In this document: positions 1 to 64,000 of the stretch, piece by piece | How the letters are laid out: every line of letters starts with the position of its first letter | How positions within the stretch are numbered: the first letter of the stretch is position 1 | Assembly: GCA_949299755.1 (NCBI GenBank) | Contig: CASGBA010000003.1 | Coordinates: 62,001 to 126,000, forward strand | Direction: 5' to 3' | DNA length: 64,000 nucleotides | From: an uncultured Treponema sp. | GTDB taxonomy: Bacteria > Spirochaetota > Spirochaetia > Treponematales > Treponemataceae | Notes under the pieces: generated by a model | Told to the model about the DNA's origin: nothing | What the model saw: only the letters and a program-made list of their open reading frames with translations | The model's database searches: none | Translations under genes and position numbers: made by a program

Positions 1-279
1 CGAAGGAATTTCCCTGATTACTTTATCGGTAGAAGAATCTATTACTTTGACAATAACTCTGTTTAATTCCTTACTGACATGAAATTTCAATTCCCGGTTG
101 AACATATCCGCTATTTTCTGTATTTGTTCAACCGCGGCGGAAATATCCATTTCTTGTTGAACCGCCTCCGGTTTTTTTTCTTCGGCAGGCTGAATCCGCA
201 CTGAACCGTTCGGTATTTCTTCTACGCGGCGATCCATTGCCGTCAGTTGCTGCCCGATGCCTGTAATTTCCATACTCAT
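1..279 (-). CDS. flaG: FlaG family flagellar protein (3' part beyond window)
   Basis: The first 93 codons are present and the gene runs off the left edge. The N-terminal part is variable and charged. The second half reads as the conserved FlaG core: an amphipathic stretch with FNRELKFHVSKELNRVIVKV followed by VIDSSTDKVIREIPS, the family's usual signature. FlaG proteins are small flagellin-associated proteins thought to influence filament length; they have no known catalytic activity. The ATG at 279 is preceded by a good GGAGG six bases upstream; a second in-frame ATG two codons later is less well spaced. It lies downstream of flaB copy 1 on the same strand, separated by about 220 bases holding two hairpins, so it may be cotranscribed or separately transcribed. 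The family call is secure; the C-terminal end cannot be judged. Confidence 0.85.
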   Translation of the reverse strand, partial: MSMEITGIGQQLTAMDRRVEEIPNGSVRIQPAEEKKPEAVQQEMDISAAVEQIQKIADMFNRELKFHVSKELNRVIVKVIDSSTDKVIREIPS

Positions 280-328
280 CGGCAACCTCCACTGGAGAAA
301 CATTTCCGCATCATCCGTGATACGGAAT

Positions 329-387
329 ACGGAAATCCATTAAGGATTTTCCGTTTATTTATTCATGTGCCGGTTTGTATCCGGCAC
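329..387 (-). other. Two hairpins between flaB copy 1 and flaG
   Basis: Two inverted repeats fill the gap behind flaB copy 1. One has perfect 7-bp arms GTGCCGG/CCGGCAC at 367-373 and 381-387 with a 7-base loop. The other has arms at 329-338 and 344-354 (ACGGAAATCC against GGATTTTCCGT, one bulged T). Neither is followed by a clear T run on the minus strand, so they are better read as mRNA-stabilising or partial-termination structures limiting read-through from the abundant flagellin message into flaG than as a classical terminator. Confidence 0.45.
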
Positions 388-498
388 CCTGTCTTAAAAA
401 GAGGAAGAAGAATGGCGCTTCTTCTTCTTCCCGTGAACGGCTTTTCCGTTCAAGTTCCGCAAAAGGTGACGTCCAGTAAGCCTCTTACGGAGTTACGT

Positions 499-1353
499 TC
501 ACTGCATCAGTCTGAGAACTGACTGCGGCTGCGTATTAGCTTGTGCAACCATTGCGATGCCGGCCTGGCTAAGGATCTGGTTTTTGGTGAAGTCTACCAT
601 TTCCGCAGCCATATCGGTGTCCCGGATGCGGGATTCCGCTGCCTGCATATTTTCTGCGGCAATTGCGATTCCATTATAAGCCATCTCAAACCTGTTCTGG
701 TATGCACCGAGATCGGCACGCTGTTTGTTGATGGTTTTCAATGCGGAATCGAGAGCCGCTATGGCCATATTAGCGCCTTCAACAGATGACAATGAAATCA
801 TAGAATCTTCCGCTCCTTGCGCTCCAGTAAGACCGAGAGCTGTCGCTGTCATAGTCCCGATATAAATTGTTTCATTCTGGTCGACGTTGGCGCCGATATG
901 AAGTTGCATCGGTCCCATGGCGGAATCACGGGCAAAACGTCCTGTAAGAATATTCATCCCGTTGAATTGCGCGTGGCTTGCAATGCGGTTGACTTCATCC
1001 ACAAGCTGTGAAACTTCCACCTGAATCTGCATTCTGTCTTCAGCTGAATAAATTCCGTTTGCAGCCTGGATTGAAAGTTCGCGGAGCCTTTGGACAATGT
1101 CCGTCGTTTCCCCCAGATACCCTTCAGTAGCCTGGATAAACGAAACTCCGTTTTGGATGTTTTCACCGGCTTGATTGAGACCACGGATTTGTGTCCTCAT
1201 TTTTTCGGAAACAGCAAGTCCGCTGGCATCATCCCCGGCGCGGTTAATCCTCTGACCGCTTGAGAGCCGCTCGATGTTGTGCTGCAATCCGCTTTCAACT
1301 ACAGAGGACTGCCGCTGGGCATACATAGCGCTCAAATTGTGGTTGATAACCAT
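499..1353 (-). CDS. flaB: Flagellin FlaB, copy 1 (284 aa)
   Basis: Core subunit of the periplasmic flagellar filament. From the ATG at 1353 the protein begins [14 protein letters not shown], the hallmark spirochaetal FlaB N-terminus. The conserved helical D0/D1 segment continues with [20 protein letters not shown] and the [22 protein letters not shown] block. The C-terminal D0/D1 helices ([40 protein letters not shown]) are complete. Length matches the FlaB family, and as usual for this class there is no large variable D2/D3 insert and no signal peptide, as expected for export by the flagellar type III system. The reading frame stays open for 85 codons upstream, but the ATG at 1353 has AGGAGG 8 bases upstream and gives the conserved N-terminus. 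Copy 2 lies immediately upstream on the same strand, 379 bases away. Confidence 0.97.
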
Positions 1354-1732
1354 ATTTTGACCCTCCTTGAAGATTCTTCCGGTATGCATTCCTTGCATTC
1401 CGGCCGTCCGTGTTTCGGTTCCTGCGGAAGCGCCTCCGCAGAATGGCCGGACCACGATACGGAAGGTAACGCTTAAATCTGCCACGGGACAGACAAGAAA
1501 CGGAACCTTCCGTACCGTACCGGAAGAACAGGAGGTATTTGTCAAAGAACCCTGTATATATCGGTCTGAAACCAGACAAAGATATATACTCAGAATCCAT
1601 AATAACACATTTTAATATTTTTTTATACAGTTTTCTTTAAAAAAAAGCTGTTAAATGACAAAAATCCTTGAAAACCGCAGGAATACACGCGCCGGAGTTT
1701 CCCTCCGGCACGCATATCCGCACGTTCTATGC
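1354..1732 (-). promoter_or_regulatory. 379-bp flaB intergenic region, weak sigma-28-like site
   Basis: This is the non-coding leader of flaB copy 1. The only sigma-28-like match I see is a weak one: a -10-like ACCGATAT (1557-1564, minus strand) with, 11 bases further upstream, a poor -35 (TATCTTTG, 1576-1583). A TTGACA at about 1540 without a good -10 is the alternative sigma-70 reading. The long leader also has pyrimidine-rich and GC-rich stretches. The end of this region nearest copy 2 holds the hairpin described separately. No small gene is convincing here. Confidence 0.3.
1691..1709 (-). terminator. Hairpin behind flaB copy 2
   Basis: Perfect 7-bp arms GCCGGAG (1691-1697) and CTCCGGC (1703-1709) with a 5-base loop lie 24 bases past the stop codon of flaB copy 2. 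On the minus strand a T-rich but not continuous stretch follows. It may act as a weak terminator or an mRNA 3' stabiliser; partial read-through into copy 1 is possible. Confidence 0.45.
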
Positions 1733-2593
1733 TTATCTGAGAAGCGACAGAACCTGCTGGCTGGTTGCATTTGCCTGGGCCAGCATCGCAGTTCCAGCCT
1801 GCGAGAGGATCTGATCCCTGGTGTAGTCAACCATAGCCTGAGCCATGTCAGCGTCACGTATGCGGGACTCAGAAGCCTGCATATTTTCCGCCGCAACGTT
1901 CAGACCGTTAACGGTATGGCCGAGCCTGTTCTGGTAAGCACCAAGGTCCGCGCGCTGTTTGTTGACGATTTTCAACGCTGCATCCAGCGTTCCAATCGCC
2001 CTGTTCGCAGAATCCTGGGTTTCAAGGCTCATGATGCTCTCATCGCCCAGATCCCTTACACCAAGGGCGGCGGCGGTCATCGTGCCGATGTAGGCGCGCA
2101 TACGCTGATCCATGTTGGCACCAATATGGAACCACATTGATCCGCTTATGACGTTTTCGCCTGTTTCGCGCGCGAAACGACCTGTGAGCAGGTTCATACC
2201 GTTGAATTGCGCCGAGCTTGCGATTCTGTCCACTTCCGCTACCAACTGGGACACTTCAACCTGGATTTGCATCCTGTCTTCCGCGGAATAAATACCGTTG
2301 GAAGCCTGGATGGCAAGTTCTCTGATGCGCTGAAGAATGTCGGTGGTTTCCTGCAAGTAACCTTCGGTTGTCTGGATGAAACTGATACCGTTTGACGCAT
2401 TCTGTGAAGCTTGGTTGAGACCCCTGATCTGACTGCGCATCTTTTCAGATACTGCCAAACCGGAAGCGTCATCGCCGGCTTTGTTAATGCGCATACCGGA
2501 CGACAGTTTTGAAATGTCGTTGTGGATGGCACCGTTCGTGATTCCAAGTGTCCGCTGTGCGAACATTGCAGAAAGGTTGTGGTTGATAATCAT
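1733..2593 (-). CDS. flaB: Flagellin FlaB, copy 2 (286 aa)
   Basis: Second core flagellin of the periplasmic filament. It starts [14 protein letters not shown] at the ATG at 2593, with GGAGGAAA just upstream. The N-terminal block [20 protein letters not shown] and the C-terminal block [14 protein letters not shown] ... [23 protein letters not shown] are intact. It closely resembles copy 1 in length and layout; differences concentrate in the centre (about residues 130-190). Spirochaetes typically carry several FlaB proteins around a FlaA sheath; no flaA is in the window. Unlike copy 1, this gene has a clear sigma-28 promoter about 120 bases upstream of the start codon, so it is expected to be a late flagellar gene. 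Confidence 0.97.
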
Positions 2594-2719
2594 AGATTTC
2601 CTCCATGAAAAAGATTCAGAAAGCATCCTTGCTTTCCGAGAATAAAAGGGATTCCGGAACTTCAGGTTCCCGCCGGAAGAATAACCGTCCGGCTTGAAAA
2701 TCACTTTATTCCGCCTATA

Positions 2720-2746
2720 TATTCGGAATATTTTTTATAAACTTTA
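2720..2746 (-). promoter_or_regulatory. Sigma-28 (FliA-type) promoter of flaB copy 2
   Basis: On the minus strand the sequence reads TAAAGTTT (2739-2746), 11 bases, TCCGAATA (2720-2727). The bacterial sigma-28 consensus is TAAAGTTT, N11, GCCGATAA, so the -35 is perfect, the spacing is perfect and the -10 keeps the CCGA core. Transcription would begin near 2713, giving an untranslated leader of about 120 nt before the flaB start. The divergent methyltransferase start at 2782 lies just behind it. Confidence 0.85.
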
Positions 2747-2781
2747 GAAAAAATTTTAAAAAAAAAGGAAAAAAATACATT

Positions 2782-3567
2782 ATGTTGGAAAATCCCGGGG
2801 AATGGTGCCGTCCGTGTGTTTTTTGCGGTGAAAAAGAAACCCGGTTCCGTGTTTTGCCCCTCGGAAAAAAAGAATCCAGGCTTTATGTGTTTTGTCCGTC
2901 TTGCGGAGGAATTTTTTGCGGGAAGGAATATTTGCCGTCCTTTGAAAAGGAAAGGGAAAGGTATCTCCTTCACAAAAACTCAGCCACCGATGAGGGCTAC
3001 AGGTCTGTCCTGGAGGGTTTCCTCTCCTCCGTCTTGGGTGTCCTGGGTACCGTGAACCCTTCTGCCCTGCGGATTCTGGATTTCGGATGCGGTCCTTCCC
3101 CTGTCCTTGTGAACCTTTGCCGGGAGAGGGGATGGTCTGCTTTCGGTTTTGACCCGGTGTTTTTCCCCGGGGGATGCCCGGAATCCTTTTCCGGGGAAAT
3201 CCGTCCTGGAATTTTTGATTTGGTTTTATGCCATGAATGTGCCGAACATTTCCATTCCCCCGTAAAAACTTTTTCGGAAATGTCCTCCTTCATTAAGCCG
3301 GAAGGGTTTTGCGCTGTTTCCACTCATTTTGTCCCGCCTGTGCGCACCGGGGAAAAACAGGACGGTAAAATCATCCCCTGTTTCCCGGATTTTTTTGAAA
3401 AATGGTGGTACCGGATGGATTTCACCCATGTTTCTTTTTATTCCTCCGGGGCGATGGAAAAAACAGCTTTCATGGCGGGTTTGGAACCTGTGTGTCCTGT
3501 TTTCCGTGAAAAAAACAATGGGACAGGAGCCGGCTTTATGATATTTAAGAAGAGACAGTTGTTTTAG
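2782..3567 (+). CDS. SAM-dependent methyltransferase with N-terminal zinc ribbon (261 aa)
   Basis: A soluble class I methyltransferase of unknown substrate. Residues 11-42 contain two CxxC pairs (CVFC and CPSC) that look like a zinc ribbon. The Rossmann SAM site follows with motif I ILDFGCGPSP (about residues 97-106) and an acidic residue in GFDP. LVLCHECAEHF (about 148-158) is the usual post-I/motif II region with the His-containing signature seen in methyltransferase type 11/23 proteins. The start at 2782 has an AAAGGA upstream at loose spacing. It is divergent from flaB copy 2, and the 188 bp between them hold the flaB promoter. It is convergent with rdgB, with only six bases between stops. 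A role in modifying a cell-surface or flagellar component is possible from the position but not shown. Confidence 0.75.
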   Translation: MLENPGEWCRPCVFCGEKETRFRVLPLGKKESRLYVFCPSCGGIFCGKEYLPSFEKERERYLLHKNSATDEGYRSVLEGFLSSVLGVLGTVNPSALRILDFGCGPSPVLVNLCRERGWSAFGFDPVFFPGGCPESFSGEIRPGIFDLVLCHECAEHFHSPVKTFSEMSSFIKPEGFCAVSTHFVPPVRTGEKQDGKIIPCFPDFFEKWWYRMDFTHVSFYSSGAMEKTAFMAGLEPVCPVFREKNNGTGAGFMIFKKRQLF

Positions 3568-3573
3568 GCTGGA

Positions 3574-4176
3574 TTAAGGTGTATTTTTCGCCAAAAATCC
3601 TGGGATAATTGAAGCCAAAGCTCTTACAGCCTTGCCCCTGTGGGACAGAAGGTTTTTTTCTTCTCCGCTTAGTTCCGCAACGGATTTTCCCTTTCCGGGC
3701 AGGAAAACAAGGGGATCATATCCAAAACCGTTTTTCCCTCTGGCTTCTTCCAGTAGAATACCTTCCAAGGTTTCCTGAACGGATATGAATCGGTTTTCAC
3801 CTCCGTACAACACAATACAACATACAAATCGGCATGTTCGGTTTTTTATTCCTTCCATCTTCCGCAGGAGATAATTGTTCCTGTCTGCGTCCGTAAGTTT
3901 TTCGCCGTTTTCGGACCCGAAACGGGCGGAAAAAATTCCCGGTTCCCCGTCCAGTGCATCCACACAAATTCCTGAATCATCGGCCAGGGCAGGCTGATTT
4001 GTGATTTCGTATAAACTTTTTGCTTTTATAAATGCATTTTCAAAAAAAGATGAACCGTTTTCCTCCGGATTAAAAGAAAGGTTTTTCTCCTCCGGCAGGA
4101 TTATATTAAAATCGGGAAGAATTTCCGCAATTTCCTGTTTCTTGTGTCTGTTTCCGCTGGCTACATAGAGATCCAT
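3574..4176 (-). CDS. rdgB: XTP/dITP diphosphatase (RdgB/HAM1 family)
   Basis: House-cleaning pyrophosphatase that hydrolyses non-canonical purine triphosphates (ITP, dITP, XTP) to monophosphates. The N-terminal ASGNRHKKQEI nucleotide-binding motif, the central ALADDSGICVDALDGEPGIFSARF block and the GKNGFGYDPLVFLPG and SHRGKAVRAL motifs are all present in order; 200 residues is the family length. The ATG at 4176 lies inside the 3' end of the upstream gene (16-bp overlap), suggesting translational coupling, and there is no strong separate ribosome site. It is transcribed with the sigma-like gene upstream. Confidence 0.95.
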   Translation of the reverse strand: MDLYVASGNRHKKQEIAEILPDFNIILPEEKNLSFNPEENGSSFFENAFIKAKSLYEITNQPALADDSGICVDALDGEPGIFSARFGSENGEKLTDADRNNYLLRKMEGIKNRTCRFVCCIVLYGGENRFISVQETLEGILLEEARGKNGFGYDPLVFLPGKGKSVAELSGEEKNLLSHRGKAVRALASIIPGFLAKNTP

Positions 4177-5108
4177 GGCTTATCACTATACAGTTGTTTT
4201 TTTAATCTTACAAGGGCTGAATCAACGCTGCCCCTGGGAATATTTAAAAGGACCGCCAGATATCTGTTGCTTGGAGTCCTTTGTATTTTTTTCATTTTAA
4301 TACGGAGTCTTTCTTTCTGGCGCTCGCAGAATTCCTTTTCCTTTTCTATAGGTTCTTTTGTCCAGTTTTCCGTGTTGCATTCCCCCGCAAGTTTATCCAA
4401 ACGCTGTTGGCAGATAAAAGCCCGTAGATAATATTCATGCCTCTGCATTTTCATGGATTCAAACAATTTTTGTTTTTCCCCGTAATCGGAGCGAACGGTT
4501 TCCAACAGAGCCCTTAATTCTTCCTTACCCATACCGCACAGGACTGCGGTTTTTTCTATCATGTCCTCGGAAATATAAAATGTTGATTTCAATGCCAGAA
4601 GAAGTATGTCCCTGGCCTTCCTTTTTCTCATTTGGTTTGTTATAGCCGCTCCCTGAAAACTTTTGCGGAGACTTTTCCTCCTGTAATTTGGTGAAAAATC
4701 CGCGGCTTCCATAGCCTCTCTCCTGTAAGAGAGGGAACCGGTGTTTTCTTCCATGAAAACCTTGTCCATAATACGTTTCTCTTCGCTTTCAGCCGCTTCC
4801 TGTATTTCGTAACGTTTTTTTTGTTCCATGCGGAAAGTTTTATACTTGAATTTAGTAATTATGTTTATGTATGTTAAAAATGATGCTTTTTCCGGATTGA
4901 ATTTTTCCACCAATTCATCCAGCTTAGGGTAAATCCAGAGGATGAATTCGCTTCTTGTATCTTCTTTCAAGCTGTAGGGGGCAGAGGCAATGTAATTCAA
5001 GTTGGAAAAAATATGGATGGCTGAAGCTTGGACAAGTTTTTTCCGGTTTTCCTCGGTTCTGTCTGTGTTGAAATTTTCCCACACTGAATTTAAATCATTT
5101 TTTTTCAT
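4161..5108 (-). CDS. Sigma-factor-like protein of unknown role (315 aa)
   Basis: I do not recognise a named gene. A stretch at about residues 50-95 (acidic segment, then FNPEKASFLTYINIITKFKYK) resembles sigma-70 region 2, where a helix ending FDPxxG-FxTYA precedes an aromatic/basic helix. The C-terminus (about 280-312, SNRYLAVLLNIPRGSVDSALVRLKK) has the form of a region-4 helix-turn-helix. The middle is long, charged and helical. It could be a divergent sigma factor, an anti-sigma-resistant regulator or another DNA-binding protein. The ATG at 5108 has AGGAGA 9 bases upstream. A 274-bp AT-rich region lies upstream and rdgB overlaps downstream. Homology is inferred from motif shape only. Confidence 0.5.
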   Translation of the reverse strand: MKKNDLNSVWENFNTDRTEENRKKLVQASAIHIFSNLNYIASAPYSLKEDTRSEFILWIYPKLDELVEKFNPEKASFLTYINIITKFKYKTFRMEQKKRYEIQEAAESEEKRIMDKVFMEENTGSLSYRREAMEAADFSPNYRRKSLRKSFQGAAITNQMRKRKARDILLLALKSTFYISEDMIEKTAVLCGMGKEELRALLETVRSDYGEKQKLFESMKMQRHEYYLRAFICQQRLDKLAGECNTENWTKEPIEKEKEFCERQKERLRIKMKKIQRTPSNRYLAVLLNIPRGSVDSALVRLKKQLYSDKPWISM

Positions 5109-5382
5109 TTAAGTCTCCTAAAGCTTTTACATTTCGCAGTTTTTTACTGCGTAAATATTTATTCTTTAAAAAGTGCCAGGTGACTTTAAAAGCCTAAAAA
5201 AAATTAAAAAAAAAAGATTAAGTAATTATAAATTTCCGTAAATTAATAATTTCTTTAATTTATTTTAAGTAAAGTTCTATTCTTTAATCGGATAAATTAA
5301 AAATAAAATAATGAATTTCAGTTAATTTTATTGAAATAAATGTAAAATATGGGTTTTACGGTTGTCAGGGGAAGAGCAGGCT
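5109..5382. other. 274-bp AT-rich intergenic region
   Basis: Very AT-rich sequence between the nrnA-like gene (ending at 5383) and the sigma-like gene (starting at 5108), both on the minus strand. It has one perfect hairpin, CGCAGT/ACTGCG with a TTTT loop at about 5136-5151, which would lie in the leader of the sigma-like gene. The rest is oligo-A and oligo-T tracts typical of a promoter region. I see no coding sequence. Confidence 0.5.
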
Positions 5383-6354
5383 TTATTTGCCGTCAAATTG
5401 GGGTTTGAATGCTTCCACAAAACGGGGGATAAGATTTTCACTTCTGCCTTCGATACTCAAACCGGAAGCTTGCCGGTGTCCTCCACCCCCGAAGGCTGAT
5501 GCCACCACACTCACGTCAATTTTATCCAGGGATCTGAAGCCAACGGAACATCTATCCTCCGTTTCCTGTTTTACGATTACAATTGCCTCAACCCCTTCTA
5601 TTGCCTGTATCAACTGGTAAAGGGAATCGGAATCCCGGGCTTCATTCCCGTACTTTTCCGTTTCTTCCAGAGTTTGTAGGGAAACAATTAGTTTGCCGCC
5701 GTAATAGCGTTCCATTCTTGATAATATAGCCGCTATAAGGAGCCTGGAATCAAAGGATTTTCCTCCCTTGATTTTAGAAAATGTTTTTTTCGGGTTTCCG
5801 CCTGCGAGGACAAGCCTGGAAACAGCTGTAAAGGTTTCAGAGCTGTTTGAATCCAAATGGCGGAAAAAGCCTGTGTCAGTACATACGCCGAAAAGAAGCA
5901 TCTCCGCCTCATATTTTGAGACTTCTCCGGATTCTTTTTCTATTATTTGTTGGATTAAGATGGCGGATGCGGGTTTTCCCGCATCGATAAAATCCGCTTC
6001 CCCTTTCCCTGTGTTTGTGGCGTGATGGTCTATCACAGCCGCCGGAAAACCGGAAAGACTTTCGGCGATGGATCCTGTCCGTTTTATGTCCGAGCAGTCA
6101 ACTATAATGACCGCTGTTTTATCCGGCAGATTTTCCGGCACACTGTCCGAAAACAGATTTTCATATTCCCTGGTTTCAGTTCGCTTGAATGGACCTGCTG
6201 ACAGTAAGAATGTTTTTTTTCCTTTCCTTTGTAAAAAGGAGGCCAGGGCCAGGGAACTTCCTATGCAGTCCCCGTCCGGTTCACTGTGTCCGGCAATCAG
6301 ATACATATCATACGCAGAGAGGAAATCCGTCAGTTTTTCCGGTACAGGGGGCAT
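5383..6354 (-). CDS. nrnA: DHH-family phosphoesterase, NrnA-like (323 aa)
   Basis: Member of the DHH/DHHA1 family that degrades short oligoribonucleotides (nanoRNA) and often 3'-phosphoadenosine-5'-phosphate. The N-terminal metal site AGHSEPDGDCIGSSLAL (residues 21-37), the second aspartate in VIIVDCSD and the diagnostic VIDHHATN motif are present. The C-terminal DHHA1 domain ends with FGGGGHRQASGLSIEG. The length fits NrnA rather than RecJ or GdpP. The protein has no membrane segment and is cytosolic. The next upstream gene on the same strand encodes a small exported protein; the two genes are 20 bases apart and probably cotranscribed. Confidence 0.9.
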   Translation of the reverse strand: MPPVPEKLTDFLSAYDMYLIAGHSEPDGDCIGSSLALASFLQRKGKKTFLLSAGPFKRTETREYENLFSDSVPENLPDKTAVIIVDCSDIKRTGSIAESLSGFPAAVIDHHATNTGKGEADFIDAGKPASAILIQQIIEKESGEVSKYEAEMLLFGVCTDTGFFRHLDSNSSETFTAVSRLVLAGGNPKKTFSKIKGGKSFDSRLLIAAILSRMERYYGGKLIVSLQTLEETEKYGNEARDSDSLYQLIQAIEGVEAIVIVKQETEDRCSVGFRSLDKIDVSVVASAFGGGGHRQASGLSIEGRSENLIPRFVEAFKPQFDGK

Positions 6355-6373
6355 TTTAAATTAAGGAAGCCGG

Positions 6374-6841
6374 TTAAAAGATTATATTCAGGCTGTCCAC
6401 ATCGAAATTTTCATCCGGTATGGAAGATGAGCCTATAACACCCCATGTGGGATGAAAGAGGTTCGCTGAAGCTTTTATCCTGAGCTGATAAAAAGAACCG
6501 TTGTTTGTTATGTAGGAAATGTATGGATTAACTCCCTTTCCCACAGTGTCGTATATTGCTCTTTGATCCCTGAAATCCATCCATTCCCATGGGACATACA
6601 GTTTACCTATCTTTAGGTTGGAAGAGCGGTACAGGATATAATATCCCTTTGGATGGGTGAATATTTTTACTATGGGAAGATTTATATAATACAAATCCAA
6701 GTCTTCTTCTTCAGAATTTCCGCTTTGTTCTGTTTGCTGTGTATTGTTTTGCCCCTGGGTTTGGGCTGAAACGGAAAAACTTCCTGCCAATACAAAAATA
6801 ACAGCAAAAGCGAGAATGATTCTTTTCATTGTCAGGCTCAT
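6374..6841 (-). CDS. Small secreted protein of unknown function (155 aa)
   Basis: I do not recognise the family. The protein starts with a typical signal peptide: short basic n-region, hydrophobic core and a probable signal peptidase I site at SVSA-QT (about residues 23-25), followed by a Gln/Asn/Ser/Glu-rich linker. The mature domain (about 50-155) is rich in aromatic residues and beta-type sequence and has no cysteines. The ATG at 6841 is chosen over the one at 6865 because GGAGG sits five bases before it, leaving a clean signal peptide. It is probably periplasmic. It lies between argF and the nrnA-like gene on the same strand. Confidence 0.7.
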   Translation of the reverse strand: MSLTMKRIILAFAVIFVLAGSFSVSAQTQGQNNTQQTEQSGNSEEEDLDLYYINLPIVKIFTHPKGYYILYRSSNLKIGKLYVPWEWMDFRDQRAIYDTVGKGVNPYISYITNNGSFYQLRIKASANLFHPTWGVIGSSSIPDENFDVDSLNIIF

Positions 6842-6871
6842 GTTAACCTCCACTTTATTCTGCATTCCTTG

Positions 6872-7828
6872 TCAGTATACATCTTGATTGAGTAAAGTTG
6901 CAAGCATAATTGCTTTTATTGTGTGTTTTCTGTTTTCAGCCTGTTCCCACACCCGGCTGGAAGGCCCTTCAAAAACGGAAACAGTCACTTCCTCTCCTTT
7001 TACGGCAGGGAGGCAGTGCAGGAAGATGCAGTTTTTGTTCCCTGTCATTTCAAAAAGCCGGTCATTCACCTGGTAGGGGGAGAGGAGGGCGACCCTTTCC
7101 TCTTTTTTGTCCTCTTCGCCCATGGAAACCCACACGTCCGTATAAATGGCATCCGCATTATTTACAGCGGAAATATCAGCGGTAACGGTTATTTTTGCGC
7201 CGGATTCCCTGATCCATGGATTTATTTCTTCGAACAGATCTGGCTCAGGATGCAATGCTTCCGGAGAAACCACCGTGCAGTTTACACCCAATTTTGCGCA
7301 AATTATTATCAGGGAGCGTACCACATTATTGCGTCCGTCACCTACAAAGCAAAGATTTTTACCCACTGGAGACCCGAATTCTTCCGAAAGGGTCATTATG
7401 TCGGCAAGGGCCTGGGTGGGATGGTATTCATCGGTAAGGCCGTTATAAACCGGAATCCCGGATTTTTCAGCCAGTTCTTCCACTGTTTTCTGGCTGAAAC
7501 CCCGGAATTCTATGGCAGAGAACATTCTGCCCAAGACACGGGCAGTATCTTCCAGGGATTCCTTTCCTCCCAATTGAATGTCAGAAGGTGAAAGGAACAC
7601 GGGATGTCCTCCTTCTTCCCCGAAAGCGGTTTCAAAGGAACAGCGAGTCCTTGTGGAACGTTTTTCAAAAATCATTGCCAGGGTTTTTCCTTCGAAACGG
7701 CGTTTTATTATTCCTTCCCTGGAATTTTTTTTCTCGTTTACGGCTATCCGCAATAAAAAACGTATTTCTTCCGGCGTCCAGTTTTTTAAATTGAGAAGGG
7801 ATCTGCCTTTTATGTCCGGGCCCTGCAT
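6872..7828 (-). CDS. argF: Ornithine carbamoyltransferase
   Basis: Converts ornithine and carbamoyl phosphate to citrulline, or the reverse in the arginine deiminase pathway. The carbamoyl-phosphate site FEKRSTRTRCSFE (residues about 54-66), the IQLGGKES loop, EYHPTQALAD and the ornithine-specific FLHCLPA motif (about 272-278) are all present. Length is normal. No arginine deiminase or carbamate kinase gene is nearby, so whether the enzyme is anabolic or catabolic cannot be decided here. The start at 7828 has GGAGGA at good spacing. Confidence 0.96.
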   Translation of the reverse strand: MQGPDIKGRSLLNLKNWTPEEIRFLLRIAVNEKKNSREGIIKRRFEGKTLAMIFEKRSTRTRCSFETAFGEEGGHPVFLSPSDIQLGGKESLEDTARVLGRMFSAIEFRGFSQKTVEELAEKSGIPVYNGLTDEYHPTQALADIMTLSEEFGSPVGKNLCFVGDGRNNVVRSLIIICAKLGVNCTVVSPEALHPEPDLFEEINPWIRESGAKITVTADISAVNNADAIYTDVWVSMGEEDKKEERVALLSPYQVNDRLFEMTGNKNCIFLHCLPAVKGEEVTVSVFEGPSSRVWEQAENRKHTIKAIMLATLLNQDVY

Positions 7829-7953
7829 TTTTTCCTCCGAAAGGTAGTAAATATGTTAAATTTTTTGATGTTTCATGGAAAGAAGTGGAAAATCGTACTC
7901 GATTTTTATTCCCGCAGGGTTTATACTAACGGTCTGGAGAGCCGCTGTCAATC

Positions 7954-10443
7954 ATGATATATATTTCGCTTTCGTTGCGCTATCAACGTCAACTCAGTTT
8001 AATTTGTCCGGATATTGTGGAAAGCTTTTTTAAGGAGGCCATAGAAGCCACCGTTCAAAACGGAGGAAAGTTTTCCCGTTCGTTTTCCGGATGTATTTTT
8101 ACATTCACTGATACGGATTTATGCTGTGTATTTTCAGTTTCCCTTTTACTTGACACCCTTTTATCCCTGATAAAAAAGAGGGAAGACAGGATTAAAGAAT
8201 ATTTAATATTTGTTGATTATTGTGAAAATAATATTTCACCGGAACATATCGCGGACAGAAAATCTGTTTGCGACAATATGATTTTGGAGGACGGCGCTGT
8301 TCTTTTGAATGGGGGGGCTGTCACCCTGTTGAGACCCTATTCAAACTGTGTACGTTTGGAAAACAGTTCTTTGTATTCCTACTGCGGGCAGAAAATAAAC
8401 GTGGATTTTGACAGTTCTTCAGAGGATGGACTTTTACTTCCGGAAAAGGTTTTTCTTTATCCCCCTCCAGGAGCCTCTGCCTGCGGAAATTCTTCCCTTG
8501 TTTCCGCTTTTATAAATTTAATTTCAAAATTATCGGAATTATTCAAACCGGAGGATTTTTTATCCAAAAAGGAGGCCGCAGTTTTTGCCTGTGCCGGAAA
8601 AGCTGTGGACAGATTCGCTTCGCTCAGGTTTTCCACGGAGCAACCGTCTTATAGGCTGAAAGGTTGCGAGGAATACATACAGCTGTTTTTTACGGCTTTT
8701 TCCCGGGCTAAAGTTGAACGTAAGCAAACGAAATTTATAGGTATTGAAATCCCGGATGGATATTTTAACCGGAATGAAACCGATCGTATGAAATATATGC
8801 TTCTGGACACTTGTTCTTTTATTTCGGTTGATGATGGGGCGTCCTCTGTGGAAGAAAAGAAGCTGTATGGTTTTGAAATTCCCCCTGACATAATGGATGC
8901 CGCCTATCTTATTTACCGGGCTTCAAATTTCCTTTATTCAGGGGAAATGACCGCGTTGTTCGCCTTTTTAGGTAAACATGGGAGTTTCCGGAAGGCAGTG
9001 GAAATATGGCTTTCCGCCTCCGGGTTTCCGGAAAAAACAGGTTTTTCCTCCTCTGTTTTAAAACTTGAAAAGCAGGAATTCCCGCCCAGAGTAAACCGGG
9101 AACGGTTGGATAAATACCTCTTTGATTTTTTGTGGAAAAAATATGAGGACGGTTCCCTTCTGGCGGGCAGGGATTTTCTGGATAATCTGTCCTGTTTGGG
9201 ACAGAAAATACCGGATTCCTTTTTAACCGCCACTGTGTACCGGGATTCTGATCAGTCCGGGATAACCGGAGACTTGCAGGAGAATTTTTCCGGGGAAAGA
9301 ACGGCGGCGGCAATAGTCGGTCTGGCTGAAGCTGAAAAAAAACTCAGGCGTGGTTTATTTAAGGAAGCTCAGGAAATTACAAAACAAGTGCTCCATGATT
9401 TCCAACAAGCCGGGATAATCGCCGGCGAGTATGAGGTGTTTTCTTTTTCAGCCCGGTTTTCCTTTGCAAAACACGGAGTTTCCGGCGGGGATTCCATAAC
9501 TTATATGGAATATGCTTCCGAAAATGCTGATAAAATGCACGATCCTGACGCCAGAATGCGTTGTCTGTTTGATTTTGCGTCCATGCACCTGCTTTCCGGA
9601 AATTTTGACGCGGCCTTGATAAATGTCAGGAAATTAAAGGAGACAGCCTTTTTGTTTTATGACAAGGGATGGGAAGCCGTGGCTTTGTTTCTGGAGGGAA
9701 AAATTTTGTTTCTCCTCGGTGATTATAGGGCGGCGGAAAAACAGTTCCAAAATACGGAAACTTTCTGTATGTCTTACGGCATAACCCGTGCTTCTCTCCT
9801 TTGCCAGGCTTGGGCCGCCAGATCCAGAGTCTACCAAACTAAAAATCCCCAGGAATTTGAGAAGCTGAAAACCCTGGCCCCTTCAATTCCAGAAGCATGG
9901 CTTTTTGCATTGGAGGAAGCCGCGAAAACTTACGGTAGAAACCAGTTCGGTTTCTCTGGAAAAGAAGCTTTACTTGAAGGTTTCCCGGAAAGAATGCAGG
10001 ATTCTGCAACGGCGGAAATTTTCACTTTCCCTGAAAAATGGACCTGGGTCAGTTCATTTTCATTAACGGAAGACAGGTTCCTTTGCGGCATAAAATGCGG
10101 TAAAATTTTATACCCTCTTTATTCATCCTTTTACGCTTTTTGTTCTGCTTTGTACGGCGGTGATTGCAATGAGGCCAGGACGGAAATAGACGGTTATGCC
10201 AGGGATACCCAATCTTTTACAAATCCATACCTTTATATATTTTACTATATGTGTTATGAGCTCGAGAATTTGATTTCAGGGCGCAATTCAACCGATGCCC
10301 TTTCTTTTTTGAGCAGAAGCTTTAAGAGTATCCAGGTTGATGCCAATAACATCGCTGATACAATGATGAGGGAAAAATTCCTTCGGGAGCCGTATTGGAA
10401 TTCCCTCCTTTATTCTGCCGCAAAAGAAAACAAACTGATTTAG
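7954..10443 (+). CDS. Large TPR-like protein of unknown function (829 aa)
   Basis: I do not recognise this gene. There is no signal peptide or membrane helix. The first 350 residues are mixed alpha/beta with a short hydrophobic stretch (CVFSVSLLLDTLLSLI) and look like a folded domain of unknown type. Residues about 470-640 are helical with A-x-x-x-Y/F-x-x-A spacing, as in tetratricopeptide-type repeats (for example GNFDAALINVRKLKE and GDYRAAEKQFQN). A possible -10 TATACT lies at 7922-7927, but the leader carries only a weak GGAG 16 bases from the ATG. It is divergent from argF and followed by tRNA-Met. Probably a cytosolic scaffold or regulator; this is a guess. Confidence 0.7.
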   Translation: MIYISLSLRYQRQLSLICPDIVESFFKEAIEATVQNGGKFSRSFSGCIFTFTDTDLCCVFSVSLLLDTLLSLIKKREDRIKEYLIFVDYCENNISPEHIADRKSVCDNMILEDGAVLLNGGAVTLLRPYSNCVRLENSSLYSYCGQKINVDFDSSSEDGLLLPEKVFLYPPPGASACGNSSLVSAFINLISKLSELFKPEDFLSKKEAAVFACAGKAVDRFASLRFSTEQPSYRLKGCEEYIQLFFTAFSRAKVERKQTKFIGIEIPDGYFNRNETDRMKYMLLDTCSFISVDDGASSVEEKKLYGFEIPPDIMDAAYLIYRASNFLYSGEMTALFAFLGKHGSFRKAVEIWLSASGFPEKTGFSSSVLKLEKQEFPPRVNRERLDKYLFDFLWKKYEDGSLLAGRDFLDNLSCLGQKIPDSFLTATVYRDSDQSGITGDLQENFSGERTAAAIVGLAEAEKKLRRGLFKEAQEITKQVLHDFQQAGIIAGEYEVFSFSARFSFAKHGVSGGDSITYMEYASENADKMHDPDARMRCLFDFASMHLLSGNFDAALINVRKLKETAFLFYDKGWEAVALFLEGKILFLLGDYRAAEKQFQNTETFCMSYGITRASLLCQAWAARSRVYQTKNPQEFEKLKTLAPSIPEAWLFALEEAAKTYGRNQFGFSGKEALLEGFPERMQDSATAEIFTFPEKWTWVSSFSLTEDRFLCGIKCGKILYPLYSSFYAFCSALYGGDCNEARTEIDGYARDTQSFTNPYLYIFYYMCYELENLISGRNSTDALSFLSRSFKSIQVDANNIADTMMREKFLREPYWNSLLYSAAKENKLI

Positions 10444-10470
10444 GCCCCGTCTGCGGTTTAAGGGCTTGTA

Positions 10471-10499
10471 TTGACTTTTTTCAACCCCTTTGTTATATT
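10471..10499 (+). promoter_or_regulatory. Sigma-70 promoter of tRNA-Met
   Basis: TTGACT (10471-10476), 17 bases, TATATT (10494-10499). Transcription would start near 10506, ten bases before the mature tRNA. Spacing is ideal and both hexamers match five of six consensus positions. Confidence 0.75.
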
Positions 10500-10515
10500 A
10501 GCTTCATTATTGCGT

Positions 10516-10588
10516 GGCGGCTTAGCTCAGTTGGTAGAGCAAACGGCTCATATCCGTTAGGTCGTAGGTTCAAACCCTACAGCCGCTA
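10516..10588 (+). tRNA. tRNA-Met (CAT), elongator type
   Basis: Complete 73-nt cloverleaf. The acceptor arm GGCGGCT pairs with AGCCGCT, with a G1-U72 wobble as in Bacillus elongator tRNA-Met. The D arm is GCTC/GAGC, the anticodon arm AACGG/CCGTT with loop CTCATAT (anticodon CAT), and the T arm GTAGG/CCTAC with loop TTCAAAC. The discriminator base is A and no CCA is encoded. It lacks the unpaired position 1 and the GGG/CCC anticodon pairs of initiator tRNA, so elongator is preferred; a lysidine tRNA-Ile cannot be fully excluded by eye. Confidence 0.93.
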
Positions 10589-10597
10589 TTTTTTCCT

Positions 10598-10620
10598 GCG
10601 GTGTTTATGCCGCTTTTTTT
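10598..10620 (+). terminator. Rho-independent terminator of tRNA-Met
   Basis: A GCGG...CCGC hairpin (10598-10613, extended by G-U pairs) is followed directly by seven T residues. It lies ten bases behind the mature tRNA end. Confidence 0.75.
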
Positions 10621-10772
10621 ATTTCGCTTGTGCTATGTGTTTAGTTTTAAGGTTGCAAATCTGCCTGTGAAAAATTCAAGTAGCTTGCCGGATATTGACT
10701 GTAAAGTCATTCTGCTTCATCATTGTTTTTGTAAAGCCGTTAATGTGGCTGTAGTTTTTAAGGCGGTTGAAA

Positions 10773-11300
10773 ATGAGTGAAACAAGGGCCTATGAATTTA
10801 AGAAGGAATTTGAAGAACGTTCCGGTGATAAAATAAAATGTATGTTAATGGCGCGGGCCTATGGCTCCCCCGATGCGGTTTCATCCGCCGGGCTTGAAAT
10901 TATGCCCGGAAGGAAAGAACTGTGGGGCATACTTATTTTCGGTGAAAAATGTCTGCATTTTTTTGTACACCCCAGTGAAAATACCATGAGTCTTCTTTTC
11001 AGGACAGCCGCCAGGGCTGATCCTCCAAAAGAACAATGGGCCAGGTTTCCGGCCGCATCCATCCGGAACATAAATATTCCTGTAAAGAATAAGGGTTTCC
11101 TGTCCAGGTTTTTTCCTTCCTTGTCTGTAGTGGAGCTGTCCTTTGTCCCGGATGGCAGGAATAATCCCCTTTCACTGTATTTTGAGAGTATAAGCCCTGT
11201 AAAGGATCCGGGCATTTATGAAGCTGCGAAGGCTCTTGTCCTCGATTCCGGGAATCCACCGGAGGAAACACAACCTTTGGATTCCCGTGAAAACTCCTAG
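10773..11300 (+). CDS. Hypothetical protein (175 aa)
   Basis: No recognised family. A short charged N-terminus is followed by a mixed beta-rich domain with several aromatic strands (LWGILIFGEKCLHFFVHP, SVVELSFVPDGRNNPLSLYF), which could be a small PH- or GRAM-like fold. No signal peptide or membrane helix is seen. The ATG at 10773 is preferred because AAGGCGG ends six bases before it; a TTG two codons earlier would lie too close to that ribosome site. It stands alone between the tRNA and the convergent MCP gene, with about 150 bases of unremarkable sequence upstream. Confidence 0.65.
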   Translation: MSETRAYEFKKEFEERSGDKIKCMLMARAYGSPDAVSSAGLEIMPGRKELWGILIFGEKCLHFFVHPSENTMSLLFRTAARADPPKEQWARFPAASIRNINIPVKNKGFLSRFFPSLSVVELSFVPDGRNNPLSLYFESISPVKDPGIYEAAKALVLDSGNPPEETQPLDSRENS

Positions 11301-11356
11301 GACAGGGGACGCATTGCTTATTTTTAACCTCTCCTGGTTTTGTTTATGTTCATATC

Positions 11357-13411
11357 CTACAATTTGAATTTGGACAGGAGTTTATTCATATTGTGGATAC
11401 TGTCGGTTGTGTTTTGAGCCAGAATCTGGGTTTTTTGGGCGGCAGTATTAATACCGTCTGCACTGTTTGATATATTCGACATACTTTCTTCCACCAATTC
11501 TCCTATGGATTCCAGCTTTTTAAGTTCTTCCGTAACAGAACCGATATTTGTTCCCATCTGTTTGGAAGTGTTCTGGACATGGCTTGAAGAATCTGTTATA
11601 TCCCGGAGCGCAAGTAAAACCTGTTGAGAAGCTTCTTTTTGTTCCGTCATGGCATTGTCTATTTCCTGTACAAGGTTTTCTGTACTGGAAACTTTTGATG
11701 TTATTTCCGCAAAATCCTGGACAGAAAGTTTGGAAGCTTCCACAACCGATGTGATTGTCTTGGATATGTTCCCCAGTTCAACCTTAATTGTCTTTGACTG
11801 GGTTGCGGAATTCTCCGCCAGTTTTCTTATTTCGTCCGCAACAACGCTGAAACCTTTGCCGGCTTCTCCTGCATGGGCCGCTTCGATGGCCGCATTCATA
11901 GCCAGGAGGTTTGTTTGGGAAGCTATCTGCGCAATCACGTTGTTCGCTTCCGCCAAATGCTGGGACTGGGCCGCCATTTCCTGTATTTCCTGTGCCATGC
12001 GATCCTGCTGGGTTTTACCTTCGGCAGTTATGTCACTTAAAAGCTTGTATTCTTCCGCCATTTTATTCACTGAATTTGAAACGGAGGTTATGTTCCCCAC
12101 CATTTCCTCGATTGATGCGGAAGATTCGACTATGGCCGCCGACTGGTTTTCAATTTGTCCGTCAAGACCTTCTATTCCTTGGGAGGAACTCTCCAGGACA
12201 TTGTGGACGGACCGTCTGGCGAGGGATTGGCTTTCCATATGGGATTTAATTGTGCTTATGTCCCCTATAATACCTTCGATAGATTGGGCGGATTGTTTCG
12301 CCTTTACACTTAGTTCCCCGCTGATTTCCGTTAGGGAACCGCATAGGTTTTTCATTTCTGTTATTATGTAATGTTGGTTTTCCACGAACTTATTTATATC
12401 AGAACAGATGACACCCAGTTCATCATTTCTGTGTATATTCAGTTTGTATGTAAGATCCGCCTCGTTTTTGTTGTTCAGATTTTCGAGGGCTTTTTGGACA
12501 TTCTTTACAGGTTTCATGATTATTTTGGAAATCAGTATGGCCACAATGATCCATGTTAGAAGCATCAAAAATCCCAAACCGACAGCGATGTAAATTATAA
12601 TACGGTTTTTAATTGCATTGATACTTGCGGAGGAAATGCCAATAAAGTACATGGCTTGCCTCCCCGGTTCATCTGCGTCAATCGCAAAATATGCGCTTAT
12701 GTATTTTTCTCCGTTTATAATATTCTCTCCATAGTAAATGTTTCCGTTGTTATAAACGGTGCGCATTATTTCATCATTTCCGAGACGGGTTTTTACTATG
12801 TAATTATTGTTTTTGTCTTTTATTGTTGTGCTTATCCGTAAATCCCCGATAAAAACAGTCATTTCACATGAAAGTCTGTCAGACCATTGGAGCAAATATT
12901 CAGTGTTTGCCACTGATTTCTGGACTACAACAAATCCTGCTGATGTGGGGGCAACCGCTGTAATGACCACGTCTTCAGTGGTAATTGAAACCGTGGAAAA
13001 CACATCGTTTTTCTGGCTGGCTCCTTTGAAGGCAGTCTGCTCCGAACCCAAATCCATCTGGGTTCCTGCCCCGGCGGAAAAAACCGGGGTGCCGTTTTTA
13101 CTTATAAGGGCGGCGGTTTGTATGTTCAGGAAAAGGCAAGCTTGTTCGAGCAGGGAATTTATTTCGCCGGGAGACTCCATGTTATTCATTTGATCCGCCA
13201 AAAAAAGAGCCGTTGACTTTGTTTCTTTCGTTATGGTCCCGAATTCCTTGTTAATTGATACCACGCCGCTGTGTAGATTTCCAGAATATGTGTCCATCAG
13301 GTAATTATTTATTATGAAAGAAATGACTGCATAAATCAGTGCGCAACATATTAAAAAAGTTATGATTGATGGTAAGATTATTTGGGAGTACAAGGATTTT
13401 TTGTTATTCAT
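11357..13411 (-). CDS. Methyl-accepting chemotaxis protein (684 aa)
   Basis: Transmembrane chemoreceptor that signals through CheW and CheA to the flagellar motor. Residues about 10-37 form the first membrane helix, about 38-270 an external sensor domain of the size and pattern of a Cache domain, and about 271-296 the second helix. A HAMP domain follows (297-350). The cytoplasmic signalling tip holds the hallmark [20 protein letters not shown] and [19 protein letters not shown]. Gln/Glu-rich heptads on both sides are candidate methylation sites. No pentapeptide receptor tether is visible at the C-terminus. The ATG at 13411 has a strong AAGGAGG. A possible -35/-10 pair is TTGCTT, 18 bases, TAGAAT. 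It is divergent from glyA; the ligand is unknown. Confidence 0.95.
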
Positions 13412-13568
13412 ATTTCTGTAACATCCTCCTTTTTTTTTATTCTACATTGAACTTTTGTGATTAAGCAAGAAAATTTTAATTCTCTCCGGGCTTTGTTGAA
13501 TATTTTTCTTATAATGAGTAATATAATTTCCGCATTGCCAATGCAAATAAAAAACAAGGAGTTCCTAA

Positions 13569-15074
13569 ATGCCAACGCCGTTAGAAAAATATCTTCAATC
13601 AGTGCCCGCCGACAAGGTGAGCCCGGCTTTTGTTGCCTATATTTCAAATCTTCAACAGGTTGCGGCGGTCGGGCCGGAAATCGCCGCCTCCATAGTAAAT
13701 GAGCTTGAAAACCAGCGCAGCCATTTGAAATTAATAGCCAGCGAAAATTATACTTCCCTGTCCACCCAGGCCGCCATGGGAAATTTGCTTACAGACAAGT
13801 ATGCGGAAGGGTTTCCCATGCACCGGTATTACGGCGGATGTGTGAATGTTGACGCTGTGGAATCAGTTGCGGTGGAAGAAGCGAAATCCCTTTTTGGCGC
13901 AGAACATGCCTACGTGCAGCCCCATTCAGGCGCTGACGCAAACCTTATAGCTTATTGGGCTGTCCTTAACGCGAAAATTGAAATGCCTGAGTTGGAATCC
14001 TTGGGAAAAACCAATGTTTCGGATTTGACCAAGGAACAATGGGATTCCCTGCGGGCTAAAATGGGGAACCAGCGTCTCCTTGGTTTGGATTATTATTCCG
14101 GCGGTCATTTGACCCACGGTTACAGGCAGAATATTTCCGCCAGAATGTTTGATGCGTATTCCTATGCGGTTAGTAAGGAAACAGGTCTTTTGGATTATGA
14201 TGAAATCGAGCGGATTGCCATGGAAGTAAAACCGTTGATTCTTCTTGCCGGTTATTCCGCCTATCCCAGAACAATCAATTTCCGCCGGTTCAGGGAAATC
14301 GCGGATAAATGCGGGGCTGTTCTTATGGTTGATATGGCCCATTTTGCGGGACTTGTGGCGGGGAAAGTTTTCACCGGTGATAATGACCCTGTCGCTTGGG
14401 CTGATATTGTCACAACAACCACCCACAAAACCCTCCGGGGCCCCCGTGGAGCCCTGATTTTGTGCAAATCTTGGCTCGCGGACTCCGTGAATAAGGGTTG
14501 TCCCCTTGTTATGGGAGGACCTCTTCCCCATGTGATGGCCGCTAAAGCCATTGCCCTTAAAGAAGCCGGCAGCGACGCTTACAGAAAATATGCCCGTGCT
14601 GTTGTTGAAAACGCCAAGGCCCTCGCCGAAGAATGTATGAAGCTCGGTATGTGGGTTAATACTGGCGGCACCGACAACCATTTGATGCTTATTGACGTAA
14701 CTTCTTTCGGCTTGACAGGCCGTCAGGCAGAGGACGCCATGTCCCTATGCGGTGTTACCCTTAACAGGAATACGCTTCCTTTTGATCCCAATGGTCCATG
14801 GTGGACAAGCGGTTTGCGGGTTGGTACTCCGGCCGTTACATCCCTTGGAATGGGTCCGGAGGAAATGAAAGAAATTGCCGCAATCCTGAATCTTGTTCTT
14901 TCATCCAGCAAGCCCGGTCTTACAAAAGACGGAAAGCCCGCCAAGGGAAAGGTTATTGTGGATGACAAGGCCAGGGCGGAGGCTGTAAAGAGAGCGGAAA
15001 ACCTGCTTAAAAATTTCGTCCTTTACCCTGAATTGGATCTTGATTTCCTCAAAAAGGAATTCCCCGGAAAATAA
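13569..15074 (+). CDS. glyA: Serine hydroxymethyltransferase (501 aa)
   Basis: PLP enzyme interconverting serine and glycine with tetrahydrofolate, feeding one-carbon metabolism. The conserved SENYTS, TDKYAEGFP, HSGADAN and DMAHFAGLV blocks and the PLP-lysine motif TTTTHKTLRGPRGA (about residues 285-298) are intact. At 501 residues it is longer than the usual 410-430, because of an N-terminal extension and an insert after the HSGADAN block (about 138-175); I recall long forms in other spirochaetes, unverified. The ATG at 13569 has AAGGAG at good spacing. Transcription ends at a strong bidirectional terminator. Confidence 0.96.
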   Translation: MPTPLEKYLQSVPADKVSPAFVAYISNLQQVAAVGPEIAASIVNELENQRSHLKLIASENYTSLSTQAAMGNLLTDKYAEGFPMHRYYGGCVNVDAVESVAVEEAKSLFGAEHAYVQPHSGADANLIAYWAVLNAKIEMPELESLGKTNVSDLTKEQWDSLRAKMGNQRLLGLDYYSGGHLTHGYRQNISARMFDAYSYAVSKETGLLDYDEIERIAMEVKPLILLAGYSAYPRTINFRRFREIADKCGAVLMVDMAHFAGLVAGKVFTGDNDPVAWADIVTTTTHKTLRGPRGALILCKSWLADSVNKGCPLVMGGPLPHVMAAKAIALKEAGSDAYRKYARAVVENAKALAEECMKLGMWVNTGGTDNHLMLIDVTSFGLTGRQAEDAMSLCGVTLNRNTLPFDPNGPWWTSGLRVGTPAVTSLGMGPEEMKEIAAILNLVLSSSKPGLTKDGKPAKGKVIVDDKARAEAVKRAENLLKNFVLYPELDLDFLKKEFPGK

Positions 15075-15100
15075 GAAGCGCGGGATGATTATCATAAAAA

Positions 15101-15133
15101 AACCGGGGGCTTCGGAAGCCTCCGGTTTTTTTT
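15101..15133. terminator. Bidirectional terminator between glyA and the XRE-cupin gene
   Basis: Arms 15103-15113 and 15115-15125 form an 11-bp stem with a single G-U pair and a minimal loop. A run of eight T follows on the plus strand, and seven A precede the stem, so it works for both convergent genes. Confidence 0.9.
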
Positions 15134-15138
15134 GCTTT

Positions 15139-15720
15139 TCAGCGGAAACGTTGGGGAGGTGTGACAACCCAAAAGGCCCGTAACGGTTCTGTTTTTTCCT
15201 TGTTTGCCAAAGTATGTGGGGCTCCCGCTGAAAAGGAAATGCTGTCGCCTGTTTTAAGTACATAAACAGAGCTTCCGTATCTTAATTCCCCGTTTCCCTG
15301 GATGATGATTCCGAATTCCCTTCCTGAATGTCCGTAAGAGCCTCTTTTCGTTTCGCCACCGGGTGGAACAGTCAGGTAATAAGCTTCCAGTGCATGGATT
15401 CCATCCCCCTCGTTGGGATGGACAACTTCTTCGTATATGACATTGTTTTCGGTTATTTTTTGTCTTTCTTCCGCAGTAATAAGCCTTACAGGCCGTTGTT
15501 GCCTGTAACCTGAAAACAGGTATTCCAAATCTATTTCCAGGGCATCAGCTATGGAAAGGAGGGTGTCTATTGCCGGGGAAACTCTGTTTCTTTCTATCTG
15601 CGAAATCAAGCTTTCACTTACACCCGCCCTTTGGGCGACAGTTTTAAGGGTGAAACCTTTACGTTCCCTGACGGAGCGTATTTTTTCACCCACGTGAAAG
15701 GTTCTTTTTTTCGTTTCCAT
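15139..15720 (-). CDS. XRE-family regulator with C-terminal cupin (193 aa)
   Basis: Transcription factor with an N-terminal helix-turn-helix (about residues 10-65: SVRERKGFTLKTVAQRAGVSESLISQIERNRVSPAIDTLLSIA) and a C-terminal cupin sensor (about 110-190) with GREFGIIIQGNGELRYG and the typical GDSISFSAGAPHTL turn. This arrangement is that of PuuR/SutR-type regulators, which bind small metabolites in the cupin. The start at 15720 is chosen over an upstream open frame because METKKRTFHVGEKIRSVRE is the normal family N-terminus and GGGAG lies upstream. It overlaps the 3' end of the upstream gene by 35 bp, implying cotranscription with that gene. Target genes are unknown. Confidence 0.9.
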   Translation of the reverse strand: METKKRTFHVGEKIRSVRERKGFTLKTVAQRAGVSESLISQIERNRVSPAIDTLLSIADALEIDLEYLFSGYRQQRPVRLITAEERQKITENNVIYEEVVHPNEGDGIHALEAYYLTVPPGGETKRGSYGHSGREFGIIIQGNGELRYGSSVYVLKTGDSISFSAGAPHTLANKEKTEPLRAFWVVTPPQRFR

Positions 15721-16765
15721 CGTTTTTATGCTCCCGGTTCTTTTCAAAAATAAACTGCATATAATGGTCTTCCAGGGTTTTCCAGGGCCCTTTAACCCCG
15801 AGTTTTTTTCTTGCGCTGGCATTATTCCGCCGCTTTGTGTAAGCCTGGTAAAAAATCCGTGGATCTTCGTTGGCTTTAACCCCTGTTTTATGGCCAAGAA
15901 TGCCTTCCACATCTTCCCGGCCGACCGCTGTGTTTTTTCTGTTTTTCAATTCTTCTCTGATAAGGGAAATATCTTCGTAAGAAAGCCCGAAAAGAAATTC
16001 TTCCATGGATGACGCCACATCGGGAACCGCTATCCTTTCCGAAATAAATTTATTCCATGTGTCATCGAGTTCTATTGAAAGAAGTAGAAGTTCACTTGTG
16101 CCTATCATTGTGCCGAAATTTGGGACAATCCTGTTACGGGCAGCCCATACCGCATCTAAAACCGGAGCAACCTTTGACGCATTGGGATCCAGTCTGTGTT
16201 CCCACAGATCCGCCAGGGATTCCGCCACATCATGCCTAACGTCATCCCTCAAATTGGGATCATCCAAAAGGGACATATACACATCTTCAGCCATCAGTGT
16301 GAACATTACATTTACTGTGGCTTCATACAATTCCTTTACGCTTTGTTCCGGGAAAAACGAATTTTTCGCCACCTTCGTTATGGCGGAAAATGCGTGGAAT
16401 TTCGCCACCAGGAAACCCTGTCCAAGGATAGCCTTTGTGGGGAGGAAAAGAAGTTTTCCCCCCTCATTAAGGGTGCATAAGGTGTCCAGCAAAGTTCTTA
16501 TGGATCTTTCCTGGCCCGAAAAGGATGATTGTTCGTACATGGAAGGATAACGTGAAATTGAAACTGAAAGCCGTTCCAAGTCCATGATTCGGGCTGCGAC
16601 ACCCACCATGGTTTCCGGAGAATATACCCTCATGTTCTCAAAAAAACGGTTTATCAATTCGCGCTCCTGGTTATTGAGCGCAATAATATCCGATGGCTGC
16701 GGCTCAGGTGTTTTAAGAGATTCTATTATACTGTCCATGCCGTTGTATAACTGGCTGCTGTCCAT
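15686..16765 (-). CDS. Conserved-looking hypothetical protein (359 aa)
   Basis: I do not recognise this family. The protein is soluble, mostly helical and without cysteine-rich motifs or a signal peptide. Residues about 100-210 have hydrophobic helices alternating with charged ones; the C-terminal 60 residues are strongly basic (KRRNNASARKKLGVKGPWK) and might contact nucleic acid. It ends inside the start region of the XRE-cupin gene (35-bp overlap), so the two are translationally linked. The start at 16765 is plausible, but no strong ribosome site is visible. Confidence 0.65.
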   Translation of the reverse strand: MDSSQLYNGMDSIIESLKTPEPQPSDIIALNNQERELINRFFENMRVYSPETMVGVAARIMDLERLSVSISRYPSMYEQSSFSGQERSIRTLLDTLCTLNEGGKLLFLPTKAILGQGFLVAKFHAFSAITKVAKNSFFPEQSVKELYEATVNVMFTLMAEDVYMSLLDDPNLRDDVRHDVAESLADLWEHRLDPNASKVAPVLDAVWAARNRIVPNFGTMIGTSELLLLSIELDDTWNKFISERIAVPDVASSMEEFLFGLSYEDISLIREELKNRKNTAVGREDVEGILGHKTGVKANEDPRIFYQAYTKRRNNASARKKLGVKGPWKTLEDHYMQFIFEKNREHKNDGNEKKNLSRG

Positions 16766-16813
16766 GACTTATTTAATATACCATGAAAAAAACGTTTAGC
16801 GCTAGATTTTTGT

Positions 16814-17770
16814 TTATTTCTTTACCAGATGAACCGCAAAACCGTTGATTTCCTTGTTAAGATAAATGAATGTAAGCCCGTTCCCGTCTTTCCTGGCCGA
16901 GCTTTCATCCCCCATAAAACCCCTCTTTTCAAAAAAAGCAAGGGCTCTTTCCAGATTATTGCAGGCAATGGCAATGTGACCATTCAAGCCCCGTCCCCTT
17001 TGCTTCATTATTTCAAAATCAGTGCCGTTAAACCAGGAGATATCGGTTTCCCTGGGACAAAATCCCATGGAGCCGAAAAAGGCGGAAGCTTCCGCAGCCT
17101 GTTGTCCGTTTTCAGAATTTATCCCCAAATGTCTGAATTGGAATCCGTGTACCGCAAGTACAGCTTTTTTCACTTCATCTGTTATTTTATCCCAGTAACT
17201 GTTTTCCACAGCCTCTTCCGGTACGAGCCAGCTTCCGCCGGCGGCGAGAACGTTTGGAAGCCGCATATATTCGCCCAGGTTTTCCGTGTTGATTCCGCCG
17301 GTGGGGATAAACTGGACGGATTGGAACGGACCTTGCATGGCTTTCAGCATCTTTGTCCCGCCTTTTATGTCCGCCGGGAAAAACTTGAGGATGGAAAGTC
17401 CGCAGGACAGTGCGTTTTGAATTTGGGACGGACTGTCCACTCCCGGGAAAAATGGAATATTTTTCCCGGCGCACCAGCCGGCTAATTCAGCCGTGAAGCC
17501 TGGCGAGACAATAAACTGCGCCCCTGCCGATACTGCGGCGGAAGCGTCATCCACCGTCAGTACCGTACCAGCCCCCGCAATAATTTCCGGCAGGGATTCC
17601 CTTATGGTTTTTAAGACGGCAGGAGCCTCTTTTGTTCTGAAAGCAATTTCAACACAGGTAAGTCCGCCTTTTTCTATGGCCGAAACTAGTTTTACCGCTT
17701 TTTCCGGATTTTTCACTGTGATTACAGGAATTATTCCGGAGAGTTTTATTTTTTCAACAACAGATTGCAT
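16814..17770 (-). CDS. eda: KDPG/KHG aldolase fused to a VOC domain (318 aa)
   Basis: Residues 1-210 are a 2-keto-3-deoxy-6-phosphogluconate aldolase, cleaving KDPG to pyruvate and glyceraldehyde 3-phosphate. The catalytic Glu in CVEIAFRT, GAGTVLT, the Schiff-base lysine in LKFFPAD and FIPTGGI are present. Residues about 212-318 are a second domain with the vicinal-oxygen-chelate pattern (RHLGINSENGQQA at its start, LNGHIAIACNNLERALAFFEKRGF, then GFAVHLVKK), as in glyoxalase/dioxygenase proteins. The fusion suggests a linked step on an aldehyde or keto intermediate, but the VOC substrate is unknown. AGAGGG precedes the ATG. It is divergent from kdgK with only 32 bases between, so the two form a ketogluconate utilisation pair. 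Confidence 0.9.
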   Translation of the reverse strand: MQSVVEKIKLSGIIPVITVKNPEKAVKLVSAIEKGGLTCVEIAFRTKEAPAVLKTIRESLPEIIAGAGTVLTVDDASAAVSAGAQFIVSPGFTAELAGWCAGKNIPFFPGVDSPSQIQNALSCGLSILKFFPADIKGGTKMLKAMQGPFQSVQFIPTGGINTENLGEYMRLPNVLAAGGSWLVPEEAVENSYWDKITDEVKKAVLAVHGFQFRHLGINSENGQQAAEASAFFGSMGFCPRETDISWFNGTDFEIMKQRGRGLNGHIAIACNNLERALAFFEKRGFMGDESSARKDGNGLTFIYLNKEINGFAVHLVKK

Positions 17771-17793
17771 ATTGCCCTCTTTATTATTATCAT
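17765..17793 (+). promoter_or_regulatory. Promoter placing kdgK mRNA start at or near its ATG
   Basis: TTGCAT (17765-17770, overlapping the eda start), 17 bases, TATCAT (17788-17793), then only nine bases to the kdgK ATG at 17803. No Shine-Dalgarno fits in this gap. The -10 is good, the -35 weak. The geometry predicts a leaderless message. Confidence 0.5.
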
Positions 17794-17802
17794 ATCACAA
17801 AT

Positions 17803-18831
17803 ATGGGAAAATTTGTGAATTTTGGCGAAATAATGCTTAGATTAAAGGCTCCAGGACGGGAAAGACTTTTCCAGTCTCCGTCCCTGGAAGCGTCTTTTGG
17901 TGGTGCGGAGGCAAATGTAGCTGTTTCACTCAGCAAATTCGGGTTGGATTCAGTTTTTGTAACGGCATTGCCATCATTTCCTTCGGCGGACAGTGCTCTC
18001 TCAGTGTTGAAGGGACACGGAGTGAATGTGTCTTTTGTAAAGCGCATTCCTGGGCGTATGGGAGTGTATTATCTGGAAAGCGGCGCCGCGCAAAGGCCTT
18101 CCGTGGTTTTTTATGACAGGGATGGCAGCTCCTTTTCTTCTGTTACTCCAGGTTTATTCAATTGGACGGAAATATTTTCCGGTGCGGAATGGTTCCATAT
18201 TTCGGGTGTATCCCCTGCCGTTTCTGAATCTGCTGCCCTCACTTGTATTGAGGCGGTGAAAGAGGCGAAAAAAGCCGGTGTTACTGTTTCAATTGACTTG
18301 AATTTCCGTAAAAAGTTGTGGAAATACGGTAAAAAAGCTTCCGAAATTATGGATGTGCTTGTTTCCTTGGGTGATATTCTCATTGCGAATGAGGAGGATA
18401 TACAGCTTTCCCTGGGAATTTATCCTGAAGATTCTTCCATGGTGAAAGAGGATGAAGCCGGTAAATTTCAGGAACTTTGCTCCATTGTCAGGAAAAAATA
18501 CCGCAATATTTCTGCGGTCGCTGTTACAGACAGGGTTTCCCATTCCGCTGACTGGAACGGATGGGCGTCTTTTCTGCTAAATGACGAAGGTTTTTTTTGT
18601 TCTGGCAGGTATGAAATAAATGATATTGTGGACCGGATGGGGGCAGGAGATGCCTTTGCTGCCGGATTTATTTTCGGTTTGAAGGAATTCAGGGACAGCA
18701 AGAAAGCCCTTGATTTTGCCGCCGCTTCCTCCTGTCTTAAACATTCCTTTGCCGGTGATTTTAATCTGGCTTCACAAACTGAGGTGGAGGATTTGTTGGC
18801 TTCCGGAGGCAGCGGACGTATAAAGCGATGA
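17803..18831 (+). CDS. kdgK: 2-keto-3-deoxygluconate kinase (PfkB family, 342 aa)
   Basis: Phosphorylates KDG to KDPG, the substrate of the divergently encoded aldolase. The N-terminal sugar-binding part (FGEIMLRLKAPG..., FGGAEANVAVSLSKFG) and the PfkB C-terminal signature with DRMGAGDAFAAGF (catalytic Asp in GAGD) are intact; the length matches KdgK. The family N-terminus supports the ATG at 17803 although no Shine-Dalgarno sequence precedes it. The pairing with eda supports a role in uronate or ketogluconate degradation rather than another PfkB sugar. Confidence 0.9.
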   Translation: MGKFVNFGEIMLRLKAPGRERLFQSPSLEASFGGAEANVAVSLSKFGLDSVFVTALPSFPSADSALSVLKGHGVNVSFVKRIPGRMGVYYLESGAAQRPSVVFYDRDGSSFSSVTPGLFNWTEIFSGAEWFHISGVSPAVSESAALTCIEAVKEAKKAGVTVSIDLNFRKKLWKYGKKASEIMDVLVSLGDILIANEEDIQLSLGIYPEDSSMVKEDEAGKFQELCSIVRKKYRNISAVAVTDRVSHSADWNGWASFLLNDEGFFCSGRYEINDIVDRMGAGDAFAAGFIFGLKEFRDSKKALDFAAASSCLKHSFAGDFNLASQTEVEDLLASGGSGRIKR

Positions 18832-18854
18832 GTCTTTCTCGGTTGCCAGGGATT

Positions 18855-19334
18855 TCAGGTTATGGCGCATATTTCAGCGGGAACAGCCCGGAGCAGATTG
18901 TCCGGTGAAATTTCCAGCTGTAGTCCCCTGACCCCTGCGCTTATGAAAATTGTGTCATACAGATAAGCGTTTTCGTCCAGAAACGTCCTGAAAGTCTTTT
19001 TCATTCCTATGGGAGAGCATCCTCCCCGGACATAGCCGGTGGCCGCGGGTAATTCCGCCGCTTTAAGAGGGGACAGTTCTTTTACTCCGGATGCCTGACG
19101 TGCCTTTTTCAGATTCACCTCGTGTTCCGCCTGGACACAAAATACAAGTATTTCTCCGGCATCGGAACGCATGACAATGGTTTTGAAAATGCGTTCCGCC
19201 GGCATTCCTGTCTTTTCAGCGGTGGCCCTGGCTAATCCGTGGCCGGGAATATGCTCTTCGTTTTCTTCATATTCCAGTGTAGAAAAAGGAATATTAAGTT
19301 TTTCCAGGATTCTGATTGCATTTGTTTTATTCAT
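18855..19334 (-). CDS. ybaK: Cys-tRNA(Pro)/Cys-tRNA(Cys) deacylase, YbaK/EbsC type (159 aa)
   Basis: Trans-editing enzyme that hydrolyses mischarged aminoacyl-tRNA. The YbaK fold motifs are present: IFKTIVMR near residue 50 with the conserved lysine, the VNLKKARQASGVK segment and YVRGGCSPIGMKK (about 105-117). The final block with FISAGVRGLQLEISPDNLLRA is typical. The ATG at 19334 has GGGAGGG upstream; an earlier in-frame start would lack it. The gene is convergent with kdgK and divergent from mgtC, whose promoter lies behind its start. Confidence 0.93.
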   Translation of the reverse strand: MNKTNAIRILEKLNIPFSTLEYEENEEHIPGHGLARATAEKTGMPAERIFKTIVMRSDAGEILVFCVQAEHEVNLKKARQASGVKELSPLKAAELPAATGYVRGGCSPIGMKKTFRTFLDENAYLYDTIFISAGVRGLQLEISPDNLLRAVPAEICAIT

Positions 19335-19404
19335 GGCGGAACCCTCCCGGCTGTTATAAGGGAGCATACATCTTCTTGTTTTTTTACGTCAAGGCAGATT
19401 TTAC

Positions 19405-19432
19405 TTGCCCTTTTGTTTCCCCGGTATATAAT
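19405..19432 (+). promoter_or_regulatory. Promoter of mgtC-like gene, probably leaderless
   Basis: TTGCCC (19405-19410), 16 bases, a perfect TATAAT (19427-19432), then nine bases to the ATG at 19442. No ribosome site can fit. Transcription should start at or within a few bases of the start codon. Confidence 0.65.
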
Positions 19433-19441
19433 AATACCGTT

Positions 19442-20158
19442 ATGCAGGTAATTACTATCAGAATTTTAGCTGCTTTTGCGGCTGGATTCCTGCTCGGTTT
19501 GGAACGGCAGTTTCACAGGCAACCGGCGGGGTTAAAGACTGTTATTCTCATCTGTGTCGGCTCCTCCCTGCTCATGATTGTTTCCCTGATGATGGCAGGC
19601 GCATTCCCGGAAATGATATTGGGGATGTTTTCCAGATCAAATCCGGCCAATGACTTTTATACGGGCGATCCCGGAAGAATTGCCGCCCAGGTGGTTTCCG
19701 GCATAGGATTTTTAGGCGCCGGAGCCATAATAAGGCAGGGCTTGAATATAAAGGGATTGACCACAGCCGCCACAATATGGTTGGCCGCCGCCATAGGTTT
19801 GTCCTGCGGTGCGGGTGAGTATTTTCCCGCCTTTGTGACCCTTGCCGTGGCTCTCTGCACTTTGATTGTAATGGAAAAAATAGAGGAAAAGGTTTTTCCG
19901 GCGAAGAAAATAAAAACCCTGTGTGTCATATGTAGTAAAACTGATTTTAACTTGGAAGAAATACAAAATATTCTCCAGGAAAATAAAATAATAGTGAACA
20001 ATATTGACATGACAAGATCCAAATCTTCCGGACGTGTGAAGGTGTTTTTTCAGATTCATACACCTGAAAGTCTCGATACGGAGGCTTTTTGCGGAGAATT
20101 GGAAAAAAATCCTTCGGTTTTAAAAATCGAGATAACTTCCAACGAAAAAGCCCACTGA
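19442..20158 (+). CDS. MgtC/SapB family membrane protein (238 aa)
   Basis: Inner-membrane protein of the MgtC/SapB family, linked in other bacteria to growth in low magnesium and intracellular survival, partly through effects on F-ATPase or transport. Several helices are seen in residues 1-145. The family motifs FAAGFLLGLERQFHRQPAGLKT, VSGIGFLGAGAI and GLTTAATIWLAAAIGL are intact. The C-terminal 85 residues form a soluble ACT-like domain (about 160-238). The ATG at 19442 yields the standard N-terminus; the open frame extends 42 codons upstream but that part is not MgtC-like. Confidence 0.92.
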   Translation: MQVITIRILAAFAAGFLLGLERQFHRQPAGLKTVILICVGSSLLMIVSLMMAGAFPEMILGMFSRSNPANDFYTGDPGRIAAQVVSGIGFLGAGAIIRQGLNIKGLTTAATIWLAAAIGLSCGAGEYFPAFVTLAVALCTLIVMEKIEEKVFPAKKIKTLCVICSKTDFNLEEIQNILQENKIIVNNIDMTRSKSSGRVKVFFQIHTPESLDTEAFCGELEKNPSVLKIEITSNEKAH

Positions 20159-20173
20159 TGGCTGCGGACAGGG

Positions 20174-21382
20174 TTAAAACTGTATGGAGGATGCCTCTTC
20201 CTTTGTTAAAGGCCTCTCGATATACACAGTGTATTCGCTGGTTTCTATTGTTTTTGGAGTGCCGTCGGATCTGTATTCACCCAAAAGCTGGACAACAGGG
20301 TATTTAGGGTTTTCCGGGTTTATGTCAATCACCTGGCCTTTCCGGTTGTCTGACAGGAGTACATAAAGCCCAATAGGGTAGAGTGATAGAGAAAGCAGGA
20401 GGGCATGGATAACCGCACTGTCATACTGGTGCCCCTGATTTTTCAATATGTCCACAATTCCGCTGTAAGCGTCTTTGCTTTCCTTGAAAGGTCTTTTTGT
20501 GGTGGCGGCTTCGTAGGAACAAGCCACCGCTATTATTTTCGCATATATTGAAATTTGATCTTTCACAAGCTTTCTGGGGTATCCTGTTCCGTTTTCTCTT
20601 TCATGGTGCTCCAATGCCCCCAGACAGATATTCAGGGGGAAGGAAAATTCCCTCAATATGTTGTAAGAAATTACAGGATGGGCTGTTATGGCGTTTTTTT
20701 CCTGTTGGTTGAGGGGCCTGCTGCTGGTATAAAGCTGTACCGGCAGCCTTACCATTCCGATTTCATGGAGGATACAGGCTGTGGCCAGTTCTATCATTTT
20801 ATGGGGAGGGAATTTCAACTGCATGGCAATTGCAATGGCAAAAACAGTTGAACGCAAAGAATGGGCTGCCAGATATGTTTTTCCTCCCTGGTTGCTTTCC
20901 GGTTGGATTCTCAATATGTAACGTCTGTTTCCCCTCATAAAATCGCAGAATTCCTTCATTTTTGAGGTGACATCATTCATGGACAGGAATTTCCGCTGCA
21001 TATATCCTGCGTACACTGCTTCCACATAGGTTAAATATTTTAAATATGTGGTTTTGACAGAGGAAATTTTCTCTTCCTCTTTCGTTAATTTTGTGTATTC
21101 TGTGCCCTCTTGGCTGCCTTTTTCCGCCTCGTCAATAAGGGTTTCCAGTTCATTGTCAAGTTGAGTATCAATTTCCGCTTTTTTGATTTGTGCAAGAACC
21201 GGGGAATTCATGACAATTTCCCCTTCTGAGAATATTTTTTGAAAATCCCAGTCCAGCATCTCTTTTTTTAGTGTGGCTGAAATAGGAACGCCCGGCACAC
21301 AAACAAGAAATTTCTTGTCCAAAAGCGCATCTTTTTCAAAATATTTGTCTTCCTGCAAATCAGACACCTTAAAAGTATTCAC
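20174..21382 (-). CDS. HD-GYP domain protein with altered HD motif (402 aa)
   Basis: Cyclic-di-GMP phosphodiesterase-type protein. The N-terminal 170 residues are variable. The HD-GYP domain (about residues 170-330) has the family's HSLR helix, a C-terminal HHERENGTGYPRK signature and the downstream D-x-x-S/T-like spacing. The metal-binding HD dyad, however, reads LHEIGM rather than LHDIGK, so Asp is replaced by Glu and the following Lys by Met. It may still bind metals, or it may be a c-di-GMP effector. A C-terminal extension of about 70 residues follows. The start is a GTG at 21382 with AGGAGG nine bases upstream. It is divergent from the membrane-protein gene. Confidence 0.85.
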   Translation of the reverse strand: MNTFKVSDLQEDKYFEKDALLDKKFLVCVPGVPISATLKKEMLDWDFQKIFSEGEIVMNSPVLAQIKKAEIDTQLDNELETLIDEAEKGSQEGTEYTKLTKEEEKISSVKTTYLKYLTYVEAVYAGYMQRKFLSMNDVTSKMKEFCDFMRGNRRYILRIQPESNQGGKTYLAAHSLRSTVFAIAIAMQLKFPPHKMIELATACILHEIGMVRLPVQLYTSSRPLNQQEKNAITAHPVISYNILREFSFPLNICLGALEHHERENGTGYPRKLVKDQISIYAKIIAVACSYEAATTKRPFKESKDAYSGIVDILKNQGHQYDSAVIHALLLSLSLYPIGLYVLLSDNRKGQVIDINPENPKYPVVQLLGEYRSDGTPKTIETSEYTVYIERPLTKEEASSIQF

Positions 21383-21431
21383 TTATCCTCCTGTCTCATA
21401 GTACACTGTATCACATAGTGGAGTTCTTGTC

Positions 21432-22319
21432 ATGAAACTGAAAATTTTATTTGTTGTTTTAAATCTTCTTTTTATCGGTGTTTTTGTCCTGCTTTTTTCC
21501 GCGGTTTTTGTCGTTGTCCCCTTTTCTCTGGGAAACTCCGAAACCGCCGGAGCCGGACTGACTGCCACCCCCGGAATTTACATTTCCGCCGGTGTTTGTC
21601 TTTTGTTCCTTCTGATGATTATTGTGGCGGATGTTTTTTTTATAAAACATATGAAGGTTTTTGAATTCCTTGCAGCTGAAAACTGGCCGGCCCTTGCCAG
21701 AACTTTGGAAAAGCAAACCATAACTCAGGGAAAATTCTCGAAAATGAATGTTTCCCTTTTAACGGAGGTTTTGGTCCTTTTGTCCGATTACCCCACGATA
21801 AAAACCCTTTTTTCAAAGCTTAAGTCTGAAAAACCGGCTCTTTACTGCCGTTTCGCGCCGGATTTTACGGCGGCATCCATTGTTTTCGGCAGTTTGGATG
21901 AGGCTGAGTCCTGTGTGAATTATGCGCTGGATTGTGAAAGGCGGAGTCCTGGGTCTTACGGAGGGATAAAAAGTTGGCTTGAATTTTATTCCGCCTTTAT
22001 CGCCATGAAAAAGAAAGACTTCGTGAAGGCTCTGAATGGGTTTTCGGCCCTCGCTTCCGGGGCGGATGATTTAATTGTGGCGGCAGTTTCCGGGTATTTT
22101 TGCTCTGAGATCATCCCCGGTAAAACCTTTGGAATAGGACTGGGGGCTTCCAAAGAAAGCGCCGCAGCCGCCGCTCTTTCCGCCCGGGAAAGGGTTCTTC
22201 AAGCCTGTTCATTGGAAAAATGGAATAAGCTATGCGCCGGCAGCCGTAAAAGGGTGCGGGCCGCTGTTATTGGTAAAACCCTGATAGATGTAAGAAGCTG
22301 GCTTTTCCCTGCCGCTTAG
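21432..22319 (+). CDS. Two-helix membrane protein of unknown function (295 aa)
   Basis: No recognised family. Residues about 5-30 and 48-72 are membrane helices with a short Gly/Thr-rich loop between them, so the N-terminal hairpin anchors a large cytosolic domain. Residues 85-295 are helical with an A-x-x-Y/F pattern reminiscent of TPR-like repeats (LDEAESCVNYALDCE, KKDFVKALNGFSALA). The ATG at 21432 has GGAG at good spacing. It is convergent with the small sigma-28-type unit on the other strand. Confidence 0.7.
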   Translation: MKLKILFVVLNLLFIGVFVLLFSAVFVVVPFSLGNSETAGAGLTATPGIYISAGVCLLFLLMIIVADVFFIKHMKVFEFLAAENWPALARTLEKQTITQGKFSKMNVSLLTEVLVLLSDYPTIKTLFSKLKSEKPALYCRFAPDFTAASIVFGSLDEAESCVNYALDCERRSPGSYGGIKSWLEFYSAFIAMKKKDFVKALNGFSALASGADDLIVAAVSGYFCSEIIPGKTFGIGLGASKESAAAAALSARERVLQACSLEKWNKLCAGSRKRVRAAVIGKTLIDVRSWLFPAA

Positions 22320-22337
22320 GAAGTTTTAAAGGGATTT

Positions 22338-22457
22338 AAAAAACTAAAGGAGTCGATGTACAACGACTCCTTTAGCCCGCACCCTTCACCGGTACGGATA
22401 TCTTGTCTCCAGAAACGGCGTCTGGATGTCTTACCGCCGTTTTGCTTTCCGATGACA
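22338..22457 (-). ncRNA. Sigma-28-driven short transcript, about 120 nt
   Basis: A self-contained transcription unit in the gap behind the maf-like gene. A sigma-28-type promoter (22464-22490) predicts a start near 22457, and a perfect 12-bp hairpin plus six T ends it at about 22338. Inside is an 8-bp stem AAACGGCG/CGCCGTTT (22413-22420 with 22435-22442), which competes with an alternative CCAGA/TCTGG pairing (22409-22413 with 22421-22425). It also covers a 28-codon reading frame, so it could be a regulatory RNA, a tiny mRNA or both. I do not recognise it as any known RNA family. Confidence 0.5.
22344..22375 (-). terminator. Intrinsic terminator, minus strand
   Basis: Perfect 12-bp arms at 22344-22355 and 22364-22375 with an 8-base loop. 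On the minus strand the stem is followed by six T (22338-22343). It would end the short sigma-28-type transcript and any read-through from the maf-like operon. On the plus strand the hairpin lacks a T run but may protect the 3' end of the opposing gene. Confidence 0.85.
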
Positions 22458-22458
22458 T
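22372..22458 (-). CDS. Possible 28-residue microprotein
   Basis: A frame of 28 codons starts ATG at 22458 and ends TAA at 22372, inside the terminator stem. It fills nearly the entire short transcript. The peptide is polar (Ser/Lys/Val-rich, starting MSSESKTAVRHPDAV) with no membrane segment. There is no Shine-Dalgarno sequence and the start codon almost coincides with the predicted transcription start, so translation would be leaderless. I recognise no homologue. The coding reading is uncertain; a chance frame in a small RNA is the main alternative. Confidence 0.3.
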   Translation of the reverse strand: MSSESKTAVRHPDAVSGDKISVPVKGAG

Positions 22459-22463
22459 TAAAA

Positions 22464-22490
22464 GTATCGGAATGTTTTAATTTAACTTTA
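22464..22490 (-). promoter_or_regulatory. Sigma-28-type promoter of the short transcript
   Basis: On the minus strand: TAAAGTTA (22483-22490), 11 bases, TCCGATAC (22464-22471). This matches the TAAAGTTT, N11, GCCGATAA consensus at seven of eight and six of eight positions with exact spacing, and resembles the promoter of flaB copy 2. The -10 half lies within a 7-bp palindrome (22447-22453 with 22466-22472). Confidence 0.75.
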
Positions 22491-22508
22491 CAGGAAAAAA
22501 TATTTTTT

Positions 22509-24458
22509 TTATTTTTTTTTCAAGGCAGATAAGTTTTTCAGGGCGGCTTCCGTTATTTTACTGTAAAATTCCATGGATTTTGAGGTTATCTCAAAGAAGG
22601 GAAGCCCGGTTCCCGGTGATTCCTCCGGTTCGCCCGTGTTTTTATCCGTGTTTTCGCTGTCCGATTCCCCAGTAAATGTCATGGCCAGCACATCTTTCAC
22701 CGGATGATTTTTTATTTGCGTATCGATTATTCCTAAATCTAGGGAAAACTCCTTCAAAATACCGTCCCGGGTAGAGGGTGTAACCGCTTTTATAATTTCA
22801 TTTTGAAAACGGCGGCATCGGTTTTCTCCTCTTTCCGCTAAAATAAGGATTTCTTTTAGTCCTTTTTCCAGTTCATCTTGTGCCAGTATAAAAGCTTTTT
22901 CTATTTTTGAGGTTTCCTCCGGATCCAGACCCCCTTTCCATGCTTTTTCCAATATGGAATTCAAGTCGCAACGGCAATCCGGCAGATTTAAAAGGTTTTC
23001 CACCGGAACCGGTTCCATCCCGGGTATTCTTATGCCCCTGCCTTCCAAAATAAAGGTTTTTATTTCCGGATGTCTTGTTGCTGCGGCTTCAAACCACCAG
23101 GCATATAAATTCAGTCTGCGGTCAGTTAAAACCTGTTTTTCTCCATATCCCGCGGTATAAAAAATTCCTCCGGATAATAAGGCTGCGGCCGCTCCGGTTT
23201 CCGCGGGGGAGAGGCGGCAGGATTCCGAAAGGTTTTTTTCCTCAAAAAGCGCTCCCCGGAAATGGGTGGCTTTATCCGGATATCCTAAATCCAATCCGGC
23301 CGCATAAATGGTGGATGATCCAGTGTATCTGGCAAAATCCCATGCGGTTGTTGCCACCGAGCCGCCGGCCCCCAAAGCTCCCTTTTCTTCCGCTCTGGAT
23401 TCGAGGAATTTTCCCAGAGGAAACAGAGATGAGCATAGGAAAATGTCCCTGCATTTGAATCTGAATACAGCCGGATATGCTGCCGATTCTGTTATTAAAA
23501 AGGTGTTGCCGCTGGAAAGTCCTGCTATATGCCTGTAATTCCAATATTGGGGATCCACAAGCAGAAGGAAATCCGGCTGAACCCCCGACCTCAGGCATGC
23601 CCGCAAGGCTGTATCCACCGCCACAACCAGGCATTTTTTTTGCAGTTTACCTAAAATTGGCAGTACGGCATCAAGTCCAGGGCCGGCGGCTAGCAGAAGA
23701 ACGGGGAATCCGGTGAAAATACCTTTGAATCGGGAAATGCCCCGGCGTTTACCCATTTCCGGAAGATTTTTTGACATGTTTTTAAGCCACAGTTCTCCGA
23801 ACCTTTTAAGTGTGTTTTGATTAATCCCCCGTTTTTCCTTGTTCCGTTTTATTATTTCCGAAAAACTGTCAAACCAGTCCTGGTTTGGCTTTATTAGGGC
23901 CGGGGGCATGAAAATAGAAACAGGTTCCACACTGTTTTGGAGGATTTCTTCCACAGCGGTTGCACTGTCGAAGGCTGAAAGGCCTATGAAAAGGGCTGTG
24001 TTTTTTTTTGTGAATAGTGGGGTCATATCCTTGCTTTTTATGCAAAGCAGGAAAATAAAAACGTCCGGTTCCACTATTGTAACCGGAGCATCCGGGAAAC
24101 GGGAAATATATTCCAGGCAATAATAACCCAATCCCAGTCCTCCGAAAATGCATCCGTTTTTTGAAAAAGTGCCGTCGGTGGTTTCAATTGCCCGGCAAGC
24201 TTCTCTTTCCGGGTTGTATTTGGAATGGAGGGAAAAGCCCCCCACAAATAGCAGCGGTTGTCCTTCCCGGGAAAAATCCGTCTTGTAGTTTTCAGGAATT
24301 TTTTCCATAAGTTCCTGAATCCTTTCATCTGTGTCCAAACACAGAATAGAAGCCAATGCCGGAAAGTTTTTTTTCAAACAGCTTAAATTCCGTCTGAAGA
24401 TTTCCCCGGAATTGGATTTTTCCGGGATAGGGGATTCCTTATTCAAGTTTGAGTTCAA
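22509..24458 (-). CDS. Maf/MptE-like motility accessory protein (649 aa)
   Basis: Large cytosolic protein of the motility accessory factor family (DUF115, 6-hydroxymethylpterin pyrophosphokinase MptE-like). Maf proteins in other bacteria are needed for flagellin glycosylation, transferring nonulosonic-acid-type sugars. The central domain shows GFPVLLLAAGPGLDAVLP (about residues 250-267), then CLVVAVDTALRACLRSGVQPDFLLLVDP and the later GAGGSVATTAWDFARYTGSSTIYAAGLDLGYP, the normal family order. The start lies inside the 3' end of the PBP gene (20-bp overlap), so it is cotranscribed with it. In a treponeme the likely targets are the FlaB proteins, two of which are in this window. The exact sugar is unknown. 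Confidence 0.8.
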   Translation of the reverse strand: MNSNLNKESPIPEKSNSGEIFRRNLSCLKKNFPALASILCLDTDERIQELMEKIPENYKTDFSREGQPLLFVGGFSLHSKYNPEREACRAIETTDGTFSKNGCIFGGLGLGYYCLEYISRFPDAPVTIVEPDVFIFLLCIKSKDMTPLFTKKNTALFIGLSAFDSATAVEEILQNSVEPVSIFMPPALIKPNQDWFDSFSEIIKRNKEKRGINQNTLKRFGELWLKNMSKNLPEMGKRRGISRFKGIFTGFPVLLLAAGPGLDAVLPILGKLQKKCLVVAVDTALRACLRSGVQPDFLLLVDPQYWNYRHIAGLSSGNTFLITESAAYPAVFRFKCRDIFLCSSLFPLGKFLESRAEEKGALGAGGSVATTAWDFARYTGSSTIYAAGLDLGYPDKATHFRGALFEEKNLSESCRLSPAETGAAAALLSGGIFYTAGYGEKQVLTDRRLNLYAWWFEAAATRHPEIKTFILEGRGIRIPGMEPVPVENLLNLPDCRCDLNSILEKAWKGGLDPEETSKIEKAFILAQDELEKGLKEILILAERGENRCRRFQNEIIKAVTPSTRDGILKEFSLDLGIIDTQIKNHPVKDVLAMTFTGESDSENTDKNTGEPEESPGTGLPFFEITSKSMEFYSKITEAALKNLSALKKK

Positions 24459-26304
24459 TTCTCATCCCCTCCTCAACTGGGGTGCCGGGCGGAGGACTTT
24501 GTTCCACAACGTATCCGTCTCCGCTGATGGAAACAAACAAATCGGTACGGGATAAAAGATCCGTAAGCATTTTTTTCGATATTCCCCTTAAATCCGGCAT
24601 TACATCCCCCAGCTTAACCGGCTCATTCCGGGGTACAATTATTAAACCGGTGTGGCTGACGGAAGTGGCCCTTGCCCGGCCCAACCCGAGATAGTCTATT
24701 ATACTGTTTGCGGCCTTTGAAATTACCGGAGCGGCGATTCTTCCTCCATAGGTTTCCCCAAGAGGCTTGACAATTACCAGATACAAGATTATTTCCGGAT
24801 CATCAGCCGGAAAAATTCCCATACAGCTTGCTATAAAATCTGATTGGCTGTATCCACCGGTTTCAGGATCTATCATTTGGGCAGTTCCTGTTTTTACGGC
24901 AATGGGGACATCTCCTACGGAGGCCCTGGCTCCGGTTCCGCTTTCGGCTGTTCCCTGCATATATGAAAGCATTAAACCGGCGGTTTCCGGCTTTATAGGG
25001 TTTCCCTGGGGGACCGGGTGATGGGTGAAAACAGGAACCCCATCGTGGGAATAAACTTTAGCAAGAAGGGTTAATTTCAGCCTTTCCCCTTTGTTCGCAA
25101 TGGCTGTGGCAGCTTCCACCATTTGAAGGGCAGAGACGGAAATTTCCTGACCCATGGCTATTGTTTGTTTGGATCTTAGGGACCAGGTTGAATTTGATTT
25201 AAAAATACCGGCTGTTTCTCCAGGTAATTCTATTCCGGTTTTTGCCCCGAATCCGAAACTTCTGAGTTTAGCTTCAAAATCACTGTTGGCGGCTCTTTCC
25301 GCCATTTGGGCTGTGCCGTCGTTGCATGAAAAACGTATTACCCCGCCGGGATTCAACCATCCATGGTGTTCAAGACAGCTTATACGTATTGAAGCCCCGT
25401 TGGGTGATGTATACACATATAAACCGTCGCACAGGAATTCATCACTGTCTTTTACAAGTCCCATGTCCAGCAATGCGGAAATGGAGAAAATTTTAAAGAC
25501 TGAGCCAGGCTCATAGGCATATAATGCCGGCCTGTCCTGGCGTTCCGATACGGAACTTTGGGGGAATTTGTTCAAATCCGCGGAAGGCTCGCTTATATAA
25601 GCTAGTATTTCCCCGTTGGAAGAATCCGCCGCTATCATTATCACAGCTTCTGCGTGGGTATTTTCCATTGTTTCAGCCGCAATTTTTTCAAGCTCATACT
25701 GAATGTTACCGTCTATTGTCAGCATAATGTTATAACCGGATGGTGATACCTCTGACAGGGAAGCCGGCGGTGACAGGGTTTCTTGGAAAGAATATTCAGC
25801 TCCCGTCAAACCGAAGCCGTCTTCTCCCACAAAACCCACCACGTGGGAAGCCAGCTTGTTTTCCGGGTAAGTGCGGCTTTGAACGGGTTCGAGCCTTAAC
25901 CCCCTCAAGGAATTGGATTTAACCGCTTCAGAAACAAGATTCTTTTCGTTTTCCGTTATACGTTTTTTCAGGTAAAAAAAGTCACCGGAATCGTCCTTCA
26001 ATTTTTCAAGAATGTCGTCTCTGGAAATACCGGTTATGGGTGCAAGAGTATCGGCGAAAAGATCCTTGTCCTGTACTGCGGAACGGGTTACGGCTATATT
26101 GTAAAGGGTCGTTTGAATGGCTAGTATTTTCCCGTTTCTGTCTAAAATGGAACCTCTTTCAACATTGATTTTTGGCTGGACTTGTATTTCTTTCGGGGAA
26201 AGCATTATCGATGCGTAAGAGAAAATAATCCCCCCGGTGATTGCAGCAGAAATCACAGCGATAAAAATGAGCCGCTTTTTTGAAACAAAGCTGTTTTCTT
26301 CCAT
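24439..26304 (-). CDS. ftsI: Class B penicillin-binding protein with one PASTA domain (621 aa)
   Basis: Septal or elongation peptidoglycan transpeptidase. There is one membrane anchor (about residues 10-32). The N-terminal dimerisation module with ERGSILDRNGKILA follows, then the transpeptidase with SVFK (268-271), SCN (326-328) and KTG (471-473), all in place. The final 60 residues form one PASTA repeat (VMPDLRGISKKML ... VVEQSPPPGTPVEEG), a peptidoglycan or beta-lactam binding module common in FtsI/Spo VD-type proteins. It overlaps the maf-like gene downstream. The FtsI assignment is favoured over PBP2 by the PASTA domain and the domain order; no division gene cluster is adjacent. Confidence 0.88.
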   Translation of the reverse strand: MEENSFVSKKRLIFIAVISAAITGGIIFSYASIMLSPKEIQVQPKINVERGSILDRNGKILAIQTTLYNIAVTRSAVQDKDLFADTLAPITGISRDDILEKLKDDSGDFFYLKKRITENEKNLVSEAVKSNSLRGLRLEPVQSRTYPENKLASHVVGFVGEDGFGLTGAEYSFQETLSPPASLSEVSPSGYNIMLTIDGNIQYELEKIAAETMENTHAEAVIMIAADSSNGEILAYISEPSADLNKFPQSSVSERQDRPALYAYEPGSVFKIFSISALLDMGLVKDSDEFLCDGLYVYTSPNGASIRISCLEHHGWLNPGGVIRFSCNDGTAQMAERAANSDFEAKLRSFGFGAKTGIELPGETAGIFKSNSTWSLRSKQTIAMGQEISVSALQMVEAATAIANKGERLKLTLLAKVYSHDGVPVFTHHPVPQGNPIKPETAGLMLSYMQGTAESGTGARASVGDVPIAVKTGTAQMIDPETGGYSQSDFIASCMGIFPADDPEIILYLVIVKPLGETYGGRIAAPVISKAANSIIDYLGLGRARATSVSHTGLIIVPRNEPVKLGDVMPDLRGISKKMLTDLLSRTDLFVSISGDGYVVEQSPPPGTPVEEGMRIELKLE

Positions 26305-26328
26305 TCCTGACCAAAATTAATTCTTAGT

Positions 26329-26886
26329 TTACTGTCTGGTTCCTTTTCCGGAATAAAAAAGGATTTTTCCACAAAAGGAATCAATATTTATTAAGCCGTA
26401 GTCACGGGAATCCACGGAAGCCTGCAGATTGTCCCCTGTGACAAAAACCTTGTCCGCCGGAATTTTTGTTTTCCTGTCATTTTTTTCCGCCAGCAACATT
26501 TCCGAAAGTTTTCCGTACTGCTCCCGGGAAAGGGGCAGGTATTTATTTCCGGCTATAACACTATAGCCGTTTTTATTTGAAAATACTATATCCATTCCTC
26601 CTGTGGCTGTGCAACGTTTTATATTATACATTCCATTGTGCAGAAAAATCCCTATATCTCCCGGTTCCGGATTTCCCCACCGCAGAATATATGTTTTGGA
26701 CAGGGGCAGTTTTATCCCCCAGGCCAGTTTGTTTATAAAAACCCGCTGTCCGTTTTTCAACCCCGGGAGCATTGAATCCCCTGACACAACGGCTGTGTCC
26801 AGGATAAAAAGCCGGGAAAAGCAGGCGCAAGCTGCCACCGTAAAAAAAATGGCGGCGGTTTTAATTTTTTTCTTTCCGTTTTTCAT
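26329..26886 (-). CDS. lepB: Signal peptidase I (185 aa)
   Basis: Membrane-bound serine protease that removes signal peptides from exported proteins. One N-terminal helix (about residues 8-28) is followed by the nucleophile motif SGDSM (Ser about 38), the Lys-containing box in YNIKRCTA and the late box GDNLQASVDSRDYG. The order and spacing are typical, although the protein is short. The ATG at 26886 is preferred over a TTG two codons earlier. No Shine-Dalgarno precedes it, and a good promoter ends nine bases upstream. It is followed closely by the PBP gene, so lepB, ftsI and the maf-like gene probably form one operon. Confidence 0.9.
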   Translation of the reverse strand: MKNGKKKIKTAAIFFTVAACACFSRLFILDTAVVSGDSMLPGLKNGQRVFINKLAWGIKLPLSKTYILRWGNPEPGDIGIFLHNGMYNIKRCTATGGMDIVFSNKNGYSVIAGNKYLPLSREQYGKLSEMLLAEKNDRKTKIPADKVFVTGDNLQASVDSRDYGLINIDSFCGKILFYSGKGTRQ

Positions 26887-26895
26887 GCGCAAAGT

Positions 26896-26924
26896 ATTCT
26901 AATTATCAGGAATGTTTCTGTCGA
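26896..26924 (-). promoter_or_regulatory. Sigma-70 promoter of lepB, probably leaderless
   Basis: On the minus strand: TCGACA (26919-26924), 17 bases, TAGAAT (26896-26901), nine bases, ATG. Both hexamers match five of six positions. The start site would lie at or next to the start codon. The same sequence also serves as the upstream region of the divergent M23 gene. Confidence 0.65.
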
Positions 26925-26934
26925 TATATATTAC

Positions 26935-28314
26935 ATGGATGTTATCACTATTTTACAACCTGAGAATCACATTTTAACAGGAAAAAGTAAAAGGGGGAAC
27001 GGCAGGGCCTCCTCAAAAATAAAAAAAGGCCTTTCCTGTTTGAATCCCTTCGCTAAAATTAACTCTCTGTTCGGCGGAAAGAAAAAAAGCACCGCCGGAT
27101 TTTCAGATTTCTCTGTGGGGGCTTTTGCCGCTACAGGTTCAATTTCCGGCTGTTCCGGTGACCCTAATACCTGGAATCCGGACTTGAATTATGGCATGAA
27201 ATCTTCTTCCGTCCAGGATGTTTTCACTGTTAATCCCTATTCCGGACGTTCCTTTGGAGGCAAAGCCCCTTTTTCAAGGATTCCTGGTGATTTCAATGAA
27301 CCGGGTTCTTCATTATCTTCATACGGACTTCCCTTTTTCGGAAGCTATACGGCTGTCCTGACAATATTGCTGGCGGCTCTGTGGATTTGCGCTCCTGTTC
27401 TTCAAAGTAAATTCGGATTCCACCGGCTGGAAAAATTTTCCTTAAAAAATGACAATGCCTCGGTTTCCGCCATGAATGCCTTATTGAGCGGCGAATATCT
27501 TCCTGTTTCCGCCATTCTTCAGAATGGGATTGAAATTACCGGGGAAGAACAAATATCCGCCCTGGATGGCAGCTTGGAAATTCTTTCTCCTGTATCTTAT
27601 TCCAATTACACCGTCAAAGGCGGGGATACCATAAGCGCAGTTGCCCTGAGGTTTGGATTGAACAATATCAGTACGATTTTATCAGTAAATGAAATTGAAA
27701 ATGCCCGGCGAATACGTTCAGGACAAAGCCTCAAAATTCCTTCCATGGATGGAATTTTATACACGGTGTCGAAAGGGGACTCAATCTCTTCTATTTCCAG
27801 TAAATTCGGTATTCCCCTTTCAAATTTTTTGGATGCCAATGACCTTAATGATTCCATGCTCATGGCAGGGCAGAAACTGTTTGTGCCTGGCGCCACCTTG
27901 AGCTCCTATGATCTCCGCAAGGCTATGGGAGAACTCTTTATTTATCCCATTCGGGGAAGGCTTACTTCCAGATTCGGTTCCAGGGCAGATCCCTTCACAG
28001 GGGTAAAGAGTTTCCATACCGGTGTAGATTTGGCCGCTCCCATGGGAACTTCCATTAAGGTCTCCTCCGATGGCCGTGTGGCCGATGCCGGCTGGCAGAA
28101 TATTTTCGGGAATTATGTCATTGTGAGTCACGGCGGAGGATATCAAACCCTTTATGCCCATATGAGTAAAATTTCCGTAAAGCGCGGGCAGTATTTAACC
28201 CAGGGTGATGAAGTAGGAAAGGTTGGAAGTACAGGTTACTCAACCGGTCCCCATCTCCATTTTTCAGTGTATAAAAACGGGAAGATGATAGACCCGTTCT
28301 CTGTTCTGGATTGA
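26935..28314 (+). CDS. LysM/M23 family cell-wall peptidase (459 aa)
   Basis: Membrane-anchored peptidoglycan hydrolase. The first 130 residues are a cytosolic Ser/Gly-rich segment. One helix (about residues 137-160) crosses the inner membrane. Two LysM modules follow (about 222-266, YTVKGGDTISAVALRFG; about 274-318, YTVSKGDSISSISSKFG), then an M23 metalloendopeptidase with FHTGVDLAAPMGT and HLHFSVY, the zinc ligands being intact. It should be active, cutting cross-links in the periplasm. The start at 26935 lacks a Shine-Dalgarno; TATATA at 26925-26930 may be its -10. It is divergent from lepB. Confidence 0.88.
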   Translation: MDVITILQPENHILTGKSKRGNGRASSKIKKGLSCLNPFAKINSLFGGKKKSTAGFSDFSVGAFAATGSISGCSGDPNTWNPDLNYGMKSSSVQDVFTVNPYSGRSFGGKAPFSRIPGDFNEPGSSLSSYGLPFFGSYTAVLTILLAALWICAPVLQSKFGFHRLEKFSLKNDNASVSAMNALLSGEYLPVSAILQNGIEITGEEQISALDGSLEILSPVSYSNYTVKGGDTISAVALRFGLNNISTILSVNEIENARRIRSGQSLKIPSMDGILYTVSKGDSISSISSKFGIPLSNFLDANDLNDSMLMAGQKLFVPGATLSSYDLRKAMGELFIYPIRGRLTSRFGSRADPFTGVKSFHTGVDLAAPMGTSIKVSSDGRVADAGWQNIFGNYVIVSHGGGYQTLYAHMSKISVKRGQYLTQGDEVGKVGSTGYSTGPHLHFSVYKNGKMIDPFSVLD

Positions 28315-28373
28315 CCGGCAATTGTATAACTGCGGTTTACTGATGTATACTAACTTAAACGAGGTGAAATAAA

Positions 28374-28625
28374 ATGGAGAAATTATCAATTTGTCATATA
28401 TGCGGGCGGACAATTGACGGACTGTTTCCTTTTTGTCCCTGGTGCCGTTCCCGTGTAAAACATGATGTTACTCCAGGGGATTTCACCCCTGTTTTTGTTC
28501 AACCGCAGGATTTACGTAATGAAACAGCTGAGCACAGGATTCAGCTTTTGTCTTTGAATTTGGGGAAACTCGAAAAAGAGCTGGATCTTTTCCTTAACGG
28601 AGTTCCGGCGGAACATCCTTCCTGA
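28374..28625 (+). CDS. Small zinc-ribbon protein (83 aa)
   Basis: A short protein with two CxxC pairs (CHIC at about 7-10 and CPWC at about 22-25) forming a probable zinc ribbon, followed by a helical tail (about 45-80, RIQLLSLNLGKLEKELDLFL) that may form a coiled coil. No known function. The ATG at 28374 has GAGGTG upstream, and a TATACT -10 lies about 23 bases before that. It is followed at 15 bases by the beta-propeller gene, likely one operon. Confidence 0.7.
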   Translation: MEKLSICHICGRTIDGLFPFCPWCRSRVKHDVTPGDFTPVFVQPQDLRNETAEHRIQLLSLNLGKLEKELDLFLNGVPAEHPS

Positions 28626-28640
28626 TTTTGGGGATAGTGC

Positions 28641-30902
28641 ATGAAAAAAATACTGCTTTTTGCCTTTTCGATTTTTATATTTTCGTTTCAATTAATGCCG
28701 GTTTTTTCAGCGGAAATTTCCTTTTCCGGCGGGGTAATAAACCAAAAGGATGAGGTTCTTTTTGCTGTTGATACTTCTGTTCCTGCCCAGCTTCCTTACA
28801 GGACTCTTTTTAAAAAAAACTTGTCCACTGGACAAATGGAGCAGCTTACCTTTTTTCCTGAGCAGATGGAGCTGCTTTCCGGTGGTACAATACTTCAAAT
28901 ACGAAACCGGTTCGGGACAGTACGCTATGATTCTGTTTCAAAGCAATTCACAACCATAAACGCTTTCCCCGCTTTTGTTTCCGGTTCTACGCCCCACCAC
29001 GGGGTGCTGGAAAAAACCGCAGCCAGCCCTGACGGACATTGGATTGCGACCCTTTCGCCCGTTTCCCCTTCCCGGGGTAAACTCATCCTTTCGGATGTCT
29101 CAGGAACTAATTCCAAGGAATTGTCGGCTTCTGCCGGCCGTGGAACCCTTCCGGTTTCATGGTCCCCTGATTCTTCTGTTTTACTTTATGAGGATTCCGG
29201 TTCCCTGTACTATACACGCCCTGATTCCTTTTTTTCTGGCTCGGAACTTCCAGGTAATTTCCGTATTATTGGGGCAGGGTCAATTGATTCGGTAAGCTGG
29301 TACGGTTCATCAAGATTTTTGTATGCTTCCGGAAACAGTGTGTACCGGGTTCATGTACCGGAGCTTTTCACCTATTCCCTGTACAGACCGTTGATATCAG
29401 TGGGAGATTTGGCTGGGAAACTCCCTGAGTCCTTTAATCCCAGGGAAGATAAACTCTGTGCTTCTCCTGACGGGAATTCCGTCCTCTTTGTTTCCGGTTT
29501 GCGTTGTGTTTACTTTTTTCCCCTTTACGGGGATGATTATTTTGCGGGTAACGGTTCTGTCCCCTGTCTCCTCCTGCCGGGTAATACGGCGGAGGTTTTC
29601 CCTTTCTGGACAGAAAGAGGGAAACCGGCTGTTTTTGTCAGAACCGTTGAAGCGGGAAAATCCCTGTTGAAAGGGTGGATTTTATCAGGAACTTCCGGGG
29701 CTGGGGTTTTTATTCCCGTTGTTGTTCCTGCCGAAGCGCGTCAGGTCGTTCTTTCCCCCGATGGTAATTATGCGGCTTTTATCGGCGAATCTGGTGTTTC
29801 CGTGTATTCCGTTTCTTCCTGGACTGAGGTGGCTTCCTATGTTTCTTCCGCTGTTTCCGCGGTATGGATAGACGGAAATTCCCTTTATGTCGGGGGAACA
29901 GGTACAGTTTCCCGGTGGAACTTTAAAACAGGAGCCTCGGAAATTGTGACAATTTCCTCTGTAAACGGTTATGGTTGGGATGAACAAGGTGTTCTTCCTG
30001 TAGCCTTTGTAAGCGCAAACGCAGACTCATCCCAAACCTCCGGACGTTTCCGGTGTACCGGGGGAATGAAATGGGAACTGGCTGCCGGAAGCAGGGCAGG
30101 GGCACCGGTTTCAACAAATTCCAGGTACAGACTGTATTTGGATACCTTTGGCGGTATTTATTCAAATATGCTTTTTGTACGTTCCATTCAAGGTGACGGT
30201 GGAACCAAACCCATAGTTTCTTTTAGCACGGACGGGAAAGGATTTGTTGGCGGTGCCGGCGGAGAAAACGGGAAAACCGCTTCTGTTGCCCTTGTGTTTG
30301 ATGCCCAGGAGGAATCGGACGGGCTTCCGTTTGTTTTATCCGCCCTCAATGAATACGGTATAAAAGCTACTTTCTTCATTAACGGTGAATTTATCCGCCG
30401 GCATCCGGAAGCCGTTTGCGATATTGTGGATTCCGGACACCAAACAGCATCCATGTTTTTTACTCCCTGGAATCTTTCGGACCCGGGATTTAAAATCGAC
30501 TCTGATTTTATAAGGCGTGGTTTAGCCAGAAATGAAGACGACTTCCATAATGTGACAGGCAAAGAGCTTTCTCTGTTATGGCACGCCCCTTATTATGTCC
30601 TTTCTCCGGAAATAGCGGAAGGAGGAAAATCCGCAGGATATGAATATGTCAAAGGCGATATTTTTGTCCCTGATTGGGTTACCGCGGAGATGTCGCCTTC
30701 TTTGCCGGGACTTTACAAGGGCGCGGACCTAATAATTGAAGACATTATGAAAAAGATAAAACCTGGGGATATTATTCCTGTGAGGATCGGGAAAACTCCG
30801 GATGGAACCCGCTCTGATTATTTGTATGACAGGATTAAAGTCCTTTTAAATGCCTTGACAGAGGCGGGTTATTCTGTGGTTACGGTAAGCGAGCTTATGT
30901 GA
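28641..30902 (+). CDS. Secreted beta-propeller protein with degenerate NodB-like domain (753 aa)
   Basis: Exported protein with a signal peptide (about residues 1-23, ending VFSA). Residues about 50-460 contain repeated four-strand units typical of TolB/WD40-like beta-propellers (for example KTAASPDGHWIATLSPVS and VVLSPDGNYAAFIGESG). The C-terminal 220 residues resemble the NodB polysaccharide deacetylase fold (YGIKATFFINGEFIRRHPEAV, HAPYYVLSPEI, VKPGDIIPVRIG-like end), but the catalytic TFDDG reads VFDAQ and the second metal histidine of HxxxH is missing (SGHQTASM). So metal-dependent deacetylation is doubtful; glycan binding may be retained. GGGGA precedes the ATG. A strong terminator follows. 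Confidence 0.72.
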   Translation: MKKILLFAFSIFIFSFQLMPVFSAEISFSGGVINQKDEVLFAVDTSVPAQLPYRTLFKKNLSTGQMEQLTFFPEQMELLSGGTILQIRNRFGTVRYDSVSKQFTTINAFPAFVSGSTPHHGVLEKTAASPDGHWIATLSPVSPSRGKLILSDVSGTNSKELSASAGRGTLPVSWSPDSSVLLYEDSGSLYYTRPDSFFSGSELPGNFRIIGAGSIDSVSWYGSSRFLYASGNSVYRVHVPELFTYSLYRPLISVGDLAGKLPESFNPREDKLCASPDGNSVLFVSGLRCVYFFPLYGDDYFAGNGSVPCLLLPGNTAEVFPFWTERGKPAVFVRTVEAGKSLLKGWILSGTSGAGVFIPVVVPAEARQVVLSPDGNYAAFIGESGVSVYSVSSWTEVASYVSSAVSAVWIDGNSLYVGGTGTVSRWNFKTGASEIVTISSVNGYGWDEQGVLPVAFVSANADSSQTSGRFRCTGGMKWELAAGSRAGAPVSTNSRYRLYLDTFGGIYSNMLFVRSIQGDGGTKPIVSFSTDGKGFVGGAGGENGKTASVALVFDAQEESDGLPFVLSALNEYGIKATFFINGEFIRRHPEAVCDIVDSGHQTASMFFTPWNLSDPGFKIDSDFIRRGLARNEDDFHNVTGKELSLLWHAPYYVLSPEIAEGGKSAGYEYVKGDIFVPDWVTAEMSPSLPGLYKGADLIIEDIMKKIKPGDIIPVRIGKTPDGTRSDYLYDRIKVLLNALTEAGYSVVTVSELM

Positions 30903-30936
30903 TTCTCCTGTTAACGCATCCATGACTTGTTCCCGT

Positions 30937-30973
30937 AAAAAAAGCTTCCGTATGTGTTACGGAAGCTTTTTTT
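30937..30973. terminator. Bidirectional terminator
   Basis: Nearly perfect inverted repeat with seven A, GCTTCCGTA, a 5-base loop, TACGGAAGC and seven T. It ends both the NodB-like gene and the convergent efp gene. Confidence 0.92.
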
Positions 30974-30996
30974 ATCCGGCGGAAAGGAGGTGTTTG

Positions 30997-31560
30997 TCAG
31001 CTGTTCACCCTTTCCTGGTATTCGTTTGTTTCAGTGTTTACGAGTATTTTTTCACCCTGTTTGATGAAAAGAGGTACCCGGACAGTTAAACCTGTTTCAG
31101 TGATAACCGGCTTTGTCGCTCCGGAAACTGTGTCGCCCCGGACATAGTTTTCACTTTCAGTGACAACAAAGGTCATTTTCGCAGGGATTTTCACATCGAT
31201 AGGGTTCCCCTCCCAAATCAAAATGGTATATTCATCACCTTCCCGCAGATAGAATTTCTTGTCACCCACAGTTTCATTGGGAACCATGATTTGGTCGAAG
31301 GATTCAGTGTCCATAAATACATAGTTTTCACCGTCATTATACTGAAATTGTCCCTTGTGTTCATCAACAACAGCGTCTTCCACCATATCGGAGGTTTTAA
31401 TTGTCTGTGATAATACAGAACCGTCCTTCAGATTTTTCATTTTAACCCGTGCCAGGGCCGCCCCTTTCCCCGGATTATGGAATTCCCTTTCTACCACAAG
31501 ATACGGGGAGCCTTTGTTTAAAAGTACAGTTCCCTTGGCAATATCTCCGCCTCTTATCAT
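30997..31560 (-). CDS. efp: Elongation factor P (187 aa)
   Basis: Translation factor that relieves ribosome stalling at consecutive prolines. All three beta-barrel domains are present. The loop tip reads NPGKGAALARVK with a lysine at about residue 33, the site modified by EpmA. The signature in the C-terminal domain (GDTVSGATKPVITETGLTVRVPLFIKQGE) is complete. The ATG at 31560 has AGGAG at good spacing. The EpmA-like gene lies directly upstream on the same strand, supporting functional linkage. Confidence 0.97.
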   Translation of the reverse strand: MIRGGDIAKGTVLLNKGSPYLVVEREFHNPGKGAALARVKMKNLKDGSVLSQTIKTSDMVEDAVVDEHKGQFQYNDGENYVFMDTESFDQIMVPNETVGDKKFYLREGDEYTILIWEGNPIDVKIPAKMTFVVTESENYVRGDTVSGATKPVITETGLTVRVPLFIKQGEKILVNTETNEYQERVNS

Positions 31561-31647
31561 TTTTTTCTCCTGTTACAGCTTGTAAATTGAGATTTTGGTG
31601 TCAACCAATGTTTTCACCGGAATCATACACTATCATGGCTTCTTTGG

Positions 31648-32709
31648 CTAGAACCCGGCAATTTCCATAGGAAACGGCAGCACGGAATCTATGGTTTTTC
31701 TTCCCGAAAGGAACATAAGCAGCCGGTCCACTCCCATGGCAACGCCGGAACAGGGGGGCATTCCGGCGCAGATTTCCGCGAAATTCCTGTCCGCCGGATG
31801 GTTTATTCTGGCTCTTCCCTTGAGCCTTTCCTCTTCCTTGAAAAAAGCCCTTACGGCTTCGCTGTTCCTTTCTTCTGTGTAGCAGTTTGCCAGTTCCACT
31901 CCGGAAGCGTAAAGTTCCCACCGGTCTCTGACTGTATATGCGTTTCCGCTTTCTCTGGGTTTTTCAGAGGCCAGACAGGGGACAAAGGCCGGGTAATCTG
32001 TAAGGAAAACAGGGCCGGCGCCTGCTATTTCCGGCTCAACACATTGGATGAAAATCATATCATATAAATCGTGAAGGGAAAAATCCGATAGCTTCTGTCT
32101 TTCACCCAGTCCCTCTTTTACCGCTGTCTCCACCAGTTTGTCTTTCAAATCCGTATGGAACTTTTCCCCTGTTTTTCCTTTCCCTTCATCCCTGAATGAA
32201 ATACCCGTGTATTTGGAAAAGGCATCGTCAATTGTCATTGAATTGAAGGTGACATTCATGGATGAAGAAACATTTTCCAGGGGGCAAAAACCTTTTTCTT
32301 CCAACCGTTGTATTACATACTGAATCATCTCCATTGTGGTCGCTTTCATTTCTACGGCGCTTGCATTTATTTTATAATATTCCAGCATGGTGAATTCCGG
32401 GCTGTGGAGCCGTCCGGTGGATTCACAGTTCCTGTAGCATTTTGAAATTTGAAATATTGAAATTCCGTGGGCGGCGATTAGTTTTTTTATATAAAGCTCA
32501 GGGGAGGGTAAAAGGAAATAGGGGACAGCCGCCTCCCTTCCTTCTTTGAACGGTTTTATGTATTCGGTTCGGAAAACTTCCAGGCAACTTTCAGGAATCA
32601 ATGCAGACGCCAGAGCCGGGGTGTCCGTTTCAAGGAAGTCTCTGGATGAAAAAAAATCCCGGATTGAAGAAATGACTTCGCTCCGGAACTTCAGCATGTG
32701 TAAATCCAT
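31648..32709 (-). CDS. epmA: EF-P lysine ligase, EpmA-like (353 aa)
   Basis: Class II lysyl-tRNA-synthetase-like catalytic core without the anticodon-binding domain, as in EpmA (GenX/PoxA), which attaches lysine to EF-P. Motif 2 (FQISKCYRNCESTGRLHSPEFTMLEYY) and motif 3 (GVAMGVDRLLM) are intact, as is the ELANCYTEE block. Adjacency to efp supports this over a real tRNA synthetase. The open frame extends 15 codons upstream into the tRNA-Val gene, so the ATG at 32709 is the first credible start. It lies 15 bases from the tRNA 3' end and has no Shine-Dalgarno, so the gene is probably expressed from the tRNA promoter. Confidence 0.88.
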   Translation of the reverse strand: MDLHMLKFRSEVISSIRDFFSSRDFLETDTPALASALIPESCLEVFRTEYIKPFKEGREAAVPYFLLPSPELYIKKLIAAHGISIFQISKCYRNCESTGRLHSPEFTMLEYYKINASAVEMKATTMEMIQYVIQRLEEKGFCPLENVSSSMNVTFNSMTIDDAFSKYTGISFRDEGKGKTGEKFHTDLKDKLVETAVKEGLGERQKLSDFSLHDLYDMIFIQCVEPEIAGAGPVFLTDYPAFVPCLASEKPRESGNAYTVRDRWELYASGVELANCYTEERNSEAVRAFFKEEERLKGRARINHPADRNFAEICAGMPPCSGVAMGVDRLLMFLSGRKTIDSVLPFPMEIAGF

Positions 32710-32724
32710 ATTCAATGTTTTGTT

Positions 32725-32798
32725 TGGGCGCTGAGAGGATCGAACTCCCGACATTCTGGGTGTAAACCAGACGCTCGTACCAGCTGAGCTAAGCGCCC
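32725..32798 (-). tRNA. tRNA-Val (TAC)
   Basis: Complete 74-nt cloverleaf: acceptor GGGCGCT/AGCGCCC, D arm GCTC/GAGC, anticodon arm TCTGG/CCAGA with loop TTTACAC (anticodon TAC), T arm GGGAG/CTCTC (one G-U) with loop TTCGATC, discriminator A. No CCA is encoded. epmA begins 15 bases further on. Confidence 0.95.
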
Positions 32799-32829
32799 TT
32801 TTATAAAGTCGTGCCCGGCACGTTTCCTT

Positions 32830-32858
32830 ATAGTAAATGAAGAAATAAAAAAGGTCAA
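32830..32858 (-). promoter_or_regulatory. Sigma-70 promoter of tRNA-Val
   Basis: On the minus strand: TTGACC (32853-32858), 17 bases, TACTAT (32830-32835). Transcription would start about 25 bases before the tRNA. A small CGTGC/GCACG hairpin lies in the 5' precursor. Confidence 0.65.
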
Positions 32859-32916
32859 CAGTATATACACCGCCATTTGTATTTATTTTTATGTTTTTGC
32901 CTGGAATCTCCTGTTA

Positions 32917-32945
32917 TTGAATATTTCCTTCTTTAAAGATATCAT
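32917..32945 (+). promoter_or_regulatory. Promoter of uvrA, probably leaderless
   Basis: TTGAAT (32917-32922), 17 bases, TATCAT (32940-32945), eight bases, ATG at 32954. An AGG immediately before the ATG is too close to serve as a ribosome site. No SOS-box-like palindrome is obvious. Confidence 0.55.
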
Positions 32946-32953
32946 CAACAGGT

Positions 32954-35836
32954 ATGTCAAAGGCTGATTTTTCACAGGATTCCGGGAAAATTATAATACA
33001 CGGTGCCCGTGAGCATAATTTAAAGAATGTGGATTTGGAGCTTCCCCGCGGAAAACTGGTTGTCATTTCCGGTTTGTCCGGTTCCGGTAAAAGTTCCCTG
33101 GCTTTCGATACCTTGTTTGCGGAAGGCCAGCGCCGTTATGTGGAATCCCTTTCTTCCTATGCCCGTCAGTTTCTGGGCAGGATGGACAAGCCCGATGTGG
33201 ATTACATCGAAGGGCTTTCCCCCGCTATTTCAATTGAACAGAAATCCACCCACCGGAACCCCAGGTCTACCGTGGGAACCGTCACCGAAATTTATGATTA
33301 TTACAGGCTTTTGTTTTCAAGAATAGGAAAACCCCATTGTCCTTCCTGTGGAAAGGAAATATGCGAGCAGTCTGTTGACCAGATTATTTCCTCAATACTT
33401 TCCTGGCCGGAAAATTCCCGTATCCAGATACTTGCCCCCCTGGTACGAGGAAAAAAGGGGGAACATCAGAAAATCATTGCCGATATGAAGAAAGCTGGAT
33501 TTACCAGGGCACGTATTGACGGAGTTCCTGTCAGTTTGGACGAATCCATAAAGCTGGATAAACAAAAAAAACATACAATCGAAATTATAGTGGACAGGAT
33601 AATTTTATCGGAAGGGCTTAGAAAGCGCCTTTCTGAATCGGTTGAAACAGCCCTTTCCTGTTCCGACGGCATACTGCTGGTTATTAAACAGGATACTTCT
33701 TCTTCAGATCAGGAGGAAGTTTTTTTCTCCCAAAAAAACGCTTGTCCGGATTGCGGTGTTTCCATCCCTGAGCTTCAACCAAGATTGTTTTCCTTTAACA
33801 ATCCTCTTGGAGCTTGTCCTTCTTGTTCCGGGCTAGGTTTCAGGCAGGAATATGATCCGTCCTTGATTATCCCTGACTGGACTTTGTCTTTTGATGAGGG
33901 GGGTATCCTCCCTTATAATCCAGATAGCGCTTGGAACAGATCAAGGTTTGAAGCTCTGGCTGAAAAATACGGTTTTTCACTTTCCAGGCCTTTGTCGGAA
34001 CTTACAAAAAAACAAAGGGATGTGATTTTTGAAGGGACAGGGGAAGAGGCCATACAGTGGACTTACGTGAACCGGGATGGAAGTCACCGCAGCAAATATA
34101 ATCAGCCTTGGCCGGGAATTATTGCGGATTTGAAGCGGCGCTACAACGAAAGTTTTTCCAACGCTCAAAGGGAAAATCTGGAGCGTTATATGTCAAACCG
34201 GATTTGCGAGGAATGCGGCGGCCGCCGGCTCCGTCCGGAAATTCTTGGGGTTACTGTATGCGGAAAAAATATCCATGAATTGACACTGCTTTCGGTTTCC
34301 CAGTCTGTTGAGTTTTTTAAGAAAATAAAGTTTTCCAAAACTGAAAAGCAGATTTCAGAACAAATCCTGAAAGAAATAAACGCAAGGCTTTCATTCCTAC
34401 AGAATGTGGGGCTTGATTACCTCACCTTGGAACGTCAGGCTGCAACCCTTTCAGGTGGCGAAGCCCAGAGAATAAGGCTTGCCACCCAGATTGGTTCAGG
34501 CTTGATAGGCGTATTGTATATTCTTGATGAACCGTCCATCGGACTCCACCAGAGGGATAACCAGCGGCTTATTGATACCCTTCTTTATCTGCGTGATTTG
34601 GGGAATACTCTTGTTGTCGTGGAGCACGATGAGCAAACCCTGCGTACCGCCGATTATATTGTGGATATGGGGCCCGGCGCCGGTGTTCACGGAGGCCGGG
34701 TGGTGGCGGAAGGTACGCCGGAAGAGGTTATGCAGATTAAAGAAAGTCTGACAGGCCAGTATCTCGCCGGAACCCTTAAAATGGATATTCCGGAAAAACG
34801 GAGACCCGGGAAAGGAACTTTTATATGTCTGGAAGGAGTGAGCGAGCATAACCTGAAAAATATCGATGTGAAGATTCCCTTAGGTGCCTTTACCTGTATC
34901 ACCGGTGTTTCAGGTTCCGGTAAATCAACTCTTCTTTCCGATGTTCTTTATCCTGCGGCGGCAGACAGGCTTCTGGGCTCATCTTCTTCCCGGTCTGCTC
35001 CCCAGGAGTTGCATTTTAAGAGGATAACCGGTCTTGAAAATATTGATAAGGTGATAAATATTGACCAAAGCCCCATAGGAAGGACCCCCCGTTCAAACCC
35101 GGCAACCTATGTGGGTGTGTTTAACGGCATCAGGGATTTGTACGCAAGCCTTCCCGAATCGAAGGCCAGGGGGTATAAGCCCGGCCGGTTCTCTTTCAAT
35201 GTGCCCGGCGGGCGTTGTGAGCACTGCCGGGGGGACGGAACACTCACCATTGAAATGAATTTCCTGCCGGATGTTTACATAACCTGCGATGTCTGCCGGG
35301 GAAAAAGGTTTAACCGGGAAACCCTGGATGTTTTGTACAAGGGGAAGAATATAAGCGATGTCCTTGATATGACCATTGAGGAAGCTTGTTCCTTTTTCGC
35401 CCATATCCCGCACATCGCCAGGAAGATGGAAACTCTTCTTTCCGTGGGGTTGGGATATGTCAAGTTGGGGCAATCTGCCTTGACTCTTTCAGGTGGTGAA
35501 GCCCAGCGGGTTAAACTTGCCAATGAATTGGCGAAACGTTCCACAGGAAAAACCCTTTATATACTTGATGAACCTACAACAGGCCTCCATTTCGCTGACA
35601 TACGTCAGCTGATGGAAGTGATACAAAGACTTGTTGACCAGGGTAACACTGTTGTAATGATAGAGCACAATCTGGATGTAATCCTTCAAGCTGACTGGAT
35701 AATAGATCTGGGACCGGAAGGAGGGGTAAACGGTGGACGCATAGTTACAGAGGGAACTCCTGAGGATGTGTCACGGTGTGAAGCATCTTTCACAGGTATG
35801 TATATAAAAGAAATGTTGGATAGAACCGGTAAATGA
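32954..35836 (+). CDS. uvrA: Excinuclease ABC subunit A (960 aa)
   Basis: Damage-recognition ATPase of nucleotide excision repair, acting with UvrB. It has two ABC ATPase modules: Walker A GLSGSGKSSLAF (about residues 34-45) and GVSGSGKSTLL (about 650-660), and signature LSGGEAQRIRLA and LSGGEAQRVKLA. Zinc ligands are seen in CPSC...C-type and CPDC ... CPSC motifs and in the CEHC...CDVC pair in the C-terminal half. The length is typical. It overlaps lptD by 4 bp (ATGA), so the two are translationally coupled. Confidence 0.98.
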   Translation: MSKADFSQDSGKIIIHGAREHNLKNVDLELPRGKLVVISGLSGSGKSSLAFDTLFAEGQRRYVESLSSYARQFLGRMDKPDVDYIEGLSPAISIEQKSTHRNPRSTVGTVTEIYDYYRLLFSRIGKPHCPSCGKEICEQSVDQIISSILSWPENSRIQILAPLVRGKKGEHQKIIADMKKAGFTRARIDGVPVSLDESIKLDKQKKHTIEIIVDRIILSEGLRKRLSESVETALSCSDGILLVIKQDTSSSDQEEVFFSQKNACPDCGVSIPELQPRLFSFNNPLGACPSCSGLGFRQEYDPSLIIPDWTLSFDEGGILPYNPDSAWNRSRFEALAEKYGFSLSRPLSELTKKQRDVIFEGTGEEAIQWTYVNRDGSHRSKYNQPWPGIIADLKRRYNESFSNAQRENLERYMSNRICEECGGRRLRPEILGVTVCGKNIHELTLLSVSQSVEFFKKIKFSKTEKQISEQILKEINARLSFLQNVGLDYLTLERQAATLSGGEAQRIRLATQIGSGLIGVLYILDEPSIGLHQRDNQRLIDTLLYLRDLGNTLVVVEHDEQTLRTADYIVDMGPGAGVHGGRVVAEGTPEEVMQIKESLTGQYLAGTLKMDIPEKRRPGKGTFICLEGVSEHNLKNIDVKIPLGAFTCITGVSGSGKSTLLSDVLYPAAADRLLGSSSSRSAPQELHFKRITGLENIDKVINIDQSPIGRTPRSNPATYVGVFNGIRDLYASLPESKARGYKPGRFSFNVPGGRCEHCRGDGTLTIEMNFLPDVYITCDVCRGKRFNRETLDVLYKGKNISDVLDMTIEEACSFFAHIPHIARKMETLLSVGLGYVKLGQSALTLSGGEAQRVKLANELAKRSTGKTLYILDEPTTGLHFADIRQLMEVIQRLVDQGNTVVMIEHNLDVILQADWIIDLGPEGGVNGGRIVTEGTPEDVSRCEASFTGMYIKEMLDRTGK

Positions 35837-38800
35837 TTTTTCACGCTAAAAGCAGATTCAATGAAAATAAATCTGTCCTTACCGGTAAATTGTTTATTTC
35901 CCTGTTTGTTTTTTTCTGCTTTTTCCGCATTCATTTTGTTTCAGCCCAGGATGAAAAATCCGGAAGAACCATAACAGTTGAATCCGCCCGTTCAGTTCAG
36001 TCTGAAAAAGTCATGGACGAGCTTACCGGGGAAGAAAAAACCGTAACATATTTGCGTGGAAACGTGATTATTTCTGTTTCGGACGGGAACGATGTTTCCA
36101 GAATTTCCGCTGACGAAATTATCTATGACAGAACCAGGGAAATGATGGAAGCCCGGGGAAATGTGGAATATGAGCATTCCACAGGAAGTTCAGGCGGGGA
36201 AAAATTTTCAGGCGACTCCATGCTTTTTAATGTTAAAAAGCAACAGGGCGTATTCCTTGACGGGGTTTTTGAGCAGGATGCGGGAAAAGAGGATTCCGAT
36301 CCTTTTGTGGTCCGTTCCGACATAACCGGCAGGGATTCCAGCTCCACAATGGCCTTTAAAAACGGGATTTTGACAACCTGTGATGCGGAAGACCCGCATT
36401 GGTCTATAAGAGCTTCCCGTATTTGGATGTTACCCGGGAATGAAATAGCCCTTTTAAATGGCATCCTTTTTATTGGTCCGCTTCCTGTTTTTTATATCCC
36501 TTTTTTTTATTATCCCGGGGATGAGATGATTTTCCATCCTGTGTTTGGTTACAGAAACCGGGAAGGTTTTTTTGTCCAGACAACAACCTATCTTTACGGC
36601 CGGAAACCTTTGCCGGAAACTTCTTCCGATGAGGATAATTCTTTTGCGAATTTTATGAAAAGCAGCACACTGAAAGAGCAGGTGAGGGAAGGTTTGTTCC
36701 TCCGCAATACATCAAAAGACGCTGAAAACGTCAACCCCGATTTTTTCAAAATAAAACTGGATGCCTATTCATCACTGGGAGTTCTCACCGGTTTGGAAGG
36801 TTCTTTTACCCCGAAAAATTCCTACATAAATTCCCTTTCTTTTTATATTGACGCCGGGTTTTCAAGAACCCTGTTTCCCCTTGGTTCCACAGGATTTTAC
36901 ACCCCATATTCAGATGATGGAAACAAACACAAAGATTACGGTTGGTTCATTGGAAATGACCTTCCTTTCCGCTATAGAACGAATTTTTCAGTTAATGTAA
37001 ACAAAACGCCTTTTTCCCTTTCCGTGTCAATGCCACTGATTTCCGACCCTTATTTTAAGAAGGATTTTACCGACAGGTCAGAGGATTTGAACTGGATTAA
37101 TTTTTTTATGAACCAAAGCGAACTTGCCAAGGAGAATGATGATATAACAACGGAAACATCCTATTCCTGGAATATTTCCGGTTCTGTGCGCCCTGATGTT
37201 TCTTTTTTAAATCCCTGGATTACATCCCTTTCGGTTTCGTCCTTTGCCGGTTTGGTTTCATTTAACTCAAAAACAAACTCATCAATTACGGGTTCCCTTG
37301 CCGCTTATTCACCGGAAAGGACTTTCTTTTATCCTGAGTATATAAAGCCTTCAATAGCATTGAATGCTGCCGGTACACTTGTTTCCTCAGATACAGTTTT
37401 GAAAAAAAAATCATCCGGTTCCGGTGTTGATTTAAGCCGTATCCGGAATCCTTTCGTCGAAACAAAGGAAAATGAGCCGGACCATCTGGCAGTGGATGAA
37501 AAAACCGGGCCGGAACAAAACGGGGAGGATGTTCCTGAAACTTTGGAAGATTCCGTAGGAAAAAATGATGAAACCGGTTTGGGGGAGGACTTTCAGGAGA
37601 CCGGCTTTCAGGAGAACTCCAATGCAGCCGTATCCACAGAATCTCCGGCCGGTGGTGCAAAAAAGGATTTGAACAGCCATTTTTTGCCTCCGGTTTCTTT
37701 AACAGACAAATTCTCCTCCGCAACCATGTCTTCCGGAGCCGGGAGAAGTTCCTATTCCCTGAAATGGGATTTTTCCCCTTCTTTTGCCTATGAAAGCACT
37801 TACAATACTGTTTCATGGAATTCCCCGGATGATGTTAAATGGAATGATTTTGCATCCCTTTTTTATCAGTTGAAAACTCCTGTTAAACTTATAGGAGATT
37901 ATTCCTGGGATAAAGATTTCATTACGATTTCTTCCGATTTAAATTTTTATAACACAAAACAGGAACATCTGCTTCTTTCCGATTCTGTCTACACAACAAC
38001 AGCCAGCAAGAATAACGTTCTCCTCACCGATTACACTAACAGCGTTTATTCCTTTGAAACTGACAACGAATTAAAAATCAGGCCATTCCACAATGATCCG
38101 GTTTTCCATCCCACTTCCGTATCCTGGAATTTTGTTGCTGACCTGTTGCGGAAAGATTTTGTCGGAACAGTAAATTCACCGGAATGGAAGCTGAAGGGGA
38201 TGGAGTGGGACGATTCTTTCGTGGATACTCACACCGCCTCCGCCACCTTTGGTGTGGATGCCTTCGGATACGAAGAAACTTTTTCGTTTACAACAAACCT
38301 TTCCCCAAGACTTGAATCCTATGAGGGAAATTTGGCTTTGTCCTGGTTTTTCGGTTCTTTCACCGCCAACGGAGAATATTTCCAGCAAGAAAGCGCGGAC
38401 AAAACCACTGAATGGAAATGGGAACCGTTAAAAGCTGTCTTATCATGGAAACTGCCTTTGGATTTCACGTTCAGTCAGGAATATACCCATGACATGAACG
38501 AAAACGAGCCGACAACCCTTTCCTTCAAACTTACCCATAAATATCTTTCCGTTTTTTATACAGTGAACAACGCCATCCAGTATGTCCTCAAAGAGGGGGA
38601 AGGCTGGGTCGCTGACGGAACTGATCCGAAATTCAAACCCTATTCAGCGGGTTTTTCCTTTTCAAATATTTCGACTCCGCTTACATTCAATTTGTGGAAA
38701 AACAGGATTTCGATAAGTGCCGGGCTTACTAGCAGCCTGGAATTCAATTTGAGGAGACAGACGGAAAGTTCCTTTACTTTCGGACCGAAAATAATCGTAA

Positions 38801-39228
38801 GCATTGCGGATTTTCTTGATTTAAGTTTCCAGTCCAATAGCACAAATTCCGTGATAGCCCGGTATTTTCCCGGTTTGCTTGGATTGAAGGAGGAGATTCC
38901 CGGGGAAAAAAATATTTTTACCGATTTAATAAAATCTTTTAACTTTTGGAACATGGATGACCGGCGGAACAGCGGCTTCAAATTGAAAACCCTGGAAATG
39001 GAAATGAAACACTATCTCCACGACTGGACCGCTTCTTTCAAAGCGGTTATAACACCGGAACTAAAAAATGACGGGGGTTCCTTTCGGTATGAATTTTCCC
39101 CCCTCATAGTTTTTTCGGTGTCCTGGAATCCGGTTAGTGATGTTAAGACGACGATTAAGAGCGATGACGGTGATTTTTCCGTAAGCGCATCCGGTTCCAC
39201 CAATGATAATACGGACACAACCAACTGA
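35833..39228 (+). CDS. lptD: LptD/OstA-like outer-membrane assembly protein (1131 aa)
   Basis: Large exported outer-membrane protein. A signal peptide (about residues 18-38, ending VSA-QD) is followed by an OstA/LptA-type N-terminal domain (about 45-195, with VTYLRGNVIISV, ISADEIIYDRTREMMEARGNVEYE). The remaining about 900 residues are rich in alternating hydrophobic strands with aromatic girdles, consistent with a beta-barrel. An acidic Glu/Asp/Asn-rich insert lies at about 540-620. LptD inserts lipopolysaccharide-like lipids into the outer leaflet; treponemes have atypical lipooligosaccharides, so the substrate is uncertain. I recall the same uvrA-lptD order in T. pallidum (TP0515 as LptD), unverified here. 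The start overlaps uvrA. Confidence 0.85.
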   Translation: MIFHAKSRFNENKSVLTGKLFISLFVFFCFFRIHFVSAQDEKSGRTITVESARSVQSEKVMDELTGEEKTVTYLRGNVIISVSDGNDVSRISADEIIYDRTREMMEARGNVEYEHSTGSSGGEKFSGDSMLFNVKKQQGVFLDGVFEQDAGKEDSDPFVVRSDITGRDSSSTMAFKNGILTTCDAEDPHWSIRASRIWMLPGNEIALLNGILFIGPLPVFYIPFFYYPGDEMIFHPVFGYRNREGFFVQTTTYLYGRKPLPETSSDEDNSFANFMKSSTLKEQVREGLFLRNTSKDAENVNPDFFKIKLDAYSSLGVLTGLEGSFTPKNSYINSLSFYIDAGFSRTLFPLGSTGFYTPYSDDGNKHKDYGWFIGNDLPFRYRTNFSVNVNKTPFSLSVSMPLISDPYFKKDFTDRSEDLNWINFFMNQSELAKENDDITTETSYSWNISGSVRPDVSFLNPWITSLSVSSFAGLVSFNSKTNSSITGSLAAYSPERTFFYPEYIKPSIALNAAGTLVSSDTVLKKKSSGSGVDLSRIRNPFVETKENEPDHLAVDEKTGPEQNGEDVPETLEDSVGKNDETGLGEDFQETGFQENSNAAVSTESPAGGAKKDLNSHFLPPVSLTDKFSSATMSSGAGRSSYSLKWDFSPSFAYESTYNTVSWNSPDDVKWNDFASLFYQLKTPVKLIGDYSWDKDFITISSDLNFYNTKQEHLLLSDSVYTTTASKNNVLLTDYTNSVYSFETDNELKIRPFHNDPVFHPTSVSWNFVADLLRKDFVGTVNSPEWKLKGMEWDDSFVDTHTASATFGVDAFGYEETFSFTTNLSPRLESYEGNLALSWFFGSFTANGEYFQQESADKTTEWKWEPLKAVLSWKLPLDFTFSQEYTHDMNENEPTTLSFKLTHKYLSVFYTVNNAIQYVLKEGEGWVADGTDPKFKPYSAGFSFSNISTPLTFNLWKNRISISAGLTSSLEFNLRRQTESSFTFGPKIIVSIADFLDLSFQSNSTNSVIARYFPGLLGLKEEIPGEKNIFTDLIKSFNFWNMDDRRNSGFKLKTLEMEMKHYLHDWTASFKAVITPELKNDGGSFRYEFSPLIVFSVSWNPVSDVKTTIKSDDGDFSVSASGSTNDNTDTTN

Positions 39229-39343
39229 CGCTTCCCGGTCAATATTTGCGGCAGTCGCCGAAAAAACGCTCTAGTCTTGCAGAAATAAGTCATGCGTTGT
39301 ACAATTCCTTTACCGGCTAATATTTTTTGTAACGGAGGCTTTG

Positions 39344-39814
39344 ATGGCGGAAGATTCTCAGTTTCAGCTTGTGACTTTTCAGCTGGGGGAAGAGCTCTAT
39401 GGCGTTGATATCATGATGGTTAAGGAAATAGTTCGTGTCCAGGAGATAAGGCCAATCCCGAATGCCCCTGACTATGTGGAAGGTATTTTCAATCTCCGTA
39501 GTGAAATTATTCCGATTATCAACCTGCACAAGCGGTTCCATCTAAAAAAGCCTGTTGAGCTTGAGGAAGATGAATATTCCGGCGGTTTTGTTATCCTCGA
39601 AATAGACGGAAATAAAATAGGTGTAATCATTGACAGGATTGCCCGGGTTGTGACTGTGGAGCCTGATGAAATACAGCCTCCGCCCCAGATGATAAGCGGA
39701 ATAGGCGCCGAATACATAAACGGGGTTATCAGACAGGAAGGCGGTTATTTAATTGTTCTTGACGTCAAACGCCTTTTCAGCCTGAAAGAGCTTCAGAATC
39801 TCTCTAATTTGTAA
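39344..39814 (+). CDS. cheW: CheW chemotaxis coupling protein (156 aa)
   Basis: Adaptor linking chemoreceptors to the kinase CheA. The CheW fold motifs are intact: QLVTFQLGEELYGVDIMMVKEIV, the RPIPNAPDYVEGIFNLRSEIIPIINLHKRF block and DRIARVVTVEPDEIQ. The ATG at 39344 is preferred over a TTG one codon earlier; GGAGG lies five bases before it. It is followed by the DegT-like gene after 18 bases and probably begins the cheW-nadK-recN operon. It would serve receptors such as the MCP in this window. Confidence 0.96.
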   Translation: MAEDSQFQLVTFQLGEELYGVDIMMVKEIVRVQEIRPIPNAPDYVEGIFNLRSEIIPIINLHKRFHLKKPVELEEDEYSGGFVILEIDGNKIGVIIDRIARVVTVEPDEIQPPPQMISGIGAEYINGVIRQEGGYLIVLDVKRLFSLKELQNLSNL

Positions 39815-39832
39815 GGACGGTTTTTTAAATAA

Positions 39833-40942
39833 ATGGAAATTCCTCTTTTTAGTTCCACAATAAGACGCCGGGAAATGGACGCTGTCCTGACCTGTATGGT
39901 TTCCGAGAAAATCGGTCCCGGAGAGATAAACCATAAATTATCCCAAGCTGCGAAGGAATTTTTCAATGTTGATACAGCCCTGCCTCTGAGAAGCGGGGAT
40001 GTCGCCCTCCGGTATATTTTCCAAGCCTTGGATTTGCCTCCCGGTTCCGGTGTCATTATTTCCGCATTGTCTCCGGCTTGGTATTATAAATGTATAAAGC
40101 GGGCCGGTTATGAACCCATACCCGCCGACGTGGATCCTGACACAGCCCAGCTTACCCCGGAGTCTGTGCAGGTTGCCGCATCCAAGGGGGGCAGGGTTCT
40201 TTTTTTGTTTGAAGCCCTTGGATTTTTACCGGATGTCCGTGGTATTCTATCCCTGAATATTCCTGTCATCGAGGATATTTCCCATAGTGCGGGGGCTTTT
40301 TACGGAATAGCGGACGGTGATAGCGGAGACAGCGGTGAATCCGCCCGGGTTTCCGGGGAAGAGCCGGGAAATCCGGAGAATGTATATAACGCCGGTTCCG
40401 GTGCGCTTTTTACGCTGATGGGTCTTGAGGAAAGGGATTTGCTTACCTCCGGAGGCGGAGCTGTACTCTTTGCCCCCAGGCGCAGGGAAGGAATTATAAT
40501 CCGCCGTATTTTTGAGGAAGCCCCGGAAACCGATATCCTCTCGGATATGAATGCCGCCCTGGCACTGGTTCAGCTGAAAGAAATGAAACGGAATTACGAG
40601 AACCGCCGGGAACTGTACAATATGTTTCTTGCTTCAATTCAAATGGCTTCTGAATCCAGACACATACCAATGAGGCAAAGGGGAGGCGGTGAGCCGTCCT
40701 ATTATTCTTTTCCCGTCATTATTTCCAGCGGCGGGAAGGAAGTCCGCCAGTATGCTTCCAAAGAAGGAATAAAAACAGGGCCCGCTTTTCAAAATTCCAC
40801 GGCGGCTTTTCTTGGAGAGGAGCTTAAAGACTGCCCCAACGCTAAATCCTTGCTGTTGCGTTGCGTTCTTTTTCCGCTTTATCCAAGACTCGGTAGCAAA
40901 AATGCTGAAAAAATTGCAAAAGTTTTGCGTTCTTTGCCTTAA
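39833..40942 (+). CDS. DegT/DnrJ/EryC1-like protein, PLP lysine apparently lost (369 aa)
   Basis: Fold-type I aminotransferase-like protein. The N-terminus (LFSSTIRRREMDAVLTCMVSEKIGPGEINHKLSQAAKEFF) and the sugar-aminotransferase layout fit the DegT family. The segment that normally reads SFHxxK...GEGG has become FTLMGLEERDLLTSGGG, with Asp or Glu where the Schiff-base lysine should be. It is therefore probably not a transaminase in the usual sense. A 30-residue Gly/Ser/Glu insert lies at about 158-185. It sits inside a chemotaxis/DNA-repair gene run far from the glycan cluster; I recall a similar arrangement in T. pallidum, unverified. Function unknown. Confidence 0.75.
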   Translation: MEIPLFSSTIRRREMDAVLTCMVSEKIGPGEINHKLSQAAKEFFNVDTALPLRSGDVALRYIFQALDLPPGSGVIISALSPAWYYKCIKRAGYEPIPADVDPDTAQLTPESVQVAASKGGRVLFLFEALGFLPDVRGILSLNIPVIEDISHSAGAFYGIADGDSGDSGESARVSGEEPGNPENVYNAGSGALFTLMGLEERDLLTSGGGAVLFAPRRREGIIIRRIFEEAPETDILSDMNAALALVQLKEMKRNYENRRELYNMFLASIQMASESRHIPMRQRGGGEPSYYSFPVIISSGGKEVRQYASKEGIKTGPAFQNSTAAFLGEELKDCPNAKSLLLRCVLFPLYPRLGSKNAEKIAKVLRSLP

Positions 40943-40963
40943 TCTGATAAAATTATAGAAGAA

Positions 40964-41881
40964 ATGCATAAGATTAGTCGTGCCATAGCTGTGGTTAATA
41001 CCAGAAAACCCGAGGCTGCTCCCCTGGCTGAAAAAATTTCAGCTTTTTTAAAGGCAAAAGGTGTTTCATGCTGTATATTTAAATACGGCGGAACAGAGGT
41101 TGAGGATCCGTTCCATTCCTATGATTTTGCCATAACCCTGGGTGGAGACGGCACCGTATTGTTTGCCGCCCGTTATTGTGCCCCGCGGAATATACCTGTA
41201 TTCCCGGTTAATTTAGGGGAATTCGGTTTTATTGCCGGCATAGGCCCGGGTTTGTGGCAGCCGTCTTTGGAAGCTTATCTTGACGGTGTTTCCCACAGCA
41301 CTGAAAGAATGCTCTTGAAAATAGATGTTATCAGGGGAAATGATTTCCGTCCTGTTTACAGCGCATACGCTTTAAACGATGCCGCGGTTTCCGCCGGCGG
41401 GGTTGCAAAAATCGTGGAATTTAATGTGTCATATATGGATGAATCCCAAACATATCCTTTCGGGCTTTTTAAGGCTGACGGTGTGATTGCCGCAACTCCC
41501 ACCGGTTCCACGGCCTATTCCGCTGCTGCCGGAGGCCCCATAGTTTCACCGGATGTTTCCGCCTTTGTGCTGTCTCCGGTGTGTGCTTTTTCCTTGTCAT
41601 CCAGGCCGATTGTGCTTCCTTCTTCCGGCAGGATTTTCATAAATTTTTCCGGTGGTGGAAACGGTGGGGATGCGCTGTTAAGTATAGACGGCCAGGAAAC
41701 CTTCAATCTCAGGAAAGGGGACGAAATAATCGTTTCGAAAGGGGAAAAAGCTGTCCGTCTGATAGGATGTTCTCCTAAAATTTTTTATGATGCCCTGCGC
41801 TATAAATTGAATTGGTCAGGAGCGCCTTTTAATGCTTTTTCCGGGAAAGAAGGGGAAACAAAACCGGAGGGTGATTCATGA
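40964..41881 (+). CDS. nadK: NAD kinase (305 aa)
   Basis: Phosphorylates NAD to NADP. The catalytic GGDGT motif in ITLGGDGTVLFAARY (about residues 55-69), the LGEFGFIAGIG block and the TPTGSTAYSAAAGGPIVSP motif are intact. Length is normal. It overlaps recN by 4 bp, so nadK and recN are coupled, as in many bacteria. Confidence 0.97.
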   Translation: MHKISRAIAVVNTRKPEAAPLAEKISAFLKAKGVSCCIFKYGGTEVEDPFHSYDFAITLGGDGTVLFAARYCAPRNIPVFPVNLGEFGFIAGIGPGLWQPSLEAYLDGVSHSTERMLLKIDVIRGNDFRPVYSAYALNDAAVSAGGVAKIVEFNVSYMDESQTYPFGLFKADGVIAATPTGSTAYSAAAGGPIVSPDVSAFVLSPVCAFSLSSRPIVLPSSGRIFINFSGGGNGGDALLSIDGQETFNLRKGDEIIVSKGEKAVRLIGCSPKIFYDALRYKLNWSGAPFNAFSGKEGETKPEGDS

Positions 41882-43584
41882 TAGAAGATATAAGCATAAA
41901 AGATTTTGCCCTCATTGATTCCCTTGACCTTTCTTTTAACAAGGGGTTTACCGTTCTTACGGGAGAAACCGGTACGGGAAAATCAATCCTTATAGGCTCC
42001 ATTTCTTTTTTGCTTGGTGGTAAAACCGCTTCTGATGTTATCCGATCCGGAGCCCAGGAAGCTTTGGTTACAGGGACTGTTTTGGTACCGGAAAATAGTG
42101 GGGCGGCCCGGTGGCTTTCTGACCGGGGAATAGAACCTGATTCAAGCCGCATACTGCTTAAACGGAATGCGAAAGCGGGGGGTAAGTCTTCCTGCTGGAT
42201 TCAGGGTGTCCCTGTCACCCGTAATGAGCTTGCGGAATTCACTTCGTTTTTGGTGGATATTCATGGTCAGCATGACCACCAATCCCTGCTGAAGGTTTCA
42301 GAGCACCGCCGGTTTCTTGACTCCTATGCTGGAATTGCAGAGGATGTGGCAGCTTTTTCCGGTCTTTACAGCCAGCTGGTTGATGCCCGGCGGCGCCGTG
42401 AGGAAATGGAGGCGTCACGGCAAAACAGGGATGAAAAGATGGAACTCCTTTCTTTCGCTGTTAAAGAAATTACCGAAGCAAAAATAGAAGCGGATGAGGA
42501 AGAAAACTTGGAAGCGGAAGCCAAGCGTCTTTCCCAACATGAGAAACTCTGTTCAGCCTTGGAGCAGTGCTCGTCCATGTTCGGTTCTGATATGTCCTCC
42601 GGCGCCGCCGGGATTCTCGCCCTTATGAAGAGGGCAAAAGGTTTTCTGGAAACGGCGGCAGGGATAGACACATCTTTTTCTCCTGACATCCCCCGTCTGG
42701 AAAATGCTTTTTATGAAATTGAAGACATAAATTCAAATATAGGTAACTATTTGAATTCAACTGTTTTTGATCCGGCAAGACTCGAAGCTGTGGAGGAACG
42801 CCTTTCCCTCCTGTACAAGCTGAAAAAAAAATATGGTCCGTCCCTTAGGGCGGTCCTGGATTATGCGGAAACAGCTTCCCGGGAACTTGAAGAGCTGTCA
42901 AAGCTGGAGGAAAACCGTTCCTCAATCGACAGCGAAATTTCCTCCTTGGAACGGAAACTTCTGGCTGACGGGAACCGTATCTCTGAAAAAAGGGGGGAGG
43001 CTTCGGGAAGGATGGAAAAGGCGGTGGAGGGGATCTTGAAAAGCCTGGGGATGGGCGGAACCAAATTCAAGGTTTCCCTGAGTCCCAAGGAATCCTCCGA
43101 AGGCACGGGAAGAACCGTTTCCCAATACGGATTTGACAATGTGGAATTCCTTATAAGCGCTAATCCCGGTGAGCCTTTGCGCCCCCTGGCAAAAATTGCC
43201 TCGGGAGGTGAAATTTCCCGGGTTATGCTGGCTTTAAAAACCGTATTGGCTGATGCGGATTCAGCGGATACCTTGATTTTTGATGAAATTGATACGGGTA
43301 TAGGAGGTGAGGTCGCCTTGTCTGTGGGTTCCTACATACATAATTTGTCCGGTTCCCGCCAGGTTTTGTGCATAACCCATCTTGCCGGTATAGCCTGCCA
43401 GGCTGATAATCAGATCGTGATAGAGAAAAGAACGGAGGGTGGCGGAACCGTCACGTCTGCCCACGGTGTTTCCGGGGATGAAAGGGTTGCGGAAATATCC
43501 CGGATGCTTGCGGGAGGTGCGGGAAGCAGTGTGTCTATGGAACACGCCCGGAAACTTCTGAAAGAATATTCCGGAAGGGTTTAA
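41878..43584 (+). CDS. recN: DNA repair protein RecN (568 aa)
   Basis: SMC-like ATPase for double-strand break repair. Walker A GETGTGKSILIG (about 32-43), the coiled-coil arms (about 150-370), the signature region ASGGEISRVMLALK and Walker B LIFDEIDTGIGGEVA are all present. The N-terminal DISIKDFALIDSLDLSF is typical. It shares ATGA with nadK. Confidence 0.97.
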   Translation: MIEDISIKDFALIDSLDLSFNKGFTVLTGETGTGKSILIGSISFLLGGKTASDVIRSGAQEALVTGTVLVPENSGAARWLSDRGIEPDSSRILLKRNAKAGGKSSCWIQGVPVTRNELAEFTSFLVDIHGQHDHQSLLKVSEHRRFLDSYAGIAEDVAAFSGLYSQLVDARRRREEMEASRQNRDEKMELLSFAVKEITEAKIEADEEENLEAEAKRLSQHEKLCSALEQCSSMFGSDMSSGAAGILALMKRAKGFLETAAGIDTSFSPDIPRLENAFYEIEDINSNIGNYLNSTVFDPARLEAVEERLSLLYKLKKKYGPSLRAVLDYAETASRELEELSKLEENRSSIDSEISSLERKLLADGNRISEKRGEASGRMEKAVEGILKSLGMGGTKFKVSLSPKESSEGTGRTVSQYGFDNVEFLISANPGEPLRPLAKIASGGEISRVMLALKTVLADADSADTLIFDEIDTGIGGEVALSVGSYIHNLSGSRQVLCITHLAGIACQADNQIVIEKRTEGGGTVTSAHGVSGDERVAEISRMLAGGAGSSVSMEHARKLLKEYSGRV

Positions 43585-43598
43585 GCAGGAGGAGAATT

Positions 43599-44423
43599 AT
43601 GGGAAAAGTTTCTGACGTATACAGGCAAATTTATTCCGAAAAAGTTTCTGTTTACCAGCAGCAGATCGACGCCCTCTTAACCAAGGAAAAAAACGTTCTC
43701 GAGCTTTTGGCTAAGGATCCTGAAGGTGCCTCTTACAAGCGCCTGCTCTTAGTTGATGAAATGCTTTTTCTTTCAACCCTGTATTTGGCCAAGCATTCCC
43801 TTTCTGTGGCTGTACTCAATGTTAAAAATGAGGATGCCCTTAACGATGCCCGCAAAACCCTGTATAAGGCTGTGATATATCTTGAGGAGGTTGTTACAAA
43901 TTACATTGATGCACCGTTCTCCGATTATGAGGACAAGGTTGATATGATTGCCAATCTTCCGGAATCCAAACGGTATTACCTTATCAGGAAAATGGGCTTG
44001 GCCATACAAATGATTATTGAGGCTTACGGTGATAACACAAAGTGGCGCTGGACCTTTGTGGAACTGGAAGCCCGTTTTGCCACTGTGGCGAAAAATATCC
44101 TTGATTTGAAAAAAGCTTCAAAGGACGGACTGGATCCTCATTCCGAAGATTATGATGAAACTGTATACCATCTCCGGCTTGTGAAAAAACTCTTAGCTCA
44201 GGCTGCTGACCGTTATCGGGAAAAATACGAGCTTTCCACCGGACGCATTGACGATTTCAGGTTGGCAATAAACTATCTCTTAGCCCTGCGCCGTATTCAT
44301 ATTATTTTGAATGAAAGGGAAGCGGCTGAAGAAGCAAAACGCAAGTCGGAAATATGGAAAGAAAAAATGGAAAAAGACCATAAAAAAACTGAAGCCCAGT
44401 CTTACGGGCGCTCCTCTACATGA
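43599..44423 (+). CDS. Hypothetical helical protein (274 aa)
   Basis: Not a family I recognise. The protein is soluble and almost wholly helical, with a central segment rich in aromatic and basic residues (LPESKRYYLIRKMGLAIQMIIEAYGDNTKWRWTF, given in part by its key residues Y-Y-R and W-R-W). The last 35 residues are Lys/Glu-rich, probably a coiled coil. GGAGGAG precedes the ATG, and the gene is 14 bases behind recN and 19 bases before the HD-domain gene. Its tight placement suggests one operon, but not a function. Confidence 0.75.
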   Translation: MGKVSDVYRQIYSEKVSVYQQQIDALLTKEKNVLELLAKDPEGASYKRLLLVDEMLFLSTLYLAKHSLSVAVLNVKNEDALNDARKTLYKAVIYLEEVVTNYIDAPFSDYEDKVDMIANLPESKRYYLIRKMGLAIQMIIEAYGDNTKWRWTFVELEARFATVAKNILDLKKASKDGLDPHSEDYDETVYHLRLVKKLLAQAADRYREKYELSTGRIDDFRLAINYLLALRRIHIILNEREAAEEAKRKSEIWKEKMEKDHKKTEAQSYGRSST

Positions 44424-44442
44424 CAAGGATTGTTTGTAAGAT

Positions 44443-45660
44443 ATGCCAGATAAAAAACTCATACTGAAAATTTTTGAGGGTTTCCTCATTGAACGCTGGA
44501 ACGATTTGATAAGGCCTGTTCCGTTGGTTGAAATAGACAAGGCGGCCGAAAGGGCTGTTTTATGCTATATTTTCGGAAAGTTTGAGGAAGCCGCCGGCGC
44601 TGAAATTAACTGGGAACGGGTGATTTATGCGTCTCTTTTTGATTTGCTGCGCAAGATAGCCCTCTGTGACATAAAATCTCCTGTGCAGCGGGTCATCCGC
44701 TCCGATTATCCCGAGGAGTTCAAGAAGCTGAATCAGTGGGTGCTGGATCAGTTCGCCCCCATTGCCCCTGACAGGCGTTTCATGGATGAATTTGCCGCCC
44801 ACTTATTCGGACCATATGATCCCTGCGACATAAGCTGCCGCATTTCCCGGGCCGCCCATAAATATTCAGCCATGAGGGAAGTTGAGCTCCTGAAAACCGT
44901 GAATGAAAGCCACCGTGTTTTCGAAATTGAAAAGGGTTTGAATAAGGATTTGGAAAGTTTTTTGGATTTACGGGGTCTCCAGCTTTTGTTCACAAAACAA
45001 CGGCTTTATGATTTTCTGCTTCAGGTTGAGAGCCTGCGCTTTCAAATGCGATGGAACCAGACCCCCAGGATTCCCCACACCAATGTCCTGGGGCATTCAT
45101 TTTATGTGGCGGCTTTGACCCTTTTATTCAGCCGGGAAATAGGGATTTCAGGGAAACGCCTTTACAACAATTTCTTTTCCGCCCTGTTTCATGATTTGCC
45201 GGAAGCTGTCACGAGGGATATTATTTCTCCGGTGAAACAGGCAACAGATACCCTGCCGGATATCGTAAAAGATGTGGAATCCCTGTTCCTCGAAAAGGAA
45301 CTTATACCCCTCATGGATGACTGTTTCCGTGACGAGCTGCTGTATTTTACCCGGGAGGAATTCAAGAACCGGGTTTGTATTGACGGAAAGGTAAAGTATG
45401 TCACTTTCGATGAGCTTCAGGAGCAATACAACAAATCTGAATTTTCCCCTGTGGATGGAAAAATCATCCGGGTTTCGGACCACATCGCGGCTTTTATAGA
45501 GGCGGATTCCTCAATACGTTTCGGGATTTCTTCCGGCCATCTGGTTTCCGGAAGAAAGAATATCATCGACCTTTATCCTGCCGGTGCAACTGTGAGCGGA
45601 ATAGACGTTTCCGCCATCCTCCGGGAATTCCAGGAGCCGGAACAGTTTTCCTTGTTCTGA
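44443..45660 (+). CDS. HD-domain phosphohydrolase (405 aa)
   Basis: Metal-dependent phosphohydrolase of the HD superfamily. The first 190 residues are helical and unfamiliar. The HD core lies at about 200-310: HTNVLGHSFYVAALTLLFS supplies the first His and FHDLPEAVTRDIISPVK the HD dyad, in the YfbR/HDDC2-like form (HDxPE). Such proteins are often 5'-nucleotidases. The downstream SDHIAAFIEADSSIRFG provides the last Asp. Last gene of the cheW-started run; convergent with the OmpA-like gene, with 35 bases between stops. Confidence 0.82.
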   Translation: MPDKKLILKIFEGFLIERWNDLIRPVPLVEIDKAAERAVLCYIFGKFEEAAGAEINWERVIYASLFDLLRKIALCDIKSPVQRVIRSDYPEEFKKLNQWVLDQFAPIAPDRRFMDEFAAHLFGPYDPCDISCRISRAAHKYSAMREVELLKTVNESHRVFEIEKGLNKDLESFLDLRGLQLLFTKQRLYDFLLQVESLRFQMRWNQTPRIPHTNVLGHSFYVAALTLLFSREIGISGKRLYNNFFSALFHDLPEAVTRDIISPVKQATDTLPDIVKDVESLFLEKELIPLMDDCFRDELLYFTREEFKNRVCIDGKVKYVTFDELQEQYNKSEFSPVDGKIIRVSDHIAAFIEADSSIRFGISSGHLVSGRKNIIDLYPAGATVSGIDVSAILREFQEPEQFSLF

Positions 45661-45695
45661 TCTGCGGACGGTTCGTGGCTGGATTCCAGGCTGTT

Positions 45696-47168
45696 TTATT
45701 CCGCCCCCAGTATTGTTATTTCAACACGCCTGTTTTGGGCCCTTCCTTCCGCTGTGGAATTGTCCGCCACCGGTTTTGTGCCGCCGTATCCCGTATAAAC
45801 AAACCTTTCCGCCGGTATACCCCGGGCTGCCAGTTCGTCCGTTATTTTTTTTGCGCGCTGGATTGAAAGCTCCTTTTCTCCGGCAGGCTTTCCTACGGAA
45901 GCCGTATGTCCTTCCACAAGGAAATTCATTCCCTCCGCAAGTTTAAGCGTCTCCGCAATGGCGTCAATACGCCATTTTTCCTCCGGGAGTATTTCGGAAC
46001 TGTCAGGTTTAAAGCGTATGTCCCGGACGGAAAGCTTTATTCCCTGATCTGTGACATCCACTGTAAAAGGCTCTTCAATTTTTCCGCTATTCCCGCCGGC
46101 GCCTCCTTTGCCGGAGGAGCCTCCGTCCTTTTTGCCTGTTGCCCCTGAATCCGGGCGCCAGGGAAGGATTCCGCCTCCTTTTCCCCCTGTTCCTGGAGCG
46201 GGGGAAGAGTCTCCCGCCGTGGCTTCTCCTGCACTTTCCGTTCCGGTGTCCCCGAAGGAATCGTCAACGCTTTCTGGCATGGAAAGGCCGGCTTTTTCTG
46301 CGGAACTTTGGGCGGCATCAGCTATTCTGGTTATTTCCCGGGGAAGAACACCCTTTTCTGTCATTACCGCCTGTTCTGTAAATGCGGCTGATGATCCCCG
46401 GAGCCTTATGCTTCCTCCGTCGGTATAAAAAAAAGTTTCGTCCATGCGGTCGAGAATCATGGTTACGAGTCCTGTCTCCGCATCAACAAGGATATCCACG
46501 TCATGGGTACCCTGAGCCTCCTTGAGCTCAGGATCCATGGAACGCACCGAATTGTACCTGCCTATTCTTGTGGCATATTTTGCCTTTATCCTGTGAACCG
46601 GTCTTCCCCGGTATTCTTCTGTTCCGGAAAAAGTGTAGGCCACGTAAACCGGCATTTCCGTGGTTTTCCCTGTGTTTTTCGGGTCAATTATCCTCAGGGC
46701 TTCAGCTTCCCAGTAATCACCTGGCTTTACCTCCTCTTCAGGAAAGGCCGGGAAATTCCTCATCCTCGGGTAACCGTTGTCCTCTACAAAAGAAAGATTC
46801 CCGTTATTTGAGACAGCGAATTCAGTGGGGATTATTTCGTCCAGGGGAAGGGAAACATTTTTCATGTCCCTCAGGGTTTCCTCCGTCACATAGAAAAAGC
46901 CTGAAAAAACCGAGCCTTCACTGTTTTCACCGCTGTACTTCATATTGGCTTTGGTTTCCCTGTGGGTCAACCCTGTGTACTTTCCGTTTATGTATTTTGA
47001 CAGGTTTGTCCTCTCCGTGTAACTGTATTTTCCGTTGAACCCGTATTCCAGTTTTACCGGCTCATTTGACGGATTTGCGTTCTGTGGATATGAGGGCAGG
47101 TTTTGGAAGAGAATCAAAACCGTCGCAATAAAAAAAGTCCCTGTAAAAAAACTCTTATATATTTTCAT
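45696..47168 (-). CDS. OmpA-family protein with Gly-rich linker (490 aa)
   Basis: Exported protein that links outer membrane or periplasm to peptidoglycan. A signal peptide (about 1-29) precedes a beta-rich domain (about 30-280). A Gly/Ser/Lys/Pro-rich linker of about 60 residues follows (about 310-370), then an OmpA C-terminal domain (about 385-490) with FKPDSSEILPEEKWRIDAIAE, VEGHTAS and GGTKPVADNSTAEGRAQNRRVEI. The peptidoglycan-binding Asp/Arg pair is kept. The N-terminal domain is not a recognisable barrel of eight strands, so it may be periplasmic rather than integral. A weak TATAAT lies on the opposite strand just behind its start, belonging to the cNMP-binding gene. Confidence 0.88.
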   Translation of the reverse strand: MKIYKSFFTGTFFIATVLILFQNLPSYPQNANPSNEPVKLEYGFNGKYSYTERTNLSKYINGKYTGLTHRETKANMKYSGENSEGSVFSGFFYVTEETLRDMKNVSLPLDEIIPTEFAVSNNGNLSFVEDNGYPRMRNFPAFPEEEVKPGDYWEAEALRIIDPKNTGKTTEMPVYVAYTFSGTEEYRGRPVHRIKAKYATRIGRYNSVRSMDPELKEAQGTHDVDILVDAETGLVTMILDRMDETFFYTDGGSIRLRGSSAAFTEQAVMTEKGVLPREITRIADAAQSSAEKAGLSMPESVDDSFGDTGTESAGEATAGDSSPAPGTGGKGGGILPWRPDSGATGKKDGGSSGKGGAGGNSGKIEEPFTVDVTDQGIKLSVRDIRFKPDSSEILPEEKWRIDAIAETLKLAEGMNFLVEGHTASVGKPAGEKELSIQRAKKITDELAARGIPAERFVYTGYGGTKPVADNSTAEGRAQNRRVEITILGAE

Positions 47169-47239
47169 AATAAAGGTATATCATTTTTTTTCAAATTTGT
47201 GCTATAATCCCTTCGAAATCATATGACTTAGGGGTAAAA

Positions 47240-47791
47240 ATGAGTGAAGTCGATATTTCACAAGAAGCTCTCTTATTGAGTTTGATTGATATTCCCATGT
47301 TTTCCAATTTAACCCGGAATGACTTGATTGATGTTGTGGCTATGTGCAAGCTTTGTTCTTACGAAAAGGGGGAAGATATAATACTGGAAGGGGGACAGTC
47401 TTCCGCCCTTTATACGCTTGTTTCCGGGTCGGTGGATATTATAAAAAAGGGAACCACAGCCGGAAGCAGTATTAAGCTCAATACGCTGAAATGCGGTGCG
47501 GTTTTCGGGGAAACCTCCCTCTTTCTTCAGGAACCTGCCACTGCCACTGTAAGGGCCTGCGAGGATACTATTGTCATGGCCTTTATGCGTGAAACTTTTT
47601 CAGCATATATAAATTCCCACCCAAAGGGTGGCCTTGTATTCATGACTTATATCATTCTGGATTTAATCAGAAAACTCCGGTATTGTAATGAGACCATTGT
47701 TTATGAAAAGGAATGCTCAGTCTCTTCCAAGGATTTGGATTCCCTCCATTCGCTTTTACCTTTTACAATGTCGGATATAATATCAAAGTAA
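47240..47791 (+). CDS. Cyclic-nucleotide-binding domain protein (183 aa)
   Basis: Single Crp-type ligand-binding domain without a helix-turn-helix. Residues about 15-130 form the beta-roll, with IILEGGQSSALYTLVSGSVDIIKKG and FGETSLFLQEPATATVRA. The phosphate cassette has PATATV in place of the usual PRSATV, so the ligand-binding arginine is missing; cAMP binding is doubtful. The C-terminus is helical and does not look DNA-binding. A TATAAT lies at 47203-47208, and AGGGG is five bases from the ATG. It could be a regulatory subunit of another protein. Confidence 0.82.
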   Translation: MSEVDISQEALLLSLIDIPMFSNLTRNDLIDVVAMCKLCSYEKGEDIILEGGQSSALYTLVSGSVDIIKKGTTAGSSIKLNTLKCGAVFGETSLFLQEPATATVRACEDTIVMAFMRETFSAYINSHPKGGLVFMTYIILDLIRKLRYCNETIVYEKECSVSSKDLDSLHSLLPFTMSDIISK

Positions 47792-47839
47792 GGTTTACGT
47801 CCTTTATTTTTTCATAAAATATGCCGAAAATGAACTCGT

Positions 47840-48661
47840 ATGTGGAAAAAACCTTTCGTTTTCATTATTCTTTGCTTTACTTTTATCGCCACGGCTGAAG
47901 ATATAATTCACGTTCTTCAAAAGGGTGAAACCCTTTTTGGTTTAAGCCGTAAATACGGGGTTTCCACTGACCGGATTATGGAAGCAAACGGCATTACAAA
48001 TCCGGACAAGCTGAATGCGGGCACCAGCCTGAAAATCCCCGTTCCGGTTTCCGGCAGCCAGTATGTGGTGCAGAAAGGGGACAGTCTGTACGGTCTGGCC
48101 CGTCGTTTCGGCGTTTCCGTTTCGGATCTCGCTTCCGCAAACGGATTGGACAGGAACGCGGCCCTTAAAACAGGGGATGAGCTTGTCATCCCTGTTTCCG
48201 GTTCCGTCGCGGTATCGTCCGGGGACAGTTCCGGCCAGGGAAACCAGCCTGTGATACCTGTTTCCGTTGAGGATCCCAGAAACTACGAAAACAAAAAGGT
48301 TGACCCGAACATTATCTGGCCTGTGGAAGCCGAGGAGGTGGCTTATCTCACCGGAAAAATTTACGGCGTTTCCATCACATCCGCAAAGGGAGCCGATGTG
48401 AAGAGCATAACCTCCGGGACTGTCCTGTCCATAGGACCCTACAGGGGTTTCGGCCAGGTTGTCTTTGTCCAGTCCAACAACGGTTATATTTACGTTTACG
48501 GAGGGCTTGAAAACATAGGTGTCAGCAGCAGTGATTCCCTGGGTTTCGGTGACAAACTGGGGAAACTGGGCACCGACCCCCTTTCCGGTAAACCCATGCT
48601 CTATTTCATGGTCTACAAGAAGGATTTTCCTGTTGATCCTGCGACAGCCCCCAGGGGTTGA
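47840..48661 (+). CDS. Two-LysM protein with inactive M23-like domain (273 aa)
   Basis: Exported envelope protein with a signal peptide (about 1-19), two LysM modules (about 23-66, HVLQKGETLFGLSRKYG; about 74-118, YVVQKGDSLYGLARRFG) and a C-terminal M23-like beta domain (about 155-273). The M23 metal ligands are absent: the HxH motif reads YFMVY and the Hx3D position is lost. This is the pattern of EnvC/NlpD-type activators, which bind amidases rather than cutting peptidoglycan. No clear Shine-Dalgarno. Its last 56 bases overlap, tail to tail, with the exonuclease gene. Confidence 0.85.
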   Translation: MWKKPFVFIILCFTFIATAEDIIHVLQKGETLFGLSRKYGVSTDRIMEANGITNPDKLNAGTSLKIPVPVSGSQYVVQKGDSLYGLARRFGVSVSDLASANGLDRNAALKTGDELVIPVSGSVAVSSGDSSGQGNQPVIPVSVEDPRNYENKKVDPNIIWPVEAEEVAYLTGKIYGVSITSAKGADVKSITSGTVLSIGPYRGFGQVVFVQSNNGYIYVYGGLENIGVSSSDSLGFGDKLGKLGTDPLSGKPMLYFMVYKKDFPVDPATAPRG

Positions 48662-49235
48662 TTCCCCCGCCCGCCGATTCATTCAATCCCTTATTCAAGC
48701 ATAGCAGAAAGAGTTCCATGCACACCCTTGCGTCGTCTTCTGCCCGGTGGGCGGAAATGACGTTTATTCCGAAACCGGCGGCAAGTTTTTGCAGGCTGTA
48801 GGATTTAAGGCCGGGGAAAACTTTTCCCGCCATCAGTTTCGAGTCAATGACCTGGTTTCCCGGCGCCGGTTTCCCGGCCGCTGAAAGAGCCGCTGTAAGG
48901 AAGGATATGTCGAAACCGGCGTTGTGGGCTATGAGGGGCATCCCGCCGGCAAAACGGAGGAAGTCCTCCACGGCCGCCTCCGCCGGAGGTTTCCCGTCCG
49001 TCATGCTGTTGGAGATTCCTGTCAGCTCCGTGATTTCCGGCGGAATGGGTATTCCCGGGTCTATCAGGGTTGAAAAACGGGCCATAATCCCGTGCCGGTC
49101 GAATTTGACGGCCCCTATTTCCGTGAGCCGGTCTGAGACCGGAGAAAGCCCCGTTGTTTCCGTGTCAAAGGCCACAAAAACACCGCCGCCATTCAGCCTG
49201 GTGTGCAATTCTTCCGGAGACGGTGTTTCTGCCAC
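48606..49235 (-). CDS. dnaQ: DnaQ-like 3'-5' exonuclease (209 aa)
   Basis: DEDDh exonuclease of the DNA polymerase III epsilon family. The Exo I motif VAFDTETTGLS (about 20-30), Exo II IAHNAGFDISFL (about 101-112) and Exo III HRAEDDARVCMELF (about 160-173) carry all four acidic residues and the His. It may proofread for the replicase or act in repair. The C-terminal 30 residues are unrelated to the family and come from the region overlapping the LysM gene. It is adjacent to pgm on the same strand (12 bases apart). Confidence 0.87.
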   Translation of the reverse strand: MAETPSPEELHTRLNGGGVFVAFDTETTGLSPVSDRLTEIGAVKFDRHGIMARFSTLIDPGIPIPPEITELTGISNSMTDGKPPAEAAVEDFLRFAGGMPLIAHNAGFDISFLTAALSAAGKPAPGNQVIDSKLMAGKVFPGLKSYSLQKLAAGFGINVISAHRAEDDARVCMELFLLCLNKGLNESAGGGINPWGLSQDQQENPSCRP

Positions 49236-49246
49236 TGGGGCTCCTT

Positions 49247-51016
49247 TCAGCCTACGCTGTTGATAACCGAATGGATTTCTTTTTCGATTTTATCGCCCAA
49301 ATCCTTGGCCAGTTTTTTTGCCTCGGACAAGTCCTTGCCTGGCTCCGACGCTATGTTTATGTAGAATTTGATTTTCGGCTCCGTACCGCTGGGCCTGGCG
49401 CTTACCACCGATCCGTCCTCCAGGAAGAACTGGAGCACATTGCTCTTGGGAAGGCTTATGGGTGTCTTTGAGCCGGGGTTCGCCGGGTCGTATTTGACGG
49501 ACTCGGCAATGTCCCTGATGCAGACAACGGTTTTGCCGGCGATTGTCTTTAAGCCTTCCTTCCTGAGAGTGGACATGATTCTCTTCATGGTTTCCACGCC
49601 GGTTATTCCGGGAAAGGATTTTGATATGGCCCTGTCCTCGAAATATCCGTATTCGCCGTAAAGCTCTTCAAGCCGTTCAAGAAGGGATTTCCCCTTGGAT
49701 CTCCAGTAAAGGGTCATTTCGGCGCACATGGCGGCGGCGGAAATTCCGTCCTTGTCCCTGACCTCGGTCTCAACGTTGTAGCCGTAACTTTCCTCAAAGC
49801 CGAATATGTAGGTTTTATCCTTCTTTTCATCGTAGGAGCGCATACAGGAAGCTATCCATTTGAAGCCGGTGAGACATTCATCCAGAGCCACGTGGTTTTT
49901 CTCCGCTATGCGGTCAGGCATGGTGGACGTGACGATTGAGCGTACAATCACCGGATTCGCCGGCATGGTTCCGGTTTCCTTCCTGGACAGGATGATGTAA
50001 TCCGTGAAAAGAACACCCATCTGGTTCCCGGATATGAGGACGAATTTCCCGTCTTTGCCGGGGACGGCACTGCCGAACCTGTCGGCGTCTGGATCCGTGG
50101 CCATGACCACATCGGCCTTTTCCTTTTCCGCCAGCTCCAGGGCCATTTTAAGGGCAGGGGCCTCTTCCGGGTTCGGTTTCTCCACAGTGGGGAAATCCCC
50201 GTCGGGGTTCCTCTGTTCCGGCACCGTTTTGACTTCAAGCCCCATGCTTCCGAGGACTTTTTCTACGTGCATGGCTCCGGTGCCATGGAGCGGGGTGTAA
50301 ACTATGCTGACTTCCCCGGCTTTTTCTCGGATTAAATCCGGGCGGAAAAGCTTCGATTTGACCATGGCCTGGTATTTATCGTCTATCTCTTTGTCGATTA
50401 AAATGAGTTTGCCCGATTTGAGGGCTTCTTCCCTTGTGATTGTTTTCACATCGGTGACAGCATTGACTTCTTCTATTATGCCCACATCGTGGGGTTCAGT
50501 CACCTGGGCGCCGTCATTCCAGTAAGCCTTGTACCCGTTGTATTGGGGCGGGTTATGGGAGGCTGTTACAACCACGCCGGTGTCGCATCCCAGTTCCCGG
50601 ACCGCGAAGGACAGTTCCGGCGTGGGGCGCAGGCTGGTGAACAAATAGGCGGTGAAGCCGTTGGCGGCCAGGATCAGGGCTGTGGCTTCGGCGAAAACAT
50701 CTGAATAATGGCGGGAGTCAAAGGCGATGGCGGCGGAAAGTTTGCCTGCCGCCGCTTTTTCGGGCAAAGCCTTCTTTACGTAGTTCGCAAGGCCCTGGGT
50801 GGCACGGTTTATCATGTAGGTGTTCATCCTGTTTGTGCCGCCGCCGATTATTCCCCGCAGACCCCCTGTCCCGAATTCCAGGGACTGGTAAAAACGGTCT
50901 TCCAGCTCCCCGTCATCGTTTTTGTCTATGAGATTCTGCACTTCATTTTTGAAGTAAGGGTTCTGTTCATCGCGGACATAGTCCAGGGCTCGTTTGTAAA
51001 TAGCTTCTTTATCCAT
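49247..51016 (-). CDS. pgm: Phosphoglucomutase/phosphomannomutase (589 aa)
   Basis: Alpha-D-phosphohexomutase converting glucose 1- and 6-phosphates (and possibly mannose phosphates). The active-site serine in VVTASHNPPQYNGYK (about residues 138-152), the metal loop DPDADRFG (about 306-313) and the phosphate-binding ARPSGTEPKIKFY near the C-terminus are all intact. The length fits the long bacterial PGM/PMM form. GGAGG precedes the ATG. It could supply sugar-1-phosphates for the glycan island that follows on the other strand. Confidence 0.96.
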   Translation of the reverse strand: MDKEAIYKRALDYVRDEQNPYFKNEVQNLIDKNDDGELEDRFYQSLEFGTGGLRGIIGGGTNRMNTYMINRATQGLANYVKKALPEKAAAGKLSAAIAFDSRHYSDVFAEATALILAANGFTAYLFTSLRPTPELSFAVRELGCDTGVVVTASHNPPQYNGYKAYWNDGAQVTEPHDVGIIEEVNAVTDVKTITREEALKSGKLILIDKEIDDKYQAMVKSKLFRPDLIREKAGEVSIVYTPLHGTGAMHVEKVLGSMGLEVKTVPEQRNPDGDFPTVEKPNPEEAPALKMALELAEKEKADVVMATDPDADRFGSAVPGKDGKFVLISGNQMGVLFTDYIILSRKETGTMPANPVIVRSIVTSTMPDRIAEKNHVALDECLTGFKWIASCMRSYDEKKDKTYIFGFEESYGYNVETEVRDKDGISAAAMCAEMTLYWRSKGKSLLERLEELYGEYGYFEDRAISKSFPGITGVETMKRIMSTLRKEGLKTIAGKTVVCIRDIAESVKYDPANPGSKTPISLPKSNVLQFFLEDGSVVSARPSGTEPKIKFYINIASEPGKDLSEAKKLAKDLGDKIEKEIHSVINSVG

Positions 51017-51088
51017 GACAACCTCCGGTTTTCCTAAGATAATAGCTGAAGTATATCAGGGCATCCCTTAAAAAGCAAGGACGGAAAA

Positions 51089-51448
51089 TTATCTTGGATT
51101 TCCGGAGTCCGCCTCCTGTTTTTCCCTTTCGTGTTCCGCCAGAATATGTATCATTGACACCAGGGAATCCACCAGGTTGTCCGGCAGGGTTTCCATATCG
51201 GTTTCCATCAGCCGTATCCTCGGATTTTCCGTTTTCTTGCCGTCTTTTACCCCTGTCACCAGGTATTCGACGGAGACCCCCAGGACACGGGCCAGTTTAA
51301 CGGCCACATCAGCCGGTGGCATTGACGCCTGGGCTCCAAGATACATGTCCAAAGCCCGTTTTTTTATTCCTGCCCGGAAAGCCACTTCTTTTTGCAGTAA
51401 TCCCAGATATTCAATTTCCGCCCTAAGACGGTCTGCGAAGGATGACAT
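51089..51448 (-). CDS. XRE-family transcriptional regulator (119 aa)
   Basis: Small DNA-binding protein with an N-terminal helix-turn-helix (about 5-65, RLRAEIEYLGLLQKEVAFRAGIKKRALDMYLGAQASMP, shown here by its key residues L-Q-K-E-V-A and the A-G turn). The C-terminal part (about 70-119) is acidic, without a known ligand fold. It is divergent from the LoaP-led operon; direct repeats TTACGATA lie between them, so it may control the island and itself. No Shine-Dalgarno before its ATG. Confidence 0.85.
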   Translation of the reverse strand: MSSFADRLRAEIEYLGLLQKEVAFRAGIKKRALDMYLGAQASMPPADVAVKLARVLGVSVEYLVTGVKDGKKTENPRIRLMETDMETLPDNLVDSLVSMIHILAEHEREKQEADSGNPR

Positions 51449-51466
51449 ATATAACTGATATCATGA

Positions 51467-51505
51467 TTACGATACTGATTTGTTGACAAACACGTAGTTA
51501 CGATA
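51467..51505. repeat. Direct repeats TTACGATA, candidate operator
   Basis: Two exact copies of TTACGATA at 51467-51474 and 51498-51505, 31 bases apart (about three helical turns), flank the -35 of the loaP promoter; the second copy abuts its -10. Short palindromes TGATATCA and ATCATGAT lie just upstream. This layout suggests a binding site for the divergently encoded XRE protein. Confidence 0.4.
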
Positions 51506-51511
51506 TAAAAT
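51483..51511 (+). promoter_or_regulatory. Strong sigma-70 promoter of the polysaccharide island
   Basis: TTGACA (51483-51488), 17 bases, TAAAAT (51506-51511). It is the best sigma-70 match in the window. The leader (about 51518-51650) contains an AGCGT/ACGCT hairpin and GC-rich stretches, where an RNA element recognised by LoaP could lie. Confidence 0.8.
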
Positions 51512-51650
51512 TACCCGCAAATAGCGTTTTTACGCTGTTGAGTCTTCCGTCACCGTGTTTCGGCCGGGGCGGAGGGCTTTTTTAGTATCCAGCCTGGAAC
51601 CGCTGGTTTTGGGTATGTTTGTAGCCGGATACCTGGCCGGGGATGTTGCG

Positions 51651-52214
51651 ATGAATTATTATTGCATGGCTGTAAAAACAGGGAGGGAAGATTCTTTCCG
51701 TGATCAGGTTGCCGGATTGCTGGAAAATTCTGACACCGGACTTGAGGGGCGTATCCTTGTTTTTAAGAAGCTTATGCGCACTAAAGCCGGAAAGATATAT
51801 GAAGAGCCTTTTTTCCCCGGTTATGTGTTTTTCGAGACTGAAAGGCCCTTCCCCCGGGATTTTTCCCTTTTCCGCAAAATCAACGGTTTCTATTATTTCC
51901 TCCCAAAAGACTCTGAAACGGAACCGCTCAAGGGCTTTGACTATGAATGCGTGGTGAACTTGAAGAAATACGGCGAGACCATCGGCTTTACACCTGTGAG
52001 TTTTGACGAGAACGACAGGATTGTGATCACGGGAGGCCCCTTCAAGGATATAGGTGGAACCGTTGTGGCGGTGAACCGGCGCAATAAGAGGGTCAATGTG
52101 AGGCTGGACGTATTCAACCGGGCTACGGTGGTAGGTCTTACGTATTACGATGTCAGGAAGGAGGACTGGTCCCAGGACGAGCGGCTCTTTCTTGAAAGGA
52201 AACGCTTTCCGTAA
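51651..52214 (+). CDS. loaP: LoaP/NusG-like transcription antiterminator (187 aa)
   Basis: Paralogue of NusG with an N-terminal NGN domain starting MNYYCMAVKTGRED, including EPFFPGYVFFETE (about 60-72), and a C-terminal KOW domain (about 135-180, RIVITGGPFKDIGGTVVAVNRRNKRVNVRLDVFNR). Such specialised NusG paralogues (LoaP, RfaH-like) prevent premature termination in long polysaccharide or polyketide operons. The ATG at 51651 is preferred since it gives the family N-terminus; the frame is open for 32 codons upstream. It is the first gene behind the strong promoter and directly precedes the glycan genes, the expected position. Confidence 0.85.
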   Translation: MNYYCMAVKTGREDSFRDQVAGLLENSDTGLEGRILVFKKLMRTKAGKIYEEPFFPGYVFFETERPFPRDFSLFRKINGFYYFLPKDSETEPLKGFDYECVVNLKKYGETIGFTPVSFDENDRIVITGGPFKDIGGTVVAVNRRNKRVNVRLDVFNRATVVGLTYYDVRKEDWSQDERLFLERKRFP

Positions 52215-52429
52215 ACCGGCGCGCCGGTGCGGATTACATCAGCCGTTATCTGTCCGGAACTTGGTTCAAGTACGGGCGGGGCGGTGTCTTTTATGCCGAG
52301 TCCTACCCGGATTTTCACGAAGGGGAAAGGGCGAAGTTGCGGGCTAAGCCCTGGCCGGGGGAGGGGGATAACGTACTGATGTTACTGGTAATATGGAAAA
52401 AGAAAACAACGCTTCAGGCGCGGAGATAA
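52196..52429 (+). pseudogene. Start-less coding-like stretch between loaP and the flippase
   Basis: A frame different from loaP's is open from about 52196 to a TAA at 52427-52429, overlapping both neighbours. It has no ATG, GTG or TTG before residue about 50, yet the translation looks protein-like (DYISRYLSGTWFKYGRGG, then VFYAESYPDFHEGERAKLR) with codon use like the flanking genes. It may be the remnant of an exchanged gene or the end of a gene cut off by recombination. A chance frame is possible. Confidence 0.3.
52215..52228. repeat. 14-bp perfect palindrome behind loaP
   Basis: ACCGGCGCGCCGGT lies directly after the loaP stop codon. It is GC-rich in an otherwise moderate region. It may be a protein-binding site, an RNA hairpin with almost no loop, or a recombination remnant. 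Confidence 0.4.
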
Positions 52430-53856
52430 CAAAGAGGAAGGTCGCTGGATCCCTTATGTGGAAGTTCCTCGAAAGGGGAGGAACCCAGGGTGTCCAGTTC
52501 GTGCTCTCCATTATTCTGGCAAGGCTGGTCAGTCCCACCGACTACGGGGCTGTGGCCTTGATTCTGATTTTCATACAGCTGGCGGCCGTTTTTGTCCAGA
52601 GCGGATTCAGTACCGCTTTGATACAGAAAAGGGAGGCGGACGAGACGGACTTTTCCTCTGTGTTTTACCTGACCCTCCTTGTCGCCGGATTATGCTACGG
52701 ATTGCTGTTTTTTACCGCACCCTTGATAGCCGGATTTTTCAGGCAGGAAGGTTTGGTGGCTCCACTGAGGGTTTTGTCACTGATACTTTTCCCCGGTGCT
52801 GTGAACAGCATACAAAACTCCGTGGTGTCCCGCACCATGCAGTTCAAGCGTTTCTTTTACAGCAGCATGGGCAGTACCCTGAGTTCCGGTGCGGTGGGTA
52901 TAGTCCTTGCCTATAAAGGTTTCGGGGTGTGGGCTTTGGTATGGCAGCAGATTGCTGGCAACATCATTTTCTGCCTGATTTTGTGGTTTACTGTCGAATG
53001 GCGTCCGAGGCTTCTTTTTTCCTTTGTGCGTGTGAAAACCTTGTTCAGCTTCGGGTGGAAGCTTCTTTGCTCGTCTCTACTTGATACTTTTTTCAAAAAT
53101 ATATACGGGCTTGCCGTCGGAAGAATATATGACAACAGGCAACTCGGCTTTTTCAACAGGGGGCAACAGTTTCCTCAGACTATATCGACTAACCTGGACG
53201 GCTCAATCCAAAGCGTTATGTTGCCGGCACTGTCTTCCTGTAATGATGACCGCAAGGCAGTAAAGCGCATGACAAGGAGGTCTGTTTCCGTAAGCGCTTT
53301 CTTTTTGATGCCGTGTATGTTTGGTCTGGCGGCGGTGTCAGAACCTTTAGTTCGTTTGATTTTGACTGATAAATGGGTTGGGTGCGTTCCGTTCCTGCGC
53401 CTTGCCTGTATTAGTTATGCGTTTTATCCAATTCACACAGCCAATCTGACGGCAATAAATGCGGTGGGACGCAGCGATATTTTTTTGAAACTTGAAATCA
53501 TAAAAAAGGTGATGACTGTTGTGAACCTTCTGATCACCATTCCCCTCGGGATAATGGCAATGGCTGTAGGGCAGGTGATTTCAGGTTTTATATGTACCTT
53601 TGTGAATGCATATCCGAACAAAAAGTTGTTGGACTATTCGTATGCTGAACAGTGGAAAGATTTGTTACCGGCGTTTTTACTCTCCTTTTTTATGGGGGTT
53701 TTAGTATATTTTGTCAGTTTCCTTGATTTAGCAACATGGGTAATACTTATTTTGCAAATTCTATTTGGTATTGCTGTATATGTCGCCGGATCAAAAATCA
53801 TGAATATAGAAGCATTCGGTTATGTTTTGGAAAATATAAAAAGGTTTAGGCAGTGA
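52393..53856 (+). CDS. Wzx-type polysaccharide flippase (487 aa)
   Basis: Integral membrane protein of the MOP/MATE superfamily that translocates lipid-linked oligosaccharides across the inner membrane. About 12-14 hydrophobic helices are visible. The N-terminus with SLMWKFLERGGTQGVQFVLSIILARLVSP and the LLFSFVRVKTLFSFGWKLLCSSLLDTFFKN region are typical of the lipopolysaccharide biosynthesis protein (WzxC-like) group. It overlaps the aminotransferase by 4 bp. Composition falls towards AT-rich in its last third. Confidence 0.9.
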   Translation: MEKENNASGAEITKRKVAGSLMWKFLERGGTQGVQFVLSIILARLVSPTDYGAVALILIFIQLAAVFVQSGFSTALIQKREADETDFSSVFYLTLLVAGLCYGLLFFTAPLIAGFFRQEGLVAPLRVLSLILFPGAVNSIQNSVVSRTMQFKRFFYSSMGSTLSSGAVGIVLAYKGFGVWALVWQQIAGNIIFCLILWFTVEWRPRLLFSFVRVKTLFSFGWKLLCSSLLDTFFKNIYGLAVGRIYDNRQLGFFNRGQQFPQTISTNLDGSIQSVMLPALSSCNDDRKAVKRMTRRSVSVSAFFLMPCMFGLAAVSEPLVRLILTDKWVGCVPFLRLACISYAFYPIHTANLTAINAVGRSDIFLKLEIIKKVMTVVNLLITIPLGIMAMAVGQVISGFICTFVNAYPNKKLLDYSYAEQWKDLLPAFLLSFFMGVLVYFVSFLDLATWVILILQILFGIAVYVAGSKIMNIEAFGYVLENIKRFRQ

Positions 53857-54971
53857 ATCTTGAAAAACCAATTATAACAGTAACATCTCCTCTTTTGCCG
53901 GATTTGAAAGAGTTTGAAAAACTTTTAGAGGATATCTGGCAGAGAAAATGGCTCACCAATAATGGGTATTATCATCAGGAATTGGAAAAAGCACTGGCAG
54001 AGTATCTTAAGGTTCCATATATCAGTTTGTTTACCAATGGGACTCTGCCACTGATAACAGCTTTACAGGCACTCAGAATAACAGGAGAGGTAATAACAAC
54101 TCCTTACAGCTTTGTCGCGACAACCCATTCTTTGTGGTGGAACGGTATAAAACCTGTTTTTGTGGATGTGGAAGAAAGAACAGGTAATATTGATCCTGAA
54201 AAAATAGAAGCTGCAATAACACCCAGAACTACAGCAATTATGCCTGTTCATGTCTATGGCACTCCCTGTAATACTTATAAAATTCAGCAGATAGCGGATA
54301 AGTATGGATTGAAAGTAATATATGATGCGGCACACGCGTTCGGAGTTACTGTTAATGGAAAATCTGTATTAGAAGCAGGTGATATGTCGACGCTGAGTTT
54401 CCATGCCACAAAAGTCTATAATACTGTAGAGGGTGGTGCGCTGATTTGTCATGATGAAGCAACAAAAAAGCGGATAGATTATTTGAAAAATTTTGGATTC
54501 GCTGATGAAGTTACCGTTGTCGCACCTGGAATAAACAGTAAAATGGATGAAATCAGAGCTGCCTATGGACTTTTAAATCTGAAACAGGTGGATAAGGCGA
54601 TAGAAGCACGAAAAACAATCGCGGCGCAATATCGAGCAGGGCTGCAAAATATTAAGGGTATACGGTTCTTATCTGATATAGACGGGGTAAAGCATAATTA
54701 TGCATATTTCCCTGTTTTTATAGATGAACAAGAATATGGGCTGAGCAGAGATGAACTGTATAACAAACTCAAAGAAAATAACATTTTTGCGCGCCGGTAT
54801 TTTTATCCGCTGATAAGCAATTTTCCTATATACCGTGGACTTGAGTCTGCGGTACCGGCGAATTTGCCTGTTGCTACCAAGTTGGCAGAACAAGTGTTGT
54901 GTTTACCGATGTATGCGGATCTTGTGGATTATGAGATTGATAGAGTGTTGGAATTATTTTTTATTAGTTAA
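53853..54971 (+). CDS. DegT/DnrJ/EryC1 sugar aminotransferase (372 aa)
   Basis: PLP-dependent aminotransferase acting on nucleotide-linked keto sugars. LTNNGYYHQELEKALAEYLK and FTNGTLPLITALQAL start the fold. The PLP lysine is in LSFHATKVYNTVEGGAL (about 185-201). Full length. It shares ATGA with the flippase. Which keto sugar it uses is unclear: the second aminotransferase at 60.1 kb fits the 3-amino pathway better. Confidence 0.92.
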   Translation: MNLEKPIITVTSPLLPDLKEFEKLLEDIWQRKWLTNNGYYHQELEKALAEYLKVPYISLFTNGTLPLITALQALRITGEVITTPYSFVATTHSLWWNGIKPVFVDVEERTGNIDPEKIEAAITPRTTAIMPVHVYGTPCNTYKIQQIADKYGLKVIYDAAHAFGVTVNGKSVLEAGDMSTLSFHATKVYNTVEGGALICHDEATKKRIDYLKNFGFADEVTVVAPGINSKMDEIRAAYGLLNLKQVDKAIEARKTIAAQYRAGLQNIKGIRFLSDIDGVKHNYAYFPVFIDEQEYGLSRDELYNKLKENNIFARRYFYPLISNFPIYRGLESAVPANLPVATKLAEQVLCLPMYADLVDYEIDRVLELFFIS

Positions 54972-54988
54972 TTATCAGGATTTATAAG

Positions 54989-56389
54989 ATGAACGATTTA
55001 TACCAATCACCGTTATATAAATTATTTAGTGATGAATATAATAATTCTATATATATAAAAAGAGACGATTTATTGCCATTTTCTTTTGGTGGGAACAAAT
55101 TTAGAATTGCACAAACCTTTATAGACGATATGAGAACAAAAAAGAAAAACTGCTTAATTGGGTATGGTAGCATTCAATCAAATTTAACGAGAGCTCTAGC
55201 CAATCTTGCTTCAAAGGAACATATTGAATATTCAATTATTTGTCCGATTGATGATACAGACCCATTTAGGATGAATTTTAATCGAATAATAACAGAATTT
55301 TTAGGGGGACATTTTTTCTTTTGTAAAAAAAATGAAATAGCTGAAAATATTGAGTTGTTGATAAATAAATATACTCAAAAGGGATTTGATCCATATTATA
55401 TATATGGTAATAAATTCGGGCACGGTAATGAATCAATACCTGTTTCTGCTTATTTTCTTGCTTATAAAGAAATATTTATATATGAAAGGCAATTAAATTG
55501 CCTATTTGATTATATCTTTCTACCAGTTGGCACAGGGATGACACAGGCAGGTCTGCTTTGCGGAATTTCAAAATATGAAAGAGATACCGATGTCATTGGT
55601 ATATCAGTTGCGAGAACGACAGAGCAAGAAAGACGGATTATAAGAAATTATATTGATGTTTTTAGAAAGGATAATGAGATAAAAGATGTATCCGATAAAA
55701 AAATTGTTGTGGATGATTCATTTTTATGTAATGGTTATGGCGGGTATAATTTAGAAATTGAGAATACCATAGATATGGTGTTAAGGAAATTTGGTGTGCC
55801 TTTGGATGTTACCTACACTGGAAAAGCATTTCATGGGATGAATCATTATTTAAAAAATAATAATATAAAAAATAAAAATATTTTATTTTTGCACACAGGT
55901 GGTACCCCACTATTTTTTGATTATATGAACAAACAACACTCAATCCTTGATAAGAAACAGGTTGTCCAATATTGTGATTTTAATGTCGTTGTTGATTATT
56001 TGAATAAGATTGAGAAAGATTTCCCTATACCACTAAGTGAACGAGTAAATATTCATGAATATGCCAAGAAAGTGTTAAATAAAGGTGTTGTTCTGGGGAT
56101 AAAATATGCTGGGTGTTTAGTTTCAGCTTCTTTATTTTATTGTAATGACACAAAACATAAAATAGCATATTTGACTTTGTTGGGAACACTTTGTGGGTAT
56201 CATGGATTAGGATATGCTCAAGACCTCCTAGAAGCAACTATAGAGTTTTGTAAAAAAATGAAAATGGATTATTTATGTCTAGATGTTGATATTAAAAATA
56301 CTAAAGCAATTTCATTATATAGTAAATACGGATTTATGATTGAGGAGTTTGGGGAAAAAATTCGAATGAATAAAAAAATCAAGGAATGA
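54989..56389 (+). CDS. D-cysteine desulfhydrase-like PLP enzyme fused to GNAT (466 aa)
   Basis: Residues 1-310 belong to the fold-type II PLP family with 1-aminocyclopropane-1-carboxylate deaminase and D-cysteine desulfhydrase: YIKRDDLLPFSFGGNKFR holds the PLP lysine (about 37), then GYGSIQSN and PVGTGMTQAGL, with the phosphate-binding loop. Residues about 335-466 form a GNAT acyltransferase (GTLCGYHGLGYAQDLLEATIEF and a C-terminal NTKAISLYSKYGF). The fusion suggests an enzyme making an amino or keto acid and an acyltransferase using it, or a two-step modification. AT-rich and overlapping the next gene by 4 bp. Substrate unknown; I know of no named homologue. Confidence 0.8.
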   Translation: MNDLYQSPLYKLFSDEYNNSIYIKRDDLLPFSFGGNKFRIAQTFIDDMRTKKKNCLIGYGSIQSNLTRALANLASKEHIEYSIICPIDDTDPFRMNFNRIITEFLGGHFFFCKKNEIAENIELLINKYTQKGFDPYYIYGNKFGHGNESIPVSAYFLAYKEIFIYERQLNCLFDYIFLPVGTGMTQAGLLCGISKYERDTDVIGISVARTTEQERRIIRNYIDVFRKDNEIKDVSDKKIVVDDSFLCNGYGGYNLEIENTIDMVLRKFGVPLDVTYTGKAFHGMNHYLKNNNIKNKNILFLHTGGTPLFFDYMNKQHSILDKKQVVQYCDFNVVVDYLNKIEKDFPIPLSERVNIHEYAKKVLNKGVVLGIKYAGCLVSASLFYCNDTKHKIAYLTLLGTLCGYHGLGYAQDLLEATIEFCKKMKMDYLCLDVDIKNTKAISLYSKYGFMIEEFGEKIRMNKKIKE

Positions 56390-56394
56390 CATAT

Positions 56395-57408
56395 ATGTTA
56401 AATATACTTTTGACTTCGGTTGGACGAAGAACTTATCTCATTGATTATTTTAAAGAGGCTATGAAAGATATTGGTAATGTATATGCATCTAATAGTGAAT
56501 ATACATATACTTTATCTCATGCAGATGATTATGTAATCACTCCTCCTATTTATGATGAAGGTTATATTTCATTTTTAATCAGCTATTGTTCTAAATATGA
56601 AATTTCTGCAATTATTTCGTTGTTTGATATTGATTTGCTAATTCTTGCAAAATATAAAAATGTTTTTATCGAAAATGGAATATTTGTTATTGTTGCGGAT
56701 GAAAATATCATTCGAATTTGCAATGATAAATGGATGACGTATCAGTTTTTAGCACAAACTAATATCAAATGTCCAGATACATATTTATCTTTGAATGATG
56801 TGAGGATTGCCATAGATTCAGGAATGCTGCAATATCCAATTATTTTAAAACCTCGCTGGGGTATGGGATCAATTGGTATTTTTATTGCTGAAAACAATGA
56901 AGAATTAAATATCTTTACAAGAAAAATATATAATCAAATATTTAATTCATATTTAAAATATGAATCGAAACAAACAGAAAATGAATGTATTCTGTATCAA
57001 GAATTACTTCAAGGTATAGAATATGGGTTAGATGTTTTCAATGATTTTAATTCACACTTTGTGTCAGTTGTTGCAAAGAAGAAAATTGCAATGAGAGCTG
57101 GTGAAACCGATATTGCTGAGACTGTTGCATCGGATGAATTTATGGAAATTGCAAAGAAATTATCTACCAAGTTAAAACACATTGGTAACCTTGATGTTGA
57201 TATTATCAAAACAATAGATGGAACTCTCTATGTTTTAGAGTTGAACTGTAGGTTTGGAGGACAATACCCTTTTTCACATGTGGCAGGTGTGAATTATCCA
57301 AAACAAATTGTTATGTGGCTTATGGGACAGAATACCGATCAGGATCTATTGTGTGCGAAACAGGGAGTACGGTCATGCAAGGATTTAGTTCCTGTGGTGA
57401 TAGAATAA
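56395..57408 (+). CDS. ATP-grasp ligase (337 aa)
   Basis: Carboxylate-amine/thiol ligase of the ATP-grasp superfamily. The N-terminal MLNILLTSVGRRTYLIDYF and YEISAIISLFDIDLLILAKY are typical of the carbamoyl-phosphate-synthase-like group found in polysaccharide clusters. The ATP site includes IILKPRWGMGSIGIFI (about 148-163) and LELNCRFGGQYPFSH near residue 283, with the metal-binding Glu/Asn. The ATG at 56395 gives the standard N-terminus and has AAGGA upstream; one at 56386 overlaps the previous stop. Together with the PLP-GNAT gene it may activate and attach an amino acid to the glycan. Confidence 0.85.
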   Translation: MLNILLTSVGRRTYLIDYFKEAMKDIGNVYASNSEYTYTLSHADDYVITPPIYDEGYISFLISYCSKYEISAIISLFDIDLLILAKYKNVFIENGIFVIVADENIIRICNDKWMTYQFLAQTNIKCPDTYLSLNDVRIAIDSGMLQYPIILKPRWGMGSIGIFIAENNEELNIFTRKIYNQIFNSYLKYESKQTENECILYQELLQGIEYGLDVFNDFNSHFVSVVAKKKIAMRAGETDIAETVASDEFMEIAKKLSTKLKHIGNLDVDIIKTIDGTLYVLELNCRFGGQYPFSHVAGVNYPKQIVMWLMGQNTDQDLLCAKQGVRSCKDLVPVVIE

Positions 57409-57462
57409 TAAACTTAATTTATTAATACTAAAGTGATACTGTATTAAAATAGGAATTTTTCT

Positions 57463-57964
57463 ATGATAAGTATTTCTCAAGAAGAAATAATGCAAAATTG
57501 GTCTATCAAAAATACTGAAACACCATTAGTATCTGTTCGTTGTATTACCTATAATCATGAACCTTATATTGCGCAGGTAATAGACGGGTTTTTAATGCAG
57601 AAAACGAATTTCCCTTTTGAGGTTGTGATTCATGATGATGTGAGTACCGATAAAACCGCAGAGATTATCCGGGAATATGAGAAAAAATATCCATTGATTA
57701 TAAAACCAATTTATCAAACAGAAAATCAGTATTCAAAAGGGAATGGATCTGTTACAAAGGTTATTAACCAGAAATTAAAAGGTAAATATATTGCTTTTTT
57801 GTGAAGGGGATGACTACTGGATAGATGAAAATAAGTTGCAGGTGCAATTTTGTTTTATGGAATATTATTCTGAATGTTCTTTGTGTGTCCATAATACAAT
57901 AATTCATGATTTAATGAATAAATCAAAAGATATGTATTTTTTTTACTATGGTTTAAACACATAA
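57463..57964 (+). pseudogene. Family 2 glycosyltransferase, frameshifted and truncated
   Basis: The first 113 codons encode a good GT2 N-terminus (VSVRCITYNHEPYIAQVIDGF, then VVIHDDVSTDKTAEII). The frame then stops at TGA (57802-57804), just behind a T6 tract (57794-57799 region). Removing one T continues the frame into CEGDDYWIDENKLQVQF, the usual DxD-containing segment, to a TAA at 57962-57964. Even repaired, the product (about 168 residues) is about half of a normal GT2, so this is either a remnant or a switched-off gene. It parallels the intact GT2 at 62.4 kb. Confidence 0.8.
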
Positions 57965-57977
57965 TCATCAAAATAGT

Positions 57978-59210
57978 ATGAATAAAAAAATAATAATTTT
58001 ACATATTTTTCATGATGATAAGTTCTTTGATTCTGTTTCAGATTTTTTTGATTCTTTGTCAAACACTGAAAATAAATATATCTATTATTCAAAATCAGAT
58101 TTTCAATTTAAATATATTCGTAAAATAGAAAAAATAACAATCGTTTCTGAATACCACGAATATATAAAATGGTTTTCTGATAAAACAATAGATATTATAT
58201 TTTTTCATTCATTGCCATCAGATAAATATTTTTTATTTAAGTATATTGACAAACTCAAAATTATAATTTGGTGGGCATGGGGATATGATATATATAGTTC
58301 TTGTTTGGGGTTGCCCCCATTAATAAAACTAAATTTATTTAAACCGAAAACAGAAAATCTGATAAGAAATCTTCGTAAAAAAAAAATTATTAAATATAAT
58401 GTTAAAGAGTTTATCTTTAATAAAGATATGAATCTTTTTTTTAAGATTAAATGTATTTTGCGTAAATTATTTTATATACTAAAATCTTTTTCTTTTAAAA
58501 ATTTACAACAACAGGTTATTTCTAGAATAGATTACTTTCTTCCGGTACTCCCAATTGAATATGAGATAATGAAATCTTCTGTCCCTTTTTTTTCAGCTAA
58601 ACCCTTTATGTTGTCTGTAAGTCCAAGCAAAACTGTTTTTCCTTTATACTATAAAAATAATACAAATGGCAATATTTTAATTGGAAATTCACTTACTTAT
58701 GAAAATAATCATTTAGATATATTTGAAATGCTTTGCGGCATCAAACTTGCTCCCGGTAGGAGGTTTGTTGTTCCAGTTAACTATGGAAATGATTATAATT
58801 CTGATCCATATTATTTGAAAAGAATTTCAAATATGTCGGAGGATACGACAGTTTGGCTTACAGAATTTCTGCAATATAATGAATATAAAAAAATAATTAA
58901 AAAATGTTCTCATGCAATTTTTGGACATGTTCGCCAGCAGGCTATGGGTAATATTTTTTTATGTTTACAAAATGGTATAAAAATTTATCTATATAGAGAC
59001 AGCATTTCTTACAAGCAATTGCTTGCTTGGGGATATTGCATTTTTTCCATTGAAAACGATTTGACAGTTGAATCATTAAATCAACCTTTAACAGATAAAC
59101 AATCTGTTTCAAATTTCAATCTTTTAAAAAAAAGAAATTTGAGCAAAATAGAAAATGTTGAAAAAGAATTAAGCGATATAATTCTTTTGCGTGAAAATAA
59201 AAATCACTAA
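57978..59210 (+). CDS. WecF-like TDP-Fuc4NAc:lipid II transferase (410 aa)
   Basis: Glycosyltransferase family 56 protein, like the enzyme adding 4-acetamido-4,6-dideoxygalactose in enterobacterial common antigen synthesis. IIIWWAWGYDIYSS (about 94-107), ILIGNSLTYENNHLDIFEML (about 233-252) and CSHAIFGHVRQQAMGNIFLCLQNG (about 311-334, normally HxRQQALGNI) are the family's conserved blocks. Very AT-rich. Start at 57978 without a clear ribosome site. Confidence 0.85.
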   Translation: MNKKIIILHIFHDDKFFDSVSDFFDSLSNTENKYIYYSKSDFQFKYIRKIEKITIVSEYHEYIKWFSDKTIDIIFFHSLPSDKYFLFKYIDKLKIIIWWAWGYDIYSSCLGLPPLIKLNLFKPKTENLIRNLRKKKIIKYNVKEFIFNKDMNLFFKIKCILRKLFYILKSFSFKNLQQQVISRIDYFLPVLPIEYEIMKSSVPFFSAKPFMLSVSPSKTVFPLYYKNNTNGNILIGNSLTYENNHLDIFEMLCGIKLAPGRRFVVPVNYGNDYNSDPYYLKRISNMSEDTTVWLTEFLQYNEYKKIIKKCSHAIFGHVRQQAMGNIFLCLQNGIKIYLYRDSISYKQLLAWGYCIFSIENDLTVESLNQPLTDKQSVSNFNLLKKRNLSKIENVEKELSDIILLRENKNH

Positions 59211-59245
59211 TATTTCTCTATATAACATATTTTTACTTGATAAAA

Positions 59246-59650
59246 ATGAATCAGCCGCATATAATCGATTTAGCTAAAATTCTTGATAAGCGCGGGAATC
59301 TGTCTTTTTTTGAAAATGACAACCAGATTCCTTTTGAAATCAAACGCTCCTATTGGATATATGATGTTCCCGGAGGAGAACACCGGGGTGGTCATGCCTA
59401 TAAAACAAACCGGGAATTTATAGTGGCTTTGTCCGGCAGTTTTGACGTGGTTTTAGATAATGGAAAAGAAAAGAAGGTTTTTCATCTGAACCGTTCCTAT
59501 TATGGATTGTATGTGCCGGAAATGTATTGGCGGGAAATGGAAAATTTTTCTACAAACTCTTTGGCCCTGATAGTAGCATCCACGGATTATGATGAGGATG
59601 ATTATATCCGGGATTATTCGGAGTATACTGAAAAAATCAATAATGCATAG
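59246..59650 (+). CDS. FdtA/QdtA-type dTDP-sugar 3,4-ketoisomerase, copy 1 (134 aa)
   Basis: Small cupin that isomerises dTDP-4-keto-6-deoxyglucose to the 3-keto sugar. RGNLSFFENDNQIPFEIKRSYWIYDVPGGEHRGGHAY (key residues: RG, IKR, YD-PGG, RGGHA) is the FdtA/QdtA signature, and the C-terminus ends with YDEDDYIRDYSEY. The ATG at 59246 is preferred over a TTG three codons earlier. Overlaps copy 2 by 8 bp. Whether it makes the galacto (FdtA) or gluco (QdtA) epimer cannot be judged by eye. Confidence 0.88.
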   Translation: MNQPHIIDLAKILDKRGNLSFFENDNQIPFEIKRSYWIYDVPGGEHRGGHAYKTNREFIVALSGSFDVVLDNGKEKKVFHLNRSYYGLYVPEMYWREMENFSTNSLALIVASTDYDEDDYIRDYSEYTEKINNA

Positions 59651-60059
59651 TAATTCGATTTACAATTGTACAATGGTTGAATTCCCGATAAATCATCGTG
59701 AACGGGGTAATTTAACAGTTGTCTCCAATAATATCACAATCCCTTTTGACGTGAAACGGCTTTACTATTTGTATGACGTTCCGGGAGGGGAAGGAAGAGG
59801 TGGACACGCCCACAAGGAGCTTCAGCAGATAATTGTCGCCGCTTCCGGAAGTTTTGATGTGGTTTTGGATGACGGGAGAGTGAAACGGCATTTTACCCTC
59901 AACAGACCATATCAGGGTTTGTTTGTCGTACCGGGAATATGGCGTGAATTGGAAAATTTTTCATCCGGTGCTGTATGCCTCGTTCTCGCTTCGGAAAAAT
60001 ACGATGAAAATGACTATATCCGGGATTACAAGGATTTCTTGGAGTGGAAATCCTTGTAA
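59643..60059 (+). CDS. FdtA/QdtA-type dTDP-sugar 3,4-ketoisomerase, copy 2 (138 aa)
   Basis: Second cupin ketoisomerase, directly behind and overlapping copy 1. It has the same pattern: RGNLTVVSNNITIPFDVKRLYYLYDV (key residues RGNL, KR, YDV), PGGEGRGGHAHKELQQIIVAASG with the catalytic His pair, and YDENDYIRDYKDFLEW. Here GHAHK is the standard active-site form, while copy 1 has GHAYK, so copy 2 is the better candidate for activity. The base composition of this gene is less AT-rich than its neighbours. Confidence 0.9.
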   Translation: MHSNSIYNCTMVEFPINHRERGNLTVVSNNITIPFDVKRLYYLYDVPGGEGRGGHAHKELQQIIVAASGSFDVVLDDGRVKRHFTLNRPYQGLFVVPGIWRELENFSSGAVCLVLASEKYDENDYIRDYKDFLEWKSL

Positions 60060-60104
60060 AAATATACAGCCTTAAATGACAATTTCATTAGTAACGCAAG
60101 ACAT

Positions 60105-61235
60105 ATGACAAATAAAATTGCAGTTCCGTTTGTTTCATTTAAGCCCTTGGAAAACGAGCTAAAAAATGAACTCAGCAGAGCATTTGACCGTGTGTTGAAT
60201 AATTCCTGGTATATAGACGGTAATGAAGATAATATTTTTGAGAAAGGTTTTAGCCAATATATAGGAACAAAATATTGTGTAGGATGTGGTAACGGTCTTG
60301 ATGCCCTCATGTTGTCTCTCAAGGCTTTAAATATAGGCCCCGGCGACGAGGTGATTGTTCCCTCAAACACTTATATTGCTACTGCACTGGCTGTTACTTA
60401 TGTTGGGGCAAAACCTGTTTTTGTTGAACCGGATATCAGAACGTTTAATATTAATCCGGATTGTATTGAAGCCAGCCTGACTCCAAGGACAAAGGCGATT
60501 ATGCCTGTCCATCTGTATGGGCAAAGCTGTGATATGGATCGGATTATGGTTATATGTGAGAAATATAACCTCTTCATTGTAGAAGATTGTGCCCAAGCCC
60601 ATGGAGCAATCTACCATTCAAAAAAAAATAATAGGGATTATAAAACCGGAACTTTAGGAGACGCAGCTGGATTTTCTTTTTATCCCGGGAAAAATCTAGG
60701 TGCCCTTGGTGATGCCGGTGCAGCCGTAACCAATGAAGAGGAAATAGCAAAGAAAATACGTGCATTTGGGAATTATGGTTCCGATTACAAATATCATCAT
60801 ATTTATAAGGGAAACAACAGTCGTCTTGATGAACTCCAGGCAGCTTTTTTATCCGTAAAACTTTCCCATTTGGACAGGATGAATAACGTACGTCGTTTAG
60901 TCGCAAAAAAATATATGGAGGGAATAAAAAATCCTGATATTGTTCTTCCTTTCATTCCTGATTATACAGAGCCTGTGTGGCATATCTTTGCTATAAGAGT
61001 TAAGAACCGTGATTCTTTGGAGAGGTTCCTGAATGACCGTGGAATTGGAACTAATAAACATTATCCAATTCCTATGCATCTTCAGGGTGCATATAAGGAT
61101 TTAGGATTTAAAGAAGGTGATTTTCCTATTGCAGAAGAAATTAGCAGTACGGAACTTAGCCTGCCCATGTATTACGGGTTGACTGATGAACAGATTCAGT
61201 GGGTAATTGATTGTATTAATCAATGGGAAGCGTAA
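60105..61235 (+). CDS. FdtB/QdtB-type dTDP-3-keto-sugar aminotransferase (376 aa)
   Basis: DegT-family aminotransferase that makes dTDP-3-amino-3,6-dideoxyhexose. [44 protein letters not shown] and [10 protein letters not shown] are typical; the PLP lysine lies in [20 protein letters not shown] (about 183-202). The two ketoisomerases directly upstream complete the middle of the pathway. RmlA, RmlB and an acetyltransferase (FdtC/QdtC) are not found in this window. Confidence 0.92.
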
Positions 61236-61403
61236 AACCAATATTATTATACATAGTAGAAATTTGTATATGAATAAAAAAAGTGTAATTTACAAAGGAA
61301 TATTTGCTTCTTTCTATCTCTGCTGATTGTCATTTCTTTGTTTAGTTTTGTTATACATAAAAAGCGTGTAGGTATAATTTCAATAAAATATCAGGGCTGA
61401 AAA

Positions 61404-62342
61404 GTGATAAAAATAGAGAAATATGTATCCAGTAAAGAAGAATTATGGAATAATTTTTTATATAAGTCAAAGACGCCTGTTTTTTTATTTGACCGTGGTT
61501 ATATGGAATATCATTCTGATAGGTATAAAGATAATTCATTGTTGTTTTATAATGATAAAGATTTGATAGCAATTTTCCCTGCTAATTTGGGAAAAAATAA
61601 TGAATTATATTCTCACGGAGGGTTGACTTTTGGTGGTTTTGTTTGTTCTAAAGATATAAAACAATATAAAATGATTTTATGTTTTCAAGCATTGCAAAAA
61701 TATATGACAGAAAATAAAATACAAAGTTTACACTATAAAAATATTCCTCATATGTATCATGTATATCCGGCCGAAGAAGATTTATATGGATTATTTTTTT
61801 CTGGTGCTCAGGTAGAAAAGATTGAAGCTTCGACTGTTATTGATCTTTCATGTCCTATTAAATTTCCTAAAGGGAGAAAAGCTCAGATTTCTAGAGCAAA
61901 AAGAGAAAATGTTATAGTTGAGGAGTCCGATAATTTTGAAGAATTTATTAAACTGGAGAATGATGTTTTGAAACATTATCATGAAACGACAGCGGTTCAT
62001 ACTGGAAAAGAAATTTTATCATTATATAGGAAATTTCCAAATAATATAAAATTATTTGTAGCTAAATATCAAAATAAAATTGTTGCTGGTTCCATTATAT
62101 TTGTTTATTCTAATTTGATACATACACAATATATGGCTGCAAATGAATGTGCAAGACAACTAGGTGCATTGGATTTAGTTATTTATACAATTATTAATTT
62201 ATATGTTGATAAAAAGCGTTGGTTGGATTTTGGCAAATCAACGGAAAATGATGGAAAAAATCTAAACGAAGGGTTGATAGCTCAAAAAGAATCTTTTGGC
62301 GGAAGAACAAATATTTATCAAACTTGGTTATTGAAAATTTAG
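61404..62342 (+). CDS. FemAB/GNAT-like acyltransferase (312 aa)
   Basis: Two-lobed GNAT-type protein of the FemAB-like group found in polysaccharide and peptidoglycan modification. The first half ends with STVIDLSCPIKFPKGRKAQISRAKREN and the second contains YQNKIVAGSIIFVYSNLIHTQYMAANECARQLGALD, the family's usual layout. It may transfer an acyl or aminoacyl group to a glycan amino sugar. AT-rich. The 168 bases upstream hold only a possible TATAAT and a non-coding AT-rich stretch. Start weakly supported. Confidence 0.78.
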   Translation: MIKIEKYVSSKEELWNNFLYKSKTPVFLFDRGYMEYHSDRYKDNSLLFYNDKDLIAIFPANLGKNNELYSHGGLTFGGFVCSKDIKQYKMILCFQALQKYMTENKIQSLHYKNIPHMYHVYPAEEDLYGLFFSGAQVEKIEASTVIDLSCPIKFPKGRKAQISRAKRENVIVEESDNFEEFIKLENDVLKHYHETTAVHTGKEILSLYRKFPNNIKLFVAKYQNKIVAGSIIFVYSNLIHTQYMAANECARQLGALDLVIYTIINLYVDKKRWLDFGKSTENDGKNLNEGLIAQKESFGGRTNIYQTWLLKI

Positions 62343-62356
62343 GTTTTAAATATATT

Positions 62357-63379
62357 ATGAATGATATACAATTTAAAATTACAGTTTTAATAACGTTTTA
62401 TAATCAAGAAAAGTATGTAGATGAAGCATTAAGAAGTGTTTTTATGCAAAAAACGAATTTTTTGTTTAAAGTAATCATCGGTGATGATGGTTCTACAGAT
62501 CAAACATTGGATAAAATTAAGGCCTGGCAATTAAAATATCCTGACAGAATTATGTATATAGTTCATGATAGAGTGCCTGGAAAAAAATATATTGGTGGTT
62601 CAAGAGCTTCTAAAAATAGATTGGTGTTGCTAGATTTGGTGGATACGCCTTATTTTATTTTTCTTGATGGTGATGATTATTGGACAGATAATAGAAAACT
62701 TCAAATCCAGTTTGATGAATTAGAAAATGATCGTAATAGTGATTGTATTGCTTGTGCACATCAAATTAATATGTTTAAAGAAAAAAATCCATTAAATAAA
62801 ATATGTATCCCAGATGATTGGTTTAATAAAAAATATGGAAAAAGGAAATGGAATATAAAAGAATATTGGAAATCATTCTATTTTCACACGGATGCTATCT
62901 TATTTAGAAGTAATGTTGTTAAGTTTATTGATAAATACCTGCTTGAAAATTTCTTTAATGATAACATTATTACATTTTGTTTTATTCGATTTGGTAAAAT
63001 TATTTATTTGCCATTAAATATGGTTAATTATCGTCAAAATGATAATGGAATTTGGGCCGGTGATAAAAAAGAAGTTGGAATAATAAGAGAGTTTATGTCT
63101 TATGATATTGAATGTAAATTGTTTCCAGATTTAATTTCAATTATCAATAATAGACATATTTATGATTTTATTTTATTCAAACAAAATCATAATATTTTTG
63201 ATGGAATTAGTCCTGATTATTTGGCTTTATCAAGAAAATACGATTTAAATGTAACAAAAAGGATACTTGAACATAAACATTTGTTTACGAATTTATGGAT
63301 TATAGATAATTTTATAATTTTTTTTATGAGAATAAAAAGAAAAATTTATTCCATGTTAATTAAAATATTAGGTAAATAG
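62357..63379 (+). CDS. Family 2 glycosyltransferase (340 aa)
   Basis: GT-A type glycosyltransferase. VLITFYNQEKYVDEALRSVFMQKTNFLFKVIIGDDGSTDQTLDKI (key motifs: FYNQE, GDDGSTD) and FLDGDDYWTDNRKLQIQFDEL (DxD-type GDDYW) are intact. C-terminal helices are basic. The ATG at 62357 replaces a TTG start inside the previous gene. Complete counterpart of the broken GT2 at 57.5 kb; acceptor unknown. Confidence 0.88.
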   Translation: MNDIQFKITVLITFYNQEKYVDEALRSVFMQKTNFLFKVIIGDDGSTDQTLDKIKAWQLKYPDRIMYIVHDRVPGKKYIGGSRASKNRLVLLDLVDTPYFIFLDGDDYWTDNRKLQIQFDELENDRNSDCIACAHQINMFKEKNPLNKICIPDDWFNKKYGKRKWNIKEYWKSFYFHTDAILFRSNVVKFIDKYLLENFFNDNIITFCFIRFGKIIYLPLNMVNYRQNDNGIWAGDKKEVGIIREFMSYDIECKLFPDLISIINNRHIYDFILFKQNHNIFDGISPDYLALSRKYDLNVTKRILEHKHLFTNLWIIDNFIIFFMRIKRKIYSMLIKILGK

Positions 63380-63380
63380 A

Positions 63381-63713
63381 ATGAAGAATTTAAATAAAAA
63401 TATTATTATGAGTGATTATGAAAAATTAAAGAAGCTGGGAATAAAATTATATGAAAAAAGACGATTTGACGAATGTATTAGTGTTTTGAAAACTTTATCT
63501 TGGCTAATGTATAACTATAATATCGTATATACTGATGATGATATAGAAAATATAATTATTTCTCTTGCCTCTAAGTATTATACTGTTAAAAAAGTAAATA
63601 CAAATAACACGTATGTTTTGTTTTATGATTATTGGGCTATCGATGCCAGGTGGTTGACAACAATATATTTGTCAGCATTATTAAAAAAATGGTATGATGA
63701 TAATGTAGTGTAA
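63381..63713 (+). pseudogene. Truncated glycosyltransferase-like N-terminus (110 aa)
   Basis: The first 70 residues are helical; from about residue 80 the sequence YVLFYDYWAIDARWLTTIYLSALLKKWYDDN resembles the beginning of a larger glycosyltransferase-like domain and then ends at a TAG/TAA within the usual first strand-helix unit. The 140 bases that follow carry no continuation in any frame. It is probably a 3'-truncated remnant, though a small intact protein is possible. Confidence 0.45.
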
Positions 63714-63853
63714 TATCTGTTTTAATATGTAAATAAAAAGTTTTATATGTAGTATTTAAGAGATTGTTTCTATATTCATTTGTATATTAATGTGTGTTTT
63801 AGTTTGCTAAACAAATAATCAATATATCATAATAAATAAAAGAGGTAATATTA

Positions 63854-64000
63854 GTGAATAATATATTGAAATTCGATTATTTTGCATCTGTTGTTGTTTT
63901 AACCTTTAATCCAGACAAAGATAATCTTTTTCTTACCTTGCGGTCTATATTACTGCAAAAAGGTATACGGTTTCAAATTGTAATATCTGATGACGCTTCA
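63854..64000 (+). CDS. Family 2 glycosyltransferase (5' part, window edge)
   Basis: The first 49 codons of a GT2. From the GTG at 63854 (AGAGG upstream) the frame reads ...YFASVVVLTFNPDKDNLFLTLRSILLQKG, then VISDDAS, the typical beginning with the nucleotide-binding aspartates. The rest lies beyond the window. It is preceded by 140 AT-rich bases without features. Confidence 0.8.
   Translation, partial: MNNILKFDYFASVVVLTFNPDKDNLFLTLRSILLQKGIRFQIVISDDAS

Follow-up and report, generated by a model that had tools for sequence, protein, structure and literature searches.

Loop-loop pairing between two RNA hairpins underlies the kissing antisense systems OxyS-fhlA, FinP-traJ and RNAI-RNAII. Small RNAs (sRNAs) driven by sigma-28 are known from Escherichia coli, where UhpU, MotR, FliX and FlgO belong to this class and sRNAs base-pair with the flagellin (fliC) mRNA and alter flagellin levels (PMC10578931). 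The E. coli RNAs co-purify with Hfq and overlap mRNA regions; FliX derives from the 3′ end of fliC, and the reported fliC contacts lie mostly within the coding sequence (PMC10578931). In Campylobacter, CJnc170 (FlmR) is an unprocessed, FliA-dependent non-coding RNA with its own gene, which affects flagellar length and motility (PMC11187230). The Termite-flg RNA (Rfam RF01729) is a conserved RNA of spirochaetes, and is a cis element upstream of the second flaB flagellin gene. The transcriptome of T. pallidum includes ten intergenic transcripts, none of which is named as a sigma-28-type sRNA in the accessible part of that report (PMC12223175). No sigma-28-dependent sRNA was described for treponemes in the literature that we searched, from which subscription journals and preprints were mostly absent.

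The 64-kb stretch of treponeme DNA analysed here (the window) contains a previously undescribed Treponema-group sRNA gene, whose predicted loop matches a hairpin of a flagellin gene. A sequence-only reading of the window had proposed that a flagellum-timed sRNA would be new; as a general statement this is contradicted by the examples from E. coli (PMC10578931) and Campylobacter (PMC11187230). Like the E. coli RNAs, the treponeme sRNA appears to be sigma-28 driven, but it is an independent gene, we saw no sequence relation between them, and its match is a loop-loop match to a 3′ hairpin. CJnc170 shares the independent gene, but differs in its length (47 nt), suggested targets and phylum, and the accessible portion of its description reports no loop-loop contact with flagellin mRNA (PMC11187230). 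Termite-flg lies near the same flaB gene, but is a cis element, unlike the proposed trans-acting sRNA with a 3′ target hairpin. Compared with OxyS-fhlA, FinP-traJ and RNAI-RNAII, the putative treponeme pair is trans-encoded, is located at the 3′ region of a flagellin gene and displays matched changes across genera.

A sigma-28 transcription unit behind a Maf-type gene

The features of the sRNA locus are as follows.

22509..24458, minus strand: Maf-type/MptE-like gene (PF01973, by domain match), directly upstream of the sRNA; linkage kept across genera
22463..22490, minus strand: sigma-28 promoter of the sRNA gene, TAAAGTTA-N12-CCGATACT, identified by sequence
22338..22458, minus strand: sRNA of ~120 nt, with the 5′ end inferred from the promoter and the 3′ end from the terminator
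22372..22458, minus strand: open frame of 28 codons, which we do not regard as a gene
22412..22443, minus strand: kissing hairpin 1 of the sRNA, stem AAACGGCG...CGCCGTTT, supported by covariation (alignment A3) and covariance model R1
22422..22430, minus strand: loop of hairpin 1, GACAUCCAG, the proposed pairing seed, predicted to be unpaired in the fold
22338..22375, minus strand: intrinsic terminator, by sequence and fold

The near-consensus promoter that had been noted from the sequence is present, with TAAAGTTA at 22490-22483 and CCGATACT at 22470-22463 of the minus strand, and its spacing of 16 nt from TAAA to CCGATA is the commonest in the family. With a weight-matrix score of 22.8 it is the best sigma-28 site of the window, and none of 12 Markov-shuffled windows reached this value (maxima 14.5-19.9); it should be noted that the 87 sites used to build the matrix include this one, a small circularity. 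The flaB copy had been singled out as the only other clear sigma-28 site, which is not upheld: the flaB-proximal match (2726, minus strand) scored 13.4, lower than the shuffles yield. The second-best sigma-28-like match of the window, at 11520-11548 of the plus strand (TTAAGTT...CCGATATT; 11541), lies within a chemotaxis-receptor gene on the opposite strand.

The terminator and the flanking genes are also as first read. A perfect 12-bp hairpin (22375-22344) is followed by T6 (22343-22338) on the same strand, ~120 nt in all, and the unit is flanked by the Maf/MptE-like gene on one side and, on the other, by a convergent gene whose product is predicted to be a membrane protein. The folding stability of the sRNA exceeded that of 200/200 shuffles (z = -5.9), and Rfam 15 covariance models gave no match in window positions 21300-24600, even at E<=5. 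The sigma-28-type promoter at the 5′ end would place the RNA in the sigma-28-dependent class.

Conservation of the sRNA in the family

Across the intergenic region, two congeneric genomes show 86% and 75% identity, and the short matches found in other genera correspond to hairpin 1, each with a sigma-28 promoter just 5′ of it. Hairpin 1 is the conserved element, rather than the competing stems to which the first reading had pointed. The motif GCGGU-N0-8-GACAUCCAGACGC was found in 25 of 274 family genomes, always 3′ of a CGATA-type -10 element, and the reversed control found none. A scan of named genomes returned Treponema parvum (NZ_CP054257.1), a T. brennaborense assembly and many uncultured treponemes; matches outside the spirochaetes were discarded because they resemble coding sequence and lack a TAAAG -35 box.

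Covariance model R1 of hairpin 1, built from 33 sequences, matched 182/274 genomes of the same family in 14/20 genera, nearly always as a single copy per genome with very few second matches; the 92/274 genomes with no R1 match are incomplete, diverged or devoid of the RNA. Stem covariation was 0.498 compared with 0.168 in shuffles. The loop GACAUCCAG is nearly invariant across the family while the stem covaries. Promoter and terminator were judged present by eye in 36/38 newly fetched R1 matches; one exception (locus L133 of genome G077) was a false match, a different terminator that matched in both orientations, and was discarded, the true G077 copy being located later. A promoter-first pattern search of the same family matched 123/274 genomes, and the reversed pattern matched fewer.

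The sequence-only reading had made the unit depend on retention of the promoter in relatives, and a counterpart precedes nearly all orthologous hairpins. The upstream sigma-28 promoter is present in nearly every copy examined and a terminator in most, and the majority follow immediately after a Maf/DUF115 gene. The unit usually begins a few dozen bases past the stop codon of a same-strand Maf-type gene, and we therefore regard the Maf neighbourhood as a conserved linkage. The promoter, the covarying hairpin and, usually, the terminator being conserved, the suggestion of a flagellum-timed product is strongly supported for an sRNA, and not for a microprotein.

The loop of the terminator, GUGUGAGG, is preserved despite stem changes in genus g4 and some related genera only (e.g. 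L034-L048). It was considered as a second seed on account of its frequency in g4, and was dropped as it is missing in several other genera.

A complementary hairpin behind the second flaB gene

The complement of the sRNA loop, TCTGGATGTC, was searched in 24 genomes and 20 sites were inspected. Four sites, from three genera, were positioned directly behind a flagellin gene and inside a small hairpin. The main point that the first reading had missed is that, at the level of sequence, the sRNA loop is complementary to a hairpin of flagellin mRNA. In the window, this region is arranged as follows.

1733..2593, minus strand: first flaB of a tandem pair (domain match), without the target hairpin behind it
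499..1353, minus strand: second flaB of the pair (Flagellin_N and Flagellin_C), the proposed target on its 3′ side
457..490, minus strand: flaB 3′ hairpin, the proposed target hairpin, CCGUAAGAGG-CUUACUGGACGUCA-CCUUUUGCGG, supported by covariation (alignment A6)
468..476, minus strand: target loop CUGGACGUC, in which 8/9 bases can pair with GACAUCCAG, with one A.C mismatch
396..432, minus strand: second, terminator-like hairpin GGAAGAAGAA...UUCUUCUUCC and U run between flaB and flaG, by sequence and fold
1..279, minus strand: flaG (PF03646, by domain match), downstream of flaB and running off the window

The hairpin 3′ of the second tandem flaB was found in every family genome inspected in this way, including the T. 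pallidum-like genome G021; other flaB copies do not carry it, except for two look-alike 9-mers, one of which is far from the stop codon. Its stem covaries (0.442, compared with 0.196 in shuffles), and its loop, between the second flaB and flaG, is CUGGAUGUC, the exact complement of GACAUCCAG. The gene order 3′ of the hairpin is the terminator-like hairpin and then flaG. One-mismatch seed sites were not clearly enriched in the window (6, with 2.8 expected; 7/100 shuffles had as many), and four flaB 3′ loci had no Rfam match at gathering score.

In the second hairpin (396-432, minus strand, and equivalent loci), the loop GCGCC is kept across families (UGCGCCCC, UCGCGCC). The G021 flaB 3′ hairpin (L263) has the loop UUUCGGAUGUC, for which no partner sRNA was found with the patterns used.

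Identity of either the target hairpin or the sRNA with Termite-flg (RF01729) was rejected, as matches to that covariance model fall upstream of flaB and not at either hairpin. Such matches were observed upstream of the second flaB in a second family of the order, f5 (L369:514-619, L358:2449-2569 and L361:2436-2542, one of them in a single-contig 4.06-Mb genome). Window positions 1375-1474 hold a sub-threshold match at the equivalent place (23.8 bits, with a cut-off of 40).

Matched changes in the two loops

The sRNA loop and the flaB loop are complementary at 9/9 positions in 50/53 genomes. After collapsing by genus and type, 19/21 pairs match where shuffling yields 9.0 (p = 2e-5), in a test that does not model the tree; the identical matched change recurs in separate genera. 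Matched loop changes were observed in at least genera g3, g4, g9, g15 and g20. The sRNA loop GACAUCCGG is paired with the flaB loop CCGGAUGUC in g15, in G029 of g9, in G091, G101 and G127 of g4 and in G033 of g20, and G010, the g9 sister of G029, has the common loop pair. The sRNA loop AACAUCCAG accompanies the flaB loop CUGGAUGUU in five g20 genomes and in G136, G176 and G209 of g4, and GACGUCCAG accompanies CUGGACGUC in three g3 genomes.

The sRNA loop variants were determined without reference to flaB, save for the T. denticola-type, g9 and G033 copies, for which each variable position could be either A or G in the search pattern. The flaB variants were taken by position past the stop codon or with the flaB-hairpin model. 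As the extraction patterns were limited to the variation listed here, rarer loops may have been missed. Imperfect pairs (3/53) comprise the window's genome (G000) and G001, both with an A.C mismatch, and G009, with an end mismatch. Predicted duplex energies extend from -12.5 kcal/mol, for the window's pair of CUGGACGUC and GACAUCCAG, to -21.1, with -17.1 for the sister genome G002.

In the predicted folds, both stable hairpins leave their loops largely unpaired, and complementary loops presented in this way have the architecture of a kissing complex. Conserved complementarity to a distant mRNA, with matched changes, is the pattern that a trans-acting, base-pairing sRNA would leave in the sequences.

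In addition to its matching GACAUCCGG unit, genome G033 (L337, L346 and L327) has two extra sigma-28 units with the altered loop GACAUCCAUA. The region behind the third flaB of this genome yielded no partner for GACAUCCAUA.

Prediction of the sRNA loop in a second family

The flaB-hairpin model also matched other families of the order, including f5, mostly with the loop CUGGACGUC, from which an sRNA loop GACGUCCAG was predicted. A promoter-plus-GACGUCC search of 100 f5 genomes identified 18 with sigma-28 RNAs bearing the predicted GACGUCCAG. All 18 place the loop within a GACGGUGCGC...GCGCAUCGUC-type hairpin, which has a U run at its end and so would double as the terminator. The reversed pattern also matched around ten of the f5 genomes, and hence the f5 evidence is carried by the shared hairpin and terminator and not by the count. 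Because the predicted loop was imposed, the search tests the existence of such RNAs and not the identity of the loop; the f5 genomes in which flaB loops were determined differ from those with sRNA matches.

Alternative explanations

The reading that we favour, very probable on the sequence evidence, is a stand-alone, sigma-28-dependent non-coding sRNA acting in trans by loop-loop kissing with the 3′ hairpin of flaB mRNA. An unlikely alternative accepts the pairing and reverses its purpose, with flaB mRNA soaking up an sRNA whose important targets are other mRNAs. On general grounds flaB mRNA should be highly abundant, further exact sites exist in the genomes (nine more in the window's genome, for example), and the two additional GACAUCCAUA copies of G033 would suit such a sponge. 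However, among the sites inspected only the flaB site recurs at the same position across genera, and those inspected in the window's genome fall inside or antisense to unrelated genes.

Somewhat less likely again is a role in which the flaB loop is a CsrA site, and the sRNA competes with CsrA on the flagellin message. This is conceivable because every flaB loop seen retains GGA and csrA is present in 9/10 genomes tested, ~6 kb from flaB in the window's genome. In T. denticola, CsrA sites near the flaB1 and flaB2 Shine-Dalgarno sequences and a fliW-csrA cluster have been proposed, with CsrA as a translational layer on both genes (PMC9481697). Nonetheless, the A that normally opens A(N)GGA is missing from the flaB loop, the invariant UCC in the sRNA accounts equally for the invariant GGA, and G009 (99% complete) keeps both RNAs with no csrA detected.

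The strong conservation of GGA and UCC in the two loops might also reflect a common protein that binds both hairpins, with complementarity as a by-product; this is very improbable, as each loop complements the other instead of resembling it, and in several lineages a change in one has its match in the other. We give almost no weight to a 28-residue microprotein. The 28-codon frame read from the sequence exists, and its ATG near the inferred transcript start would make a leaderless mRNA conceivable, but the suggested check for codon conservation failed even within the genus: G002 has lost the stop codon and G001 has an altered frame. Loop-length indels and rewritten stems disrupt any frame across the family, so that no frame persists between genera and the conservation expected of a small protein is absent from the sequences. 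An ordinary maf terminator beside a chance promoter match is equally remote and already contradicted, for although maf transcripts could also stop at the hairpin, many genera conserve promoter, hairpin and loop together.

Implications for flagellin expression

Overall, the first observation of this locus was partly confirmed and its interpretation partly supported. The sRNA gene, its promoter, the two hairpins and the co-evolution of their loops are shown by sequence comparison. From these we infer that the two RNAs meet in the cell. In the proposed mechanism, sigma-28 RNA polymerase would transcribe the stand-alone non-coding sRNA gene, and hairpin 1 would expose the loop GACAUCCAG. This loop and the CUGGAUGUC loop in the 3′ untranslated or intergenic part of flaB mRNA could then form a kissing duplex of up to 9-11 bp, behind the second tandem flaB and just ahead of the terminator-like hairpin and the flaG start. 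With less certainty, the contact may tie late-flagellar (sigma-28) activity to the flaB message, through its stability, its 3′-end processing or its read-through into flaG. As the site is 3′ of the flaB stop codon and well 5′ of the flaG start, an effect on stability, 3′-end formation or flaG read-through is likelier than one on flaB initiation.

We speculate, with about even conviction, that the sRNA damps the target flagellin, or balances it, relative to the flagellin driven by sigma-28; our next guesses would be that it protects the message or controls read-through. Taken as a whole, a two-RNA circuit in at least two treponeme-type families, in which a co-evolved kissing pair couples late flagellar transcription to the flagellin-flaG message, is likely, although we hold it a little less firmly than the kissing sRNA itself. 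As the target comes with base-level predictions, the circuit is testable by loop swaps, and both the sRNA and its target are present in T. denticola-type genomes, which come from a group that can be cultured and for which genetic tools exist.

The circuit bears on how spirochaetes balance their several flagellins. Transcription of T. denticola flaB2 depends on sigma-28, and that of its other filament genes on sigma-70 (PMC9481697). By gene order, we read the target gene as corresponding to the flaB1-flaB3 pair and not to flaB2, in which case the sRNA could link the two sigma regimes: a sigma-28-made sRNA touching the flagellin message would be a direct connection between them.
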